This document shows, piece by piece, positions 1 to 60,854 of a stretch of 60,854 nucleotides of DNA. Origin of the DNA: Armatimonadota bacterium (GTDB lineage Bacteria; Armatimonadota; Fimbriimonadia; Fimbriimonadales; Fimbriimonadaceae); NCBI GenBank assembly GCA_029781035.1, contig JAKOXK010000003.1:1-60854 (forward strand), given 5' to 3'. The notes beneath the pieces were generated by a model. It was given only the letters and a program-made list of their open reading frames with translations. It ran no database searches and was not told where the DNA came from. A program made the position numbers and the translations under genes. Positions within the stretch are counted from its first letter, which is position 1. Each line of letters starts with the position of its first letter.

Positions 1-188
1 GCCCGAACCCATGGGGTGCCAAGGGCCTTGAATGGGAGCACACGTCTTCGCCACCTGACACGCACAACTTCACCGAGAAGATCGTCGTGACAGAGCCCCC
101 GTACAATTACGACGCCATCGAAGACACCAACGAGTTCCGGAAGAAGTGGGGCGCTGATCCCGTGGTGTACGAGGAGGAAGGAGTCTGA
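1..188 (+). CDS. ctaD: Cytochrome c oxidase subunit I, C-terminal end (partial)
   Basis: The window opens inside this gene; the first whole codon is at base 3 and the TGA stop is at 186-188. The visible tail reads NPWGAKGLEWEHTSSPPDTHNF, where the GLEWEHTSSPP stretch is typical of the end of subunit I of haem-copper oxidases, just after the last membrane helix. Subunit I carries haem a and the haem a3-CuB oxygen-reducing site, which lies outside the window. The stop overlaps the start of the subunit III gene (TGATG), so the two are translationally coupled. The short visible length is the only limit on the call. Confidence 0.85.
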   Translation, partial: PNPWGAKGLEWEHTSSPPDTHNFTEKIVVTEPPYNYDAIEDTNEFRKKWGADPVVYEEEGV

Positions 189-871
189 TGTCGAGCCACG
201 CTCACGTCGCTGACCCTGACGCGCCCGTCGTTTACGAACAGTACGAGGACATCAGTCAGCAGCAGGAAACCTACATCGTAGGCATGTGGTCGTTCCTCGT
301 GACCGAAGTCATGATGTTCGGCGCGCTGTTCCTGATCTACTCGCTGTACAGGTGGAAGTTCGGTCACGAGTTCTTCATCTATCACGAGCACCTGAGTTGG
401 CAGTGGGCGGGCCTGAACACGTTCAACCTGCTCTTGAGTTCGTTCTGGATGGCCAAGGCCGTGCAAGCGGCTCAACTGGGCGACCACAAGAAGCAGATTC
501 GACTCCTGTGGCAGGTGTTCGCCTGCGGGCTTGTGTTCTTGGTCATCAAGAGCATTGAGTGGATCCCGAAGTTTCAGATCCATCTCGTGCCGAACAACTC
601 GTTCGTCTGGCCCCCTATCGACGAGCCTGGACTGGGCGGTAGCCCAGAGCACGCGCGCATTTTCTACTCGCTGTACTTTTCAATGACCGGGCTCCACGGC
701 CTCCATGTCGTGATCGGCATGATCTGCATGGCAGTCCTTGCTACCCTAGTCAAGAGGAAGTCGAAAGTCATCACCGACTACATCCCGACGGAGATGGTGG
801 GGCTGTACTGGCACTTCGTCGACCTCGTCTGGATCTTCCTGTACCCGCTGTTCTATCTCATTCCCAAGTAG
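188..871 (+). CDS. ctaE: Cytochrome c oxidase subunit III
   Basis: A 227-residue integral membrane protein of the haem-copper oxidase subunit III family. The family-typical pieces are GMWSFLVTEVMMFGALF near the N-terminus (first helix with its conserved acidic residue), the GLHGLHVVIGM helix, and the closing YWHFVDLVWIFLYPLFY. It supports stability and proton uptake of subunit I in the cytoplasmic membrane. The ATG at 188 overlaps the ctaD stop, and ctaF starts 6 bases after this stop, so all three form one operon. The length matches the short bacterial form with a reduced N-terminus. Confidence 0.95.
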   Translation: MSSHAHVADPDAPVVYEQYEDISQQQETYIVGMWSFLVTEVMMFGALFLIYSLYRWKFGHEFFIYHEHLSWQWAGLNTFNLLLSSFWMAKAVQAAQLGDHKKQIRLLWQVFACGLVFLVIKSIEWIPKFQIHLVPNNSFVWPPIDEPGLGGSPEHARIFYSLYFSMTGLHGLHVVIGMICMAVLATLVKRKSKVITDYIPTEMVGLYWHFVDLVWIFLYPLFYLIPK

Positions 872-877
872 ACGACC

Positions 878-1339
878 ATGGCTGAATCGCACACTGAACA
901 CGCCCACCATGTCACCTCAGACAAGGTGCTCAACAGCACTTTTCTCCAGTTGACTGGGCTGATGATCCTCACGATCGTCGCAGCTCGGGCACCGATCGAC
1001 GGGCCCAAGTTACTGCCCGGATTCGCGGGAATCTTCGAAGGCTGGTCGACCCTTTGGTTCCTGACCAACGCCGTTGCGCTCGGCATCGCCATCATCAAGG
1101 CCGTCCAGGTCATCCGGTACTTTATGGGCGCCCAATACGCGTCGGGACTCATCAGGTTGTATGTCGTTGGCGGCTTCATCGGCTTCTCCTTGCTGTACAT
1201 CCTGTTCTTCGACTACGTCGCCCGGCCCTGGGAGCCAGTCCGAGGATGGGAGAACGTGCCTTCAACCGCCTTTCCGCGAGACGCGAGACAAGACGGGGGC
1301 GTTCCGTACCCGCAGTTCCCAAGCGCGAAGAGCGAGTAA
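878..1339 (+). CDS. ctaF: Cytochrome c oxidase subunit IV-type protein
   Basis: A 153-residue membrane protein with about three hydrophobic segments (around residues 25-42, 55-80 and 95-115). It sits directly behind ctaE, where the small prokaryotic subunit IV gene normally lies. The His-rich N-terminus (ESHTEHAHHV) is common in this family, and the soluble Pro-rich tail of about 35 residues is extra. The name rests on position and topology more than on strong sequence motifs. It is the last gene of the operon and converges on the Crp-like gene with only 8 bases between stops; I see no clear terminator there. Confidence 0.75.
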   Translation: MAESHTEHAHHVTSDKVLNSTFLQLTGLMILTIVAARAPIDGPKLLPGFAGIFEGWSTLWFLTNAVALGIAIIKAVQVIRYFMGAQYASGLIRLYVVGGFIGFSLLYILFFDYVARPWEPVRGWENVPSTAFPRDARQDGGVPYPQFPSAKSE

Positions 1340-1347
1340 GCAAGGCC

Positions 1348-2064
1348 CTAGATTTCGGTCTCCCCTGCCAGCGCCTTGAGGCGCTTTGGGCTGCGGATAA
1401 TGATCCGTCGCCCTTCAAAGGCGATGATTCCGTCGGTCCGGAACTGCTTGATAGCGCGGTTGACGTGCTCTCTAGAACAGTTGAGGGAAGCCGCCATCTC
1501 TTCTTGAGTGATCTGAGACTCGAGCAGGTGGCCCTTTCCCTCGATCTTTGTGCTCCCTTTGCGGGCCAATTCGACGAGGAGTCCGGCCAACCGACGGGAC
1601 ACTTTCCACTGCTCCTCCATTTTCCGGTCGATGCTTTGGTGTAGCTTTCGCGCGAGCGAACGTATGACTCCCATTGCTAGATCGGGGTCTTCTCGAATGC
1701 ACTGCAACAGCAGTTCGCCTTCAATGATCGCTACCTTGCTGTCCTCCGTCGCCCGTACGTCGGCCGTCCTGGGTGCATGCTCGAAAAGTGAGATCTCACC
1801 GATCACGTCCCCTGGGTTCCGGTGAGTGATGGTGACAGTCCGATTGTCCTCGCTGAAGCGCTCGATAGCTACCTGGCCCGTACAGACGAGATACACAAGC
1901 CCGGTGGGGTCGTTCTCCCAGAACAAAGTGTCCCCGCTCTTGTACTCGCGGACACGTGCCGATTCGAGCATCCTGTCTTGGGTGACGTCTTTGGCGCCAT
2001 CGAACATATCGCACAGCGACATCGCCTCGCGGATCAGAGCGTTTGTCGTAGGGTCGGCCCTCAC
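1348..2064 (-). CDS. Crp/Fnr-family transcriptional regulator
   Basis: A 238-residue regulator with an N-terminal cyclic-nucleotide-binding barrel (about residues 15-135), a long dimerisation helix and a C-terminal winged helix (about 155-230). The phosphate-binding cassette GEISLFEHAPRTADVRA keeps the Glu (about 90) and Arg-Thr (99-100) that contact cyclic nucleotide in E. coli CRP. The recognition helix CSREHVNRAIK closely matches the CRP helix CSRETVGR, so a TGTGA-type half-site is expected. There is no Fnr-type cysteine cluster. Its ATG overlaps the stop of the upstream cyclase-like gene by 4 bases. Ligand and targets are inferred; an Fnr-like or CO/NO sensor is less likely. Confidence 0.9.
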   Translation of the reverse strand: MRADPTTNALIREAMSLCDMFDGAKDVTQDRMLESARVREYKSGDTLFWENDPTGLVYLVCTGQVAIERFSEDNRTVTITHRNPGDVIGEISLFEHAPRTADVRATEDSKVAIIEGELLLQCIREDPDLAMGVIRSLARKLHQSIDRKMEEQWKVSRRLAGLLVELARKGSTKIEGKGHLLESQITQEEMAASLNCSREHVNRAIKQFRTDGIIAFEGRRIIIRSPKRLKALAGETEI

Positions 2065-2900
2065 TCTTGTCCACTCCTTGGGCTGATCTGCCCGTCAGGC
2101 ATCAGGTCGCCGTGCTGGGGCGGCTTGCGCGAGAGGCTCCACAGCAGGAACCACACGGCGCCAGCAGCCAGTACGAAGGCTAGAGCCAGGAGGAAACCCT
2201 GGACAAACCCTCGTTTATACTCGTCCATGAGCTGGCGGGTGGTCTGCATGACCGGGCCGGTCACCGTCTCAAGCGCCTCAGCTTCCTCCGAGAAGTCATC
2301 CGGAGATCGGCCGACCCAACATTTGACGGTGAGGGCGACGTTTTTGACCTCTTGTCGGCCTTTGTAAGTCCGTGGAAAGTCAACAGCTTGGCTCACCATC
2401 TGATGGACGTCGTCCGAGTAACAGAACTTGCCAGGCGGGCAGATCTCTTCGAGCCGCTTGGCAACGGCAGGAACCTTGCCGAGGATCTGCTGGCCAACGA
2501 TGATAACGTCCCCCACGTGAAGGCCAATCCGGTGTCGGATCCGTTGCCCGTCTTTGCCTGCGGCCGCGTTCTTCGCTATCGAATACGACTGCATCGCCAC
2601 AGCGGCTTTGACCGCTTCGACAGCACTGGGAAAGACGATCTTCAAGCCGTCTCCACGGTGCGAAACGACTCGGCCGTGATGAGCCTCGCAGAACTTGGCG
2701 AACGCGTCCAAATCCGACGCCACCCTGAGTGCGACCACTTCCTCAGACACGCTGACAGCTTTGGTGAACCCATAGACGTCGGTCTGGAGAACCGCCATGA
2801 ATCCGCGCTCGGGCTCAGGGCTCTCCGGTTCGGACTCGAACGCAGTAGCGCCATAAACGGCCTGGATCGTCTCGGAGACTGGGTCAGCCGAGGTGTTCAA
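2061..2900 (-). CDS. Class III adenylate/guanylate cyclase-like protein with C-terminal membrane anchor
   Basis: A 279-residue protein starting at TTG (2900), with GGGAG about 9 bases upstream. A class III cyclase homology domain spans about residues 33-195. Both metal-binding Asp are present (D41 in LQTDVYGFT, D84 in HRGDGLKIVF), as is the RIGLHVGDVI core strand. The usual VNxAxRL helix reads PAVAKRL, so the transition-state Asn is Ala (145) while the Arg (149) stays. The adenine-selecting Lys position before GDG is Ser. One hydrophobic helix lies at about 232-255 with a short tail. It is coupled to the Crp-like gene, suggesting a nucleotide-signal pair, but activity is doubtful; it could be a binding or regulatory homologue. 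Confidence 0.85.
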   Translation of the reverse strand: MNTSADPVSETIQAVYGATAFESEPESPEPERGFMAVLQTDVYGFTKAVSVSEEVVALRVASDLDAFAKFCEAHHGRVVSHRGDGLKIVFPSAVEAVKAAVAMQSYSIAKNAAAGKDGQRIRHRIGLHVGDVIIVGQQILGKVPAVAKRLEEICPPGKFCYSDDVHQMVSQAVDFPRTYKGRQEVKNVALTVKCWVGRSPDDFSEEAEALETVTGPVMQTTRQLMDEYKRGFVQGFLLALAFVLAAGAVWFLLWSLSRKPPQHGDLMPDGQISPRSGQE

Positions 2901-2920
2901 TGGATGATCTCCCGGAAGAA

Positions 2921-2936
2921 AGTGACAACCATCACG
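2921..2936. promoter_or_regulatory. CRP-type operator in front of the cyclase-crp operon
   Basis: The 16 bases read AGTGA-N6-TCACG, an inverted repeat that matches 4 of 5 bases in each half of the E. coli CRP consensus TGTGA-N6-TCACA. It lies 21-36 bases before the TTG start of the cyclase-like gene. It is downstream of a possible -10 (TATACT on the minus strand, 2979-2984), so binding would be expected to repress. The neighbouring Crp-like protein has a CRP-like recognition helix, hence the proposal of negative autoregulation. One site could arise by chance. Confidence 0.5.
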
Positions 2937-2978
2937 AGAAAAGAAGGCACGGGGACGGGATGCCCGCCAACGCTCTCA

Positions 2979-2984
2979 AGTATA
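2979..2984 (-). promoter_or_regulatory. Possible -10 element for the cyclase-crp operon
   Basis: TATACT on the minus strand matches the sigma-70 -10 consensus in five of six positions. No convincing -35 hexamer is seen 16-18 bases further up. It would place the transcription start near 2972, about 70 bases before the TTG start and upstream of the CRP-like palindrome. Confidence 0.35.
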
Positions 2985-3032
2985 CAACGCGGGGACTGCA
3001 GGCGCCCTTAGGATGAATCGGCTCCGTCGTCA

Positions 3033-3689
3033 TCAAGTTACGTTCGGTTGCCCCGAGAGCCGCAACAACTCAGACCGGATCCAATCCATGATCTCCTCTT
3101 GTGTGGTGGATCGGTCGAAGTTCATGACCGTGCCCCAAGTGGCTTTGATCGAAGTGAACGAGGGCTTTGGCACGACTTGAGGATCGGGCATCAGCTTGTT
3201 CGAGTCCTGGATGCCGACGCAGATGCAAGGTGCCCCAGACATCCGCACGAGCAGTGCGGAACCCGGCAAGAGCTCGATCAGCTTGCCGTCCGGACTGAGC
3301 TGGCCCTCAGGGAACACGCCGACCGCGTGTCCCGCCTTGAGATGCTCGAGGGCTGTTCTGATCGCACCCTTGTCGGCTGAGCTTTGCTTGACTGGGAAGG
3401 CTCGGAACCACTTGATGAACGGTCCGAGAAAACGCATCTCGAACAGCTCCTTGCGGGCCATGAAGTTGATCAGACGCGGGCAGGAGTACTGGACAACGAT
3501 TGGATCGGTGTTGGAAAGGTGGTTCGAGAACACCAACAGGGCACCTGTTCGCGGAACATTCTTGCGTTCACGCGGTCTGATCGGTGCCGTCAGGAGACAG
3601 AACAGTAGACCAGCGATCCCCTTGAGAACAGGGAAGAAGAACCTGAGGGAAGCCGGGTGGCTGTCAGGCTGGCCCGGCATTCGACTCAA
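3033..3689 (-). CDS. plsC: 1-acyl-sn-glycerol-3-phosphate acyltransferase-like protein (PlsC family)
   Basis: A 218-residue acyltransferase. Block I reads SNHLSNTDPIV, the catalytic NHxxxxD box. Block III reads FPEGQLSPDGKL, where Gln replaces the commoner Thr-Arg of FPEGTR, a variant known among lysophospholipid acyltransferases. A hydrophobic stretch near residues 18-40 would anchor it to the cytoplasmic membrane. It probably acylates lysophosphatidic acid or a similar lipid in phospholipid synthesis. The start at 3689 lies inside the last 26 bases of purN, so the two are co-transcribed. Substrate is inferred. Confidence 0.85.
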   Translation of the reverse strand: MSRMPGQPDSHPASLRFFFPVLKGIAGLLFCLLTAPIRPRERKNVPRTGALLVFSNHLSNTDPIVVQYSCPRLINFMARKELFEMRFLGPFIKWFRAFPVKQSSADKGAIRTALEHLKAGHAVGVFPEGQLSPDGKLIELLPGSALLVRMSGAPCICVGIQDSNKLMPDPQVVPKPSFTSIKATWGTVMNFDRSTTQEEIMDWIRSELLRLSGQPNVT

Positions 3690-4260
3690 TCACCCCATTC
3701 AACGCCCTCGGATAGGCCTCATGTTCCAGCTTCAAGACCCGCTCGGCCAGTGTCTCCGGCGAGTCCTCGGGAAGGACTGGGCACCGAAGCTGCAGGACGA
3801 TCGGGCCCTCGTCGTACTCCTCGGTCACGATGTGTACCGTACATCCTGACTCGGTCTCGCCAGCGTGTATGACGGCTTCGTGGACGTGATGCCCGTACAT
3901 CCCTTTTCCGCCGAACTTCGGAAGAAGCGCAGGATGGATGTTGAGCACCCGGGCCGGGTAGGACGCGAGTACATTTCCCGGAAGCTTCGTCATGTACCCA
4001 GCAAGGCAGATCCATTCGACCTCGCTTTGCGCCAAAACCTGGGCGAGGTCATCCGAATAGGTCTCTGACTTGGCCGACAGTACGCTCACCGCGACACCCA
4101 GCTCTTCAGCGCGGATTGCGGCCGGAGAGTCTGCCTTGGGGGAGACGACGAGGACGATTTCGGCGGGAACCTTTCGGGCATGGCAAGCTTCAATCAGCGC
4201 AGCCATGTTCGAACCCCGGCCCTTGCTTCCGACCAGGATGGCGACGCGCGCAAGTCTCAC
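3664..4260 (-). CDS. purN: Phosphoribosylglycinamide formyltransferase
   Basis: A 198-residue GART enzyme that transfers formyl from 10-formyl-tetrahydrofolate to GAR, the third step of purine synthesis. The start is GTG at 4260. Visible hallmarks are the GSKGRGSNM phosphate loop (residues 11-19), the catalytic Asn107 and His109 in RVLNIHPALLPKF, and Asp150 in TEEYDEGPI. The length is close to the usual 190-210. Its 3' end overlaps the acyltransferase gene. purH lies separately at about 19 kb, so purine genes are scattered here. Confidence 0.96.
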   Translation of the reverse strand: MRLARVAILVGSKGRGSNMAALIEACHARKVPAEIVLVVSPKADSPAAIRAEELGVAVSVLSAKSETYSDDLAQVLAQSEVEWICLAGYMTKLPGNVLASYPARVLNIHPALLPKFGGKGMYGHHVHEAVIHAGETESGCTVHIVTEEYDEGPIVLQLRCPVLPEDSPETLAERVLKLEHEAYPRALNGVIESNAGPA

Positions 4261-4358
4261 CGGCCGTTTTTACCCACGCAAGCATGCGGGAGGCGAGCCG
4301 AACGGTCCTCACTTGGCCCAGAATGTGCAGGTAACTGTCGCCGACCGAGGCCGCACCA

Positions 4359-4631
4359 ATGATCCTCCTGAGCCCCAACACGCAGTCGCCGAACACCTTT
4401 CACATCCTTGAGGTAGACCGGCAGTCAGTCTTTGCCGGAAAACTGGGTCAAGAAGTGCGCGAGACCTGGAAAGTTGAACAAGGCGGTCATCAGTTCACAA
4501 TCATCGTAAGTCCGTACCACACAAGGGTCGCAGGGACTCCTCGCCCGTTCTCCGCAGGCGACGATGTTCGAATCTCGATCGCCCCGCGTGGCGAAAGGTT
4601 TCACATCACCATCAGCCAGGCTCGTCACTAG
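4359..4631 (+). CDS. Small hypothetical protein (90 residues)
   Basis: An unrecognised rightward ORF in a 420-base stretch between purN and a barrel-like gene. From residue about 14 the translation (FHILEVDRQSVFAGK and on) alternates polar and hydrophobic residues as a small beta-rich soluble domain would. It ends just before a GC-rich hairpin at 4636-4659. There is no clear Shine-Dalgarno before the ATG, and the true start may be further in. An antisense ORF over the same bases looks less protein-like. No function can be given. Confidence 0.45.
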   Translation: MILLSPNTQSPNTFHILEVDRQSVFAGKLGQEVRETWKVEQGGHQFTIIVSPYHTRVAGTPRPFSAGDDVRISIAPRGERFHITISQARH

Positions 4632-4635
4632 ACAA

Positions 4636-4659
4636 GGCCCCGACTTCCGTGTCAGGGCC
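4636..4659. terminator. GC-rich hairpin between convergent genes
   Basis: GGCCC and GGGCC arms flank a C/A mismatch and a GAC/GTC inner stem around a 6-base loop. It lies between the stops of the small ORF (4631) and the barrel-like gene (4682), where a bidirectional terminator is expected. No T-run follows on either side, so intrinsic termination is uncertain. Confidence 0.45.
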
Positions 4660-4681
4660 CCATGGACGAACGTAATCCTCG

Positions 4682-5302
4682 CTAGAACCGGAATGCGTAT
4701 ACGAGTCCGACCGAGTGTTGGAACCCGTCATCCCGCTCGTTCGGGACGCCGACGAGCACATTGAGTGTTAGGCCGTCGATTCCAGGGACGGCCCAGAACA
4801 ACCCACCCCATGCAGCCCCCAGCCGACTGCTCGTGAAGTCCGCTGCGACGCTCAGGCTCTCGGACAGCCCGTAGTCAAGTCCACACACGAACTCACTTTC
4901 GTCGTTGCGTTGCCATCCTGCGTGTAGCCGGACCGATCCGCAGTTGCATCGCCCGACCACAAACGGTGAGCTGTCGCCACCGCGAACGTACTGGAGTCCT
5001 GCGCTGAGAGCGAACCGGCCCTTCGGGTCGTCGAGGGCTTTGATCTTGAAGCCCCAGGAGTCGGTTCCAAGGAAATCCGTGGCTCCCGCAATCTCCACGC
5101 GGTCCGCTATGCCGACAAGCAGGTACGCCGAGTGGTAGTAGTGAGGATCGACATCCCGTTCATAGCCAGTGACAAACTGGCCGTACTCAGCCTCACCGGC
5201 TCCTTTTGTGTCAGCGATGGGAATTGTCACGAGACTCGTCACTTGACCCAACGCCGAAACGGTCGCCGCCAAAGCGGCTGACAAAGCCCATACCCTACGC
5301 AT
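4682..5302 (-). CDS. Secreted, outer-membrane beta-barrel-like protein
   Basis: No family recognised. Starting at the ATG at 5302 gives MRRVWALSAALAATVSALGQ, a good Sec signal peptide with cleavage after ALG or nearby; a longer frame begins at a TTG at 5326 but would spoil the signal. The mature part is made of amphipathic strands rich in Gly, Tyr and Phe, such as HSAYLLVGIADRVEIAG, and ends in VYAFRF. A C-terminal aromatic residue after an alternating strand is the classic end of outer-membrane barrels. About 206 residues would make a barrel of 8-10 strands. The 41.7 kb protein has the same style. Confidence 0.65.
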   Translation of the reverse strand: MRRVWALSAALAATVSALGQVTSLVTIPIADTKGAGEAEYGQFVTGYERDVDPHYYHSAYLLVGIADRVEIAGATDFLGTDSWGFKIKALDDPKGRFALSAGLQYVRGGDSSPFVVGRCNCGSVRLHAGWQRNDESEFVCGLDYGLSESLSVAADFTSSRLGAAWGGLFWAVPGIDGLTLNVLVGVPNERDDGFQHSVGLVYAFRF

Positions 5303-5395
5303 GTACGCACACCCGTCCTTCAGCAAAGGACACCAGGGACGTTCCGTACGCTGGCGTCAAAAGGTCAGGTCGGATTGCCGGGTTCGGGTCGGTCT

Positions 5396-5423
5396 GGCAT
5401 TGGGGAGCCTCAATCCCAAGGCC
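5396..5423 (-). terminator. Possible terminator of the aldehyde dehydrogenase gene
   Basis: An inverted repeat (GGC, mismatch, TTGGG, loop, CCCAA, mismatch, GCC) lies about 12 bases past the stop of the leftward dehydrogenase gene at 5435. There is no clear T-run, so this is only a candidate. Confidence 0.35.
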
Positions 5424-5434
5424 AGGTCAGCCGT

Positions 5435-6952
5435 TCACAGTTCGAATTTGATGCCTTGAGCCAGTGATGGTTTCTCACTGCCGAAGTAGGTCGTGCTGGT
5501 TTGTCGCCTCATATAGGCCCTCCAAGAATCGGAGCCGGACTCCCGTCCACCGCCCGTCTCCTTTTCGCCCCCGAACGCGCCGCCTATCTCGGCGCCACTT
5601 GTCCCTATGTTGACGTTGGCGATACCGCAGTCGCTGAACCTTTTGAACGCTTCGGCTTCTCGGACGTCGGTCGTCATGATCGCAGAACTCAGTCCTTGGG
5701 GAACGTCGTTATGGATCTCCAAGGCCTCTTCGAGACTGTCATAGGGAAGTACGTAAGTCAGCGGGGCGAACGTCTCGTCGTGGACAATCTCCGTCTGCCG
5801 ACGCATCTTGACGAGGGCGGGCTTGACATACCACCCACCACTCTCTGTCAGCGTGCGCGTCCCCCCGACGACCTCGATGGCGTCGCGACGTGCCTTGTCG
5901 AGGGCGGCCTGCATGTCGTCGAACGCCTGTTTGTTGATGAGCGGTCCGACCAGGGTGCCCTGAGCCAGCGGATCGCCGACTTTTGAGTCCCCAATCTGCA
6001 GATAGACCTTTTTCAAAGTCTCGAAGATCTGGTCGAAGTGGCTCCTGTGGGCGATGACCCGGCGCGTTGTCGTGCACCGTTGACCGGCAGTACCGACCGA
6101 TCCGAACAAGATAGAAGGAATGGCGACTCCCAGGTCCGCACTCGGCGTGACGATAATTGCGTTGTTGCCCCCCAGTTCCAGCAATGCCCTTCCGAACCGG
6201 GCTGCGATCTTCTGCCCCACGATCCGACCCATCCGGGTGGAACCGGTCGCACTGACGAGGGGCACGCGGTGGTCTTCGACCAAGACGTTCCCTTGTTCGT
6301 GCGTTCCGATGACAACTTGGCTCAGCCCCTTGGGTGCGTCAGCAAATCCCTCCGCGACCTCCTCGAAAAGGCTTTGGACTGCCAGTGCCGTCAAAGGAGT
6401 GCTGTGGCTGGGCTTCCACAGACACGGGTCGCCACAGACAAGTGCCAGTGCGGCGTTCCAGGACCAAACCGCGACGGGGAAGTTGAAGGCCGAGATGATG
6501 GCGACTGGCCCAAGTGGCAGCCAGTTCTCCTGCATCACGTGGTTCGGCCTTTCACTGGCGATCGTCAGGCCATAGAGCTGTCGGCTGAGACCGACGGCAA
6601 AGTCGCAGATGTCGATCATCTCTTGGACTTCGCCCCGTCCTTCCTCCAGGATCTTCCCGCACTCGATGGTCACGAGCCTGGCCAAAGCTTCTTTGTTCTG
6701 CCGAAGAGCCTCACCCAGACGCCGAACAAGCTCACCCCGTCGCGGGGCGGGGACTTCACGCCAGGATCGAAATGCGACCATGGCCCGATCGATTTTCTGC
6801 GTGACGCCAACGACTGTGTCGTTACGCAAAGTGGCGAGTTCAGAACCATCGATGGGGCTGGTAACGAGCAAGTCGGACCCTCGGTACTCGTCAAGGGCGG
6901 GGATCAATCGCCTCACATCGTCTTCGAAGCGAGTCTTTGGAGTCGTGCTCAT
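5435..6952 (-). CDS. ALDH7-type aldehyde dehydrogenase (piperideine-6-carboxylate / aminoadipate semialdehyde dehydrogenase-like)
   Basis: About 505 residues from the ATG at 6952. It is an NAD(P)-dependent aldehyde dehydrogenase: the catalytic Cys sits in GTAGQRCTTTRR, the general-base Glu in LLELGGNNAI, and the cofactor loop is SATGSTRMG. The C-terminal segment NIGTSGAEIGGAFGGEKET followed by GGGRESGSDSWR is characteristic of the antiquitin/ALDH7 group, which oxidises 2-aminoadipate 6-semialdehyde in lysine degradation. The substrate is inferred from the subfamily. A TACACT hexamer ends 7 bases before this ATG with no Shine-Dalgarno, suggesting a leaderless mRNA. A GTG 24 bases further up is the alternative start. 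Confidence 0.88.
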   Translation of the reverse strand: MSTTPKTRFEDDVRRLIPALDEYRGSDLLVTSPIDGSELATLRNDTVVGVTQKIDRAMVAFRSWREVPAPRRGELVRRLGEALRQNKEALARLVTIECGKILEEGRGEVQEMIDICDFAVGLSRQLYGLTIASERPNHVMQENWLPLGPVAIISAFNFPVAVWSWNAALALVCGDPCLWKPSHSTPLTALAVQSLFEEVAEGFADAPKGLSQVVIGTHEQGNVLVEDHRVPLVSATGSTRMGRIVGQKIAARFGRALLELGGNNAIIVTPSADLGVAIPSILFGSVGTAGQRCTTTRRVIAHRSHFDQIFETLKKVYLQIGDSKVGDPLAQGTLVGPLINKQAFDDMQAALDKARRDAIEVVGGTRTLTESGGWYVKPALVKMRRQTEIVHDETFAPLTYVLPYDSLEEALEIHNDVPQGLSSAIMTTDVREAEAFKRFSDCGIANVNIGTSGAEIGGAFGGEKETGGGRESGSDSWRAYMRRQTSTTYFGSEKPSLAQGIKFEL

Positions 6953-6959
6953 GGCTCGC

Positions 6960-6965
6960 AGTGTA
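6960..6965 (-). promoter_or_regulatory. -10 hexamer 7 bases before the aldehyde dehydrogenase start (leaderless candidate)
   Basis: TACACT on the minus strand fits TAnnnT and is separated from the ATG at 6952 by 7 bases. Transcription would begin at about the start codon itself. No Shine-Dalgarno is seen for that ATG. Five similar cases occur in this window. Confidence 0.4.
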
Positions 6966-7005
6966 TCCCTGTCCACTATGGGAGGTCAGGAGCAATCGGG
7001 CCGAG

Positions 7006-7100
7006 TGGCGGGAGCGTGTAGGAATCGAACCCACCCGGCCCCTTGTGAGGGCCACAACGGTTTTGAAGACCGCGGGGCACACCAGCACCCATGCGCTCCC
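7006..7100 (-). tRNA. selC: tRNA-Sec (anticodon UCA)
   Basis: Read on the minus strand this folds as a selenocysteine tRNA. The anticodon loop CTTCAAA (UCA at 7064-7066) sits on a 5-bp stem. There is an extended 6-bp D stem (GGGTGC/GTGCCC, with two GU pairs) around a 4-base loop, a long variable arm (GGCCC/GGGCC), and a T arm with loop TTCGATT. The acceptor is 7 bp plus an eighth C/A mismatch, where bacterial tRNA-Sec usually has 8 pairs. Discriminator G is at 7009, and the CCA end is encoded (7006-7008). The length of 95 bases including CCA is right for this class and too long for ordinary tRNAs. It reads UGA as selenocysteine with SelA, SelB and SelD, none of which is in the window. Confidence 0.95.
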
Positions 7101-7158
7101 AAGCAGTCGGAGTACTCTTCCATGTGTACCCGAGATCGGGTTCATTAGGGAAGTTTGA

Positions 7159-7584
7159 ATGGAAATCACGATCGATTGGAAAGGTGGCATGGAGCTGGCT
7201 GCCAGCGTTGGGTCGAAGACCGTCATGACTTTCGACGCCAAGCCTGAAGGTGGGGGCAAAGGGAACGGTCCGACACCGCTCGAGGCCTTCGTCAGCTCAC
7301 TGGGAGCCTGCACTGCCATGGACGTGCTCTCAATCCTTGCCAAGAAGAGGCAGCAAGTCACTAGATACCGTGTCGTGGTCACAGGCGAAAGAGCACCTGA
7401 GGGCGAATTCCCGAGGCCGTTCGTCCAGCTCAATGTCCAGCATATCCTCGCAGGCGAGGATCTGGACCCGGCCGCAGTAGCCAGGGCCGTGGAACTCAGC
7501 GACACGAAGTACTGCACCGTCTCGGCCACGCTGAAGGGCGGACCAGAGATCGTTTCGACGTGGGTGGTCGAGTCCGGCGACTAG
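7159..7584 (+). CDS. OsmC-family protein
   Basis: A 141-residue OsmC/Ohr-fold protein. AGGGAAG lies five bases before the ATG. The two family cysteines are present: one in SSLGACTAMDVL on the central helix and one in DTKYCTVSATL. These form the peroxide-reactive pair in OsmC and Ohr enzymes. The sequence is closer to the general YhfA/OsmC-like branch than to Ohr, so the role is probably thiol-based peroxide reduction, with the exact substrate unknown. It starts 58 bases right of selC and converges on the SLBB gene with 3 bases between the stops. Confidence 0.88.
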   Translation: MEITIDWKGGMELAASVGSKTVMTFDAKPEGGGKGNGPTPLEAFVSSLGACTAMDVLSILAKKRQQVTRYRVVVTGERAPEGEFPRPFVQLNVQHILAGEDLDPAAVARAVELSDTKYCTVSATLKGGPEIVSTWVVESGD

Positions 7585-7587
7585 ACT

Positions 7588-8505
7588 TTATCCGCCGAAC
7601 AGCTTGATGCCGAACCGGTCAAGGATGAAGATCGCGTTCGAGATGTTGCCCAGGAAGTTGAAGTCCCAGTTGCCGTTGTTCGGGACGAACACCGTGTCAC
7701 CTGGCTTGAGGTTGATGTTCTGGCTGAAGTCGTGCTTCTTGGAGTAGTCGACCAGGTTGCACTCCATGAACAGATACTGGTCGTCGGAGCCCTCACGCGG
7801 GCGGATCACCAGAATCTTGGTTTGTTTGGCCCGAGTCTGGATCACGCCGCCGGCCGATGTGAGGGCGGTGACCAGGTTCATGCCTTCTTCCCAGTTCACG
7901 GACTTCGGTGCATAGACCTCTCCGAAGATCCTGACGTACTGGTTCTCCTTCTGCGGAACCAATATCGAATCCCCGTCCTTGACCTCGTAGTTCTGGGAGA
8001 GGTCGTTGTTCTGGAGCATCGAATACAGGTCGATCGGGATCGACTCGGTCCATCCCTTCCGAGAAAAGGTCGCGTGCCTCAGGTCGCCACCCAGTTCGCT
8101 CGCTTCGCCCTGAATGACGAGGTCGCGCACCGTCTGGCCCGGGCGCATTTCGTAAACGCCAGGCTTTTGAACCGAGCCACCGATGTTGGCCAAAATCCGA
8201 CGGATGCGGGTCAGCGAGACCGAGACTTTGGGGTTTCGGAGCTTGAGCTTCTCGGTGTAGATGGCGGCGAGTTCTGCCTCGAGTTCCGTGGTCGTTTTGC
8301 CAATCGCGCGGATGGGCCCGGCGAACGGGGGCGTGATGTTTCCGTCAGGCATGACGACGACGACTGCTTGGATCTGTTGCTCGTCAAAGACAGCGATCGT
8401 CAGCGTGTCTTCTTCTTGAAGTCTGTAGGTTCCCGACATGGACTGTGCAACCGCCCAAATCGGCAACATCAACAGGAGGATCCAAAATATCCGTTTCCGC
8501 GCCAT
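7588..8505 (-). CDS. SLBB-domain polysaccharide export protein (Wza-like)
   Basis: The ATG at 8505 is preceded by AGGGAAG at good spacing and starts a clean signal peptide (MARKRIFWILLLMLPIWAVAQS); a frame 42 bases longer exists but is less likely. The polysaccharide-export domain begins at about mature residue 5 (GTYRLQEEDTLTIAVFDEQQ). Two SLBB modules follow, shown by ANIGGSVQKPGVYEMRPG and VRIFGEVYAPKSVNW, and the protein ends with a possible membrane-spanning tail (FLGNISNAIFILDRF). There is no lipobox Cys, unlike E. coli Wza. It lies behind rsmI and away from the main polysaccharide locus, which has its own SLBB protein. Confidence 0.9.
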   Translation of the reverse strand: MARKRIFWILLLMLPIWAVAQSMSGTYRLQEEDTLTIAVFDEQQIQAVVVVMPDGNITPPFAGPIRAIGKTTTELEAELAAIYTEKLKLRNPKVSVSLTRIRRILANIGGSVQKPGVYEMRPGQTVRDLVIQGEASELGGDLRHATFSRKGWTESIPIDLYSMLQNNDLSQNYEVKDGDSILVPQKENQYVRIFGEVYAPKSVNWEEGMNLVTALTSAGGVIQTRAKQTKILVIRPREGSDDQYLFMECNLVDYSKKHDFSQNINLKPGDTVFVPNNGNWDFNFLGNISNAIFILDRFGIKLFGG

Positions 8506-8546
8506 TTCCGCTTCCCTGCGGCGGAGTGATCCGCACTCGAGCCGCA

Positions 8547-9251
8547 TTATACACTCTCAGGTTCGACTAGGTTCTTTCTTCGGCGGTGACCTTCAACTAC
8601 GAGGGTCACTTCTCCCCGCCGGGGCACTTCCTCAGGCGTCGGCGTTACCGGCAACCGAGACCGCCAGACCTGTTGGTGCGCCTTCGTCAATTCTCGGCAG
8701 ACTGTGTAGCTTCGCTCACCCAAGACCTTAAAGCAACTCGTCAGAGTTTGCTCCAGACGGTGCGGTGACTCGAACATTACAAGTGTCAAAGCGGATCCAG
8801 CGAATGGGGCCAAAGTCTCCTCGGCTTGAGAAGCCTTGCGGCTCAAAAAGCCTAAAAAGGCATAACGCTGCCCGTAGAAGCCAGACAGTCCGAGCGCCAG
8901 GGTGACGGCACTGGCGCCAGGGATACCGTCGACGTACAGACCGGCGTCGTGGCAGGCTTCCACGAGTTCAGACCCTGGATCGCTCACGACAGGACTTCCA
9001 GCGTCGGAAACAAGGGCTACGCTGGACCCAGAGCGGACCAACTCGACATATTCGCGTATCTTGGCCGGGCCTGTGTGGTCGTTCAGCACCCTCATGGGGC
9101 GTTTGACCCCGATGGCCGACTGGAGCTTCCCCGTGACTCGGGTGTCTTCCACCAGCCAAAGGTCGGCCTCTTTCAACGTGCGGACAGCACGCTCAGACAG
9201 GTCTTCAAGGTTGCCGATCGGTGTGGCGACCAAGACGAGTCGACCCGACAT
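8547..9251 (-). CDS. rsmI: 16S rRNA (cytidine-1402-2'-O)-methyltransferase
   Basis: A 234-residue tetrapyrrole-methylase-fold enzyme that uses SAM to methylate the ribose of C1402 in 16S rRNA. RsmI hallmarks are LVATPIGNLEDLSERAVRTL at the N-terminus, EDTRVTGKL, LVSDAGSPVVSDPG and IPGASAVTLALGLSG. It is shorter than the E. coli protein (286) because the C-terminal HTH extension is lost. It lies 8 bases after the SurA-like gene and 41 bases before the SLBB start, so all three may share one transcript. Confidence 0.95.
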   Translation of the reverse strand: MSGRLVLVATPIGNLEDLSERAVRTLKEADLWLVEDTRVTGKLQSAIGVKRPMRVLNDHTGPAKIREYVELVRSGSSVALVSDAGSPVVSDPGSELVEACHDAGLYVDGIPGASAVTLALGLSGFYGQRYAFLGFLSRKASQAEETLAPFAGSALTLVMFESPHRLEQTLTSCFKVLGERSYTVCRELTKAHQQVWRSRLPVTPTPEEVPRRGEVTLVVEGHRRRKNLVEPESV

Positions 9252-9259
9252 CAGTCTCC

Positions 9260-11068
9260 TTACTTCTTGGTGTCGGCGCCCTGGGGTGCTTCTTTCGTGT
9301 CGCCAGCGCCCGACTTCTTGACTGCGTCGGGATCGTCGAGCTTATCGAGTTCCTTGTCCACGTCGCTCGATCCTGACTTGGCGCCAGACTTTGGCTCGTC
9401 GAGCTTCTTCAGTTCCTCGTCGACCTTGGCACTGTTGGCGTTGTTCGCCTTATCCTCGGCGGCCTTCTGGCGCTCGTCTTCGATGCGGTCTTTGTCCCAC
9501 CGGTCCAGTTCTGTCTGGACATCCGCAAGGACTTCCTTGTCGATCTTGCCAGCCTTGACTGCATCGTCGTGGCGGCGCTTGATCTCACCGTGGATCGAAA
9601 TGCTCGCAGGGTCGGTACCGGCGTTGTTCTTGGCGACCTCGAGAAGCTCGTCTCCAGCGTCCTCGTACTTGCCAAGGTCGACATAGGCGTCATAGAGCTG
9701 CAGGCGCACACTCGGGCTCTCTATGGTGTCGAGAACCTCCTTCATCATATCGGCCCACTCGGCCTTGGCCGTCTTCTGCTGGGCGGGAGACAGCGACTGG
9801 TAGTAAGCCGCAAAGGCATTGTATTGGGCCAGCGAGGTCAGTCGTCCGCTGTTGTCTTTGGCCTTGAGCTTGGCACCTAGGTCAGCCAGTTCCTTAGCTT
9901 GAGTGGGGAAGTCGCTGCCCGGCTTGGGGCCTTTCGTGAGCAGCTCGTAGACGTCGAAGGCGTACTTGAACTGGTCATCCTTCCACTTAAGGTTGTTGTC
10001 AAAGATCGCCTGGATGTCCTTCTGCATCTCCCCCTGGCCCTTCTGCGTCTTGAACTGCTCCTCGTAGGTGGCTTTGTTCTTGTCAAAGTCAGCGGGGACG
10101 TTCGACTTGATGTCCACCAACTGGAAAATGGCGGTCGTTCCGTTGCTCTCGATGACGTCGCTCACATCACCTGCTTTCATAGAGAGCAGGAACTTGAGTG
10201 AGTCCTGACCTTCGACAAACGAGCGCGGATAGGGCATGGGGGTGGTCGGGGTCCCTTTCGCGTACTTGGCGATCGCGTCGTCGAATTTCAGGCCACCTTT
10301 GATCTCGGCCAGTGCTTTTTCGGCTTCCTTTTTGACTTCCGCAGGATCTTGGCCTGGCTTGCCAAAGGAGATCCGCTTGACGTCAAACGTGTCGTACGAC
10401 TTCTTGACTTCGTCGTCAGTCGCTTGGGCCAGGGCGACGTAACGCATTTCCACTGCCAAACGGCGAATGTCAGAGTCCACCCCTTTCTGCTGTTCAGGAT
10501 CCTTCCTAGCTTGCTTGACGTTCTCGATCTGCTGCGCTTTGATCTCGTCCGGAGTCTTGCCACCGTTCTCTTTCTTGAACGCCGCAACGAAGTCGGCTTG
10601 ACTGGCATCGGCCTTCAGCTTCTTTTGCTGGACGAGCTGTGCGCGAATGCTCTGGATCGAGCTGTCGAGTTGCTTGCCCATGACCTCGGTAACGACGTCG
10701 TCGGTGATCTCGACCCCCTTCTTCTTGGCCAGGGCCTGGATGGCAGCGTCGGTCACGACTTGGCTGAGGGCACGGCCAGCGTCCTGGAACTCCTGGGCTG
10801 GATCCGAAGAGGCCTGGGGCTGCTGTTGCTGCCGGTTCTGTTGGACCAACTGCTGGATGGCGTCAAAGTCTCCGACCGTGACCGTGATTCCCGACACCTC
10901 GGCGATCGGCGTCTGCTCGCCCGAGGGCTGATGTTCACGCGACCATGGGCTCATGCCCGCACAGGTTCCTGTGTAGAGGAGGCCCACGCAGGTGAGGAGG
11001 CCGATGACCCACAGCACCACTTGGCACCCCTTGTTCTCGAACGTCTTACGGATTCTGCTGATTGACAA
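9260..11068 (-). CDS. SurA/PpiD-like peptidyl-prolyl isomerase
   Basis: About 602 residues from a TTG at 11068, which has AGGAG nine bases upstream; the longer frame to 11131 has no such support and would run into the lexA promoter region. After a short basic head comes a membrane anchor (QVVLWVIGLLTCVGLLYTG), then a SurA-N/PpiD-type helical chaperone region with Gln-rich and Lys-rich coils. A parvulin (PpiC) rotamase domain follows at about residues 245-350 (KRISFGKPGQDP through SDVIESNGTTAIF). The C-terminal 230 residues are helical and highly charged with KLDEPK and KLDDPD repeats. It should act on proteins crossing the cytoplasmic membrane. Confidence 0.8.
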   Translation of the reverse strand: MSISRIRKTFENKGCQVVLWVIGLLTCVGLLYTGTCAGMSPWSREHQPSGEQTPIAEVSGITVTVGDFDAIQQLVQQNRQQQQPQASSDPAQEFQDAGRALSQVVTDAAIQALAKKKGVEITDDVVTEVMGKQLDSSIQSIRAQLVQQKKLKADASQADFVAAFKKENGGKTPDEIKAQQIENVKQARKDPEQQKGVDSDIRRLAVEMRYVALAQATDDEVKKSYDTFDVKRISFGKPGQDPAEVKKEAEKALAEIKGGLKFDDAIAKYAKGTPTTPMPYPRSFVEGQDSLKFLLSMKAGDVSDVIESNGTTAIFQLVDIKSNVPADFDKNKATYEEQFKTQKGQGEMQKDIQAIFDNNLKWKDDQFKYAFDVYELLTKGPKPGSDFPTQAKELADLGAKLKAKDNSGRLTSLAQYNAFAAYYQSLSPAQQKTAKAEWADMMKEVLDTIESPSVRLQLYDAYVDLGKYEDAGDELLEVAKNNAGTDPASISIHGEIKRRHDDAVKAGKIDKEVLADVQTELDRWDKDRIEDERQKAAEDKANNANSAKVDEELKKLDEPKSGAKSGSSDVDKELDKLDDPDAVKKSGAGDTKEAPQGADTKK

Positions 11069-11145
11069 CGCTGTGGACTCCTGATGCGGCCTGGTTAGGG
11101 CCCCGATTATGGCACGAGGCCCCGCGACCATCCCGGTCCAGGGAC

Positions 11146-11174
11146 TTGACAGGTAGACAAGGATAGGCTATAAT
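11146..11174 (+). promoter_or_regulatory. Consensus sigma-70 promoter of lexA
   Basis: TTGACA (11146-11151), a 17-base spacer and TATAAT (11169-11174) match the housekeeping consensus at all twelve positions. Transcription would start near 11181, giving a leader of about 33 bases. I could not find a convincing inverted-repeat SOS box over or beside it, so any LexA operator here is of an unfamiliar form. Confidence 0.88.
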
Positions 11175-11213
11175 GCGGATCGAAGGATGTAGAAATCCGG
11201 CAAGGAAGGAGCC

Positions 11214-11843
11214 ATGGCGAAAGGACTGACGAAACGGCAGGAGAACATCCTCCAGTTTGTACTGGAGTACGTACAACAAGAGGGGTACCCGCCCTCCATC
11301 AGGGAAATCGGGCAGAAGTTCGACATTGGATCGCTCCGCGGTGTCACTGTGCACCTGGACGCACTGGAGCGCAAGGGCTACATCGAGCGGTCGAACACGC
11401 CGCGATCGATCAAGATCAAGCATCCGGCCTACCAACCCTCCAACAAGGTCGTCATGTTGCCTTTGCTCGGCCAGATCGCCGCAGGAACTCCGATCTTGGC
11501 TCAAGAGCATGTCGAACACCTTGTGCCCGTTCCGAGTGAGATGGTCCGCAACATCCAGGGTGCCTTCTTGCTGAGGGTCAAAGGAGACTCTATGTCTGGC
11601 GAAGGCATCAATCCGAGGGATCTTGTCGTCGTCCGGCCGCAGCAGAGCGCCAATCACGGCGATCTGGTGGCCGTCCTCATGGGTGACGAGGCCACGGTCA
11701 AGCGGATCCACTTCAACGGCCCCCAGGTTCGCCTGATGCCCAGCAACCCTGCCTACGACCCAATCATCATCGACCGGGAGGACGCCCGCGTCATCGGTCG
11801 CATCGTCGGCTTAATGCGGGACTACGAGGGGATGGCGTTCTAG
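11214..11843 (+). CDS. lexA: LexA repressor
   Basis: A 209-residue SOS repressor, with AAGGAAGGA directly upstream of the ATG. The N-terminal winged helix (about 1-65) has the recognition segment SLRGVTVHLDALERKGYI. The self-cleavage site is Ala90-Gly91 in QIAAGTP, and the catalytic dyad is Ser126 (KGDSMSGEGI) and Lys163 (EATVKRI). It represses DNA-damage genes until RecA filaments trigger autoproteolysis. It is divergent from the SurA-like gene and has a near-perfect promoter. uvrD lies nearby on the other strand, but I see no shared operator. Confidence 0.97.
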   Translation: MAKGLTKRQENILQFVLEYVQQEGYPPSIREIGQKFDIGSLRGVTVHLDALERKGYIERSNTPRSIKIKHPAYQPSNKVVMLPLLGQIAAGTPILAQEHVEHLVPVPSEMVRNIQGAFLLRVKGDSMSGEGINPRDLVVVRPQQSANHGDLVAVLMGDEATVKRIHFNGPQVRLMPSNPAYDPIIIDREDARVIGRIVGLMRDYEGMAF

Positions 11844-11865
11844 GGAATCCTAGTGGTGCTGGGCG

Positions 11866-12417
11866 CTAAGGGCCGCTCAAATACTCCATGTAGCGGTCCC
11901 GGCGGTCACCTGTCCGCTGCTCCTGGTGCAACAACCCGACGCCATCGAGAAAAGTGCTCGTCAAGACGACCTTTTGTTTCCGCAATGTGAGGCTGAGAGT
12001 GGACGTCACCGCGGTGACCGGCTTTCCCGCAAACTTCTCCTTGGCTCGTGACACGCCCAACGTCGCATCACCCGGATAGGTCCTGCCCGCCGTTTCGACG
12101 GTTCCTTTCCAAGTCACAGACTTTGGCGCATAAAGCGGGATCGGAGGGTCAAACCTCTGTCCGCAGATTTCGGACGCAACCAGAGTCTGACCTGACCACG
12201 CGAGCGTCGTCGTGCCGAGGTCGCCAACGAGTTCCCAACCGCGAACGCCGCCTACGGCCACGGAGCGACCGACAGACACGTCGTCCACGCGGCTGTCAAA
12301 GGCGCCCTGAACCCGGTAAGACCATTTGTTCCCCTTTGCCATTGGCATAAGGTTCTGATCCGGGATCGAGCACCCCATGAGCAGGATCAGTGGCCAGAGC
12401 CACCAGAGCCGCTTCAT
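11866..12417 (-). CDS. Hypothetical lipoprotein
   Basis: No known family. The ATG at 12417 overlaps the uvrD stop (ATGA) and gives MKRLWWLWPLILLMGCS, a lipoprotein signal with lipobox LMGC; the Cys at residue 16 would be lipidated. The mature part (about 168 residues) is probably beta-rich, with PMAKGNKWSYRVQG near its start, a form often seen in periplasmic proteins of this type. It is co-transcribed with uvrD and converges with lexA, 22 bases between the stops. Function unknown. Confidence 0.75.
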   Translation of the reverse strand: MKRLWWLWPLILLMGCSIPDQNLMPMAKGNKWSYRVQGAFDSRVDDVSVGRSVAVGGVRGWELVGDLGTTTLAWSGQTLVASEICGQRFDPPIPLYAPKSVTWKGTVETAGRTYPGDATLGVSRAKEKFAGKPVTAVTSTLSLTLRKQKVVLTSTFLDGVGLLHQEQRTGDRRDRYMEYLSGP

Positions 12418-14621
12418 ACGGCCTCCAACTTCGCCAGACTTTGGACCATCTTCTTGACACCAATGGCTCCAGGAAAGGCGACTGTCACCTCTGCGTCGTT
12501 CTTGAGTGGGCCGCACGCAATCACGACGCCGATACCGAACTTACGGTGCTGGACTTTCTGCCCAACGGTGAAAGGCGGGTTCCAAGACGGCTTTGACCGA
12601 GGCTCTGGCGACCGTGCTTCGACCACGGCATAGTCCCCCGTACGCATCTGCCTGACGGTCGGCAGGCTGTGCGATGGGGTCGTGCGACCGCCGAACAAGG
12701 GCTCGGTCAATTCGTCGGGAATGTCGTCGAGGAACCGCGAACGCTTATTGAAGGACGGCTGCCCGTAAAGGGCCCTGCGGGTCGCATAGGTCAAGTGCAG
12801 CTCTTCCTTGGCGCGGGTCATGCCCACGTAGGCCAGCCTCCTTTCCTCCTCAAGCTCGGTATCGGAGCCCAGCGAGCGCGAATGAGGGAACACACCCTCT
12901 TCGAGCCCGACGAGGAAAACGGACGGGAATTCCAAGCCCTTGCTCGAGTGCAAGGTCATCAGCGTCACGGCCTCGCCACTCTCGTTCAACGTGTCGACAT
13001 CAGCGATGAGGGCGACCGTTTCGAGAAACCCGCCAAGGCTTGGCTCGGCCGCGCTGGAATCGTACTCGGTGGTCACGTTGACGAACTCCTGGAGGTTTTC
13101 CAGTCGGCTGACCGACTCTTCGTCGTGTTGTGCCCGCAGCTCGTCCACATAGCCGCTTCGATCAAGAAGATGTTTGAGTACCGGAGTGACCGGGCCAGAC
13201 TGAGCCAGGTGGGCCGCGTCTTCGACGACACCGATGAACCCACGGACGCCCGTAAGGGTCTTTCGAGTGAGCTCTTGTTGGACTGTAGGGTCGTTGAGTG
13301 CTTGCCAGAGGCTGGAGGTGCGGCTCGAAGCCCAGCTTTCGACCACCTTCAGGGTGGTCGCACCGATCCCCCGAGTTGGAACATTGAGAACCCTACGAAC
13401 GGACACATCATCGAGCGGATTCAGTGCCAACCTGAGGTAGGCGACCATGTCTTTGATCTCCTTCCGCTCGTAGAACCTCTGACCGCCGACAAGGACGTGC
13501 GGGATCCGCATCGTGAGGAAAGCTTCCTCAAGGGCCCTGCTCTGGGCGTTCGTCCGGTAAAGAACGGCGAACTGCCCCCAGGTTCGCGCCCCTGTCCGAA
13601 CCTCTCGAAGGACATGGTCAGCGACCTGCATCGCCTCGTCCATCTCGGTGCCGGCCTCACTTACCGTCACCGGAGCGCCGTGATCGTTTTCGGTCCAAAG
13701 TCGCTTTTCCGCGCGTGAGCGGTTGTGTCGGATCACATGGTAGGCGGCATCGAGGATCTTCTTTGTTGACCTATAATTTTGGGCCAACGTGACAACCTTG
13801 GCGTCCGGGTGGTCGCTGCTGAACCTCATCATCAGGCTGACGTCTGCCCCACGCCAGGCATAGATGGACTGGTCGTCGTCCCCAACGATCGTGATGTTCC
13901 TATGCTTTGCGCTCAGGATGTCGGCAAGCTGGTACTGGGCGAAGTTGACGTCCTGATACTCGTCGATTAGAACGTGGAGGAAGCGGTCTTGGTACTTCTC
14001 GCGGACAGTCGACGACTGCTCCAGAAGTCGGACGGCCCTCATCAAGATGTCGTCAAAGTCCAGGGCGTTCGCTCGACTGAGTGCATCGTTATAGGCCCGG
14101 TAGACCTGGGCTACCGCCCTCTCGAAGAAACCGGCAGCCTCGCTTTCGTAGCGTTCTGGGCCTATGAGTCGCTCCTTGGCGCGACTGATCTCATTGAGGA
14201 CGCCCCGAGGCTGGATCGACTTGTCGTCGAGCCCTCGCTGCTTCAGCGTCTCTTTGACGAGGTTGATTTGATCCCCATCGTCGTAGATCACGAAGTTGGG
14301 GTCAATGCCGATCGCGTGGCCATCGATACGCAGCAATTTGGCGCAGACCGAATGGAATGTGCCCATCCAGAGCCCCGAAGCCTGCTCGCCGACCATTTCC
14401 CCAATTCGCTCCTTCATCTCGCGGGCGGCCTTGTTAGTGAACGTCACGGCCAGAATCCGGGACGGCGGGCAGCCATCAGCGATCAATCGAGCGATTCGGC
14501 AAGTGATGACGCGCGTCTTGCCAGACCCCGCTCCAGCGAACACCATCAGAGGGCCGCCCGGCCACATCACGGCCTCCCGTTGTTCCGGGTTCAGGCTCGC
14601 GACGTCAAAAGGGGCTGACAT
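12414..14621 (-). CDS. uvrD: ATP-dependent DNA helicase UvrD/PcrA
   Basis: About 735 residues from the ATG at 14621 (MSAPFDVASLNPEQREAV); an upstream frame to 14714 adds 31 residues not typical of the family. It is a superfamily 1A 3'-5' helicase used in nucleotide-excision and mismatch repair. Visible motifs in order are the Q motif LNPEQREAV, Walker A AGAGSGKTR, motif Ia TFTNKAAREMKER, Walker B VLIDEYQDVN, motif III GDDDQSIYAWRGA, motif IV LAQNYRS, motif V TLHSSKGLEFPSVFLVG and motif VI EERRLAYVGMTRAKEEL. The C-terminal tail ends in the PcrA-like KVQHRKFGIGVV domain. Confidence 0.96.
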   Translation of the reverse strand: MSAPFDVASLNPEQREAVMWPGGPLMVFAGAGSGKTRVITCRIARLIADGCPPSRILAVTFTNKAAREMKERIGEMVGEQASGLWMGTFHSVCAKLLRIDGHAIGIDPNFVIYDDGDQINLVKETLKQRGLDDKSIQPRGVLNEISRAKERLIGPERYESEAAGFFERAVAQVYRAYNDALSRANALDFDDILMRAVRLLEQSSTVREKYQDRFLHVLIDEYQDVNFAQYQLADILSAKHRNITIVGDDDQSIYAWRGADVSLMMRFSSDHPDAKVVTLAQNYRSTKKILDAAYHVIRHNRSRAEKRLWTENDHGAPVTVSEAGTEMDEAMQVADHVLREVRTGARTWGQFAVLYRTNAQSRALEEAFLTMRIPHVLVGGQRFYERKEIKDMVAYLRLALNPLDDVSVRRVLNVPTRGIGATTLKVVESWASSRTSSLWQALNDPTVQQELTRKTLTGVRGFIGVVEDAAHLAQSGPVTPVLKHLLDRSGYVDELRAQHDEESVSRLENLQEFVNVTTEYDSSAAEPSLGGFLETVALIADVDTLNESGEAVTLMTLHSSKGLEFPSVFLVGLEEGVFPHSRSLGSDTELEEERRLAYVGMTRAKEELHLTYATRRALYGQPSFNKRSRFLDDIPDELTEPLFGGRTTPSHSLPTVRQMRTGDYAVVEARSPEPRSKPSWNPPFTVGQKVQHRKFGIGVVIACGPLKNDAEVTVAFPGAIGVKKMVQSLAKLEAV

Positions 14622-14727
14622 TGGTAGACGTGAGGATACCCATTTGATCGACAGAGGAACGTCCAGCATTGGGCGAAACGCCACCCCAGCGATGGCGCGT
14701 TGGGCCCGGATCAACGAGGTCGACAGC

Positions 14728-14766
14728 CCCTGTCCGGCGGATGTGTCAAAGAGCGGCCGGACAGGG
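14728..14766 (-). terminator. Strong hairpin behind glutamate dehydrogenase
   Basis: An 11-bp perfect inverted repeat (CCCTGTCCGGC with GCCGGACAGGG) around a 17-base loop, 10 bases after the stop of the leftward dehydrogenase gene and before uvrD. There is no T-run after it on the minus strand, so it may work with a factor or simply protect the mRNA end. Confidence 0.5.
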
Positions 14767-14775
14767 TAACTGCGC

Positions 14776-16026
14776 TTACGGGAAGATGCCGCGTACCGTA
14801 GTGGCGTGGGCGACTCGATCTACAGCGATGATCATGGCCGCCGTCCGCATGTCGGTCTTGTGCTTCTGCTGCATGGCGTACACGTCAGCGAAGGCTCGTT
14901 GCATGATCCTCGCCAGCCGCTTGTTGACCTCGTCTTCTTCCCAGAAAAAGTTCTGCAGGTCTTGCACCCATTCGAAGTAGCTTGTGACGACCCCGCCCGC
15001 GTTCGCCAGGATATCGGGAACCACCATGATCCCCTTGTCTGACAGCGTGTGGTCGGCCTCGAGGGTGGTCGGGCCGTTGGCGCCTTCGACAACAAGCTTC
15101 GCCTTGACATCGGCTGCGTTCTCATCGGTGATCTGAGCCTGGATGGCGCAAGGCATCAGGATGTCGCATTTGAGGGCCAGCAAGTCAGTGTTGCTGATGT
15201 GCTCGCAGTCCTTATAGTTGCGGATGCCGCCCTCGACGCCGCTGTACCGCTGGTAAAGCTCTTTGATCGGCAGTCCCTTCTCGTTGTAGATTGCTCCCGT
15301 CGCGTCGCTCACGCCGATGACTTTCGCACCTGCTTCTTCCGCGAGCTCGGCTGCGACAGACCCGACGTTGCCGAAGCCCTGGACGACGATCTTCGACTCG
15401 CTGAAATCCATGCCGAGAACCTTGCAGGCTTCCATGGCTGAGACGATCACGCCTCGGCCCGTGGCTTCTACGCGACCTTCGGAACCGCCCAGTTCGATCG
15501 GCTTGCCGGTGACACACCCCGGTAACGTATATCCAACCTGCATCGACAGCGTGTCCATGATCCAGGCCATCGTTTGGGCGTTCGTGCCTACGTCGGGAGC
15601 TGGGATGTCGGAGCGCTCACCGACCACGATGTTGATTTCAGAGATGAACCTGCGGGTGAGCTTCTCGAGTTCACGCTTCGAGAGCAGCTTGGTGTTCACC
15701 TTGACGCCGCCCTTGGCGCCGCCGTAGGGGATATTGACGACCGCGCACTTCCAAGTCATCCACATGGCTAGGGCTGTCGCTTCGTCCAAATCGACTTCTG
15801 GATGGTATCGGAGACCGCCCTTCGTCGGCCCTCGGCTCGAGTTGTGCTGGACACGGTAGCCTTGGAAACACTGAACCTCGCCGTTGTCCATCACGACGGG
15901 GAAGTTGACGACGACTTGTCTCTTGGGTTGGGCCAAGACGGCATGGAGTCCGTCGTCTAGGTCGAGGTACTGCGCCGCCACAGCAAGTTGCTTGCGGGCC
16001 ATGTCCAGAACATTGATCTCGCTCAT
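14776..16026 (-). CDS. gdhA: Glutamate dehydrogenase (Glu/Leu/Phe/Val dehydrogenase family)
   Basis: About 416 residues from the ATG at 16026 (MSEINVLDMARKQL); the longer frame to 16116 would overlap mreD. The family signature is complete: GPTKGGLRYHPEVDLDE, the catalytic-Lys segment VNIPYGGAKGGVKVN, the Asp in ERSDIPAPDVGTNAQTM, and the dinucleotide loop VQGFGNVGSVAAEL. It interconverts glutamate and 2-oxoglutarate plus ammonia. The length and the PAPDVGTN motif resemble the NAD-linked catabolic group (RocG/GudB), but coenzyme choice cannot be settled here. It lies 7 bases beyond mreD. Confidence 0.94.
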   Translation of the reverse strand: MSEINVLDMARKQLAVAAQYLDLDDGLHAVLAQPKRQVVVNFPVVMDNGEVQCFQGYRVQHNSSRGPTKGGLRYHPEVDLDEATALAMWMTWKCAVVNIPYGGAKGGVKVNTKLLSKRELEKLTRRFISEINIVVGERSDIPAPDVGTNAQTMAWIMDTLSMQVGYTLPGCVTGKPIELGGSEGRVEATGRGVIVSAMEACKVLGMDFSESKIVVQGFGNVGSVAAELAEEAGAKVIGVSDATGAIYNEKGLPIKELYQRYSGVEGGIRNYKDCEHISNTDLLALKCDILMPCAIQAQITDENAADVKAKLVVEGANGPTTLEADHTLSDKGIMVVPDILANAGGVVTSYFEWVQDLQNFFWEEDEVNKRLARIMQRAFADVYAMQQKHKTDMRTAAMIIAVDRVAHATTVRGIFP

Positions 16027-16033
16027 CGGGATA

Positions 16034-16513
16034 TCAGTCCACCTGCTTTTCAAGCGTCCGGCGCAGCAAAGCGTCCAAGAAACCTGCGACAACGCCGTTG
16101 GTGATCGCCGTGCCAATTGTAACCCCTAGGAATCGGGCTATGTCAGGAGTTGGCGCGAGGAAGAGGAAGAGGACCTGACTCACGGCAGTCCCGACCAGGA
16201 CTAATGCTGCGGTCGACCATGAGGTGATTTGGATTCCGGTCAGAACGGCGAATGAAACTCCGAATGCTGCCAGTGTTCGCGAAACGAGATAAGCTGACAG
16301 GTCGGCCCCCGCCGGCCCTCCCAACAGCAGACCTCCCACGAACCCGGTGAGTGCGGCGACCCCTGGTCGAGTCCGCACCGCAGCGAGGAGCACGATCAGG
16401 GTCACGAAGTCCGGCTGCATCCCAAGGATGGCAGTACGTCCCAAGAACGACTCGTGGAGAACGGAGCCCAACCAAAGGCACAGGAGCGCAAGGGCGACTT
16501 TGGCCACCTTCAT
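16034..16513 (-). CDS. mreD: Rod-shape determining protein MreD
   Basis: About 159 residues; the ATG at 16513 overlaps the mreC stop (ATGA). It has about five hydrophobic helices and the MreD-like opening in which a Gln-Pro-Asp (GMQPDFVTLIVLLAAVR) follows the first helix. It bridges MreC and MreB with the elongation synthases RodA and PBP2 in the cytoplasmic membrane. MreD is weakly conserved in sequence, so the order mreB-mreC-mreD carries much of the call. Confidence 0.88.
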   Translation of the reverse strand: MKVAKVALALLCLWLGSVLHESFLGRTAILGMQPDFVTLIVLLAAVRTRPGVAALTGFVGGLLLGGPAGADLSAYLVSRTLAAFGVSFAVLTGIQITSWSTAALVLVGTAVSQVLFLFLAPTPDIARFLGVTIGTAITNGVVAGFLDALLRRTLEKQVD

Positions 16514-17259
16514 TCCAGCACCCACACGTCGAGAGTCGCCGCGATGTTCACGGCCGGAGCCACAAAGACGCGCCGGGTTCCGAAGTTCGGGTCTGCGACG
16601 ACCTCGGCGACCGTCCCAATCGGTATGCCGCGTGGAAACCTCGATGAAAACCCTGAGGTCACGACTGCGTCGCCTACTTGGATCTTGCCCTCCTCTAGAA
16701 CGTCCAGGATCAAACGGGTCGAGGTCTGCCCCTTCATAAGGCCCGCTACTCCGTCGTCCCTGAGGACAAGACCACCAAAACGGACGGCAGGAGACGTGAC
16801 GGTGAGGGCTTGTGCCCGGTCAGGCTCAACGGTCTGGACGACAGCCAGCAGGCCGTCTGCTGAAATGACGGGCATCCCGACCTTGACGCCTTGTGCAGCC
16901 CCTGCCGAAAGGGTCACCCTGTCCTCGTAAGCGAAGTAACCGATGATCCTGGCGCTGACACGTTTGGCGCCGGGGTTAGGCAGGCCCGTTACGGTGCGGA
17001 GTTGTGCCAGCTCGCGCCGAAGGCTCTCGACCGTCTGAACGTACGTCTTCATGGACCGCTCCTCTTGCTTCAGCCGAGTCAGCTCTGACCGAAGAGAGGG
17101 ACCTGCCTTGACGTTGACCCAAAAGGCATCCCATGACCGGCCGGTGTTGTCCACCGCCGTCACTGCGGGCGTCACAAGAGTCCGAGTGACGCCGCTGACT
17201 GGATCCGTTTGTCCGGCGGTTCGAAAGCGGTTCTGGATCTGCCCGAGGACAACGCCCAA
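16510..17259 (-). CDS. mreC: Rod-shape determining protein MreC
   Basis: The frame beginning at TTG (17259) gives 249 residues: a coiled coil (about 55-90, RLKQEERSMKTYVQTVESL) and then the MreC double beta-barrel with SARIIGYFAYEDRVTLSAG, GLLAVVQTVEP and VVTSGFSSRFPRGIPIG. The usual N-terminal membrane helix is encoded just upstream in the same frame (DWVSLLLLIALGVVLG), so the true start must lie before 17259. That frame has no ATG, GTG or TTG back through the end of mreB, so an unusual start such as ATT, ATC or CTG is likely. The periplasmic scaffold role is inferred from family. Confidence 0.88.
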   Translation of the reverse strand: MGVVLGQIQNRFRTAGQTDPVSGVTRTLVTPAVTAVDNTGRSWDAFWVNVKAGPSLRSELTRLKQEERSMKTYVQTVESLRRELAQLRTVTGLPNPGAKRVSARIIGYFAYEDRVTLSAGAAQGVKVGMPVISADGLLAVVQTVEPDRAQALTVTSPAVRFGGLVLRDDGVAGLMKGQTSTRLILDVLEEGKIQVGDAVVTSGFSSRFPRGIPIGTVAEVVADPNFGTRRVFVAPAVNIAATLDVWVLE

Positions 17260-17306
17260 GGCAATGAGCAGGAGGAGGGAAACCCAGTCGGGGCGCGACG
17301 ACCCTT

Positions 17307-18401
17307 CTAGCCTTTCGATGCTTTCTCCAGCATGCGGCGGATCGCCGGGTCTTCGTGCAGAGCTTCCAGCATGCGTCCCGTGCCGATCGCGACGCAGTCC
17401 AGAGGATTGTCCGCGACGATCACCGGCATGGCTGTCTCGCGAGCGATCAGCGTGTCGAGCCCACGGAGCAAGGCGCCTCCTCCTGCCAGCACGATTCCGT
17501 GGTTCATACAGTCAGCCGAAAGCTCGGGTGGAGTCGCTTCGAGGGTGAGTTTGACTGCCTCGACAATGGCCGTGATGGGCTCTTGGATCGCCAAACGGAT
17601 CTCCTCGCTCGTGATGACTGCGCTTCGAGGCAACCCTGTGACCAAGTCACGACCCTTGACCTCCATCTCGGCGACTTCGCTCAAGGGGTAGGCGCAACCG
17701 ATTTCGATCTTGGCAAGCTCAGCCGTCCTGTCACCGATGAAAAGGTTGTGGGCCCGGCGGACGTACGCAGCAATCGCTTCGTCGATCTCGTCGCCAGCCA
17801 CGCGGATCGACCGCGAGTTCACGATGCCGGCCAAGGAGATGACGGCGACCTCAGTCGTGCCACCTCCAATGTCCACGATCATGGAGCCGACAGGTTCCAC
17901 GATGGGAAGGCCCGCTCCAATGGCCGCTGCCATGGGTTCCTCGATGACGTAGGCCTTGTGGGCACCGGCTTTGCGGCACGCGTCGATGACGGCGTCCCTT
18001 TCAACCTCCGTCACGCCACTGGGGATCCCGACGACGACTGTCTGGTACAGCGTGATCCCGTGACGTGCCCGTCGGATGAAAGCCTTGATCATCTTCAAGG
18101 TCATCTCGTAGTCGGCGATCACACCGTCTCTCAGGGGCCGGGTGGCGACTATGTTTCCTGGTGTCCGGCCAAGCATCCTCTTGGCCTCTTCTCCGACCTT
18201 GAGCACCTCGCCCGTGTCCTTGTTGATCGCGACGACGCTAGGTTCGCGGATGAGGATTCCTCGACCGGCCACGTGCACGAGGGTGTTGGCGGTGCCAAGG
18301 TCGATGCCGACATCGCTGGTAACACGCTTAAGCAGCGACCTCCAAAGCGGGTTGGTCTGGCCGTTCGAGTTCATTTCCGACGGATAGGATGCAGTAGCCA
18401 C
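17307..18401 (-). CDS. mreB: Rod-shape determining actin-like protein MreB
   Basis: A 364-residue bacterial actin starting at GTG (18401). ATP-binding motifs of the actin fold are [14 protein letters not shown] (phosphate 1), [17 protein letters not shown] (phosphate 2) and [15 protein letters not shown] (adenosine). [22 protein letters not shown] is typical of MreB. It polymerises under the membrane and guides side-wall peptidoglycan synthesis. The N-terminal 25 residues are longer than usual and may form a membrane-binding helix (WRSLLKRV). It is the first gene of mreB-mreC-mreD and probably continues into glutamate dehydrogenase. Confidence 0.97.
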
Positions 18402-18457
18402 GGACTTACCCGCAGTCTAAAGATGGCACACTTGGCAAGTTTCAGGTGGGACGGGCG

Positions 18458-18494
18458 CAAAAAGACCCTTCGCGGTCTCCCTGCGAAGGGTCTT
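18458..18494 (-). terminator. Rho-independent terminator of the small membrane protein gene
   Basis: A 12-bp perfect stem (AAGACCCTTCGC with GCGAAGGGTCTT, 18462-18494) around a 9-base loop. On the minus strand it is followed by a run of five T (18459-18463, the last shared with the stem). It ends the transcript of the leftward gene 18526-18828 and separates it from mreB. Confidence 0.9.
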
Positions 18495-18525
18495 CCGAGT
18501 CTCGTGCACTCGGCACAAGGACATC

Positions 18526-18828
18526 TCAGCGGGTGGGGGCCTTCGCTCCGCCGCGCTTCAGTCCGCCCAAAGTCGTATTGATCGGGGCACCCGTGTTGAC
18601 GCTCAACTCTTGCCCGCCACCACCGCCGCCGGTCTGTCCGCCGGCACCAGGCAGGCTGCTGGCCATCACGACGGCTCCCTCCTGGGGCTTTGCCGGTGCA
18701 ATGGCGACGGGCGCTGGGTCGGCTGGCCGGGTCACGGTTCGCTTAGCGCCGAAAAACATACCGAGGCCGATGCCCAGACTGAGCACCGCGGCCACGATCA
18801 TGAAGATCATATCGTTCTGGTTCTTCAA
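18526..18828 (-). CDS. Small single-pass membrane protein, unknown function
   Basis: A 100-residue protein starting at TTG (18828), with GGAG six bases upstream. One hydrophobic helix covers about residues 6-28 (MIFMIVAAVLSLGIGLGMFF), followed by a basic residue pair and a low-complexity Pro/Ala/Gly tail including GGQTGGGGGGQE. The tail, probably periplasmic or cytoplasmic, shows no domain. It has its own strong terminator and a candidate TACAAT -10 at 18853-18858, so it is transcribed alone. No family recognised. Confidence 0.65.
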   Translation of the reverse strand: MKNQNDMIFMIVAAVLSLGIGLGMFFGAKRTVTRPADPAPVAIAPAKPQEGAVVMASSLPGAGGQTGGGGGGQELSVNTGAPINTTLGGLKRGGAKAPTR

Positions 18829-18852
18829 TGTTCGCTCCAGTACTGTGGACGC

Positions 18853-18858
18853 ATTGTA
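18853..18858 (-). promoter_or_regulatory. Possible -10 element for the small membrane protein
   Basis: TACAAT on the minus strand matches five of six -10 positions, 24 bases before the TTG start at 18828. A weak TGAATC-like hexamer lies about 17 bases further up. Confidence 0.35.
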
Positions 18859-18886
18859 GCAGATGAATCGTTATAGATTCACAGAT

Positions 18887-20419
18887 TTAATGTCGGAAGT
18901 GTCGGGCCCCTGTCAACACCATCGCGATGCCTGATTCGTCGGCCCGAGCGATGACATCGGCGTCCTTCTTGCTGCCCCCAGGTTGGATAACTGCGGTGAC
19001 GCCGGCTTCGGCCGCCGTTTCAATGCTGTCTGGGAACGGGAAGAAAGCATCGCTGGCCAGGGCCGCCCCTTGGGCACCATCGCCTGCCTGGAGAAGGGCT
19101 AGTCGTACGGACTGCACCCGGTTCATTTGACCTGCCCCGACCCCGAGCATCCTGTCCTCGGAAGCAATGACGATAGCGTTGGACTTCACATGCGGCACGA
19201 TCTGCCAGGCCAGTTTCAGAGCCTTCCATTCCGATTCCGTGGGCTCGCGCCGCGTGGCGACCTGCCAAGGAGAGCCTGGGTGCTCGTCGCTGGACTGGAC
19301 CAGCACTCCTCCCCGGACAGACCGGAAAGTAGGGACGGGTTCGCTCGCTGGGACCCTAGTTTCGATAAGGCGAACGTCCTGACCCCATCCAGACCGGTTC
19401 TTGAACATATCCAGAGCTTCTTCCGTGAATCCCGAGGCCACGATGACTTCAAGGAAGTTGCCCTTTTCTGTCATCGCTTCGGCCGCGGCTAAGTCCACGG
19501 TGCCGTGAAGGGCGACAATCCCTCCAAATGCCGACACGGGGTCTGCTGCGCGCGCCGCCCTGTAGCTGTCTGCCAAGGAGCCCAACGACGCCGCACCGCA
19601 GGGGTTTCCGTGCTTGATCACAGCACAACTGAGCGGAGCGAGATCCGCCACGAGTTCCCAGGCGGCGTCAGCGTCGAATATGTTGACGAAGCTGAGTTCC
19701 TTGCCCCACAGCCGGTGCGTTCCTGCGATCCCAAGTGGTGCCAGAGGATCGGAATAGAGAGCCGCGGTCTGGTGTGGGTTCTCCCCGTATCGAAGGACAT
19801 GGTTCCGCCGCCACCCGATGGTGAGGGTCTCTGTGAACTCCTGTTCCCCTACCGAATGGCTCAGGTATCGGGCGACCATCGAATCGTAAAAGGCTGTGTG
19901 CCGGAACGCCTTTGCCGCGAGTACGGGTCTCAAGCTGCTTGAATCTCCTGCTTCAAGCGACTTCAAAACCGTTGGATAGTCGGCCGGATCCACGACGATC
20001 GTGACGTTGGCGAAGTTCTTCGATGCAGCACGGATCATCGCTGGGCCGCCGATGTCGATCGACTCGACTGCTTCTTCAAGGGTGTGCTGACCGGTCACGG
20101 TCTTCTCAAAGGCGTAGAGATTGACGCAGACGACCTCGAACGGAAGGATGCCCGCCTCCTCCATTTGAGCTACGTGACTGTCTAGCCGGAGGTCACCGAG
20201 CAGTCCGCCATGAATGAGCGGATGGAGCGTCTTGACTCGTCCATCCAGCATCTCCGGGAAGCCGGTGACGTCGGAAACGTCGCTGACCTCAAGCCCGGCG
20301 GCACGCAGAGCCTTGGCCGTTCCCCCAGTACTGACTATCTGGAACCCCAGACCTGTCAGCCCACAGGCGAACTCGACCAGTCCGGTTTTGTCCGTGACGG
20401 AGAGGAGCGCGCGCCTCAA
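18887..20419 (-). CDS. purH: Bifunctional AICAR formyltransferase / IMP cyclohydrolase
   Basis: A 510-residue enzyme carrying out the last two steps of IMP synthesis. The N-terminal cyclohydrolase (about 1-195) shows RRALLSVTDKTGLVEFA, STGGTAKALRAAGLEV and GRVKTLHPLIHGGLL. The C-terminal transformylase has the catalytic Lys-His in CAVIKHGNPCGAA and the closing SDAFFPFPDSIETAAEAG and QPGGSKKD. Its ATG overlaps the stop of the upstream Ig-like membrane protein gene. It is unlinked to purN (4 kb) in this window. Confidence 0.97.
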   Translation of the reverse strand: MRRALLSVTDKTGLVEFACGLTGLGFQIVSTGGTAKALRAAGLEVSDVSDVTGFPEMLDGRVKTLHPLIHGGLLGDLRLDSHVAQMEEAGILPFEVVCVNLYAFEKTVTGQHTLEEAVESIDIGGPAMIRAASKNFANVTIVVDPADYPTVLKSLEAGDSSSLRPVLAAKAFRHTAFYDSMVARYLSHSVGEQEFTETLTIGWRRNHVLRYGENPHQTAALYSDPLAPLGIAGTHRLWGKELSFVNIFDADAAWELVADLAPLSCAVIKHGNPCGAASLGSLADSYRAARAADPVSAFGGIVALHGTVDLAAAEAMTEKGNFLEVIVASGFTEEALDMFKNRSGWGQDVRLIETRVPASEPVPTFRSVRGGVLVQSSDEHPGSPWQVATRREPTESEWKALKLAWQIVPHVKSNAIVIASEDRMLGVGAGQMNRVQSVRLALLQAGDGAQGAALASDAFFPFPDSIETAAEAGVTAVIQPGGSKKDADVIARADESGIAMVLTGARHFRH

Positions 20420-22008
20420 TGTCCTCCTCCCGCTGAGCCTGGGTCGCCACCTGTGTTGCCAGGCGGTGAATTCACCTTTACCGTGATGGGGTTCGATCCG
20501 ATCGGCACATTGTCCTCGTCGTAGGCGATGATCTTGAACTGGGTCTCTTCCTTGACGTTGAACTGAAGCTGGCCCGCCAGCTCACCCGTCGCCGTGCCCG
20601 GGCTGTTACTGTTGGTGATGTCGACGGTCTTGTCCGCGTAGACGAGCTCGAGCTTCACGGCGTCAAGGACGGACCAGGAAACGACCACCGTCCCGCCAGT
20701 CGCGTCCACTTGCAGCGGGTCGACGGCGAACCGGACGATCCTGGCTTTGCTCGTCTTGACGACGGTCACGACCACCGACGACTCTGTCTGCTGGTTGGCT
20801 GAGTTGTAGGCTTTCACCGTGTACTTGATCTTGCCGGGCATGTCCGCTGTCAGTTGGATCGAGTGTTCCTTGACGTCGAGATCGCGCTGCATCGGATACA
20901 GGGTGGCACGGACGACAGAGTCGCTGAACTTGTAGTTGAGGAGGAACGTCTGACCGAGCTTGAGCTGTTTTTCCTCGACGCTCAGCTGCTGTATCTCCGG
21001 CTTGGGTACAGCTGGCGGGCTCTCGACGTGAAGCACGTGGCTCGTGTCTTTGACTCGCCGATCGCCACTCGTCGCGGTCATCTCGACCACATAGTCTCCT
21101 TGAGCATCTGGAACGTACGTCAACTCACCCTCGGGAAGCTGACGGTCTTGGATCCAGTTCCCAATCTTGACGAGCACGGACGAGGCTCGGCTTGCTTTCC
21201 ATTTGATCTGAACGGGCTGTCCGACGAACACTTTTCCCGAGGGTTCGACGACGAGGCTGTCGAAGCTCGGCGGTTTCGGCCAGAGCAGGATCCATACCGT
21301 AGCCAGAGCGAGCAGGACGAGTGTCATGAAGAACGCGCCGGGCGTGGCCGCGGCCCGTTGTTCGATCTGCCCCGTCGCTGCCGCAGCCGCAGCCGGGTTT
21401 TGGGCGCTGCGGGCACTGACCGTGAAGCTTTGGAGCCTGGAACTTGCGAGAAAGGCCGTCTTCGACCCCGCCGCCGAGAGCATGAGTGCCCTTTCTTGGC
21501 CCGGCCCCAAGGTCACTTGGCTCGCATCAAACTCGAATGCGAACATGTTCTCGGTGTCGGCGGCCAGCAGTTGAAGAGTCTCCTCGGCATTCCCGAGGTT
21601 CATTACTTTGACTTGGAACTGGGTCGTTTTGGCAAATGGAGACAGAGTCCCCCGTCTCGGCTGGATGTCGACACTGAAGTTCGTATAGGGGCGGACTTCA
21701 AGTGCCCCCTGAACGGTCTTGGTCTCTCCTGTTTCTAGTGACCGAACGACGACCACGTACGGATAGGTGCCAGCAAGGCTCTCCGAGTCCCGAGGCGGCT
21801 TGAGGAAGAACCTCTCAACGTGGCTTTCACCCGGATCGACCGTGAAAGTAGGGACCGGGACCGCCGTCCATGTCGGGTCGAGACCTTCGATCTCAATCTC
21901 ATATCCGACCTGATTGTCCGACCGGTTGGCGACCTCGATGGCAACGGGTACGGTAGACCCCGGCTCGACCTGACAAAGGTCGTTCGCCATCTGGATCGCA
22001 AAACTCAT
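20416..22008 (-). CDS. Ig-like-domain membrane protein, unknown function
   Basis: A 530-residue protein with no signal peptide. Residues 1-110 and 110-220 look like two beta-sandwich domains of the NEW3/COG1470 kind (VPVAIEVANRSDNQVGYEIEIEG and FQVKVMNLGNAEETLQLLA). One strong membrane helix follows at about 232-252 (FFMTLVLLALATVWILLW), then several further Ig/PKD-like strands repeating patterns such as VVEMTATSG and KYTVKAYNSANQQ, ending in a Gly/Pro tail. If only that helix spans the membrane, Ig-like domains lie on both sides, which is unusual. It is coupled to purH by ATGA overlap, though no functional link is apparent. Confidence 0.65.
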   Translation of the reverse strand: MSFAIQMANDLCQVEPGSTVPVAIEVANRSDNQVGYEIEIEGLDPTWTAVPVPTFTVDPGESHVERFFLKPPRDSESLAGTYPYVVVVRSLETGETKTVQGALEVRPYTNFSVDIQPRRGTLSPFAKTTQFQVKVMNLGNAEETLQLLAADTENMFAFEFDASQVTLGPGQERALMLSAAGSKTAFLASSRLQSFTVSARSAQNPAAAAAATGQIEQRAAATPGAFFMTLVLLALATVWILLWPKPPSFDSLVVEPSGKVFVGQPVQIKWKASRASSVLVKIGNWIQDRQLPEGELTYVPDAQGDYVVEMTATSGDRRVKDTSHVLHVESPPAVPKPEIQQLSVEEKQLKLGQTFLLNYKFSDSVVRATLYPMQRDLDVKEHSIQLTADMPGKIKYTVKAYNSANQQTESSVVVTVVKTSKARIVRFAVDPLQVDATGGTVVVSWSVLDAVKLELVYADKTVDITNSNSPGTATGELAGQLQFNVKEETQFKIIAYDEDNVPIGSNPITVKVNSPPGNTGGDPGSAGGGH

Positions 22009-22054
22009 TTGCCAGCGATTTTAGCAGACGGCCCGGACGCATCCTAGCCCAGCG

Positions 22055-22060
22055 TAGAAT
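22055..22060 (+). promoter_or_regulatory. -10 hexamer 6 bases before the ceramidase-like start (leaderless candidate)
   Basis: TAGAAT ends at 22060 and the GTG start is at 22067. This spacing puts the transcription start at or next to the start codon, and no Shine-Dalgarno is available. Confidence 0.45.
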
Positions 22061-22066
22061 GTTGGG

Positions 22067-23245
22067 GTGTTCCTGTCCCTGGCCGCGTTGGCCGCGCACA
22101 CGATCGCGGTCCGGACCGCTCATTTCGATGTCACGCCACCTGTGGCGCTCCCCCTCGGCGGGTACACGGAACGAAAAGGGACGTCATTCGAACCTGGAGG
22201 CTCCGAACTTTGGATCCGGATTCTCACCCTCGACGATGTGGTGATCGTGGCTTGGGACACGTTGACGATCCCGGAGGGCTTCTATCAGGCCGTGCAGGAC
22301 CGCTTTCCCCAGAAGAAGATCGTCCTCATCGCCACGCACACCCACTGTGCCCCCGACAGTCAGATGTTGAACCCGCGCATGACCTTTAGTGTGCCAGGAA
22401 TTGCCCACTATGAACCGAGGTGGTTCAAGTGGTACGCCGCGAAGGTGACGCAAGCCATCGAGGACACGTTGGATCTGCCGCCGGTCCACTTGGGTCAGCT
22501 CGATCTCACGATGGCGACTGTCAAACTGAACCATGGTCGCCGCGCTGGTGCGGTCCCAGACCAGACGGCATGGGTGCTCGGTGCAGGCCATCCCCTTTTG
22601 GCCGCTTATGCTGCGCATCCCACCTTCCACGACTCTGATTGGCTGAGGCTGGACGGAGATTGGCCGGGGGCATTGGCCCAAAGGCTTGGTGCCCTGGTCG
22701 TGACAGGGGCCATTGGAGACGTCGGCCCCGAGGCCCCGGGCAAGCAGGCTGTGGAAAAGTGCAGTTCATTTGTGGAAAAGTTCGTGACTGCTATCCAGGG
22801 GAAGAGAAGCCGAGCCGTCTGGAAGACTGGCAAGGCTTTTGCCTTTGAGAGGGAGCCCATCGTGCTCGACAAGGACGTGCCTCACCCGGCATTTGCTAAG
22901 ACCTATGGGATCCCCGAACAGCTTGCTCAGGTTCTTGTGGACAAGTTTGCCGAGCCGAAAGCCTCTTTGACGCTCATCCGGCTGGGATCCCTGCTCGTTG
23001 TGGGCGTGCCGGGTGAGCCCAGTGCAGCACTCGGTCGGGCGATCCAAGCCGCAGCTCGGAAGGAAAGTTTTCCACACTGTCTTGTACTGAGCCATGTGAA
23101 CGGGTGGATCGGTTACATTCTCTTGCCCGACGATTACGACCGAGGGGGTTACGAGGCGACGCTCTCATTCAATGGCCGTCAGACCGCGATACGGGTGTTG
23201 GAGGCGTTGAAACGGGGAGTTGCACGGCTCAGGGCCAAACCATAG
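22067..23245 (+). CDS. Neutral/alkaline ceramidase-like hydrolase
   Basis: A 392-residue protein starting at GTG, with a short hydrophobic leader (FLSLAALAAHTIAV). It resembles the N-terminal domain of neutral/alkaline non-lysosomal ceramidases: AHFDVTPPVALPLGGYTERKG at the start, the metal-site segment ATHTHCAPDSQ, and GAIGDVGPEAPG in place of the usual GDVSPN. True ceramidases are about 650 residues and carry a C-terminal Ig domain that is absent here. Such shorter homologues are widespread in environmental bacteria and may act on other amides or lipids, so the substrate is open. It is divergent from the Ig-like membrane protein. Confidence 0.75.
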   Translation: MFLSLAALAAHTIAVRTAHFDVTPPVALPLGGYTERKGTSFEPGGSELWIRILTLDDVVIVAWDTLTIPEGFYQAVQDRFPQKKIVLIATHTHCAPDSQMLNPRMTFSVPGIAHYEPRWFKWYAAKVTQAIEDTLDLPPVHLGQLDLTMATVKLNHGRRAGAVPDQTAWVLGAGHPLLAAYAAHPTFHDSDWLRLDGDWPGALAQRLGALVVTGAIGDVGPEAPGKQAVEKCSSFVEKFVTAIQGKRSRAVWKTGKAFAFEREPIVLDKDVPHPAFAKTYGIPEQLAQVLVDKFAEPKASLTLIRLGSLLVVGVPGEPSAALGRAIQAAARKESFPHCLVLSHVNGWIGYILLPDDYDRGGYEATLSFNGRQTAIRVLEALKRGVARLRAKP

Positions 23246-23246
23246 C

Positions 23247-24437
23247 CTAACCCGATCCGATCGCTCTGTCCGCGTTTTGCCAAAGGCGATAGTTGAGGTC
23301 GAACAGGATGCGCTTGAAAACTTCGAGAGTCAATGCCGCCTTTTGGATCCCGTCGCCTCCATCTTCTGGCGCTGCTTCGAGCAGGAGCCTGTCTTGCCCC
23401 ACGATCTTAGTCTGGTCTTGAATCCGGATCTCGTAGATGGCCGGGACTGCGTCAAAGAAGTCGTCGACCGCTCGAGCGGAGGCATCGGCGCGAGTGAGTG
23501 CGTCCGTTCCCCCAAACGTGTACACTTTGTTCTTCCCAAACCAGAGTTCAACGGTGCCATCGTTTCCTGGCAGGACTTGGGTCCGGAGGGATGTCGTCAC
23601 TTCACTGCGCTTGATGGCGATCCCATGCTCTTTAAGGTGGGCCATGAGCGCATGCGCCCGTTCTGCGGTGGGCGGGTGAGTCTGAAGGATGCTGTAGTTC
23701 GCTGAAGGCTGGCCACGATCCTGGAACGCCAAGCGCTCCATGAATGTCAGCATACCGACGGGGTTGTACTTGCTCGATAGCAGAAACTGGAGTCCACCGT
23801 AGTCCGCGGCTTCCTCAGCCTTGACACTCCAGCCGCTGCCAACAGCACGGTTGAGGAGGTCTGCTCCAATCAAGATGTTGCCGGCATCTTGGCTCTTCGA
23901 AAAAATGGCCGCCAGGATTAAAGGAATGTTGACGACATCGAGTTTGCTCTGTTCCTTCCGCAGCGTGGCGATGTGACGGAACGCGGCATGCGCGATCTCG
24001 TGAGCCAGCACGCCAGCGAGTTCGTCGTCACTTTCGCAGAACTTTAGGGTGCCTTCATAGACATAAATGTGACCTCCTGGGAGCGAGAAAGCGTTGACGT
24101 CGTCACCCTTGAGGACGGTGAACTGGTAGTCGAATGAGCTGAGCATGGGATCGCCCCAGAGCACCTTGACGATGGTGTGGTCGGCGATCGTGGCGATCTC
24201 TCGGCCAATCCTCTCGACCCTGGCCGCATACTCCTTGTTGTCCGAGGTCGGAATCTCCTTTTTGACTTCCTCGGCGATCTCATTGCCGAGTTTGACGTCC
24301 TCGGCGACGTCTTGCTTGTGCTTCTGCTCCGCCTTTCGGTCAGCTTGGCTCACCTCGGTCTGACCCTCTTGGACTTGTCCAGAAGGCAAGACACCGGTGA
24401 GTGCCGTGAGCAAGGGCAGAAGTGCGACGAACACCAT
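23247..24437 (-). CDS. M48-family zinc metalloprotease
   Basis: A 396-residue exported protease. After a signal peptide (MVFVALLPLLTALTGVLPSG) comes a charged linker (VSQADRKAEQKHKQDVAEDV), then the M48 domain with FSLPGGHIYVYEGTL and the zinc motif HEIAHAAFRH at about residue 145. A further Glu ligand is in AEEAADYGGL. The family includes BepA/LoiP-type enzymes that clear misfolded outer-membrane proteins. The C-terminal 130 residues (LRTQVLPGNDGTVELWFG onward) are not TPR repeats and have no name I recognise. Convergent with the ceramidase-like gene. Confidence 0.9.
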   Translation of the reverse strand: MVFVALLPLLTALTGVLPSGQVQEGQTEVSQADRKAEQKHKQDVAEDVKLGNEIAEEVKKEIPTSDNKEYAARVERIGREIATIADHTIVKVLWGDPMLSSFDYQFTVLKGDDVNAFSLPGGHIYVYEGTLKFCESDDELAGVLAHEIAHAAFRHIATLRKEQSKLDVVNIPLILAAIFSKSQDAGNILIGADLLNRAVGSGWSVKAEEAADYGGLQFLLSSKYNPVGMLTFMERLAFQDRGQPSANYSILQTHPPTAERAHALMAHLKEHGIAIKRSEVTTSLRTQVLPGNDGTVELWFGKNKVYTFGGTDALTRADASARAVDDFFDAVPAIYEIRIQDQTKIVGQDRLLLEAAPEDGGDGIQKAALTLEVFKRILFDLNYRLWQNADRAIGSG

Positions 24438-24620
24438 TTCTCGTTACTTTGACGCTTGAGGCGCCCAAGGGGCTCCCAAGGGTGTCGACAGGTCCCGGTC
24501 CAAATGGACGTGGAGTACAAAAGTCGTGCTCGCTTGCTTTATCGGGACCATGTGCCAAGCGCCCGCCATCGTAGATTCCACTGGTAGACTCGCCGTCACC
24601 TTCGGAAGGATCGTCCCAAG

Positions 24621-25064
24621 ATGCCGACTGTCGAAACTACCACATGGATCGATGCGCCGCTCGACCGAGTCTACGGAATCGCCAAAAGGAACGAGGATTT
24701 TCCTCAGTTCATGAAGGACGTTCAGTCCTTGGCGATCGTGGAGGCCGAAGGTGGCCGCGTGGTGAGCGACTGGGTGGGTCTTGTGTCGGCGTTCGGGCTA
24801 AAGGTCAGATGGCGTCAAGAAGACGTTTGGGACGACAGTGAGCATGTGTGCCGGTTCCAACAAATCCAGGGCGACTACGACAAACTCCAAGGCACCTGGA
24901 CTTTCAGGGACGAGAACGGAGGCACACGGTTCATCTCGGTGGTCGAATACGAGTACAACGTGCCGACGATAGGGGCTCTTGTCAAAAGGGTGATCCATGG
25001 TCTCGTGGTCAAGAACTTGGACGACACGTTGGCAGCCATCAAGAAGCGCGCCGAGTCAGCTTAA
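24621..25064 (+). CDS. SRPBCC/START-like protein
   Basis: A 147-residue protein of the Bet v1/START fold, seen in the opening TVETTTWIDAPLDRVYGIAKR, the FPQFMKDVQSL loop and the long closing helix. This pattern matches the polyketide cyclase/COQ10-like branch, which binds hydrophobic ligands; no catalytic residues are predictable. GGAAGGA lies 12-18 bases before the ATG. Ligand unknown. It ends 23 bases before a strong hairpin terminator. Confidence 0.82.
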   Translation: MPTVETTTWIDAPLDRVYGIAKRNEDFPQFMKDVQSLAIVEAEGGRVVSDWVGLVSAFGLKVRWRQEDVWDDSEHVCRFQQIQGDYDKLQGTWTFRDENGGTRFISVVEYEYNVPTIGALVKRVIHGLVVKNLDDTLAAIKKRAESA

Positions 25065-25087
25065 GCTGGGTCTAGATCAAAGAAAAG

Positions 25088-25112
25088 GGGCTGGGCGCTA
25101 AGCGCCCAGCCC
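25088..25112. terminator. Bidirectional terminator between convergent genes
   Basis: An 11-bp perfect stem (GGGCTGGGCGC with GCGCCCAGCCC) around a 3-base loop lies between the SRPBCC gene and the repeat lipoprotein gene. On the minus strand it is followed by CCTTTTCTTT, a fair T-tract for the leftward gene. Confidence 0.85.
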
Positions 25113-25142
25113 GGTTGTCGGAATCAGCTGACGCTGAAAACC

Positions 25143-25469
25143 CTACTTGCCTTCGCCCGTCTTCGGGGCCTCGTCGGTCTTCGGAGCTTCGTCCTTCTTC
25201 TGGTCGCCGCTCGGAGCCGGGGCGCCCTCGTCCTTCTTGGCGTCGCCGCTCGGAGTTGTGGTGCCCTCGTCCTTCTTCATGTCGCCACTCGGAGTCGTCG
25301 AATTGGTCTCCGGAGTCTTGGCGGTGTCGGTCGACGGGGTCGTCGAGTCGGTGGACTTCGTCGTGTCGGTGGGAGTCGTTGAGTTGTTCTGCTCCTCAGG
25401 CTGGCTGCAGCCGACCGCAAGGAAGCCCGCGAGGGCGGCAACCATCAGGATGCTGATGAGTTTCTTCAT
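25143..25469 (-). CDS. Small lipoprotein with PSGD-KKDEG repeats
   Basis: A 108-residue predicted lipoprotein: MKKLISILMVAALAGFLAVGCSQ has lipobox AVGC with Cys21. The mature part is wholly low-complexity: a Thr/Ser/Asp-rich stretch, then tandem units of about 10 residues of the form TPSGDxKKDEG (three to four copies), then two PKTDEA units. It looks like a disordered, charged surface tether or spacer. No family or function recognised. It has its own candidate promoter and a strong terminator. Confidence 0.75.
   Translation of the reverse strand: MKKLISILMVAALAGFLAVGCSQPEEQNNSTTPTDTTKSTDSTTPSTDTAKTPETNSTTPSGDMKKDEGTTTPSGDAKKDEGAPAPSGDQKKDEAPKTDEAPKTGEGK
25204..25300. repeat. Tandem repeat of about 30 bases within the lipoprotein gene
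   Basis: Near-identical in-frame units, each coding roughly PSGD-KKDEG-xP/T, repeat about every 30 bases (for example the segments around 25206, 25239 and 25272 that each read close to cgctcggag on the plus strand). Units differ at several bases, so they are old or under selection rather than freshly duplicated. Confidence 0.6.
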
Positions 25470-25517
25470 GTTGATTTCACCACTGGATTTACGGGGCCAA
25501 TTACGGCACCGTACGGC

Positions 25518-25523
25518 ATTATA
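25518..25523 (-). promoter_or_regulatory. -10 element for the repeat lipoprotein gene
   Basis: A perfect TATAAT on the minus strand, about 48 bases before the ATG at 25469. No good -35 hexamer is seen 17 bases upstream, but the base context (GTTATAATG) is otherwise typical. Confidence 0.5.
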
Positions 25524-25556
25524 ACGTCCGAAACGCCCAATACGATCCCGGGTCCC

Positions 25557-26033
25557 TTAGAATCCTGCCAAGCCTTGTAGTTCGTTGGCGTCCGCCTTGA
25601 CCTCACTGACACGCCATTTAGGGGATGGCAGGATCAAGAAACGCGTGCCCGTCTCCTTTGACAGAGTGATCTCGACCTTTTGGAGCCTGACGGGAGTACC
25701 CACCGGTCCCAAGCCAAACGTCAGTGTAACCGGGGAGACGATCGTCGCCGTATTGCCATTGATCGTCGGCGTCGGGTTCTCGATCACGACTTGCGGGTGG
25801 CTGTTCTTGATGAAAGTGGCGACTTCGGAGCGATTTCCGACAGCTTCATCGTTGTACTTCAGCGAGTGGCTCAAGTATTCAAGGACGCCACCTGGCCGGC
25901 CCTCACGGCTCGCCGCGACCGAGTCATCCAGCGCTTGCTGGATGAGTTGCTGGTCACTCGGGCCAAAGACGAAAGGGAACGCCAAAACCCCAAGAAGGAC
26001 TACGACGGCAATGCCGATCGCCCATGCTTTCAT
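25557..26033 (-). CDS. Anchored hypothetical protein
   Basis: A 158-residue protein with one N-terminal membrane helix (MKAWAIGIAVVVLLGVLAFPFVF) and an exported domain whose layout (a helix-rich LIQQALDDSVAASREG, then paired strands TPTINGNTATIVSPVTLTF and QKVEITLSKETG) resembles the NTF2/SnoaL fold. This fold likeness is inference only. It begins 36 bases beyond the end of ribF and could be the last gene of that leftward operon. No Shine-Dalgarno stands out. Confidence 0.6.
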   Translation of the reverse strand: MKAWAIGIAVVVLLGVLAFPFVFGPSDQQLIQQALDDSVAASREGRPGGVLEYLSHSLKYNDEAVGNRSEVATFIKNSHPQVVIENPTPTINGNTATIVSPVTLTFGLGPVGTPVRLQKVEITLSKETGTRFLILPSPKWRVSEVKADANELQGLAGF

Positions 26034-26069
26034 ATCTGAAAGGACGTCAGTGGCGCAGTGACTCGTTCC

Positions 26070-26981
26070 CTACACCAGGATTTCGACAGCCTGTTGCACA
26101 TCGATCCGCATCTGCTCGATCAGGGCGTTTCGGTCGGGGAACTTGACCTGACCGCGAAGACGCTCGTAGAACGACAGATCGACAACCGTTCCGTAGATCT
26201 CGGTTCCTGGGTAGTCGATCAAGTAGGCTTCGATGGTTCTTGAACTCCCTCCGACTGTGGGCCGGTTGCCAATGCTGGCTGCGGCGGCATAGGTGCCCAG
26301 TCGGGTTCGGCAGTGCCCGGCATAGACGCCATCAGACGGAACCAATTGGTGCGCAGACAGCGAGAGGTTGACCGTGGGGAACCCCAGTTGTCGACCGACC
26401 TTCGCGCCAGGAGTGACGATCCCCCTGAGCTCGAACGCCCGTCCAAGAAACCGGCTGGCGCGGGCGACTTCACCATCGGCGACAAGCTTCCTCACAGTGC
26501 TGCTGCTGACGCGGTGCTCCTCAATCTCGAAAGGTGGCACGACCGATGTCCGGATTCTCGCGGCCAACCATTCAGCGGTACCTTCGCGTCCCTTTCCCAA
26601 AGCGAAGTCATGGCCAACGACAAGGTTGGAGGCACGCAGCTGACCCTTCAGAGTGTAATCGAGGAACTCACTGGCCGACGTTGAAGCTGTGCGTTGGTCG
26701 AATGGGATCACGACCGCGACGGCCACACCCAGACTCGCGAATCCGTCCAGGTTCTGCGACAGGGTCGCAACCGCGGGTGGGATCCTGTCGGGAGCCAGCA
26801 CCCAAGCGGGATGTCGATCAAAGGTGACCAAAACGCAGGGCTCTTCGCGAGATTGTGCTTGTTCCACTGCCGACCGGATCAGCTCCTGGTGTCCGAGATG
26901 AACGCCGTCGAAGACCCCGATGCAGACTGTGGCTGAGACCCACTCCGGCTTGAGCAGGTCTGTCCCGAAGTGGACGATCAA
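26070..26981 (-). CDS. ribF: Bifunctional riboflavin kinase / FAD synthetase
   Basis: A 303-residue enzyme making FMN and FAD. The N-terminal nucleotidyltransferase (about 1-165) has GVFDGVHLGHQELI and RVSSSTVRKLVADG, the ISSTxIR-type motif. The C-terminal kinase has GRQLGFPTVNLSLS with the Thr-Asn that binds Mg-ATP, then GVYAGHCRTRLGTY and GNRPTVGG. Its start overlaps the stop of the upstream membrane protein by 4 bases, which places ribF at the tail of the flagellar operon. Confidence 0.96.
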   Translation of the reverse strand: MIVHFGTDLLKPEWVSATVCIGVFDGVHLGHQELIRSAVEQAQSREEPCVLVTFDRHPAWVLAPDRIPPAVATLSQNLDGFASLGVAVAVVIPFDQRTASTSASEFLDYTLKGQLRASNLVVGHDFALGKGREGTAEWLAARIRTSVVPPFEIEEHRVSSSTVRKLVADGEVARASRFLGRAFELRGIVTPGAKVGRQLGFPTVNLSLSAHQLVPSDGVYAGHCRTRLGTYAAAASIGNRPTVGGSSRTIEAYLIDYPGTEIYGTVVDLSFYERLRGQVKFPDRNALIEQMRIDVQQAVEILV

Positions 26982-27439
26982 CTCGGCCCCCCGTGACGTC
27001 GGCGTTGCACAAACGCCATGACGCTCAGGGTCGCTGTTTGGACTCCGAACGCACCCACAGTCACCAAGGGTGTGCCCCAGACAAGGTCAAAACGGGGAGC
27101 GTCGGCGATCAGAGCGATGGAGGGAAGGTAGACCGACATGAGGCGCGAAGAGACGGCTGCGAGGCTGGTGAAAACGGCGGGCAGCGAGAAGTTTAGCGGA
27201 AACCGAACGGTGCCGTCTCCGACCAAGCTCGGAAGCAATGTGGACAGGAAACTCGTGCCCAGTGAGGCCATCGCTAGCGGAAGACACGCTACGAACAGGG
27301 CGACCGGTTCAAGCGCACGGTTGAAGATGAGCCAACCGACCATCGGGAGGGCAGTCACCAAGAGCAGAAGCCCTGACAGGTTGGTCGCCAGGCAGAACGA
27401 TCTCCAAGCCCTCTGCAAGCGGGGCTCGTGAGGATCCAT
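26978..27439 (-). CDS. Four-helix membrane protein, unknown function
   Basis: A 153-residue integral membrane protein with about four hydrophobic segments (around residues 20-40, 43-65, 85-110 and 122-142) and short charged ends (RRRHGGPS). The ATG directly abuts the csrA stop, and its own stop overlaps the ribF start, so it sits inside a coupled run csrA - this gene - ribF. It may be the flagellar-operon membrane protein of this lineage, but no motif supports a name. Confidence 0.7.
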   Translation of the reverse strand: MDPHEPRLQRAWRSFCLATNLSGLLLLVTALPMVGWLIFNRALEPVALFVACLPLAMASLGTSFLSTLLPSLVGDGTVRFPLNFSLPAVFTSLAAVSSRLMSVYLPSIALIADAPRFDLVWGTPLVTVGAFGVQTATLSVMAFVQRRRHGGPS

Positions 27440-27646
27440 CTACTCAGGGACGTCGGAAGGGTCCGTGCCAGTGGCGGCTTCGTTTTCCGCCTGGATCTGA
27501 TCGAAGATCTCCTTCCGGTGGACAGTGACGTTGCGAGGAGCCCTGATGCCGAGACGCACCTGCTCACCGCGCACCTCGAGCACGACGACTTCGATCCCTT
27601 CTCCTATAACGATGCTCTGGTTGACTTTCCTGGTCAGGACCAGCAT
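27440..27646 (-). CDS. csrA: Carbon storage regulator CsrA
   Basis: A 68-residue RNA-binding translational regulator. It opens with [18 protein letters not shown] and carries [19 protein letters not shown], including the conserved Arg in VHRKEI that contacts GGA sites in mRNA leaders. In flagellated bacteria of this arrangement it represses flagellin (hag) translation and is held inactive by FliW. Here fliW lies just upstream with 30 bases between. The C-terminal tail ([15 protein letters not shown]) is free of known function. Confidence 0.96.
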
Positions 27647-27676
27647 GGCGGCGCCCTCCGTGGCACCCTGACGGCG

Positions 27677-28132
27677 TCAGGCCGCTCGCTCCGACTCCTT
27701 TTGAAAGACGGGGAACCGAACTGGGTAGTCCTCGTCCTCCAAGACGACTTGGAGCGCCCGGCGAGTTTCCGCGTTGATGACGACTGGGCCAGCAAGGTTC
27801 AGCGTCATCGCCTTTGGATCACCGCTTGGGATGGTACAGACAGTATAGACGAGTATCGGGGTCTCGTTGGAGAGCCTGAGATTGTCGGCGACTGCGCCAG
27901 GCATTTCGGGCCGATAGTGGTCGACATAGTGACTCGGATCGACGACGAGCAGCGCCATAGAACCGTCTTCGACATTCTGAAGCCAACGGAAAGGGCTTCC
28001 TTCTTTGTGCTGGATGAGGACGAATTCCCGAAATTCGGGCATCCCCACGAGTCCATCCTCGAAGACAACCACGTCTTCCTGCTCGTACGTGATGTCTCCG
28101 AACCGAGAGGTCTTGAGCGCGGTCTTCGTCAT
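27677..28132 (-). CDS. fliW: Flagellar assembly factor FliW
   Basis: A 151-residue protein of the FliW family. Typical features are the strand ITYEQEDVVVFEDGLVGMPEF, the FREFVLIQHKEGSPFRWLQN segment and DPSHYVDHY. FliW binds CsrA allosterically and binds flagellin, coupling flagellin secretion to its synthesis. The ATG overlaps the flgL stop, and csrA follows, so flgL-fliW-csrA are translated as one coupled set. Confidence 0.95.
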   Translation of the reverse strand: MTKTALKTSRFGDITYEQEDVVVFEDGLVGMPEFREFVLIQHKEGSPFRWLQNVEDGSMALLVVDPSHYVDHYRPEMPGAVADNLRLSNETPILVYTVCTIPSGDPKAMTLNLAGPVVINAETRRALQVVLEDEDYPVRFPVFQKESERAA

Positions 28133-29013
28133 TTCAGATAGTCCATGAGGCTGAGCCCTTGTCCGACAGCGGTCACTTGAAGAGCTGCCGAATAGGCAGT
28201 CTGAGCCGCTTGCATGTTGGTGATGGCTGCGGCCATGTCAACGTCTTGCACATCCGAGACCTGCTTTGTCAAATCGTCCATCCGTCGAGTGTTTTGATTG
28301 GTCAGGCTCTGGACTGACTGGAGCTTGGTGCCCAGGTCCCCAGATACTGCATTGATCTGGTTCAGTTGGGACCGCATCGCTTGAATATCCTGGCTGCCGA
28401 CTTGGGAAACGTCGCCAGACATGAGGTCGTTCTTGAGGTTCTCCAGGTCGCCGTAGAGGTTTGTGAAGAACGTGTCGGCGCCCTGAAGGTTGACCTGCAT
28501 CAACTCGCCTGGCCGGACCTCGACGTTGACCGGATTGGTGTCACCGTTGAACGTCAGGTTTGGAGGGTTTGCCGTAAACGGCTTGACATCGGTCTTCTGG
28601 CCTGCGAACAGATACTGGCTGTTCGCACCTTGGGAATTGGCGATCGACACCATGCGCTTCTGAATGTCGGCGATCTCGGAGACCATGCTGTCCCGTGCGG
28701 ATTGATCGTACGTGCTGTTCGAACCGTTGACGGCGAGGACATAGGCTCGGTTGACCAACGTGCTGAGATCGTCGAACGCCGACTGTGTGTTGTTCAAGTA
28801 GTCGTTGGCGTTGCGGAGGTTGTTGTCCAGTTGCTGAACTCGGGCCTTGAGACCGTTCGCGCTGATGACGAACTGGGCTTCGCCGGGCGACTCGCTTGCA
28901 AGAGTGAACTTCTTGCCGGACATCACCTGCCTCTGGGCCGTGTCGTACCGCTCTTGAGCAGACTGAATCTGCGACAGGTAATAGCCGTACTGTAACGTCG
29001 TCGAAATCCTCAT
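28129..29013 (-). CDS. flgL: Flagellar hook-filament junction protein FlgL
   Basis: A 294-residue flagellin-like junction protein. The N-terminal MRISTTLQYGYYLSQIQSAQERYDTAQ and LASESPGEAQF segment and the C-terminal VDMAAAITNMQAAQTAYSAAL are the paired helices that form the D0/D1 domain. It joins the hook to the filament after FlgK. It lies 11 bases beyond flgK and is coupled to fliW. Confidence 0.94.
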   Translation of the reverse strand: MRISTTLQYGYYLSQIQSAQERYDTAQRQVMSGKKFTLASESPGEAQFVISANGLKARVQQLDNNLRNANDYLNNTQSAFDDLSTLVNRAYVLAVNGSNSTYDQSARDSMVSEIADIQKRMVSIANSQGANSQYLFAGQKTDVKPFTANPPNLTFNGDTNPVNVEVRPGELMQVNLQGADTFFTNLYGDLENLKNDLMSGDVSQVGSQDIQAMRSQLNQINAVSGDLGTKLQSVQSLTNQNTRRMDDLTKQVSDVQDVDMAAAITNMQAAQTAYSAALQVTAVGQGLSLMDYLK

Positions 29014-29024
29014 CGGTGGGCCTC

Positions 29025-30410
29025 TTAGCGGTTCAACATGTCGATCAAGTTTTGGGTCAACTGGTCGAGCACCGTAATCGTCTTGGCTGCGGCTTGGTAG
29101 CTGCGCTGGAACTTGACCATGTTCGTCATTTCCTCGTCCACAGAGACTCCGCTCACGGACTGAATCTGGTTTTGCACTTGCTGGTTCACGGCCTGCTCTG
29201 TGGACAGCGCTTGCTGGTAGAAGGAAGTGCTGCTGGCCAGGTTGTTGACGGTGTCCTGCATGTATCCGTCAAAGGTCTTGGTGCCGAGGGCAGTGATTGT
29301 GGAGTCTCGGACCGCTGAGAGCGAGAGTGCTAGACCTCCGTCACCGGCGTTCCCGGACGTGCCACTCATGACGTTGTTGATGTCGGACTTGACCGCAGGA
29401 TCCAAGTCAAAGTCCACAGCGCCAGTCTGGGGCGGGGTGGACACGTCGTTGAAGAACTTGACATTGGTCGCTCCGTTTGTGTTGACACCCGTCGTATGTA
29501 TGGCGTTAATCTCGGTTCTGAGGGTGTTGGCCAAGTTGTCGAGCCGTGACTTCTGATTCGTCAATTCGGAGCTTTGGACGAACATGCCCGCGAGCTGGCC
29601 GCCCTTCACGGTGTGCGTTATGGTCCCGTCCGTCACGGTTCCGGCCACCGGGTCGAACGAAGTCGGGAAAGCCATGGTTCCTGCGCTGTCAACAACGGTG
29701 AATCCAGAGGCGTAGACCGCCATGGTGCCGTCACTGAACCGCTCGGTCTGAACATCCACCAGGCTGCTCAACTGACTGACAGCTGCGTCTCTCTGGTCCA
29801 GAAGATCATTGGGGCTTTGCCCGGAGATCGAGCCTTGCTTGATCGACTTGTTCAGGCTGTCAATCCTGGTCGCCAAGTTGTTGATTTGCGTGATGGTGGA
29901 ATTGATTTGGGACGTGACGCTCGCTTGTTGAGAGTCGAACTGCTGCCACGCGCCACGGACCCGGTCGGCCAAGACCTGTCCCGCCGTGCGCACCTGGAAC
30001 TTGGCACCGGCATCGGTCGGATTGCTGCCGAGACCAGACCAAGCGTCGAAGTACCCTCCTAGGGCCGAGATGATCCCTTGGTCGCTGGGTTCGCCGTAGG
30101 TCTGCTCAATGGTGCTCAGTCCAGTTGCGGCCGCACTGAACCTGCCCAGGTTCCCGTTGCTCGCGTCGAGGTTTTGGTCGAGGTAGGCGTCTCGGATCCT
30201 GTCGATCCCGACGATCTGAGCGCCCTGGCCCAATGCCATCCACCCTGACTGGTAGTAGTAAAGGGGGTTGCTCTGAGCCAGGTTCACCCTCTGACGCGAA
30301 TACCCCGGCGTGTCGACGTTCGAGACGTTGTGTCCCGCGGTCTGGAGCGCTGTCTGGAAGTTCCGCAGCGCCTGACCCATCATGCTGATGCCTGCAAACG
30401 GGCTGGACAT
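29025..30410 (-). CDS. flgK: Flagellar hook-associated protein FlgK
   Basis: A 461-residue hook-filament junction protein. The N-terminal signature GHNVSNVDTPGYSRQRVNL and the C-terminal GVSVDEEMTNMVKFQRSYQAAAKTI are the standard ends of FlgK. It is shorter than the E. coli protein (547), the loss being in the variable middle domain. Placed between flgN and flgL, it is secreted by the flagellar export apparatus with FlgN as chaperone. Confidence 0.96.
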   Translation of the reverse strand: MSSPFAGISMMGQALRNFQTALQTAGHNVSNVDTPGYSRQRVNLAQSNPLYYYQSGWMALGQGAQIVGIDRIRDAYLDQNLDASNGNLGRFSAAATGLSTIEQTYGEPSDQGIISALGGYFDAWSGLGSNPTDAGAKFQVRTAGQVLADRVRGAWQQFDSQQASVTSQINSTITQINNLATRIDSLNKSIKQGSISGQSPNDLLDQRDAAVSQLSSLVDVQTERFSDGTMAVYASGFTVVDSAGTMAFPTSFDPVAGTVTDGTITHTVKGGQLAGMFVQSSELTNQKSRLDNLANTLRTEINAIHTTGVNTNGATNVKFFNDVSTPPQTGAVDFDLDPAVKSDINNVMSGTSGNAGDGGLALSLSAVRDSTITALGTKTFDGYMQDTVNNLASSTSFYQQALSTEQAVNQQVQNQIQSVSGVSVDEEMTNMVKFQRSYQAAAKTITVLDQLTQNLIDMLNR

Positions 30411-30426
30411 ACTGGTAATTCTCGGG

Positions 30427-30906
30427 TCATGCGACCTGGTTCATCACCAGGTTTGAGACGACGGCCGCGCTTTGATACGGGCCTTGCTGGTCTGTGGCGG
30501 CTTTTGCCACCAAGGCCAGGGTGCCGTTCACGTATTCCAGCTCGTTCTCCACGAGGGCCCGGTTCTTGGCGAGGACCTCCTGGACGTTGCGCCCCACGAC
30601 GATCACGCGGTTGGCAACGGACTGCAAGTGCTGCGCTTCGGCCTTTTCCAGCGACTGGACCAAGCTTCGAAGGTTCGGTTCGGCACCGAGTTCTTCGGCC
30701 AGCTCTTTGGCGCAGTCCACAGCTTTATCGTCGATCGATGACATGAGCTCCAACAAGTGCTCCAGCTCAGGCTGAATCCGTTGGACCCGGTCTACCTGGC
30801 GCAAGGTCAGCGCCGCCGTCTGTTCGTGGAGGCTTCGCAGCAGCCTTTCGGCCGTGCTGAGCCAGTCCCACCAGAGTTGTTCGAGTTGCTTGGTCTTTTT
30901 TGACAT
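30427..30906 (-). CDS. flgN: FlgN-like flagellar export chaperone
   Basis: A 159-residue, mostly helical acidic protein in the flgN slot directly before flgK. Sequence traits fit FlgN: long amphipathic helices (LLRSLHEQTAALTLRQVDRVQ) and a hydrophobic face near the C-terminus (VLAKNRALVENELEYVNGTLAL). FlgN chaperones FlgK and FlgL to the export gate. FlgN homologues are weakly conserved, so context carries part of the call. The ATG overlaps the flgJ stop (TAATG). Confidence 0.8.
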   Translation of the reverse strand: MSKKTKQLEQLWWDWLSTAERLLRSLHEQTAALTLRQVDRVQRIQPELEHLLELMSSIDDKAVDCAKELAEELGAEPNLRSLVQSLEKAEAQHLQSVANRVIVVGRNVQEVLAKNRALVENELEYVNGTLALVAKAATDQQGPYQSAAVVSNLVMNQVA

Positions 30907-31523
30907 TAGGTCTTCTTCTCCAGGCCCGCCGCAGGAGCGCCTGCTACCGCGGATCGGACCAGTGTCTGTGCAGTGTCGAGAAATACGATTCGGGCCAGTC
31001 CGATGCCGCCGCCGTGGGTAGACGCACTGTCGGCGACCGCTTGGTCCATCATGTCCTTGGCCATGTCGGCCATCGGCCCAGTGTCGGTCTTGCCGAAGCT
31101 TGTGCGGCGCATCTGGGACAGGAGTTGCTTCACGAATATGGCTTCGATGCCCTCGGCCGCGGACTGGAGGCGGACCAGCTGTTTCTGTGCGTCGGCCGGT
31201 AGCTTCGCCAAATCAACGGTGAGTTCGGCTCCGTCACTTGCAGATCGCGGCGCCGCTGGTTCGCGTCCAGGCGCTCCGCCAGGCTGTGGCTTCGCCTCGA
31301 GGTAGTGAGCGAGCATCTTCGTCATCTGGTCATAACGGTCGGTTCCGGGCTGCCCGATCCACCCGCTGAGACGTGTCTCGAGTTCGGCGGCAAAGTCCGG
31401 CCGCAGCCCTCGGGCATGGCCCATCGAGGTCTCCTTTGCAGCGTTCGCACTGGGAGGGAGCGGTCGGTTCAGGGTGTCGCGGTCCTTGGGAACGACGCCT
31501 GGAAGCAACGATGGAATCCTCAT
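30906..31523 (-). CDS. flgJ: Rod-binding protein FlgJ-like (no muramidase domain)
   Basis: A 205-residue protein. Its second half carries the rod-binding domain: AEGIEAIFVKQLLSQMRR followed by GPMADMAKDMMDQAVADSAS, matching the FlgJ N-terminal domain. The peptidoglycan hydrolase domain of enterobacterial FlgJ is absent, as is common outside gammaproteobacteria. The first 90 residues are disordered (Pro/Ala/Gly rich). It caps the growing rod in the periplasm. The ATG overlaps the flgI stop. Confidence 0.87.
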   Translation of the reverse strand: MRIPSLLPGVVPKDRDTLNRPLPPSANAAKETSMGHARGLRPDFAAELETRLSGWIGQPGTDRYDQMTKMLAHYLEAKPQPGGAPGREPAAPRSASDGAELTVDLAKLPADAQKQLVRLQSAAEGIEAIFVKQLLSQMRRTSFGKTDTGPMADMAKDMMDQAVADSASTHGGGIGLARIVFLDTAQTLVRSAVAGAPAAGLEKKT

Positions 31524-32848
31524 TGGTGCTTGATCCTCGCTTTCAGGGCGCCTTGCGACTGCAGCGCTTCGAGAATGGCGATGATGTCACGGGCACTGAC
31601 CTTGAGGGTCTGAAGGATCCGTGCCAGGTCGTCCAAAGTCGTGTTGGGGGCGACCAAGCCAACTTGTGCCGTCGATTCCGTCGCATCCACTTGAGGAACC
31701 GCCACGACGACCGTCTGACCCTGGGAGAGGGGCTGGGGCTGACTGACCAAGACGTCCGTCGAGATCGTCACCTGGAGCGATCCTTGAGCGATGATTGCTG
31801 GGCCCAGTCGCACGTTTCCGCCGACAACGATCGTTCCCGTCCGTTCGTTGACCACGACGGTGGCGGGCGTGTTGGCCATCACTTCGACCCCTTCGACTTC
31901 CTCTGCGGCGAGGGTTGGCGCGACGCCATCAGGAAGGGAGATCTTGAGGGTCGCTCCGTCCTCCGCCGTGACCTGCCAAGCCGGGTTGGACAATCGGATG
32001 GCATTCGCGGCACGTTGGGCCGTCGTAAAGTCAGGATCGTCCAGATCAAAGTACATGACGTTCCCTGGGAACAGGATTTGAGTCTCGATCGACTTCTCGA
32101 CCGTAGCGCCGCCAGGAATGATTCCGGTCAAGGCGTGGTTCTTCCGGACAGAGCTGCCGCCTGCGCTGGCGTTGAATCCGCCAATACTGACTGAACCATA
32201 AGCGGTACAGATTGGAGTCTGCGAGTCGGACATACCGGTCATGACCGTCGGCAGCAGCACACCGCCCTCAAGGCTCTTCGCGTCACCGCTCGAACTGATA
32301 GTCACATTGATCTTCGTGCCAGGCGCCACAAACGGCGGCATCTCAGCCGTGACGATCACAGCCGCGATGTTCTTCGACCGAACCTGGTTTTGATCCACGA
32401 CCGTGCCCCATCGGGACATGTAGTTGCTGATGAGTGTCGATGTGAACGGCGTCGAAGTCGTGTCACCCGAGCCGGCCAGGCCGACGACGAGTCCGATCCC
32501 CTGCACGACATTAGTTCGAGCACCGCGGAACTTGCCGATGTCGCCCAGGCGCACTTGGATTCCGTCCGTCTCGGCGTTCCGGATTAACTCAGTCTCCTTT
32601 TTCTGCTTCTCGTCGATCAGCTTCTGGATTTCGGCGAGCTGTTCTGGAGTGAGCTTTGGGGGCTCGGAAACCTTGTTCTGGTTTTGGCCATTAGACGGGC
32701 TCGCGGGAGTCTGTCCGTAGCTGGTCGAGGTGGCCGACAATAGGACGAAGACACACGTCAAGAGGATTGCACATGCCCCCCGCGCCTGACTCATTGCAGG
32801 GCAGGCAGCTTGTCGTTTGATCAAAGGTCTTGCAATAAAGGTCTTCAC
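31520..32848 (-). CDS. flgI: Flagellar P-ring protein FlgI
   Basis: A 442-residue periplasmic ring protein, starting at GTG with AGGAG eight bases upstream. A long signal peptide ends near SATSTSYGQ. The family core includes VQVRLGDIGKFRGARTNVVQGIGLVVGLAGSGD and the C-terminal ANTTLDDLARILQTLKVSARDIIAILEALQ. A charged insert of about 40 residues lies between signal and core (PEQLAEIQKLIDEKQKKE) and is not in E. coli FlgI. A P ring implies a rod crossing peptidoglycan in a diderm envelope. Confidence 0.96.
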   Translation of the reverse strand: MKTFIARPLIKRQAACPAMSQARGACAILLTCVFVLLSATSTSYGQTPASPSNGQNQNKVSEPPKLTPEQLAEIQKLIDEKQKKETELIRNAETDGIQVRLGDIGKFRGARTNVVQGIGLVVGLAGSGDTTSTPFTSTLISNYMSRWGTVVDQNQVRSKNIAAVIVTAEMPPFVAPGTKINVTISSSGDAKSLEGGVLLPTVMTGMSDSQTPICTAYGSVSIGGFNASAGGSSVRKNHALTGIIPGGATVEKSIETQILFPGNVMYFDLDDPDFTTAQRAANAIRLSNPAWQVTAEDGATLKISLPDGVAPTLAAEEVEGVEVMANTPATVVVNERTGTIVVGGNVRLGPAIIAQGSLQVTISTDVLVSQPQPLSQGQTVVVAVPQVDATESTAQVGLVAPNTTLDDLARILQTLKVSARDIIAILEALQSQGALKARIKHQ

Positions 32849-32858
32849 TGTTTCGCTC

Positions 32859-33458
32859 CTAGAAGAGCCAGTCGAGCAACTGGTTGATCAGGCCCTTGCG
32901 TTGGCGGTCTTGGATCTGTCCTTTGCCGGTCATCTGGATCTGGGCATCGGCAATCTGAGTGCTCAACACTGTGTTGTCTGGCTTGACGTCGAAGGGCCGT
33001 ACGACGCCAGAGAGCACCATGGTCTGCGTGTCCTTGTTGGTGGTCAACGAGCGCCTGCCCTCGATCAAGAGGCTTCCGTTCGGTAGGACTTGCTTGACGA
33101 CGACGCTCATTGTCCCCGTCATGTTGCTCGTGTAAGTCGTCTTGCCATCCCCTTTAGTGGAAGCGCTAGATGACGATCCAAACGGTCTGAACAAACGACT
33201 GAAGAAATCGACGACGAAGTTAGGCGTGTAGCTGGCGCTGTCGGATTTTGATGTCTGAGTCGTCGCAGCATAGTTACTGAGAGAGGCTTCTTGCACGATG
33301 ACAGTCAGAATGTCGCCTACATTTCGAGCGACTTTGTCCGTCAACGGATTGACATAACCTGACTTGAGCAGACTCCCAGGGTTTTCCTTTTCAGGCATCA
33401 ACTGCCCAAAAACAGCCAGGGGGCAGAGAACGATAACGACGAGCAAACAGTTCTTCAC
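32859..33458 (-). CDS. flgH: Flagellar L-ring protein FlgH
   Basis: A 199-residue outer-membrane ring protein with the FlgH core DKVARNVGDILTVIVQEASL, LPNGSLLIEGRRSLTTNKDTQ and SGVVRPFDVKPDNTVLSTQIADAQI. The signal peptide (MKNCLLVVIVLCPLAVFGQ) looks like a type I site: neither Cys fits a lipobox at the cleavage point, whereas enterobacterial FlgH is a lipoprotein. The GTG start overlaps the flgA stop. An L ring argues for an outer membrane in this organism. Confidence 0.94.
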   Translation of the reverse strand: MKNCLLVVIVLCPLAVFGQLMPEKENPGSLLKSGYVNPLTDKVARNVGDILTVIVQEASLSNYAATTQTSKSDSASYTPNFVVDFFSRLFRPFGSSSSASTKGDGKTTYTSNMTGTMSVVVKQVLPNGSLLIEGRRSLTTNKDTQTMVLSGVVRPFDVKPDNTVLSTQIADAQIQMTGKGQIQDRQRKGLINQLLDWLF

Positions 33459-34708
33459 GCTTTGATCTCCACAGTTCCGTCAGCCCGCATCGTGCCGGTC
33501 AGTTGAGCGCCCGTGTCCACGATTTGGACCGTGACTTGACTCGTGTTGGAGTCAGTCTTGATGACTTTCCCTTTGGTCTCGATGCTCACGCCACTCCGAA
33601 CGACCTTGACGCTGACGACCATCCCCGCCTTGACGTTCATAACCGGAGAAGTCGACCTCAAGTGGATCATCCGGCCGTTGAAACGTTTGCCATCGACATA
33701 GATGCCGACCATGACGGTGATGTCGCCACTGGCACCGCTCGCTGACTCGCAAACGAGCTCAAGGTTTCCGAGGGGAACGACCGTGTCAGGCCCAGGTGTC
33801 GTTGGTTCAAACGCTGATCCAAAGCCCTTGTATTCAGCTCCCTTGATGGCCGCGTCGACGAACCGTTGATTGACGACGGTCTGTCCCTTTCGCGTGACCC
33901 TGATGCGAGGAGCACAGACCAGGCTGACTTCGTTTGGCTTGAGTCCCAGCGTCTGAAGTCGGGCTAGGATGCGAGACCGGTCAAGGATGCGGTCGATGCC
34001 GATCGGGGGTGTGTCGCCTAAGTCGAGGGCTTCGAGCTTCGCCCTCACCGAGGGTTCCGCCTCAACGGTGGCGATTTGTCCCAGGCAATAGGAATCGGAT
34101 TCCACCTCGGACCTGTCCGGTACCTTGATCACCACCGGTCCAGGCCCATTGGCAGCCTTGGTGGGCGTCGAGTCGTGGGACGGAGCCGTGGGATTGGGCT
34201 TGGTCGAGGCTTGTTGTGCGGCCGCTCCTTGCGCCTCCGTCGTGTCTGTTCCCCTGGAGGCTTTTTGTGAGGACAAGTTGCGGCCGAACTGAGCCTGAGG
34301 TGTGCGCAGGACACCGTTCGTTCCTTCCCCTGGATTGCCGAGTTCTGGTCGAACGGCGCTCGTGCTGAATCCCTGCGCGTCGAAGCTCGTCAGGTCGGTT
34401 GGGAAGAGTGCGAGGACGAGACGACCGATCCGGCTGCCGTCGGCGCTCACGTTACCTTCCAGATCGACGGTCAAGGCCCTGGCGCCACTCGCGACTTCGA
34501 TCACCGGCGCGACCTTGGGTCCCGCCGTCGAGGCGAGACGGCCACCGGACACGGTCAACACCGACTTCTTGGCGTAGACCATCCTGCCGTCCTGGACGAA
34601 CCGCAGATAGCCTGGTCCGTCCACCTTGACTTCGACGGATGGAGCGCCACTGGCAACAGCCATGCCGCCAAGACTCCCGGCCAGTATCAACAGTGCGAGT
34701 GCTTTCAA
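33455..34708 (-). CDS. flgA: P-ring assembly chaperone FlgA
   Basis: A 417-residue exported protein, nearly twice the length of E. coli FlgA (219). The last 240 residues hold the FlgA/SAF region: DSYCLGQIATVEAEPS, CAPRIRVTRKGQTVVNQRFV, VMNVKAGMVVSVKVVRSGVSI and TNTSQVTVQIVDTG-like strands. The first 170 residues after the signal peptide are a separate beta-rich domain with a Ser/Thr/Pro linker and have no name I recognise. FlgA helps FlgI assemble in the periplasm. It starts 5 bases after flgG ends. Confidence 0.9.
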   Translation of the reverse strand: MKALALLILAGSLGGMAVASGAPSVEVKVDGPGYLRFVQDGRMVYAKKSVLTVSGGRLASTAGPKVAPVIEVASGARALTVDLEGNVSADGSRIGRLVLALFPTDLTSFDAQGFSTSAVRPELGNPGEGTNGVLRTPQAQFGRNLSSQKASRGTDTTEAQGAAAQQASTKPNPTAPSHDSTPTKAANGPGPVVIKVPDRSEVESDSYCLGQIATVEAEPSVRAKLEALDLGDTPPIGIDRILDRSRILARLQTLGLKPNEVSLVCAPRIRVTRKGQTVVNQRFVDAAIKGAEYKGFGSAFEPTTPGPDTVVPLGNLELVCESASGASGDITVMVGIYVDGKRFNGRMIHLRSTSPVMNVKAGMVVSVKVVRSGVSIETKGKVIKTDSNTSQVTVQIVDTGAQLTGTMRADGTVEIKA

Positions 34709-34712
34709 GGGA

Positions 34713-35501
34713 TTACCTCTTGAGTCCGTTCAGGATGCCGAGCATGTCGTCGGCGGTCTGGATCGCCTTTGAGTTGATCTCGTAGGCGCGTTGAGCGGTG
34801 ATCATACGGACCATCTCCTCCACGACTTGCACGTTGGAGCCTTCCAGGAACCGCTGTTGGAGCGTTCCGGCGCCCTGGTCGCCAGGAGTGGCCTCGACGG
34901 CGTCGCCCGAGCCGCCGCCCGACCGAAAGAGGTTCTGTCCAACCCGGGTCAAGCCGGCGGGGTTGGGAAAGACGACCAGATTGAGGGTACCGATCGTCGT
35001 GGGATCCGTTGTGCCTGGCAAGATGGCCGTCACAGTCCCGTTCGGAGCGATGGTTACGGCGCTCGCGCCGGTCGGAACTGTCAGCTGTGGTTTGACTGGG
35101 TAACCGTCGCTGGTGACGAGCAGCCCGGTCGAGTCGGTCTTGAAGGCACCGTCTCGCGTGTAAGCCGTGCTGCCGTCCGGCATGTCGATCTGGAAGAACC
35201 CGTCCCCATTGATCGCCACGTCGTAGATGTTGCCAGTCGCTTGAATGGTTCCGTAGGAGAAGTTCGTCGTGCTGGCTGAGAACCGGGTTCCGAGGCCCAC
35301 TTGTGCAGCTGCAGGCAAGGTCGCTTCGCCACCGTTGTTGGCACCCGAGGCTCGGTAGGTCTGGTACATCAAGTCTTGAAATTCAGCACGCTGTGACTTG
35401 AAGGCGTTCGAGTTCACGTTCGCCAGGTTGTTGGCGATGACGTCTAGGTTCGTCTGCTGAGCCACCATGCCGGTGCCCGCAGTTGACAATGCTCGCATCA
35501 T
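34713..35501 (-). CDS. flgG: Flagellar distal rod protein FlgG
   Basis: A 262-residue rod protein, the usual length. The N-terminal MMRALSTAGTGMVAQQTNLDVIANNLANVNSNAFK and the C-terminal LEGSNVQVVEEMVRMITAQRAYEINSKAI are diagnostic of FlgG. It forms the distal rod through the P and L rings. A 126-base gap separates it from flgF; it holds only a weak inverted repeat near 35602-35621 and no sigma-28 box that I can see. Confidence 0.97.
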   Translation of the reverse strand: MMRALSTAGTGMVAQQTNLDVIANNLANVNSNAFKSQRAEFQDLMYQTYRASGANNGGEATLPAAAQVGLGTRFSASTTNFSYGTIQATGNIYDVAINGDGFFQIDMPDGSTAYTRDGAFKTDSTGLLVTSDGYPVKPQLTVPTGASAVTIAPNGTVTAILPGTTDPTTIGTLNLVVFPNPAGLTRVGQNLFRSGGGSGDAVEATPGDQGAGTLQQRFLEGSNVQVVEEMVRMITAQRAYEINSKAIQTADDMLGILNGLKR

Positions 35502-35627
35502 AGGACGTTTCGATCTTCCTCTTGCCCGGAGTCTGAGCCGGGCTGGGCGTGAGCCTCTACCGATGTTCCTTCCCTGGTCTAGGGTCTAGTCGCGCTTCTC
35601 CGGACTGGAGTCGGAGTCCAGCGGTCA

Positions 35628-36353
35628 TCATCGGTTCTGGAGGCTAGAGACGAGTCGTTCGGTGCTGTCGTCCTGGCTCTGGACGCTCTTCTGAGCCAGT
35701 TCAAAGGCACGGTTGAGTCGGATCATCGCGATCATCTCTTCGATCGCGTTGACGTTTGAGGCTTCAAGGGAGCGGGGCACCAGTTGGGGCGTGTCGATTG
35801 GCTGCGCGTTCGCACTGGTTGAAACGTTCCCTCCTTGCTTTGAAAAGGAACCGTCAAAGACGCCAATCTGGTCCACGACCTTGTCCGCCACCGTGACAGA
35901 CCCGTCTTCGGCCACCGTCACCGCTCCTTGCGGAAGCGTGATCGGCTGGAGTTGACGGTTCAAGACAGGCTGTCCGGACTTGTCCACGATCCTGCGCTGG
36001 CTGTCCAATTGGAACGATCCGTCCCGTGTGAACCGCACACCACCGGCCGTCTGCATGGCAAATGCTCCATGGGGCGTGCGGATTGCCACGTCAAGTGCGT
36101 TTCCAGTTGCTGTGATCACTCCGGGGGAGTCATCGGTGTAAACATCTTTCACGACCGATCCACTGCCGATCGAACCGAGGTTCGGACCAGTGCCTCCTGC
36201 CGCCGCCATCTGCCGGACGAGCCCGTCATTGAAGGTGAGCCCATCCCGCTTGAATCCAGTGGTACTGGCATTGGCGAGGTTGTTCGCGACGACGTCGAGC
36301 CATTGCTGTGCTGTGGCCATCGCCGTTGCTGCCGAATAGACACCTCTATTCAT
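35628..36353 (-). CDS. flgF: Flagellar proximal rod protein FlgF-like
   Basis: A 241-residue rod protein with MNRGVYSAATAMATAQQWLDVVANNLANASTTGFKRDG at the N-terminus and LEASNVNAIEEMIAMIRLNRAFELAQKSV at the C-terminus. It has the FlgF/FlgG architecture; position before flgG and somewhat divergent ends favour FlgF. It is the first gene of the leftward flagellar operon, with a sigma-28-like promoter ending 11 bases before the ATG. Confidence 0.9.
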   Translation of the reverse strand: MNRGVYSAATAMATAQQWLDVVANNLANASTTGFKRDGLTFNDGLVRQMAAAGGTGPNLGSIGSGSVVKDVYTDDSPGVITATGNALDVAIRTPHGAFAMQTAGGVRFTRDGSFQLDSQRRIVDKSGQPVLNRQLQPITLPQGAVTVAEDGSVTVADKVVDQIGVFDGSFSKQGGNVSTSANAQPIDTPQLVPRSLEASNVNAIEEMIAMIRLNRAFELAQKSVQSQDDSTERLVSSLQNR

Positions 36354-36363
36354 CCCACTCAGG

Positions 36364-36390
36364 TTATCGGTGTAATTGCGGGGGAGTTAA
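36364..36390 (-). promoter_or_regulatory. Sigma-28 (FliA)-type promoter of the flagellar operon
   Basis: On the minus strand TTAA, a 15-base spacer and ACCGATAA match the flagellar consensus TAAA-N15-GCCGATAA with exact spacing and 10 of 12 bases. It lies 10 bases before the flgF ATG, so the mRNA would have an almost absent leader. It suggests that rod, ring and junction genes here are in the late sigma-28 class rather than the middle class. Confidence 0.75.
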
Positions 36391-36479
36391 GGGCGGAAAG
36401 CTTGCAATAAACTCTAGGTTTTGTGCGCTAGGGCACGGTTTCAACCGGAAACGCGACCCATTGAACCATGCCCGGCCCG

Positions 36480-37631
36480 TTACTTCGGCATTCCAAGACG
36501 CCAGGTCCTGAGGACTTTGTCCAGTCCACCGGTCGCCAGTTCTGTACCGTTTGGACTGAATGCCAGACAAGAGAGCGGCTGGAGCGACGCCTCGATCCTT
36601 CCATGACCGATCCCATGGACGACGTTCCAGAGTCCGAGCGTGCCGTCGCGGGCCACGCTCGCCAACAGCCAAGAGCGCGGATGGAAGGCCATGGCTTCGA
36701 TAGGGCGCTGGTGTCCAAAGAACGTCTTGCCAAGGCGCATCTGGTGGAGGTTGAAGACCCGGATCGAGAAGTCCACCGCCGCCACCGCAAGCCATCGTCC
36801 GTCCGGGCTGAAAGCCAACGAAGTGACGGCCGAGCGCACTTGCATGAAGGTGTGCAGTTTCGTGCCGGTCCGTGCGTCCCAGAGCTTGACAGTGGCGTCT
36901 GCCGAACCCGTGGCCACATATCGCGAATCAGCGGACCATGCCAGGGCCGTCACTGACTCTCGGTGCCCCTCGAGAGTGAACTTCAACTCTCCTCTTCGAG
37001 TGGAAAGAACGCGCGCGACCTTGTCGTTCGATCCAATGGCAAGATTCTGACCGTCGGGAGACAACCGAACCCCGATGATCCAGTCTCGGGGCACTTGCCT
37101 CCATGCTTTGACCTCTCCTCCTTGAATCTTCCAGCAAGTGAGTTGCTGCTCGGTCGCTCCAGCCGCAACGACGTCCAAGTCGCTCAAGGCCACCACCGTG
37201 TTGACGACTCCGCCCTCGAGCTTGAGCCGACGCTCTGTAGCGTCCATCGCCTGTTCCCACCAAAACACCTCATTGTCGAACGAGCACGTCACGAGACGGC
37301 GGGTGTCTGGTGTGTAGGACATGTCGTAGACCGGAGTCTTGTGTGACCGGACACGGTGTGCCAGCGAGATCTTGACGGCTTCGGGCCTGTCCGCCTTTCC
37401 CTCGTCCAAAACTTCCGTCGAAGTTTCACCAATGGAGATGTCGTACTCCATGCGCCGCACAGGGTCGCTCAAGACCTCGAAAGCCGCGTTGATGCGCGCC
37501 ATCCTCTCATGCGCTTTTGGGTCGGGATTGACGTCGGGGTGATAGGTGCGCGCGAGTGAACGGTAGGCGGACCGGACCTCGCTTGATGGGGCCTTTTGCG
37601 GCACCCCCAGAATCTCGTACAGCGTCGGCAA
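36480..37631 (-). CDS. J-domain / WD40-repeat fusion protein
   Basis: A 383-residue protein starting at TTG (37631). Residues 1-65 are a J domain with the HPD tripeptide intact (YEILGVPQKAPSSEVRSAYR, then YHPDVNPD). From about residue 95 to the end there are some six to seven WD40 blades, the clearest being GHRESVTALAWSADSRYVATG with DATVKLWD, and AVTSLAFSPDGRWLAVA. No Gly/Phe or zinc domain of true DnaJ exists. The J domain should stimulate a DnaK ATPase, while the propeller would pick a client. It precedes the flagellar operon. Client and role unknown. Confidence 0.88.
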   Translation of the reverse strand: MPTLYEILGVPQKAPSSEVRSAYRSLARTYHPDVNPDPKAHERMARINAAFEVLSDPVRRMEYDISIGETSTEVLDEGKADRPEAVKISLAHRVRSHKTPVYDMSYTPDTRRLVTCSFDNEVFWWEQAMDATERRLKLEGGVVNTVVALSDLDVVAAGATEQQLTCWKIQGGEVKAWRQVPRDWIIGVRLSPDGQNLAIGSNDKVARVLSTRRGELKFTLEGHRESVTALAWSADSRYVATGSADATVKLWDARTGTKLHTFMQVRSAVTSLAFSPDGRWLAVAAVDFSIRVFNLHQMRLGKTFFGHQRPIEAMAFHPRSWLLASVARDGTLGLWNVVHGIGHGRIEASLQPLSCLAFSPNGTELATGGLDKVLRTWRLGMPK

Positions 37632-37765
37632 GGGAGGCTATGATTATGTTTCATGAGATCAGACCGAACGGGCTAAAGGTATTAGCCGCAGGCTCGACGG
37701 TTTGCCGGTGCCGTCCGATCCCTGTCTGATCCCATCTCGTCACAGGGCAAGGCCGGTCACTCGAC

Positions 37766-37771
37766 TAAAAT
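37766..37771 (+). promoter_or_regulatory. -10 hexamer 7 bases before the Gfo/Idh-type gene (leaderless candidate)
   Basis: TAAAAT ends at 37771 and the GTG start is at 37779. No Shine-Dalgarno lies between them. The placement implies that transcription starts at the start codon. Confidence 0.45.
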
Positions 37772-37778
37772 CGGGGTT

Positions 37779-38861
37779 GTGGCTACAGGCGTCGGTGTCG
37801 TTGGGTGCGGGAACATCAGCACGATATATCTTGAGAACCTTCAGAAGTTCGCTGAGACACGGGTCGTGGCCGTGGCTGATTTGGACCGCTCGAGAGCCGA
37901 ATCCAAGGCGGCACAGTACGGGGTGGACCGAGTCTGTTCTACCGACGAACTCCTGAACGACCCGGCCGTTGAGATCGTCCTGGATTTGACGGTGCCAAAG
38001 GCGCACTACGATGTCGCAAAGGCGGCTCTTGCGGCTGGCAAGCACGTGTACAACGAGAAGCCCTTGACTGTGGGTTGGGACGAAGGCAAGGAAATCGTCG
38101 CTTTGGCCGCCTCCAAGGGACTTCGGATCGGGTGTGCACCTGACACTGTCCTGGGGGCTGGCATCCAGACCTGCCGAGAGTTGATCGACGACGGAGTCAT
38201 CGGTGTGCCTGTCGCCGCTCAAGCCTTTATGATGTGTCGGGGCCATGAGTCTTGGCACCCCGATCCAGGCTTCTACTACGAGACAGGAGGAGGGCCACTG
38301 TTCGACATGGGGCCTTACTATTTGTCGGCTTTGGTGACTCTCCTGGGCCCGGTCAAAAGGGTGACGGGCTCGGCCCGGGCGAGCTTCGACGTGCGGACCA
38401 TCACGAGCCAGCCCCACTACGGTCAGGAGGTCAGAGTCGAGACGCCGACGCACCTCTCGACAGTGCTGGATTTCCACTCAGGAGCCATCGGCCAACTCAC
38501 TACGAGCTTTGACGTGGTAGCCCACACGCTCCCTTGCATCGAAGTCTATGGAAGCGAGGGCTCCCTCCGCGTCCCCGACCCGAACGGCTTTGACGGTCCG
38601 GTTCATCTCTGGAAGCGGGGCGAAGGAGACTGGACCGAGATCTCGGTCGTCCGTCCTTATTCAGCGAACTCCCGTGGCCTTGGCGTGCTCGACATGGCCT
38701 TGGCCGAAGCCCACGGCGGGCCACACCGTGCCAACGGGGACATGGCGCTACACGTTCTGGAGATCATGCATGCCGCCCATTGGGCTTCAGACCAGGGTCG
38801 GCACGTTTTGCTCGAGACGACGGTCAAACAGCCGGATCCCATGCCAGGCGTAAGACTGTGA
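37779..38861 (+). CDS. Gfo/Idh/MocA-family oxidoreductase
   Basis: A 360-residue NAD(P)-dependent sugar dehydrogenase-like protein from GTG (37779). The Rossmann loop is [20 protein letters not shown], and the family motif [12 protein letters not shown] carries the EKP Lys used for catalysis and cofactor binding. A substrate-domain His is expected in [21 protein letters not shown]. Substrate unknown; such enzymes act on inositols, glucose or amino sugars. It opens a four-gene operon with two membrane-associated proteins and a D-aminopeptidase. Confidence 0.92.
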
Positions 38862-39409
38862 TCCGGGAACTCCCCAAGCGCTTGGGCCCCACTTGGGTCG
38901 AGATCATATTCTCCCTCGGCTGCTCACTCCTCATCGCGTCCGACGTGTTCGTCGGTCGCGCTTCCATCTTGCCGCAGTCGGCCGAGATGTACTACGGGTC
39001 GTACCCCCAAGCGAGGGCTTTCCACTCGGCTGGCGTCGGGTTGGACATCCTGTTCTTGGTGTCCACACTCGCCTGGATCCTCTTTCCCGCGACCGAGAAG
39101 GTCGTCCGGATCGTCCTCGTGTCCGTTGCAGCTCTCGGACTTGTCCTCTGCTGGTCCGAACTGAACTGGGCGCTTCGGCTCAACACGGGCGGGGTGTTCG
39201 AACTTCGTGACCTGCCGATTCGGCCCCTGTCGAACGCCGGTCTCCTCGGTGCCGAGTTCTTCGGAACCTATCTCGTGTTCCGGATCCCCTCGGGCAAGCT
39301 CGAGGGTTGGCAGTCAGTTCTCGTGAGGCTCGGGCTCTCGGTCTGCCTCGTTACGTTCCAGACTATGATGTGGGACGGATTGTCGCGGTCCGTGCTGGGC
39401 ACCCCATAA
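38858..39409 (+). CDS. Multipass membrane protein, unknown function
   Basis: A 183-residue protein whose GTG start overlaps the upstream stop (GTGA); a frame beginning 78 bases earlier is inside the previous gene and unlikely. About five hydrophobic segments are visible (for example [51 protein letters not shown]). Tyr/Gly-rich loops lie between. No family recognised. Coupled to the Gfo/Idh-type gene. Confidence 0.7.
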
Positions 39410-39421
39410 TGATCCTCGCGC

Positions 39422-39862
39422 ATGAAGCGTAAAGTCCTGTTCATCCTCACTGTCGTGTTCTTCCTGGGGTTTCCAGGCTTTGGCCTGTACTACTTCATGG
39501 TGGACGCGGGGAACAGGATCAGGCAAACGGCCGATCCCTTCGTTCGACAGACGTCGAACGACATCCTGTCTCGGTGGGACGAAAAGCTGCTCGATGACGT
39601 CGGCACCCTGGTGCTCAGACAGTCCGACGCTGAGAAGCAATTGCTACAGATGAAGGCTCGTCTCGGTGCCCTCAAGGGCCTGTCAGGCTGGACGGCGGAG
39701 CGGAACTTTGCCGGCGAGCGGGACCAAGAAGTGTGGCAGTTCGTCGCCTACCATGCCGACGCCCAGTTTGAAAAGGGGCCCGCACGCCTCAACGTGATGG
39801 TGGCTCGCCGGACGCTCAACCCCGAGTGGCGCGTCGAAAAGTTTGAAATCGTGCCGCGGTAA
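39422..39862 (+). CDS. Anchored hypothetical protein
   Basis: A 146-residue protein with an N-terminal signal anchor (MKRKVLFILTVVFFLGFPGFGLYYF) and an exported part with a helical stretch and a beta-rich end (VWQFVAYHADAQFEKGPARLNVM and WRVEKFEIVP). The end pattern resembles DUF4019-type or NTF2-like small periplasmic domains, but I cannot name it. It lies between the membrane protein and the D-aminopeptidase in one operon. Confidence 0.65.
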   Translation: MKRKVLFILTVVFFLGFPGFGLYYFMVDAGNRIRQTADPFVRQTSNDILSRWDEKLLDDVGTLVLRQSDAEKQLLQMKARLGALKGLSGWTAERNFAGERDQEVWQFVAYHADAQFEKGPARLNVMVARRTLNPEWRVEKFEIVPR

Positions 39863-39872
39863 CCTCGCGCGC

Positions 39873-40715
39873 ATGGACGTCTTCATCTCCGCCGACATAG
39901 AGGGTGTGACCGGACTCGTCGCCTGGTCACAGGCGGGCCGGCCCAGTTCAGAGCACTATGACTGGCCGTTTGCGCGCCGGATGATGACTCACGACGTCAA
40001 CGCGGCCATCCGCGGTGCCCGGGCGGCAGGAGCGGAACGGATCGTGGTCAAGGACTCTCACGGCACTTCGCGCAACCTGTTGATCGAGGACCTTGAACCG
40101 GAAGTCGAACTGATTTCGGGAATGATCCCCCATCCAAACGGCATGATGACGGGCCTCGACCAGAGCTTCGGTTGCGCCATGCTCGTCGGCTACCATGGGA
40201 TGGCAGGCACGCTCGGCGGCGTCATGGAGCACACGATCACAGGCAGCGTTCACCGGTTCTGGATCAACGGCGAGCCAGCCGGAGAGATCGCCATGTCGGC
40301 GGGGACCGCCGGACAGTTCGGTGTTCCGCTCGTTTTCGTCACGTCCGACGACAAAGGATGTGCGGAGGCCGAGGCGCTTCTGAAAGGCGTCACGACTGCG
40401 GTCGTCAAGACCGGTTTGGGGCGGTACGTGGCTAGACTGAAGCACCCGAGCGTGACCGGGCCTCTGATCGAGGAGGCTGCCCGACGGGCCGTCCTTAACG
40501 CTAGGCAGGTCGTGCCGTGGAGCCCACGAACACCGGTCGCAGTCCGGATCGAGCACAACACCACCGACCAGACCGACGCAGCCGCACTACTTCCTGGATG
40601 GGAGAGGCTCGACGCGTTCACGATCGAGCATACGGCCGACTCGTGGGAAGCCGCACACCGTCAGGTGAGAAGGGCGATGGCAATGGCTCTGACCGGCGCG
40701 CAAGCCAATCAGTGA
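39873..40715 (+). CDS. M55-family zinc D-aminopeptidase (DppA-like)
   Basis: About 280 residues from the ATG at 39873; the longer frame to 39843 overlaps the previous gene. The zinc-binding N-terminus MDVFISADIEGVTGLVAW is the M55 signature with the Asp-x-Glu ligands. VKDSHGTSRNL, GYHGMAGTLGGVMEHT and WINGEPAGEIAMSA follow as in Bacillus DppA, a self-compartmentalised enzyme cleaving D-Ala-containing peptides. Expected role: recycling of peptidoglycan-derived D-amino acid peptides. It converges with the caspase-like gene with 7 bases of overlap. Confidence 0.92.
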   Translation: MDVFISADIEGVTGLVAWSQAGRPSSEHYDWPFARRMMTHDVNAAIRGARAAGAERIVVKDSHGTSRNLLIEDLEPEVELISGMIPHPNGMMTGLDQSFGCAMLVGYHGMAGTLGGVMEHTITGSVHRFWINGEPAGEIAMSAGTAGQFGVPLVFVTSDDKGCAEAEALLKGVTTAVVKTGLGRYVARLKHPSVTGPLIEEAARRAVLNARQVVPWSPRTPVAVRIEHNTTDQTDAAALLPGWERLDAFTIEHTADSWEAAHRQVRRAMAMALTGAQANQ

Positions 40716-41425
40716 TTGTCGGGCCATGAAAGGCTGAAACCAGGCGGCGTCCATGAGGTTCCTGGGTCGTGGTTGGCGACCATTAGCGCCGCCGACACCG
40801 CTGAGACCGTTTCCCCCCAACTCACCTGTCCGTCGTGGTCGCTGTCCAAGGCAGACTGTCCTTCAAAGGCGTCGGCCGCTGAGTTGGTGAAGGTCCAGCC
40901 TTCTGGGATCGACTCGTCCCCCGAAGACGAAGTGAGCACGACCGTCTCCTTTCGCGACCTCTTAGCGAGCGCGACAAGCCTCCCCGAAGCGCAAGCGTCG
41001 GCCAGCCATACGATGGCCTTGCCTCGGAACAACTTGTCGACTTGGGCAAACGCCCTGTTGAGCCGCCATCCGGGGCTCCCGACCCCTGTGTTCCAGGTGG
41101 CGAAGGTCAGCCCGGTCTTCTCGACGTAGCCATGACCGGTGTAGTAGACGATCAGAGTCTCGTCTGTTGCGACTCGTCGCAGTACCTTGCGGAACTCGTA
41201 GTCGATCCGTTGGGTTTCGGCGAGCGTCCCATCAAGGCTGACGATGTGGCCAGGGGCAACGCCCTGTTTCCGGAGCGCATCGACCAAGCGTTGGTCGGTC
41301 CGCTCTTGTGCCGGAAAACTCGGCAAGTAATGGCTCTTGTAGGCGAGACACGTGACCTTGAACAGCCAGACTTTCGGTGACGACACAGCTTGGCTTGCAC
41401 AGAGAACCCCTCCGATGACGAACAT
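40709..41425 (-). CDS. Caspase-like (C14) protein with EF-hand loop
   Basis: A 238-residue protein with a short signal-like head (MFVIGGVLCASQAVS). The caspase p20-like fold shows the catalytic His in VYYTGHGYV (about residue 98) and the catalytic Cys in WLADACASGRL (about 144), both intact. Near the C-terminus DSDHDGQVSWGE is a perfect 12-residue calcium-binding EF-hand loop (Asp at 1, 3, 5, Gly at 6, Glu at 12). Orthocaspases and metacaspases cleave after Arg/Lys, and some are calcium-activated; both traits are inference here. Target unknown. Confidence 0.82.
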   Translation of the reverse strand: MFVIGGVLCASQAVSSPKVWLFKVTCLAYKSHYLPSFPAQERTDQRLVDALRKQGVAPGHIVSLDGTLAETQRIDYEFRKVLRRVATDETLIVYYTGHGYVEKTGLTFATWNTGVGSPGWRLNRAFAQVDKLFRGKAIVWLADACASGRLVALAKRSRKETVVLTSSSGDESIPEGWTFTNSAADAFEGQSALDSDHDGQVSWGETVSAVSAALMVANHDPGTSWTPPGFSLSWPDNH

Positions 41426-41478
41426 CCGCTATGCAGACGCTCGAAAGACGACCGTTGTTCGGGGCCGTGGGACGAATC

Positions 41479-41553
<75 letters not shown>

Positions 41554-41657
41554 TAGCCTTCACTCATTGTAGTGGTTGCCCCAGCGATTGTCAAGGACCT
41601 GGCGAGGGGCAGTCCTTGACATTGAGGCGAGAGGGGGCCACAATCAACGGTGAGCGG

Positions 41658-41731
41658 GCGGGCGTAGCTTAATGGTAAAGCTCCAGCCTTCCAAGCTGAT
41701 CACGTGGGTTCGATTCCCATCGCCCGCTCCA
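41658..41731 (+). tRNA. tRNA-Gly (anticodon TCC)
   Basis: Acceptor GCGGGCG (41658-41664) pairs with CGCCCGC (41721-41727), then discriminator T and encoded CCA (41729-41731). The anticodon loop is CTTCCAA (anticodon TCC, reading GGA and GGG) on a stem whose outer pair is a C/A mismatch. The T arm is GTGGGTTCGATTCCCAT. It lies about 100 bases from the other Gly tRNA, on the opposite strand. Confidence 0.95.
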
Positions 41732-41751
41732 AAGGTCTACGACAAACGCCG

Positions 41752-42537
41752 TCAAAACCGGAAGTTGACCGACCAGTAGGCGTACCGACCATCGATCACT
41801 CCCAAGAAGAGCGAGGCACCAGCGTCAGCGCCCCTACGCGGGCTGTTGCCGATCTTGCCCAGGTCGAATCCAAGGCCGTAGTTCCAGTTGAACCGGTCGT
41901 ATTCGCCGACGGCCTTGAGCCTTGGCGCCAGGTTCATACTGACGTTTCCGAAAGCGCCCTGGAACCGCCTGTCTCCCACTCCCATCGAAGCTGAGAACCC
42001 CCTTTCGCCAGCAAACGTCCCCACGACGTAGAATGAGCGGCTGCTGTTGCGGTCCACGCCGATGGTCTCGCCTTGCGTGCCCCCCCCGCCACTGATGTCC
42101 TGGACACCGGCACCGAACCTGACGGGGCCCTTTTGGCCCGGTGGCGTCCACGTGAAATTACCAGCATTGTCGAACCGGCGGCTCAAGATCATCAAGGTGT
42201 AGGTGCCTGTCCCGTACCGACCGAGAGGCAGCCCCACAGATATCTGCCCCGTACCGTTGCCTCCGAGGTCACCATTGGCCGTGTCCGAAAACCGCGGCTC
42301 GAGGTCGCTGCTATAGTTGCCGATCCCGACGACGAACTGCCAGGGCCTCAGTGAATAGGCGATGGGTGTGCTGATCGACCACGCGCCGGTCGGATCCACA
42401 CGACCGTCCGGCGTGACGCCGTACCCGGATCCGGGAAGTCCAGACATGGAACGGAACTGCGGGTACGTGCCCGGCCCACCGATTTGCGCAAGCGCAGTCT
42501 GGGAGAGGGCGACCAAGAGAAGGGCGGTGCGGCGCAT
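41752..42537 (-). CDS. Secreted, outer-membrane beta-barrel-like protein
   Basis: A 261-residue exported protein: signal peptide MRRTALLLVALSQTALAQ with an ALA-Q site. The mature part has many Gly-rich amphipathic strands (WQFVVGIGNYSSDLEP, GTYTLMILSRRF, YAYWSVNFRF) and ends in Phe, as outer-membrane barrels do. No family recognised. It resembles the protein at 4.7 kb in style, though I see no direct sequence similarity. The ATG lies 5 bases after a CATAAT hexamer, with no Shine-Dalgarno. Confidence 0.65.
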   Translation of the reverse strand: MRRTALLLVALSQTALAQIGGPGTYPQFRSMSGLPGSGYGVTPDGRVDPTGAWSISTPIAYSLRPWQFVVGIGNYSSDLEPRFSDTANGDLGGNGTGQISVGLPLGRYGTGTYTLMILSRRFDNAGNFTWTPPGQKGPVRFGAGVQDISGGGGTQGETIGVDRNSSRSFYVVGTFAGERGFSASMGVGDRRFQGAFGNVSMNLAPRLKAVGEYDRFNWNYGLGFDLGKIGNSPRRGADAGASLFLGVIDGRYAYWSVNFRF

Positions 42538-42542
42538 AGCGG

Positions 42543-42548
42543 ATTATG
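42543..42548 (-). promoter_or_regulatory. -10 hexamer 5 bases before the barrel-like gene (leaderless candidate)
   Basis: CATAAT on the minus strand is followed by 5 bases and the ATG at 42537. It is one of six cases in the window where a -10-like hexamer directly precedes a start codon. Confidence 0.4.
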
Positions 42549-42630
42549 CGCTGACGGCTGGTCGCCCTGAGGGAGTTTGAGGGCCGAGACTGGTATAAAG
42601 AGACGAGGAAAGCGCTCTGGCTTACTGGGT

Positions 42631-43965
42631 ATGTCTCAACTACAGGTGACCGATTCGGATCTTCTTGAGTCTCTTAAGAAAAAGGTCTTTGACAAGTCCG
42701 CGCGCGTAGGCGTCGTGGGCCTGGGCTACGTCGGACTACCCTTCGCCGTAGAGAAGGCGAAGGTCGGGTTCCACGTGTTGGGGATTGAACAGAACTCGAT
42801 TCGGGCCGAACGTGTCGCTCGCGGCGACAACTACATTGGGGACGTCCACGACGAGGAACTCAAGGAGGTCGTCGAAAACGGTCTGATCACAACGACCACG
42901 AGTTTCGACCGCATTCCCGAGCTCGACGTGATCGTCGTCTGTGTGCCGACGCCCCTAGACAAGAACCTGGCCCCCGACCTTCAGTACGTCAGCGGCGTTT
43001 CGGCCGAGATCGGCAAACGCTTGCGCCGAGGACAACTTGTGTCGCTTGAGTCGACGACTTACCCAGGCACGTGTGAGGAGGTCATGTTGCCGTTTCTCGA
43101 GGCGGGTGGCCTTAAGGTCGAGCAGGACTTCTACTTGGCCCATTCACCCGAACGGGTCGATCCGGGCAACAAGCGCTATTCGACCAAGAACACGCACAAG
43201 GTGGTGGGTGGGGTCGGACCCCAGTCGCTTGACGCTGCAGTCGCTTTCTACAGCCAGACGATCCAAAACGTGATCCCGGTGTCTTCGGCGCGAGCCGCTG
43301 AGCTCACCAAAGTGTTCGAGAACACGTTCAGGGCGGTGAACATCGCGCTTGTGAACGAGCTGACCCTACTTTGCGACAGGATGGGCCTCAACGTTTGGGA
43401 GGTTCTAGACGCGGCCTTCACCAAGCCCTTCGGCATCATGCCCTTCTACCCGGGACCCGGCGTAGGTGGCCACTGCATTCCCCTCGATCCCCACTATTTG
43501 GAGTGGAAAGCGCGCGAGCTCAACTTCACAACCCGCTTCATTGGACTGGCCGGCGAGATCAACCGCGCCATGCCCGAATTCACGGTGCGCAAGACGGGAA
43601 GAGTCCTGAACGAGGCTGGGATCGCGCTTTCGAAGGCCAACATTCTGGTCATCGGGGCTGCGTATAAAAAAGACATCGACGATTGGCGCGAGTCACCGTC
43701 GATCGAGGTCATGCGGCTCTTGATCAACGAGGGCGCCAAGCTCTCCTATCACGACCCCTATGTGCCTCACTTCAAGGAGCATGGTCTTGAGTTGGTGTCG
43801 ACGGCACTCACACCCGATGCCTTGAGGTCCTCGGATCTCGTGTTGATCTTGACAGACCACTCTTGCATCGACTACCGCGCAGTGGCCGAGCAGTCTCCGC
43901 GGATCCTGGACACACGCAACGCGACGCGGGGCCTGTCCGGGTTTAGCAACATTACGCTTCTCTGA
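42631..43965 (+). CDS. wbpA: UDP-N-acetylglucosamine 6-dehydrogenase (WbpA-type)
   Basis: About 444 residues from the ATG at 42631; the longer frame to 42577 adds an unlikely basic leader. It belongs to the UDP-glucose/GDP-mannose dehydrogenase family: Rossmann loop VGVVGLGYVGLPFAVEKA, ESTTYPGTCEEVMLPFLE, and the catalytic Cys in PGPGVGGHCIPLDPHYL. The SPERVDPGN segment and the length favour the WbpA/WbpO group that makes UDP-GlcNAcA or UDP-GalNAcA. With the next two genes this suggests a diacetamido-uronic acid pathway as in Pseudomonas O-antigen. A TATAAA at 42594-42599 may be its -10. Confidence 0.92.
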   Translation: MSQLQVTDSDLLESLKKKVFDKSARVGVVGLGYVGLPFAVEKAKVGFHVLGIEQNSIRAERVARGDNYIGDVHDEELKEVVENGLITTTTSFDRIPELDVIVVCVPTPLDKNLAPDLQYVSGVSAEIGKRLRRGQLVSLESTTYPGTCEEVMLPFLEAGGLKVEQDFYLAHSPERVDPGNKRYSTKNTHKVVGGVGPQSLDAAVAFYSQTIQNVIPVSSARAAELTKVFENTFRAVNIALVNELTLLCDRMGLNVWEVLDAAFTKPFGIMPFYPGPGVGGHCIPLDPHYLEWKARELNFTTRFIGLAGEINRAMPEFTVRKTGRVLNEAGIALSKANILVIGAAYKKDIDDWRESPSIEVMRLLINEGAKLSYHDPYVPHFKEHGLELVSTALTPDALRSSDLVLILTDHSCIDYRAVAEQSPRILDTRNATRGLSGFSNITLL

Positions 43966-43995
43966 CGCGGGCCGGGCCGGTCATTGCGAATATGG

Positions 43996-44001
43996 GATAC
44001 T
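43996..44001 (+). promoter_or_regulatory. -10 hexamer 6 bases before the WbpB-like start (leaderless candidate)
   Basis: GATACT ends at 44001 and the ATG is at 44008. No Shine-Dalgarno lies between them. The gene may also be read from the wbpA transcript, since only 42 bases separate the two. Confidence 0.35.
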
Positions 44002-44007
44002 CGGTTC

Positions 44008-44967
44008 ATGAAGATCGGGGTCGTGGGCGCGGGCGCCTGGGGAAAGAACATCGTCAAGACCCTCCACGAGCTAGGTGTCCTGGCTGGCATTGCCGAAGTC
44101 GGTGCTGAGAGGAGGCACGAGTTCCGCGAGCAGTATCCCGTGCCTGTGGTCGGAGATCCTGAAGAACTGGTCGAGCTCGATTTGGACGCTGTCTGCATTG
44201 CGGCGCCAGCGCCCGTGCACCATCCGCTGGCAAAAATGTTCCTCTTGGAAGGCATACACGTCTTCGTCGAGAAGCCGATGACGCTTTCGGTCAGCGAGGC
44301 GGAGGAGCTGGTCGATCTGGCCGAACAGGGTTCAAAGATCCTCATGGTCGGACATCTCTTGCTCTACAGCCCAGCTGTCCAATTCATCAAAGACTTCATC
44401 GAGGAGGGCAACATGGGCCAGGTCTATTCCCTGAACCACGAGAGGCTCAACCATGGTCGAGCCCGAAAAGTGGAAAACGTCCTCTGGAGCCTGGGCGTCC
44501 ATGATGTCGCGGTCTGCCTCTACCTCGCGGGCCAGTCTCCCACCAAGGTTCACTCGTTTGGACAGTGCATGCTGCAGCCAACCATCGAAGACGACGTGCG
44601 GCTCGTCATTGAGTTTCCCAACGGAACGACCGGAAACGTGCACAGCTCGTGGCTTTGGCCCTCGATGCAGCGGCGACTGACCGTTGTCGGCGAGAAGGGC
44701 ATGTTGGTGTACGACGAGGTGGCGCAGACCGTCGTCTTCCATCGAAAGGGCATCAGCAGTGATCTCGCGAATTGGAACGATGGAGAAGAGACCGTCTTCG
44801 AAGGCACAGCACCTCCGTTGACCCTGGAGATGGAGCACTTCATCGAATGCTGCCAAACAGGCCAGACTCCGATCTCGGACGGTCGGAGCGGCTTGGACGT
44901 GATCAAGGTTCTTGAAATGGCGTGTGCCAGCGATTCGCCTCGGATGGAGGGAATAGCTGTTGGCTGA
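44008..44967 (+). CDS. wbpB: Gfo/Idh/MocA-type sugar dehydrogenase (WbpB-like)
   Basis: About 319 residues from the ATG at 44008. The Rossmann loop is [19 protein letters not shown], and [19 protein letters not shown] holds the EKP motif. The middle [24 protein letters not shown] with [11 protein letters not shown] is characteristic of WbpB/WlbA-type enzymes that oxidise the 3-position of UDP-GlcNAcA. The setting between a WbpA-like dehydrogenase and a WbpD-like acetyltransferase supports this. The aminotransferase (WbpE) expected for this pathway is not in the window. Confidence 0.85.
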
Positions 44968-45586
44968 AGGCGTGGTTGCGGGCACCAGCTTCACCGTTCA
45001 TCCGTCGGCGATCGTTGACGAAGGTGCCGTGATCGGCGAAGGCACCAAGGTTTGGCACTTCAGTCACGTACTGGGCAAGGCACGGATCGGGAAGAAGTGC
45101 GTCCTGGGACAGAACGTTGTCGTGATGGACAACGTCACAATCGGCGACTATTGCAAGATTCAGAACAACGTCTCACTGTACGAAGGTGTCGTCCTTGAGG
45201 ACTACGTCTTCTGCGGTCCCAGTATGGTCTTCACCAATGTTCTTACGCCACGGTGTGAGTTCCCGCGCGCATCTTCCGAGCACTACCTGCGCACACTCGT
45301 CAAGCGGGGTGCGAGCATCGGTGCCAACGCGACCGTCGTCTGTGGCGTCACACTTGGCGAACGGTGCTTGATCGGCGCCGGCGCGGTCGTCACGAAGGAC
45401 GTGCCAGCCTACGCCTTGATGGTTGGAGTTCCTGCCCGGCAAGTGGGCTGGGCATGTCGGGACGGGTCACCTGTCTTCTTCCATGAGTTGGACACCGCTG
45501 AGGGCGTGGCTGCAATGTTGGAGCGCTGCGGCGAGCACGGAGAGGATCTGCTCCAGGCTATAGGGTTCGACAACCGGATCGCCTAG
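44960..45586 (+). CDS. wbpD: Left-handed beta-helix N-acetyltransferase (WbpD-like)
   Basis: A 208-residue hexapeptide acyltransferase; the TTG start at 44960 overlaps the end of the WbpB-like gene. Coils such as [45 protein letters not shown] and [25 protein letters not shown] build the beta-helix, and [13 protein letters not shown] matches the WbpD/WlbB active-site loop. It would acetylate the 3-amino group of UDP-GlcNAc3NA using acetyl-CoA. The C-terminus is about 15 residues longer than usual. It converges with the DUF1854 gene, overlapping by 4 bases. Confidence 0.88.
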
Positions 45587-46056
45587 ACGGTGTATTCGAC
45601 GAACCGACGACTCCGTTCGTCGAGCGTGTCCACAAGGATCTCGTATTTGTTGCCGTCCACATCGCTCAAGACCAGCAGGTTCGCCGACATCCAGTTGGCG
45701 TTTTCCTGAAGACTCTGAGTGACGAGTTCGCGTGGTCCCCGATCGGTGTCCACTGTCCAATAAGTGATTCCAAACTCGGTCTTGACCATCTCGATTCGTG
45801 TCACGCGCGCGTTCAAATATCGGTGGTGAAGCTCGTTCTCGACCAGTGTTCGGTTTTCAGCGTCGAGGGAATCGAGACTGTCCAACATGACGACCTCGTG
45901 CCCCAACCCATCAAGGAGGGCCAGATAACGGCCCGGGTGTGACAGCGGAGACGCCCACGCGGGCTTGACGTCCAAGACGCTTCGGTCCGCAAGGGTCATT
46001 CGCAGACGCCCTTCTGGCTGATAGAACAGAGTCAAACTGTGCGCATTGTCAAGCAT
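45583..46056 (-). CDS. DUF1854-family protein
   Basis: A 157-residue protein resembling DUF1854: [32 protein letters not shown], then [30 protein letters not shown] with [11 protein letters not shown], and the closing [16 protein letters not shown]. From memory, this family is annotated as linked to cyanophycin metabolism in proteobacteria, encoded beside an ABC exporter and an acetyltransferase. All three are here in one coupled run. Its biochemical function is not known to me. The ATG overlaps the stop of the GNAT gene by 8 bases. Confidence 0.82.
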
Positions 46057-47050
46057 CGAGAGGCCTCCTGAGAGCCTTGGTCATGAGCAGCCAACCGGGC
46101 CTGCCGACAAACCCGAGCTTTCGGTTGATCCCCAGCATGGCTTCATTGGTCGAATCGTTGTGGGTCACTATCCTGTGGCGACCCAGTGACCGAGCGTAGC
46201 GGACTCCAAGGCACTTGAGCGCAATAGCCAGGCCCTGCCCCCGGTAAGGGCGCAAAACACCCGTAAAGTCCGTTGTCATGTCCGCCACGTGGCTGCCATT
46301 AAGCGGGCCCAAAGAGTGGACGCCCGCCCACTTGCCATTCACGAGCGCGACGAGGATTCCCTCTGGGCGGAACCAGTCCGCGTTCGCGACTTGGCGTTGA
46401 AAGTCCTCCCAGCTCACTTCGCCAATGGCGGACGTCGAAGGTTCGTCCTTGTCACACTCGTGGCTCACCTCATAGAACCGGCGAAGGTTTTCTCCGGTGT
46501 GTCCCAAAGTAGAGAGCGACTCAAAGCGGGCCCCCAGACGCTTCACGCACCGGCCAACGGCCTCATCGATGAAGTCGTCGTCGACGGCCGTCACATCGAG
46601 GGTTGATTCGAACAGCGTCCTCGTGTGAGCATAACCGTGTCGTACCGCGAACTCCTGGCCACTGCCTTTCCCTTCGGGCACGAAGGCGATGATGCGGTCT
46701 CCTCCGTTCGCGAGGGCGAATGTCTCCGCTTGCTCCAGGAGAAGACCACCGACGCCATGCCCGGTATGACCGTGACGGACACAGAGGTTCAGCAAGAAGA
46801 GACCGGGGAGCGTAGACGCCCGTCGCCGACTGTGCACCGTGCCCACTATCTTGCCAGAGGAGTCAGTCGCGACCAAGCGGGCCCTGGGGTCGCGAGGATC
46901 CCACGATTCGTACAGCCGCTCGAATTCCGAAACCGACAACGGCTCTGAGTCATAGGAATTGCAGATCGTGACTATCGCCTCGGAATCCTCTGGAACACGC
47001 GCCGCGCGGACGTCACAAGTCGTGAGACGATGCGGAGTCACAGTTTTCAC
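46049..47050 (-). CDS. Tandem GNAT-family N-acetyltransferase
   Basis: A 333-residue protein of two GNAT-like halves. The first (about 15-165) has the acetyl-CoA loop VRHGHTGHGVGGLLLEQAE, with the Arg/Gln-x-x-Gly-x-Gly/Ala pattern. The second (about 190-325) has DFTGVLRPYRGQGLAIALKCL, a canonical RGxGxA loop, and THNDSTNEAMLGINRKLGF, the usual end of GNAT domains. Substrate unknown. It overlaps the ABC transporter upstream and the DUF1854 gene downstream, so all three act together in all likelihood. Confidence 0.87.
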   Translation of the reverse strand: MKTVTPHRLTTCDVRAARVPEDSEAIVTICNSYDSEPLSVSEFERLYESWDPRDPRARLVATDSSGKIVGTVHSRRRASTLPGLFLLNLCVRHGHTGHGVGGLLLEQAETFALANGGDRIIAFVPEGKGSGQEFAVRHGYAHTRTLFESTLDVTAVDDDFIDEAVGRCVKRLGARFESLSTLGHTGENLRRFYEVSHECDKDEPSTSAIGEVSWEDFQRQVANADWFRPEGILVALVNGKWAGVHSLGPLNGSHVADMTTDFTGVLRPYRGQGLAIALKCLGVRYARSLGRHRIVTHNDSTNEAMLGINRKLGFVGRPGWLLMTKALRRPLDA

Positions 47051-49251
47051 CCGGTCACTCCAACCACTTGGTTAATGGCAGCTTGCTTCTGTACGAGCTG
47101 GTAGAACGTGCCTTGTCGCTCCATCAGTTCCTCGTGAGTCCCCGTTTCGCTGATCTCGCCCCGCTCGAGCACGATGAGCCGGTCTGCGTTCCTCAGAGTG
47201 GACAGACGATGGGCGATCGCAAAGGTCGTCCGGCCCGCTACCAAGCGTTGAATCGCTTCTTGGATCTGCTGTTCGGTTTCAACGTCAACGCTCGACGTGG
47301 CTTCGTCCAGAATGAGGATCCTCGGGTCGTGAAGGATGGCTCGAGCGATGCTGATCCGTTGGCGCTCGCCCCCGCTGAGCCGGGCCCCACGTTCGCCGAC
47401 CATCGTGTCGTAACCATCGGGCTTTGACAGGATGAAGTCGTGGGCGTTCGCAGCCTTGGCAGCGGTCATGATCTCTTCAAACGATGCGCCGGGCTTGCCG
47501 TAGGAGATGTTGTCAGCGATTGTTCCTCCAAAGAGGAAAGGCTCCTGGAGTACGATTCCGATCTGTCGCCGGTAGTCGTGCAAGTCGAGGTCCCGGTAGT
47601 CCAGACCATCGATCCTGATGGCACCGGTGTCTGGCTCGTAGAAGCGTGCTATCAGATTGATCGTCGTCGACTTGCCTGCACCCGAGTGACCAACGAGTCC
47701 GATCATCTCGCCAGGTTTCGCCGTGAAGGTCAAACCCTTGATCACGGGGTTGGACTTGTCGTATCCAAACCGAACGTTTTCGAACGTGACTTCGCCTTCG
47801 ATTGCGATCTGGCTTCCCGAACCGGGTTGAGTCTCTGGCGACATGTCAAGCACTTCGAAGACCCGCTCGGCGCCGGCCATGGCTCGGCTGAACCAGTTGT
47901 TGACCTGAGCGAACCACTGCAGGGGACCGTAGACGAGGCTCAGGTACGAGTTCAGCATGATGAACTGCCCGAGAGTCAACTTGCGCTGCATGACAAGCCA
48001 GCCGCCGAAGCACCAGTGGATCAGGGTTCCGAGTAAGACGCAGAAGACCATAAGGCCAAACTGGGTTTGCCAGGTCTGCTCAGCCTTCATCGCTGCGTCC
48101 CTCCATTCGTGGTTGCGGGTCACAAACCTCTTGAACTCGTCGTCTTCTTTGACGAAGGCCTTGACCACCCGGATACCACTGAGAGACTCGTTCAGGTGCA
48201 TGTGCAACCGGGCCATCTTCTGGCTGACCCTGTGGAACATGTTGCCGAGTGGCTTCCAGATCCTCATGCTGGCGAAGATGAGGAGAGGGATCGGGGACAG
48301 GATGGCAATGGAGAGCATCCAGTTCGTGCTGAACAGGAACCAGAGCACCCCAAGGATCGAGAGCGCGTTCACCCAGAAGAACGGAAGGCCGTCGACAAGG
48401 AAACCCCAGAGGCGGTCCGTGTCGTTCGTAACGCGGCTTGCGATGGCACCGACCGGCCTTCGGTCGAAGTATTTGACGCCCAGCAACTCAATGGCCCGGT
48501 AGACCTTACTTCTCAGATCGGCGCTGATGCTGGCGGCCAGAAATGCGTTGGTCCGGCCGGTCAAGATCTGGAGCAAGGCGCTGCCGAAAGCGATGGAGAG
48601 CCAAAGAGCGATCCATCCCAACAGGTTGGGCACCGTCAATGTCCTTGACGTGAGGCTGTCGATCACTTGTTTGTGGATCAAGGGCGGCGTCAAGTTGAGC
48701 ACCGTGCTCGACAGGGCGCAGACTCCCAGAAGGACGGCCTGTTTTCGATAAGGTCCAAGATAGCGGGCAACCCTGAGAAGGGTCTTGCCGCGGTTGATGC
48801 ACGAGGGGCAGACGCCGTCCTTGTCTGGCAGCAGGCGGCCACACTTGGGGCACCGCAGAAGCTCGACACTCAAGTCGATAGCCAGGTCCTTCCCTTCGGC
48901 AAGTTGTTCGATGCCCCGTGCCGCCTCGCTGAACTGGTGGGCCGAACTGAGCGAGTACGTGACTGCCGAGATCTCCTCGCCGGACTTCAGTCGAAGCAAT
49001 AAGCGTCCACCGCTTGGCAAGGGTTCGTGGCGCGACGAAGCAATGTCCGTGAACGGGACTCGGAGCAGGGTGGCGCCACCTGCATCGAGCACGGAGACGG
49101 AATCCGCACCGACGATGAGTCGGCGGGTTCCATAGAGCGCATCCTCTGTCAGGTCAGCCGTCAGTTCTATGAGCGGGACCGATGCCAAGGACGCCTCTGA
49201 CGAGGGTTCTTTCGCAAGCATGTGACGGAATGGTGTCGACGTCTGGCCCAT
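47047..49251 (-). CDS. ABC transporter, fused membrane and ATPase domains, with N-terminal zinc ribbon
   Basis: A 734-residue exporter half-transporter. Residues 1-125 form a beta-rich extra domain. A zinc ribbon follows (CPKCG and CPSC, Cys134, 137, 148, 151), then six membrane helices (about 165-450) and a nucleotide-binding domain with Walker A VGHSGAGKST, signature ARLSGGERQR, Walker B RILILDEATSSVD and the switch His in AHRLSTL. The extra domain plus ribbon matches the ABC exporters seen with cyanophycin genes rather than ordinary MsbA. Substrate unknown. First gene of the ABC-GNAT-DUF1854 operon. Confidence 0.9.
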   Translation of the reverse strand: MGQTSTPFRHMLAKEPSSEASLASVPLIELTADLTEDALYGTRRLIVGADSVSVLDAGGATLLRVPFTDIASSRHEPLPSGGRLLLRLKSGEEISAVTYSLSSAHQFSEAARGIEQLAEGKDLAIDLSVELLRCPKCGRLLPDKDGVCPSCINRGKTLLRVARYLGPYRKQAVLLGVCALSSTVLNLTPPLIHKQVIDSLTSRTLTVPNLLGWIALWLSIAFGSALLQILTGRTNAFLAASISADLRSKVYRAIELLGVKYFDRRPVGAIASRVTNDTDRLWGFLVDGLPFFWVNALSILGVLWFLFSTNWMLSIAILSPIPLLIFASMRIWKPLGNMFHRVSQKMARLHMHLNESLSGIRVVKAFVKEDDEFKRFVTRNHEWRDAAMKAEQTWQTQFGLMVFCVLLGTLIHWCFGGWLVMQRKLTLGQFIMLNSYLSLVYGPLQWFAQVNNWFSRAMAGAERVFEVLDMSPETQPGSGSQIAIEGEVTFENVRFGYDKSNPVIKGLTFTAKPGEMIGLVGHSGAGKSTTINLIARFYEPDTGAIRIDGLDYRDLDLHDYRRQIGIVLQEPFLFGGTIADNISYGKPGASFEEIMTAAKAANAHDFILSKPDGYDTMVGERGARLSGGERQRISIARAILHDPRILILDEATSSVDVETEQQIQEAIQRLVAGRTTFAIAHRLSTLRNADRLIVLERGEISETGTHEELMERQGTFYQLVQKQAAINQVVGVTG

Positions 49252-49389
49252 ACGAAGGATGGGCGTTGGGTCGTGGGGCCCGTTTGGACGGACGAGACAA
49301 TCGTCCGGGGCACCGTTTGCCGAATTGTGTTGGGCGGCTCCTGGGCGGCTACAGGAGGCCTTTACATTGGCACAGGCGCATTGCTGGGC

Positions 49390-51360
49390 CTAGGACGGCG
49401 CAGTCCGGTCAGTCGTGGGTGGGTTTGCGTTCACACGAGCGGCCTCGGACTCAGCTTCTTCTTCGGTCCATGCGACCACTGATCCGATCGGAAGCATCGT
49501 CTTGCCCCAGGCCAGTTCCATGAGGAACGTGCGAACTGCTTGCCCGTCGCCTGCCTGGCACAACCGCTCTAACTCATCGAGTTGAGGCTTGAGCCACTCC
49601 CACGAGATGGCGCTGTCGTTGCGGACCGTGCTGATCTTCTCATAGGCGCTTGGGACAAGGTCTTCTGCCTTGTGCGAAAGCTCTTCGTGGATTTTTTCAC
49701 CGGGACGGATACCGATGAACTGGATCTCGATGTCCTCTCCTGGTACCAGGCCGTGGAGCCGGATCAAGTCTTTGGCGAGTTCAACGATGGGCACGGGATC
49801 ACCCATGTCGAGGATGAAGATCTCGCCCTTTTCGCCCAAGGCCCCGGCTTGTACGATGAGCTGAACTGCTTCGGGGATCGTCATGAAGAAACGAGTCATC
49901 TCGGGATGGGTGAGCGTGACCGGTCCGCCTGCCGCGATCTGTTTCTTGAGGATCGGGATCAGCGAGCCCCGGCTCCCCAGCACGTTGCCGAACCGGACGG
50001 CCGAGAAACTGACCTCGCACTTGTTCGCCAGGGCCGAAACGATCATCTCGGCTACTCGCTTCGTCGCTCCCATCACGTTTGAGGGATTGACGGCCTTGTC
50101 TGTCGAAACCAAGATGAACTTCTGGCTGCCGTACTTCATGGCCGCTTCGGCGACCCGGAGTGTTCCGAAAACATTGTTCCTGACCGCCTCGATTGGAACC
50201 GTCTCCATGAGGGGGACGTGCTTGTGGGCCGCGGCGTGGAACACGACTGTTGGACGGTGCGTCCGGAACAGCCGGTCCAACCCATCATCGTCTCTGATGT
50301 CGCAGACCACTGGCGTCGAATGGAAGAGCTTCGCATGCCTGAGTTCCTGGTCGATTTCGAAAATGCTGTTCTCGCCTTTGCCGGCCAGCACCAGGCTCGC
50401 AGGAGACATGGCCGATACCTGCCTGGCGAGTTCAGAGCCTATAGAACCCCCGCCGCCGGTGATGAGCACACGTTCACCATTTAGGTAACGAGCCACCGGA
50501 TGCAGCTCCGGATCGAGGCTTGCACGCTTCAATAGCTCGTCTGGATTCAGATCGCGCAGGAGGGGAGCCACGTGCGACCCGCCTTGGACGAAACGTGAGA
50601 GCGGGGGCAGTGCCCGAACCCGAGCCTCGGTTGAGACACAGGTACGGAACACGCGGCGGAGCTCTTCCTCGGAGGCTCCTGGCAACGCGATCAGGATCTC
50701 GTTGATCCGGTGGATGTTCACCAGTTGCCGAATCTGGTCCAGGCTGCCCAAGACCGGGACACCGTTCAGGGTGGTTCCGTGGAACCGGGGATCGTCGTCG
50801 ACAAAGCCGATGACGACAGTGTCTGACGAGTCGTTCCTGGCCAACTCTCTGAAGAGCGCCTCACCCAAGTCTCCAGCCCCCACGATCAGCCGACGGATCC
50901 GCGAACGGCTGGTGCGGCTCACGAGGCTGGCGCGCACTGCGACGATCCGCTGATAGAGCCGACACATCGCGAGCAGGGCTGTCGAAGTCATAGAGAACAG
51001 GACCGGGGCCGTCCAGATGTTCGAGACCTTCGGGTCAGAGCCGGTCAGGAAGGTCACGATCCTGAGGACGAGTCCGAGCAGGACACCCACAGCCAGAATG
51101 TTCGTGAGGTCTACCGTTCCCAGGAACCGGGAATTGATTCGATAGAGCCGACGCCAGACAAGCAGCACCGAGGCGACGGCGGTAATAGGTAGCGCAAAGT
51201 GGACACCAAAGCCGACTGGGCCAAAGGGAAAGCGGAAGTTTCGTGCGAGCCCGACACTGACGAGGAGGGCTACGTTGACAAGGAACAAATCCGCCAAAAG
51301 TATCCCAACGACTGTGGCCCATCGGGCCGGTGCGCGCCTAGCATTTCCCTGAGCAGACAT
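49390..51360 (-). CDS. Membrane-bound nucleotide-sugar 4,6-dehydratase (CapD/WbpM-like)
   Basis: A 656-residue protein: four membrane helices (about 15-130), a CoA-binding-like Rossmann region with the loop LIVGAGDLGEALF, and a C-terminal extended-SDR domain with VLITGGGGSIGSELARQ. The active-site segment STDKAVNPSNVMGATKR has Met in place of the usual Tyr, as in the WbpM/PglF/CapD group of UDP-GlcNAc 4,6-dehydratases. It would start synthesis of 6-deoxy amino sugars such as QuiNAc, FucNAc or bacillosamine. The C-terminal tail after about 600 is variable. It is the leftmost gene of the polymer locus. Confidence 0.92.
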   Translation of the reverse strand: MSAQGNARRAPARWATVVGILLADLFLVNVALLVSVGLARNFRFPFGPVGFGVHFALPITAVASVLLVWRRLYRINSRFLGTVDLTNILAVGVLLGLVLRIVTFLTGSDPKVSNIWTAPVLFSMTSTALLAMCRLYQRIVAVRASLVSRTSRSRIRRLIVGAGDLGEALFRELARNDSSDTVVIGFVDDDPRFHGTTLNGVPVLGSLDQIRQLVNIHRINEILIALPGASEEELRRVFRTCVSTEARVRALPPLSRFVQGGSHVAPLLRDLNPDELLKRASLDPELHPVARYLNGERVLITGGGGSIGSELARQVSAMSPASLVLAGKGENSIFEIDQELRHAKLFHSTPVVCDIRDDDGLDRLFRTHRPTVVFHAAAHKHVPLMETVPIEAVRNNVFGTLRVAEAAMKYGSQKFILVSTDKAVNPSNVMGATKRVAEMIVSALANKCEVSFSAVRFGNVLGSRGSLIPILKKQIAAGGPVTLTHPEMTRFFMTIPEAVQLIVQAGALGEKGEIFILDMGDPVPIVELAKDLIRLHGLVPGEDIEIQFIGIRPGEKIHEELSHKAEDLVPSAYEKISTVRNDSAISWEWLKPQLDELERLCQAGDGQAVRTFLMELAWGKTMLPIGSVVAWTEEEAESEAARVNANPPTTDRTAPS

Positions 51361-51468
51361 AGTTCAACCTGGCCAGACGCCCATCGACGCCTGATCCTTC
51401 CTCCCCGATCCTACCGACCGCATTACCCCTTCCGAGGTTCCCGTCATTTTACTGTGATAAGCCGAACA

Positions 51469-52830
51469 CTAGAAGAGACGATCTACAAGGACGATGGATG
51501 GCAATATTCTCAGAAGATCCTGAACCGTCGTTCCAGATGTTTGGTCAAAGAAGACGATGTCTCCAGGTTTTAGTACGGGGTTTTGTGCCTCTTCGCCGTT
51601 CTTCATGTATCGGTCGAAATCGTACCTGGTGGGAATGAACTTGCCGTCTTTGCCTGGACGCAAGACAACAGCCCTGCGATAGGTGCCGTTCTGCTTGAGG
51701 CCCTCAGAAGCTGCGAGGGCATCGGAGAGTCTCGTCATCCTGGAATCGGGCATCAGCTTCCGACCGGGCCTGTTGACGAACCCAAAGACTTGATAATCCC
51801 GCTTGTTCTCAGGAACATAAATGAAATCTCCATCTTGAAGACTGATTCCGGCGTTCGTGCCGCCTTGTGCCAATGATCGGGCATCGAATTCCAAGACTTC
51901 GCCGTGTCGGAACAGCAGCGTTCTCTCAAGGGTTCCGTTGTCGTTCACCCCTCCAGCGCCCTGGATTCCTGCCAAAAGCGCGCTGTCGTCACGCACGCTC
52001 ACGTCCCCTGGTTTCACCACATACCCGCCAACCGTGACTTTGATCGTGCGAGGCAGTTGGACCGTGATGGTGTCTCCTGCCTGCAAGCCCCATGCGTTAC
52101 CTTTCTCGACTTCCGAGAGTGTCTTCTGCACGGATTTGTCCCCACGACGCAGGATCACCGTCACTTGACTGGACGACACCGTCGTTGTGGAGAGCCCACC
52201 CGCCAACGCGATGGCAGCGCTGACACCTCCGTCTTGTTCCAACTGGACTTCGCCAGGGCGCATGACCGCCCCCACGACCCAGACGGGTTTGTCTGCAGAC
52301 GGCAACATGGCGAAGACGTCTCCCGGTTGAAGCAAGAGGTTCTGACTCGAGTCGTCAGACCGGAGAAGTCTGACGACGTCGACGTTTTTAGGCGGGCTCC
52401 CAGCCCGGTAGAGCCTCGCAATGTAGGTGTCGAGTGGTTGCAGCGTGGGGTTCTTTGCGACGAGTTGACGCAGGTCGAGTCCGGGAACCCATGGGACAGC
52501 GCCGTCGGGAGCCATGTTGGTCACGAGGTACACGAACCGGTCCGCCTGCTGCTTCATCACGACCGAGACGACCGCGTCGCGGACATACTCGCGCGCTTTG
52601 GCCTGGATCATGTCTTGCGCCGACTGGAGCGTCTTGCCCGAAAGGTCGAAGCGGCCGAACACAGGCATGTTCACCGAACCATCGGAAGTCACCCGGAAGT
52701 CACCTGAGTACTGCGGCTGGTTGGCAGTTACGATCGTGAGCGTGTCGAACGGCTCAATCGTCGTCGCGGTCTGACCGTGGGACCAACCCGCACACAAAAG
52801 ACCCAAGAGAACGATGCACCGTCTCAGCAC
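51469..52830 (-). CDS. SLBB-domain polysaccharide export protein
   Basis: A 453-residue exported protein starting at GTG (52830), signal peptide MLRRCIVLLGLLCAGWSHGQ. The polysaccharide-export domain (YSGDFRVTSDGSVNMPVFGRFDLSG) is followed by several SLBB modules: VVGAVMRPGEVQLEQDGGVS, VTVGGYVVKPGDVSVRDD and VFGFVNRPGRKLM. Three to four SLBB units is more than Wza has. No lipobox Cys. It should form or line the exit path of the surface polymer. It is divergent from the Wzz-like gene; the TAGACT lying 6 bases before the GTG may drive a leaderless mRNA. Confidence 0.9.
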   Translation of the reverse strand: MLRRCIVLLGLLCAGWSHGQTATTIEPFDTLTIVTANQPQYSGDFRVTSDGSVNMPVFGRFDLSGKTLQSAQDMIQAKAREYVRDAVVSVVMKQQADRFVYLVTNMAPDGAVPWVPGLDLRQLVAKNPTLQPLDTYIARLYRAGSPPKNVDVVRLLRSDDSSQNLLLQPGDVFAMLPSADKPVWVVGAVMRPGEVQLEQDGGVSAAIALAGGLSTTTVSSSQVTVILRRGDKSVQKTLSEVEKGNAWGLQAGDTITVQLPRTIKVTVGGYVVKPGDVSVRDDSALLAGIQGAGGVNDNGTLERTLLFRHGEVLEFDARSLAQGGTNAGISLQDGDFIYVPENKRDYQVFGFVNRPGRKLMPDSRMTRLSDALAASEGLKQNGTYRRAVVLRPGKDGKFIPTRYDFDRYMKNGEEAQNPVLKPGDIVFFDQTSGTTVQDLLRILPSIVLVDRLF

Positions 52831-52836
52831 GAGAAG

Positions 52837-52842
52837 AGTCTA
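52837..52842 (-). promoter_or_regulatory. -10 hexamer 6 bases before the SLBB gene (leaderless candidate)
   Basis: TAGACT on the minus strand is separated by 6 bases from the GTG at 52830. No Shine-Dalgarno is available in that gap. Confidence 0.45.
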
Positions 52843-52872
52843 CCAGTGTCTTCTTGACGCCCCTGACCGTCC

Positions 52873-52902
52873 TTGACGACGTGGGGCTGTTGCGCGGATA
52901 AT
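52873..52902 (+). promoter_or_regulatory. Sigma-70 promoter of the Wzz-like gene
   Basis: TTGACG (52873-52878), an 18-base spacer and GATAAT (52897-52902) match 10 of 12 consensus positions. The start codon follows 27 bases after the -10. It lies back to back with the SLBB promoter, so the two genes form a divergent control region. Confidence 0.65.
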
Positions 52903-52929
52903 CGGGCCAGCCCTCGTGGCAGGCACCCC

Positions 52930-54264
52930 ATGACCCTTGGAAAGCAGATCTCAACAGCCCTTGCGGTGACGGTGGTGTCGTCCGCTGTCGTCTATTTGAT
53001 CTGTCTGATTGTTCCCAAGACTTACGAGAGCCAGGAAGCGCTTCTGTTCCCAGCTTCTCAGAATCAAGGATCATCGATCATTCCAGGCATCCTGACCGGA
53101 AACAACCAAACGAGCGACATTTCAGCCTATGCCGCTCCGAACAGCATGGCTTGGCCGATCGTGGCGAGCCAGACGAGTGCGGCGATGGGGCTCCTCGAGA
53201 GCCGCCGGTGTGGCGACCAGGTCATCGAGAAACTGGGCCTCGAGAAGAAGTGGCACACCACTCGGTCTCGAGCACTGGATCGCCTCCAGAAGCAGACGAA
53301 AGTCAAGGTTGACGAGAATGGTTTGCTCGTGGTCTCGGCCCAAGCCGACAACCCTCAGCTCGCCAAAGGGATCGTGGACGCGATGCACGCATTCCTCAAT
53401 TCAGACTCTGTGCGGCTGACTCTCAGCATTGCTGAGAGGAACCTCGACGCGCTCAATCAAAAGTCCGTCGCAGCCGAGAAGGCCGTTGAGAAGGCCCGAA
53501 AGCAACTTGTCAGCGTGGCGACCCGACACCCGTACGTAAGCCAAGACCCGATCCAACAACTGCTTGCCGACGGACTGAAGAGGCTTGGCGACATCCGAAC
53601 CGAGCTTGCAGCCGACAACGCCAAGATAACACATTATGAAAATCTTGTAGCGTCGGCACTGAAGGACGACAACGACGTCAACCAGATCGAAGTGATCAAG
53701 GGGAATTCACTCAGCACGGCACTGGACGGCCTAGCCCAGGACTTGCAGAAGCGCCGCGAAGAGTTTGAAGACGCCCAGCGGACATTCACTCAGCGCGACC
53801 CGACCTACAGACTGGCCTTCGACCGGGTTCAAGCGAGCAAGAAGACTCTGCAGGCCAACGTTGACAAGACGAGCAGAAGCTTGAAAAACGGCACCTATGC
53901 TCCCCTGATCCAATTGAGGGCTGAGTACGAATCGATCAAGCAAAGCGAGAAGACGTACCAGCAAGTGCTTGACGAGTATCGGAAGATCGCCCTCAAGACG
54001 CCGGAGGACATGTCGCAGGTGCGCTTGGCCCAGTCAGCGTTCGACACGGCGCTCAAGAACGCTGAGATGCTTCGCTACCAAGTGGAGCAAGCCTCCATCG
54101 CGGTTGATCGCGATCCAGCACGCTTTGAGGTTGTTGACGACCCCATCGCCGATCCGGAACCGGTGGCGCCGCGCAAAGGTCTGATCACGGGCGCATGGGC
54201 CTGCTGTGTGCTGGCAGTCGCGTCCTGGGTGATCATCAGGCAAAGGATCAGGTTCGTCGACTGA
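52930..54264 (+). CDS. Wzz-like polysaccharide chain-length protein
   Basis: About 444 residues from the ATG at 52930 (MTLGKQISTALAVTVVSSAV). The two-helix layout of Wzz/GumC co-polymerases is clear: an N-terminal membrane helix at about 8-30, a long periplasmic coiled-coil region (about 130-390, e.g. QKSVAAEKAVEKARKQLVSV) and a second helix near the C-terminus (GAWACCVLAVASWVII), just after a Pro-rich segment (DDPIADPEPVAPRKG). There is no BY-kinase domain attached. It should set polymer length with the Wzy-like protein. Confidence 0.88.
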   Translation: MTLGKQISTALAVTVVSSAVVYLICLIVPKTYESQEALLFPASQNQGSSIIPGILTGNNQTSDISAYAAPNSMAWPIVASQTSAAMGLLESRRCGDQVIEKLGLEKKWHTTRSRALDRLQKQTKVKVDENGLLVVSAQADNPQLAKGIVDAMHAFLNSDSVRLTLSIAERNLDALNQKSVAAEKAVEKARKQLVSVATRHPYVSQDPIQQLLADGLKRLGDIRTELAADNAKITHYENLVASALKDDNDVNQIEVIKGNSLSTALDGLAQDLQKRREEFEDAQRTFTQRDPTYRLAFDRVQASKKTLQANVDKTSRSLKNGTYAPLIQLRAEYESIKQSEKTYQQVLDEYRKIALKTPEDMSQVRLAQSAFDTALKNAEMLRYQVEQASIAVDRDPARFEVVDDPIADPEPVAPRKGLITGAWACCVLAVASWVIIRQRIRFVD

Positions 54265-54268
54265 CGAC

Positions 54269-55198
54269 TTACCGGATTGCTTTGGACCGCACGAGCCGTC
54301 GGCATACATCAAGGATGGCCGGGTAGTCGAGGCCATAGACTTGGCGTAGGTACTTCTGGCTACCCACCGTACTGCTAAATCCCGCCCTCAACCCGATGCG
54401 CGCAAACCGCTTGGGCACGGAACCCTCGTCAAGGCAGACCTCTGCTACGGCGCTCCCAAGTCCGCCGTCCACCGTGTGTTCTTCGACGGTGACTATTCCA
54501 CCTGTATTGTTCGCGGCATCGACGATGGCTGCCCGGTCGATCGGCTTCACCGTGTGCATGGAGAGAACACGGGTCAGGATGCCTTCTGACTTCAAGGTCT
54601 CGTGCACGGCAAGAACCTCCTCCATGATGCCGCCGCACGCCACCAAGGTGAGATCCGCCCCTTGACGAAGGACACGGGCCTTTCCGAGTTCAAAGGGGAC
54701 GTCCTCTGTCGGCTCGGCTTTGGATTTGTCGAGCCGAAGGTAGGCGGTTCCCGGTGATCTCGCCAACGCCGTTGTCGCTTCTTGAGTCTCAAAGAGATCG
54801 CATGGAACGACCACGGTCATGTTCGGCAAGGAGCGCAAGATCGAGATGTCTTCGGTCGCATGGTGGCTGATACCCAGAGCCCCGTAGCTGAAGCCGCCAC
54901 CAATCCCAACGACCTTGACGTCCGCGTCATGGTAACAGGCGTCGTTCCGGATCATCTCGAGAGGCCGTAGGATCGGAAAATTGGCGATCGAGTAGGTGAA
55001 GACTGTCCGACCGCCAAGGGCAAGGCCAGTTGCGAGCAAAGTCATGTTTTGCTCGGAGACGCCTGCGTTCAGGAACTGCTGCGGAAACTCCTTGGCGAAG
55101 TTTGTCAACACGCCGAACCCTAGATCGCCCGTGACCAGCATCAGCCTCCGGTCTTTGCGCGCCAGTTCAGTCAAGCGTGCGACGAAAGCGTCTCTCAA
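54269..55198 (-). CDS. Transketolase-like protein, C-terminal half
   Basis: About 309 residues from a TTG at 55198 that overlaps the stop of the N-terminal half (TTGA) and has GGAGGAG five bases upstream. It holds the pyrimidine-binding domain (RRLMLVTGDLGFGVLTNFAKEF, with the Glu in NAGVSEQNMTLLATGLAL) and the C-terminal domain (DLTLVACGGIMEEVLAVHE). With its partner it forms a complete thiamine-diphosphate enzyme from two chains. Split transketolases are common in secondary pathways. Placed in a polysaccharide locus it may transfer two-carbon units onto a sugar precursor; that is inference. Confidence 0.9.
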   Translation of the reverse strand: MRDAFVARLTELARKDRRLMLVTGDLGFGVLTNFAKEFPQQFLNAGVSEQNMTLLATGLALGGRTVFTYSIANFPILRPLEMIRNDACYHDADVKVVGIGGGFSYGALGISHHATEDISILRSLPNMTVVVPCDLFETQEATTALARSPGTAYLRLDKSKAEPTEDVPFELGKARVLRQGADLTLVACGGIMEEVLAVHETLKSEGILTRVLSMHTVKPIDRAAIVDAANNTGGIVTVEEHTVDGGLGSAVAEVCLDEGSVPKRFARIGLRAGFSSTVGSQKYLRQVYGLDYPAILDVCRRLVRSKAIR

Positions 55199-56058
55199 CC
55201 CAACTCCTCCATGGCCGCGTCGAACTCGTCGCCCTGAGGAGAACGGTAGTGCCAAAGGACGGTGTCTTCCATGAACGAGACGCCCTTTCCTTTCACCGTG
55301 TGGGCGATGACGACGCGCGGTCTATCGGGAGATCGGCCGTCCCAACACAGACCGCGCTTGAGATCGGTGTGATCGTGGCCGTCTACCTCGACCACGTCCC
55401 ATCCAAAGCTGGACCACTTGTCCGCAAACGGTTCGAGCCGGATCGTATCATCGACCCGGGCGAGGGATTGAATCTTGTTGTAGTCCACGATCGCAGTCAA
55501 GTTTCCAAGCCCGTGGTGTGCGGCGAACAAGGCGGCTTCCCAGACGCTGCCTTCATCGCATTCGCCGTCACTCATCAACACATATGTACGCCATTCATGG
55601 CCGTCCAGGGCTGCGCCGTAGGCAAGGCCCGTCCCAATCCCTAGTCCATGACCCAGAGAGCCGGTCGAGACTTCGACACCAGGGATGCCCTTGTGGGAGA
55701 CGTGCCCGCTCAGGTCACTTCCGTCTTGGTAATGGGTTTTGAGCTTGCTCAGCGGGAAAAAGCCGGATTCGGCCAAGGCGGCGTAGACACAGGCCCCGGC
55801 ATGGCCTTTACTGAGGACGAAGCGGTCCCGGTCTTCCCACTCGGGGTTGTCGGGATCCACCCGCAACACGTGACCATAGAGGACAGCGGCCGCGTCCGCC
55901 ATGCTCAGACACGATCCGACATGGGACGAGTTGCCGTCGTGCGTCATTTGCACGACGTCTCGGCGGATCCTCGCGGCCAACTCTTCGGTGTTCCAGTGCG
56001 CAGGCAGTTCTCCTTGCCCGTTCAGTTCAGCTCGAAACCGTGACATGTCGTCGTCCAC
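55195..56058 (-). CDS. Transketolase-like protein, N-terminal half
   Basis: A 287-residue thiamine-diphosphate-binding half; start GTG at 56058 or ATG at 56046. Visible are the GNSSHVGSCLSMADAAAVLYG entry, LSKGHAGACVYAALAESG, the TPP/Mg loop MSDGECDEGSVWEAALFAA with the Asn of IVDYNKIQSL, and the TVKGKGVSFME segment. It lacks the domains present in its partner gene, to which it is coupled. A close alternative reading is a 1-deoxyxylulose-5-phosphate synthase-like pair, but the LSKGHA and GSLGHGLGIG motifs favour transketolase. Confidence 0.92.
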   Translation of the reverse strand: MDDDMSRFRAELNGQGELPAHWNTEELAARIRRDVVQMTHDGNSSHVGSCLSMADAAAVLYGHVLRVDPDNPEWEDRDRFVLSKGHAGACVYAALAESGFFPLSKLKTHYQDGSDLSGHVSHKGIPGVEVSTGSLGHGLGIGTGLAYGAALDGHEWRTYVLMSDGECDEGSVWEAALFAAHHGLGNLTAIVDYNKIQSLARVDDTIRLEPFADKWSSFGWDVVEVDGHDHTDLKRGLCWDGRSPDRPRVVIAHTVKGKGVSFMEDTVLWHYRSPQGDEFDAAMEELG

Positions 56059-56085
56059 TTATCGTTCAACCCGTCTGTATTTCGG

Positions 56086-57321
56086 TCAGTTGACCAGCCT
56101 ACTCAATGCTACTGCGTGTTGGAGTGCCTGTTCGAACCGGTCACCCAGTCGAGCGAAGTCATGGTGTTCTTCCACGTAGGCTCTGGCCCTGTCACCCATG
56201 CGTTGACGCTCGTCCCGAGGCGTGTCCATCAAACGTACGACACCGGCCGCAAGGTCATCTGGATCCTCGGCGCGGACGGTGACACCGGCCCCTGCCTCTT
56301 CCACTGGGTTGTTCGAGGACTCTACCGCGTAGATCACGGGCCGGCCGGCCCCCAGATAGTCGAACAGCTTGTTCGGACTGACACCCCACCGGAACACGGG
56401 GGACTTCTTGAGGATCAGCAGGCCCGCGTCAGCTTGAGCGAGCATCTCTGGAACTTGGCCCTTGGGTACCGCGTCCAGGAACTCGACGTTGGTAAGTCCC
56501 ATGTCGAGGGCCCGTTGGACGAGCCTGGGTTTCTCTCCTCCGTCGCCGAGGAAACGGAACAGCACTTTGTCGCCGACTCCCGCCTCACTCAAGACCTGGG
56601 CAGCCTCCAACACGGTGTCGAGGCCGTTCGCAATGCCGTGGATTCCAGCGAAAAGGACTGTGAACCGTTCGTTGTGCGGAATCGGTTTTGGGTGGGGAAG
56701 GTCAGGCAAGTAAACGCCGTTTGGCACCCAGAAGTAGCCTTGCACCTGAGCTCCTTTTTCCACGTAGTAGTCGGCGTTCGTTGGTAGAAGGGAAACAATC
56801 GACCCGGCGTTGCGGACGAGGTGATTCTCCATCCATCCCATCAGTTTGACTACGGGGTGCCTCGGCGACATACGGCCGACGTCCACGAGGCTTTGCGGCC
56901 AGATGTCACGGACTTCAAAGACGAACGCCGCGCCGAGGTCGTTTGCCAGGCGTTCGGCTCCATAGGCGGCGATCAGGTTGGGGCTGGAACCGACGATGAC
57001 GTCAGGAGGTCCGAGGGCCCTCAGCGCTCTCGATGAGAACAAGTTCGTCGCATAGCTGAGCATGCTTACGAATCGCATGGCACCCGAGCCAGGGTAGGCA
57101 GGGGCTCGCAACCACAAGAACTGGACGCCGTCAACGACCTCGCTCCTGCTGTCTTCCCCTGCCTGCAGGCGCATCTCGGTGCGAGTCCAGTGGTTGAAGC
57201 TGCTGGCAGGGATCACGACCTCATGACCACGGGACACCAGTTCCTTGGCCAAGGCAAAGGGGCGCACGCTTCCCGGGAGACTGGGTGGCACGGCATGTTG
57301 ATGGACGATCCAGACCTTCAT
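56086..57321 (-). CDS. GT4-family glycosyltransferase (WbuB-like)
   Basis: A 411-residue GT-B retaining glycosyltransferase. The N-terminal MKVWIVHQHAVPPSLPGSVRPFALAKELVSRGH is typical of WbuB-type enzymes that use amino-sugar donors such as UDP-FucNAc or UDP-QuiNAc. The donor domain has VLFAGIHGIANGLDTVLEAA and the E-x7-E pair near VESSNNPVEEAGAGVTV. Its acceptor is presumably a lipid-linked sugar at the inner membrane face. A CapD-like dehydratase in the locus could supply such a donor. Confidence 0.9.
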   Translation of the reverse strand: MKVWIVHQHAVPPSLPGSVRPFALAKELVSRGHEVVIPASSFNHWTRTEMRLQAGEDSRSEVVDGVQFLWLRAPAYPGSGAMRFVSMLSYATNLFSSRALRALGPPDVIVGSSPNLIAAYGAERLANDLGAAFVFEVRDIWPQSLVDVGRMSPRHPVVKLMGWMENHLVRNAGSIVSLLPTNADYYVEKGAQVQGYFWVPNGVYLPDLPHPKPIPHNERFTVLFAGIHGIANGLDTVLEAAQVLSEAGVGDKVLFRFLGDGGEKPRLVQRALDMGLTNVEFLDAVPKGQVPEMLAQADAGLLILKKSPVFRWGVSPNKLFDYLGAGRPVIYAVESSNNPVEEAGAGVTVRAEDPDDLAAGVVRLMDTPRDERQRMGDRARAYVEEHHDFARLGDRFEQALQHAVALSRLVN

Positions 57322-57447
57322 GAATGGGACCGCCAGCCGCTCATCAGCCCAGTTTAGCCCCTAACGAACCTAAGCGGGCGGATTCAGTCCGGATCGCTGA
57401 CTCTGTGATCCCTCCGGTCCTTCCTCTGTCTTGGCAGCATCGAGCCA

Positions 57448-58839
57448 ATGCGCCCGACCGCCAGGTTTGACGCCGGCAAGGGTAACCTCGTTCAGCCAAT
57501 GCCCGCTTGGACCGTGCGCAAGAACGACGTCGACCGGCCCTTGGTCGTGCTTGGATGCGCGCTGTTCGTCGCGGCTCTCCAGTTCAGCTACGTCTTCATG
57601 GACGTCAAGCTCTTCCCATTCTTTGGGCTTCGTCTGACGCGACTGGACCCCTTATGGCTCGTCCTCGGCTTCCTCATGGCCTTGGTTCCATCTTTGTGGC
57701 TTCCAGCACGCCTGTCTCGTCCGAGCCAGGTCGCCTATTGGGTCCTCTACTTGACGGTGATTGTCCCAGCGATGTGGATTCCTTACCAGACTCTGGATGT
57801 CCCCCCTCATCTGTATCTGGCTTATAGCGGTGTCTTGCTTGGCTGCTTCTACGGGCTTGGCTTTTCCCATCTCGCACCCCGCTGGCATGTCAAGCGACCG
57901 GTTGTGCACCCGGACTACTTCTTTTTCGCCTTGACGGCCATTGCCATCGTATTCACTCTGGCCGTCTGGTCCACGAACGGCTTCCATATCGAGATCGGGC
58001 TCCAAGACATGTACAACCGCCGCAAAGAGGCGAAGTCGGAGATCAGCGCAGGTTCGATCATGTCGTATCTCAAAGGAAACTTGACCAGTGCGCTGCAGCC
58101 TTACACCTTTGCCCTCGGCATTACGCGAGGTTCGCTGATCCTTGTCTGCATCTCGGTCTGGATCGGACTCGTCGGATTCTCGGTCGAAGGGAGCAAGACT
58201 TCGGCTGCCATACCGTTCCTCTTGCTCGCCATGTACCCCTTCTTGACTCGGTTTCGGGCCAAATTCGGTATCGCGATCTCCATCGCTGCTGGCATCGCCG
58301 TTCTCGTTGTAATCGCTGCCTACAGCGCGACCCACATCATCGGGATCCCGGTCGTGACGACGTGGCGTCTCTTTGAGGCCAAAGGACTCCTCAGCGGCTT
58401 CTACTGGGACTTTTTCACCACACATCCCAAGGCACTTATGGCAGACGGTTTCCTCCGTGGTTTGATCCATTATCCGTATCCCTATCCCGTTTCGCAGCAG
58501 ATCGGCCTGACTTACTTCGGCAGCGCGGACACCAATGCGAACGCCAATCTGTGGGCATCAGCGTTTGGCGACTTCGGCTACTTAGGGATGATCGCGGAGA
58601 CTGTCCTCCTAGCCATGCTCTTCCGACTCATCGACTCCATCTCGCTGAACCGTGGCTTTCTGATCCCGGCCTTCCTTTGCGCCTTCCTGGGAATGAAACT
58701 CAGCGACGTGGCCCTGGACACGTCCATCCTCTCTCATGGAACGCTGGCAATCTTGGTCTTTCTCTACATCCTCCCTCCGATGACCAAGGCTCCTCTCGAG
58801 AGCCCGGTTCTCCAGGAGCCGACAGGGGCAACGGCTTGA
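57448..58839 (+). CDS. Wzy-like O-antigen/oligosaccharide polymerase
   Basis: A 463-residue membrane protein with about 12 hydrophobic segments, for example LVLGFLMALVPSLWLPARLS, YFFFALTAIAIVFTLAVWS and LVVIAAYSATHIIGI. It has the large loop and Arg/Tyr-rich periplasmic patches (MYNRRKEAKSEISAG) of oligosaccharide repeat-unit polymerases. Sequence conservation in this family is too low for a firm name; topology plus position between glycosyltransferases support it. The start at 57448 is uncertain; another ATG is at 57499. Its stop overlaps the TTG of the next glycosyltransferase. Confidence 0.78.
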   Translation: MRPTARFDAGKGNLVQPMPAWTVRKNDVDRPLVVLGCALFVAALQFSYVFMDVKLFPFFGLRLTRLDPLWLVLGFLMALVPSLWLPARLSRPSQVAYWVLYLTVIVPAMWIPYQTLDVPPHLYLAYSGVLLGCFYGLGFSHLAPRWHVKRPVVHPDYFFFALTAIAIVFTLAVWSTNGFHIEIGLQDMYNRRKEAKSEISAGSIMSYLKGNLTSALQPYTFALGITRGSLILVCISVWIGLVGFSVEGSKTSAAIPFLLLAMYPFLTRFRAKFGIAISIAAGIAVLVVIAAYSATHIIGIPVVTTWRLFEAKGLLSGFYWDFFTTHPKALMADGFLRGLIHYPYPYPVSQQIGLTYFGSADTNANANLWASAFGDFGYLGMIAETVLLAMLFRLIDSISLNRGFLIPAFLCAFLGMKLSDVALDTSILSHGTLAILVFLYILPPMTKAPLESPVLQEPTGATA

Positions 58840-59945
58840 GCAAGCGGGTCTGTCACCTCACAACCGTCCACCAACCCTTCGACGTGCGCATCTTCCTCAA
58901 GGAGTGCCGTGCCCTCGCGTCGGCAGGATACGAGACTCACTTGGTCGCGACTCATGACAGTGACGTGGAACGGGATGGTGTCAAGATCCATGGCCTCCCC
59001 AGGGCCAGCGGTCGAGTGCAGCGCATGTTCTTGGCGTCACGATGGTGTCTCAAGAAGGCCGTTTCTTTGGACGCCGACCTCTACCATTTTCACGACCCCG
59101 AGCTGATCCCGGTCGGACGAGAACTGAAGAAGCTCGGCAAGACTGTCGTGTACGACGTCCATGAGTCGTATGCCGAGTCCGTCCTCGATCGAGAGTACAT
59201 CCCCCTTCCCTTGCGCCAAGTCGTATCAGACCGAGTTGCTCGGGCAGAAGCTCGTGCAGACCGCGAACTGGACGCCATCGTCGCAGCGACCCCAAGAATC
59301 GCCCGGTCGTTCGCTAACCAGAGGACGGTATTGGTGCAGAACTTTCCGATCCTCGGTGAACTCGCTTCTGCCACTGGGAGGCCCTTTGCCCAACGTGAGG
59401 CGGCAGTCTGCTTTGTCGGCAACGTGTCACGGATCCGGGGCGCGCGCGAGATGGTAGAGGCGATCAGGCTCACGGCGAACACACGTCTTGTCGTGGCCGG
59501 AGACTTCACTCCTGCTCATTTGTCGGATGAGCTGGGCGTGCTCGCCGGTTGGGGCCGGGTGGATCGGCTGGGGTTTGTGGACCGCTCGCGCCTCTCTGAG
59601 GTCATGGGGCGGTGCATCGCTGGTTTGGTCCCGTTCCATCCGCTGCGCAACCATATCGAGGCTCAGCCGAACAAACTGTTCGAATACATGTCGGCGGGCC
59701 TACCTGTGATCGTGTCCGACTTTCCGTATTGGCGTGAGACTATCGAGCGAGAAGGCTGCGGGCTCCTCGTAGACCCGATGAGTCCCGAAGCGATCGCTGG
59801 GGCCATCGAGAGTCTCGTCAACGACCGTCAGGGAGCTCAGGAAATGGGTGCAAGAGGGGCTGTGGCCGTGAAAGAGCGCTACAACTGGGAAGCTCAGGAG
59901 AGGATCTTGCTGGACCTGTACGGGGCCCTGATCGGGTCACCCTAG
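58836..59945 (+). CDS. GT4-family glycosyltransferase
   Basis: About 369 residues from the TTG at 58836, which overlaps the upstream stop (TTGA). The N-terminal region has HLTTVHQPFDVRIFLKECRALASAG and YHFHDPELIPVGRELKKLGKTVVYDVHESYAES, a combination typical of GT4 enzymes from O-antigen and capsule loci. The donor site includes AVCFVGNVSRIRGAREMVEAI and the E-x7-E pair near NKLFEYMSAGLPVI. Donor and acceptor unknown. A longer frame from 58551 overlaps the polymerase gene and is unlikely. Confidence 0.9.
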   Translation: MSKRVCHLTTVHQPFDVRIFLKECRALASAGYETHLVATHDSDVERDGVKIHGLPRASGRVQRMFLASRWCLKKAVSLDADLYHFHDPELIPVGRELKKLGKTVVYDVHESYAESVLDREYIPLPLRQVVSDRVARAEARADRELDAIVAATPRIARSFANQRTVLVQNFPILGELASATGRPFAQREAAVCFVGNVSRIRGAREMVEAIRLTANTRLVVAGDFTPAHLSDELGVLAGWGRVDRLGFVDRSRLSEVMGRCIAGLVPFHPLRNHIEAQPNKLFEYMSAGLPVIVSDFPYWRETIEREGCGLLVDPMSPEAIAGAIESLVNDRQGAQEMGARGAVAVKERYNWEAQERILLDLYGALIGSP

Positions 59946-60203
59946 TTCGGAGTCGGGTCTGTCCAGGAAAACGATTCGGACTTCACGCGTGTCAGCATGG
60001 TCTCTCAGAGCCGTCATCACCGATGCTGCGCAGGGATCCTTCATCGCTTCGTCAAGCACGACGAGCTCCGGATGGTGCCGCTGGCACAATTGGACGCACC
60101 TGTCGCCGTCCTCGGCCCGCCAAACGTGAAAGCCCTCGCTTTTGAGACTCGAAGCGACGCATCCCAACAGATTGGAGTCTGGAGAGCAAACAACGGCTGT
60201 CAT
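59937..60203 (-). CDS. Short receiver (CheY-like) domain protein
   Basis: An 88-residue protein like the first two-thirds of a response-regulator receiver: VVCSPDSNLLGCVASSL (usually an acidic pair, here Ser-Pro-Asp), the phospho-acceptor candidate Asp in HPELVVLDEAMKDP (about residue 51), and VRIVFLDRPDSE where the conserved Lys is expected. The Lys and last helix-strand-helix are missing, so it would be a truncated or pseudo-receiver. It lies between the flippase and a glycosyltransferase, overlapping the latter by 9 bases. No frameshift is apparent. Confidence 0.6.
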   Translation of the reverse strand: MTAVVCSPDSNLLGCVASSLKSEGFHVWRAEDGDRCVQLCQRHHPELVVLDEAMKDPCAASVMTALRDHADTREVRIVFLDRPDSELG

Positions 60204-60211
60204 GGGCCTTG

Positions 60212-60854
60212 TTATTCATTTCGGCTGTCGGGCGCATTGTGCTGCATGGCCAGGACGATTGACCTTCGACAGAGCCAGAACATGACGGAGTACATGGCGA
60301 TAATGGCTCCGGAATAGAGTGCTACCACCGTCCGAAGGTTCCAACCCAATGCATGGCACGCGACAAAGGACAGCGTCATCAAGGCCACTCCGAGCGCATC
60401 GGCCCACAACATCCATGCTTGGCGCTGGAGGATGTTCAGCGTGTTCAATACAGGCCCGACCACGAACATGAACCACCAGGAAACGGCTTGAATCTGGGCC
60501 AAGACGCCGGCTTCGTAGTAGGGGGCGCCGTAAACGAACGATGTGACGGGTCCACCTGCCAGAGCGAGGAGGCCAAAGGGAACAAGGCCGATCCACGCGA
60601 GCTTCTTGGTGATCGAGTCAAAAGACCGCAACATCAAACCGGCGTCAGTCCGCGCCCACCGACTCGCCTCGCCAAGATAGACCTGGGCCAGAGCCTGACC
60701 GATGAGCGACACAGGAGCCCAGATCTTCGTGTAGCCAAAGTAGTAGTGACCGTAAGCGATCGAGCCGAACAGCGGCGCGATCAGAAGGGTGAAGTTCGTG
60801 GTGGCGGTGTGCAAGACGGCCGCAGGCCCTGAAACGAGTGGAAAGGCCCTATAC
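60212..60854 (-). CDS. Wzx-like polysaccharide flippase, C-terminal part (partial)
   Basis: The reading frame is open to the window edge, so the N-terminal part is missing. About 214 residues are visible with five to six membrane helices (e.g. VSGPAAVLHTATTNFTLLIAPLFGS, GVLAQIQAVSWWFMFVVGPVL, LWADALGVALMTLSFVACHAL). This matches the second half of MATE/Wzx-type lipid-linked oligosaccharide flippases (polysaccharide biosynthesis C). It should move undecaprenyl-linked repeat units to the periplasm for the Wzy-like polymerase. Confidence 0.78.
   Translation of the reverse strand, partial: YRAFPLVSGPAAVLHTATTNFTLLIAPLFGSIAYGHYYFGYTKIWAPVSLIGQALAQVYLGEASRWARTDAGLMLRSFDSITKKLAWIGLVPFGLLALAGGPVTSFVYGAPYYEAGVLAQIQAVSWWFMFVVGPVLNTLNILQRQAWMLWADALGVALMTLSFVACHALGWNLRTVVALYSGAIIAMYSVMFWLCRRSIVLAMQHNAPDSRNE

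Follow-up and report, generated by a model that had tools for sequence, protein, structure and literature searches.

A selenocysteine tRNA gene in a member of the Fimbriimonadaceae (Armatimonadota) and its probable role in decoding UGA

Selenocysteine (Sec), the 21st amino acid, is inserted by tRNA-Sec. A gene predicted to encode this tRNA (selC) lies on the stretch of DNA analyzed here (60,854 nucleotides, hereafter the window), part of a Fimbriimonadaceae (Armatimonadota) draft genome of 3.42 Mb in 98 contigs that is 96% complete. The locus raises linked questions: is this a functional selC, does its host read UGA as Sec, and what is to be made of a mismatch in the eighth pair of its acceptor stem? 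We conclude, with a probability of about 0.96, that it is a functional bacterial selC whose product would serve Sec insertion at UGA in SelD and in two TlpA/ResA-like proteins. The Sec system is known in kind and ordinary; as far as the literature searched goes, it is newly seen in this lineage. It would extend Sec use to the Armatimonadota, a phylum for which we found no description of such use in that literature. Annotation is affected as well: SelD and the two thioredoxin-like proteins appear truncated if TGA is taken as a stop.

The tRNA-Sec gene

ARAGORN calls the locus tRNA-SeC(tca), and the Rfam tRNA-Sec model RF01852 matches it at 7100-7010 over its full length (1-91/91) with 74.7 bits (E 1.7e-13), against a gathering score of 47 bits. 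Read from the sequence, the gene folds into a 7-bp acceptor stem (GGGAGCG/CGCTCCC) followed by an unpaired C8 and A66, a 5-bp T stem (GTGGG/CCTAC), a D stem of 6 bp (GGGTGC/GTGCCC) closing a loop of 4 nt, and a long variable arm; the discriminator is a G at 7009, followed by an encoded CCA at 7008-7006 (Table 1). The original prediction had described a minus-strand tRNA-Sec with a UCA anticodon, a 6-bp D stem, a long variable arm, and CCA, and each of these points holds; the covariance model gives it no poor score.

The anticodon (UCA), the 6-bp D stem and its 4-nt loop, the long variable arm, the discriminator G, and the encoded CCA are all as in bacterial tRNA-Sec of the Escherichia coli selC type (RF01852, 8+5), and acceptor and T stem likewise add up to 13 layers. 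The gene departs from that type at the eighth pair, which is Watson-Crick there, C.A here, and X.A in nearly all examined genes of the order. The 8-bp Watson-Crick acceptor stem of the canonical 8+5 form is absent: there are seven standard pairs and the C8.A66 mismatch. The missing pair marks a variant and is no ground for exclusion, for tRNA-Sec is taken to include forms that fall short of 8+5, among them unusual 7+5 (12-bp) bacterial types reported by Secmarker (PMC5330540). The present gene shares their seven standard acceptor pairs and 5-bp T stem, but the 7+5 types are short of a residue and mostly carry a bulge (PMC5330540), whereas in this gene both strands retain the eighth layer, as a mismatch.

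Table 1. Features of the selC locus (window coordinates) and of the two TlpA/ResA-like genes elsewhere in the genome
Feature	Coordinates	Strand	Basis or location
selC, tRNA-Sec(UCA), 95 nt with encoded CCA	7006..7100	-	ARAGORN; Rfam RF01852, 74.7 bits
selC anticodon TCA	7064..7066	-	ARAGORN, anticodon position 35
selC C8, 5' side of eighth acceptor pair, faces A at 7017, non-Watson-Crick	7093..7093	-	sequence; relatives
selC A66, 3' side of eighth acceptor pair	7017..7017	-	sequence
OsmC-family protein, 141 aa, divergent neighbor	7159..7584	+	PF02566, 70.5 bits
Aldehyde dehydrogenase (L-piperidine-6-carboxylate dehydrogenase family), downstream neighbor	5435..6976	-	NF050084, 741.7 bits vs cut-off 730
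TlpA-like FWUGPC protein, 327-residue fragment ended by contig edge, ~180-aa N-terminal region	L183:1432-2412	-	contig C13
TlpA/ResA-like FWUGTC protein, 190 residues	L192:1300-1869	+	contig C76

Partner genes and in-frame TGA codons

All three partner genes are present in the genome, full-length and above curated cut-offs: selA (contig C82, 448 bits; PF03841 and a GDKLLGGPQ motif), selB (C10, 311 bits; the C-terminal SelB-specific winged helix PF09107, SelB-wing_3), and selD (C64, 336 bits). With selC (C54) they occupy four different contigs, which gives no hint of a selABC operon. By the general scheme, tRNA-Sec would be charged with serine by SerRS; SelA would convert the seryl-tRNA to Sec-tRNA, using selenophosphate made by SelD; and SelB would deliver Sec-tRNA to in-frame UGA codons followed on the 3' side by a SECIS hairpin. 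The UGA sites supported as probable targets are those of SelD (HCAG-U-ASK) and of the two TlpA/ResA-like proteins (FW-U-GPC and FW-U-GTC).

SelD itself is a candidate selenoprotein. Its gene holds a single in-frame TGA, codon 12, which falls at the catalytic site (MRLTQLVHCAG-U-ASKLG). Among 15 SelD relatives retrieved by name from the Armatimonadota, 14 conserve this codon and the remaining one has Cys. Relatives in named genomes are mainly from this phylum, many of them labelled Fimbriimonadaceae, with up to 69% identity. Compared with Sec-containing SelD (TIGR00476, UxxK), the protein shows no notable difference: its predicted Sec likewise occupies the N-terminal catalytic site and precedes xxK. 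It comes from a phylum unnamed in the selenoproteome literature consulted. In the Fimbriimonadaceae SelD of isolate Prado032 (L081:3001-3978), Cys replaces Sec at the catalytic position.

A SECIS-like hairpin (GAG-GUY-CUC with a GGUY apex) lies about 36 nt 3' of the selD TGA, and 84% of its cells are paired. It has three pairs and 12 cells changed on both sides, the covariation score is 0.263 against 0.073 in shuffles (0/500 as high), with every slid register lower, and z is -2.56; these bases are also under coding constraint, which alone predicts no compensatory changes.

The genome has 20 AhpC/TSA-fold matches. In two of them an in-frame TGA occurs, each time precisely where WCxxC has its first Cys (Table 1). 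The TGA of the WUGPC protein is conserved in three relatives (G107, of the same genus and 63% identical, G121, and G086), and that of the WUGTC protein in seven genomes. The WUGTC orthologue of G074, a genome lacking both tRNA-Sec and selD, carries Cys (WCGPC). The FWUGTC gene has a 7-bp hairpin 3' of its TGA (z -2.83), and in G156 several stem positions differ, from GAGAGUC/GACUCUC to GAGCUUC/GAAGCUC, with pairing retained. The WUGPC gene has only a weak hairpin 3' of its TGA (z -1.27). Both proteins appear to fit known TlpA/Prx-like UxxC selenoprotein families (PMC13188914), sharing with the TlpA/ResA-like and Prx-like oxidoreductases (cd02966/PF00578) the thioredoxin fold and a predicted Sec where CxxC has its first Cys; they differ in matching no curated NCBIfam model at cut-off, and one has an extra N-terminal region. 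Two side observations concern these genes: relatives of the FWUGTC gene carry hairpins of differing architecture 3' of the same TGA, and annotation would split the FWUGPC gene into two broken ORFs.

Other searches returned no further selenoproteins. The original prediction had hinted at selenoproteins of the OsmC-like and formate-dehydrogenase types; neither hint held, as the genome's two OsmC-like genes and its five PF00384 molybdopterin oxidoreductases have no in-frame TGA, nor do its two CMD-family matches. A scan combining SECIS and open frame gave no candidate within the window, and a codon-bias scan for read-through TGAs (the window plus 51 kb of other stretches) yielded nothing of use, most of its hits being shadow frames. 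When the selD-type SECIS core was sought as a pattern 3' of TGA, 100 matches came up and the reversed control gave 98, so that there is no enrichment; 38 combined paired ends with an open frame, and among those fetched or in the window selD alone passed on stem length and frame. The selenoproteome listed here is a lower bound, because few families were searched.

Distribution of the trait and competing readings

Of the family's 85 genomes compared, 82 are concordant for tRNA-Sec and selD: 47 carry both and 35 neither, with one carrying tRNA-Sec alone and two selD alone (Fisher p = 2.6e-20, treating the genomes as independent, which overstates their independence since they are related). Two of the three discordant genomes are incomplete assemblies (G076, 74%; G105, 88%), and the third, G091, has a SelD without TGA. 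Thioredoxin-fold matches bearing TGA occur in 15 of the 48 genomes with tRNA-Sec and in one of the 37 without; that one is G105, with its partial selD. The family, so divided, is a natural setting in which to follow gain and loss of the Sec trait and exchange between Sec and Cys.

These distributions bear on the competing readings. That selC is a relic, a pseudogene tRNA that outlasted the Sec trait, would be in keeping with the mismatched eighth pair and with the patchiness of the trait in the family. A relic would not be expected to keep a full model score with arms and CCA intact, however, and the same type of mismatch recurs in 33 of the order's 35 distinct tRNA-Sec genes compared; intact selA, selB, and selD, together with in-frame TGAs conserved in selD and two further genes, refute this reading in practice, and we regard it as extremely improbable. 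Genome-wide reassignment of UGA, for example to Trp or Gly, would leave in-frame TGAs with no Sec meaning, and the few that exist could be taken in its favor. Yet they are confined to the sites of catalytic Cys, a relative that lacks the trait has Cys there, and none lies inside the five molybdopterin enzymes, the two OsmC and two CMD proteins, or 18 of the 20 AhpC/TSA matches; we reject reassignment as having next to no likelihood.

A tRNA that reads UGA and inserts another residue is also very unlikely. Such tRNAs have precedents in selC-like tRNA-Cys and in allo-tRNAs, whose acceptor and variable arms are long (PMC7609411), but the present gene scores as tRNA-Sec and has the 6-bp D stem, UCA anticodon, and discriminator G. 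The 6-bp D stem is read by SelA. With selA, selB, and selD alongside and a SECIS-like hairpin 3' of the selD UGA, identity as an allo-tRNA or tRNA-Cys was rejected. Decoding of UGA as Sec, the main inference of the original prediction, is upheld as very probable in this genome by the three partner genes, whose absence would have spoken against it, by three genes with in-frame TGA at catalytic Cys positions, and by co-occurrence across the family. Weighing the other way are the weak hairpin of the WUGPC gene, the spread of the sel genes over four contigs, and the want of a Watson-Crick eighth pair in the acceptor stem. The tRNA, its partner genes, the conserved catalytic-position TGAs, and the SECIS-like hairpins of selD and one TlpA-like gene are there in the sequence; from them we infer expression, charging, and actual insertion of Sec.

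The eighth acceptor pair and the neighboring genes

The C/A mismatch had been singled out as an oddity for a bacterial tRNA-Sec. The mismatch is real, but it is not peculiar to the gene. Among 35 distinct tRNA-Sec genes from Fimbriimonadales, position 8:66 is G.A in 14, A.A in 14, C.A in five, and G-C in two; a non-Watson-Crick X.A (C.A, A.A, or G.A) thus occupies it in 33 of 35, and U-A never occurs among them. In a small sample of tRNA-Sec from other classes, the pair is Watson-Crick in five of nine. Given its prevalence in the order, the mismatch is, on the genes compared, a feature common to the lineage rather than damage.

Shared descent would explain much of the 8:66 pattern, and a selected mismatch and a merely tolerated one would both fit the sequences. 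Tentatively, and with some doubt, we raise the possibility that the Fimbriimonadales fixed X8.A66 at the junction of acceptor and T stem as a lineage-specific tRNA-Sec variant, to whose distorted eighth layer SelB and SelA would have adapted. The 8-bp stem has been described as the main SelB determinant (PMC7609411), and a conserved mismatch in the eighth layer bears on how strict the need of SelB for that stem is.

The OsmC-family protein adjacent to selC has, as originally described, Cys at both conserved positions and no in-frame TGA; it is not a selenoprotein, and it falls below the cut-off of NF041052. The divergent pair of selC and the OsmC-family gene (7006-7584) is kept in seven Fimbriimonadaceae selC loci, and a selenium link for it is conjectural. 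The downstream aldehyde dehydrogenase has no known selenium link. Elsewhere in the window, two tRNA-Gly genes, CCC at 41479-41553 (minus strand) and TCC at 41658-41731 (plus strand), are separated by about 100 bp.
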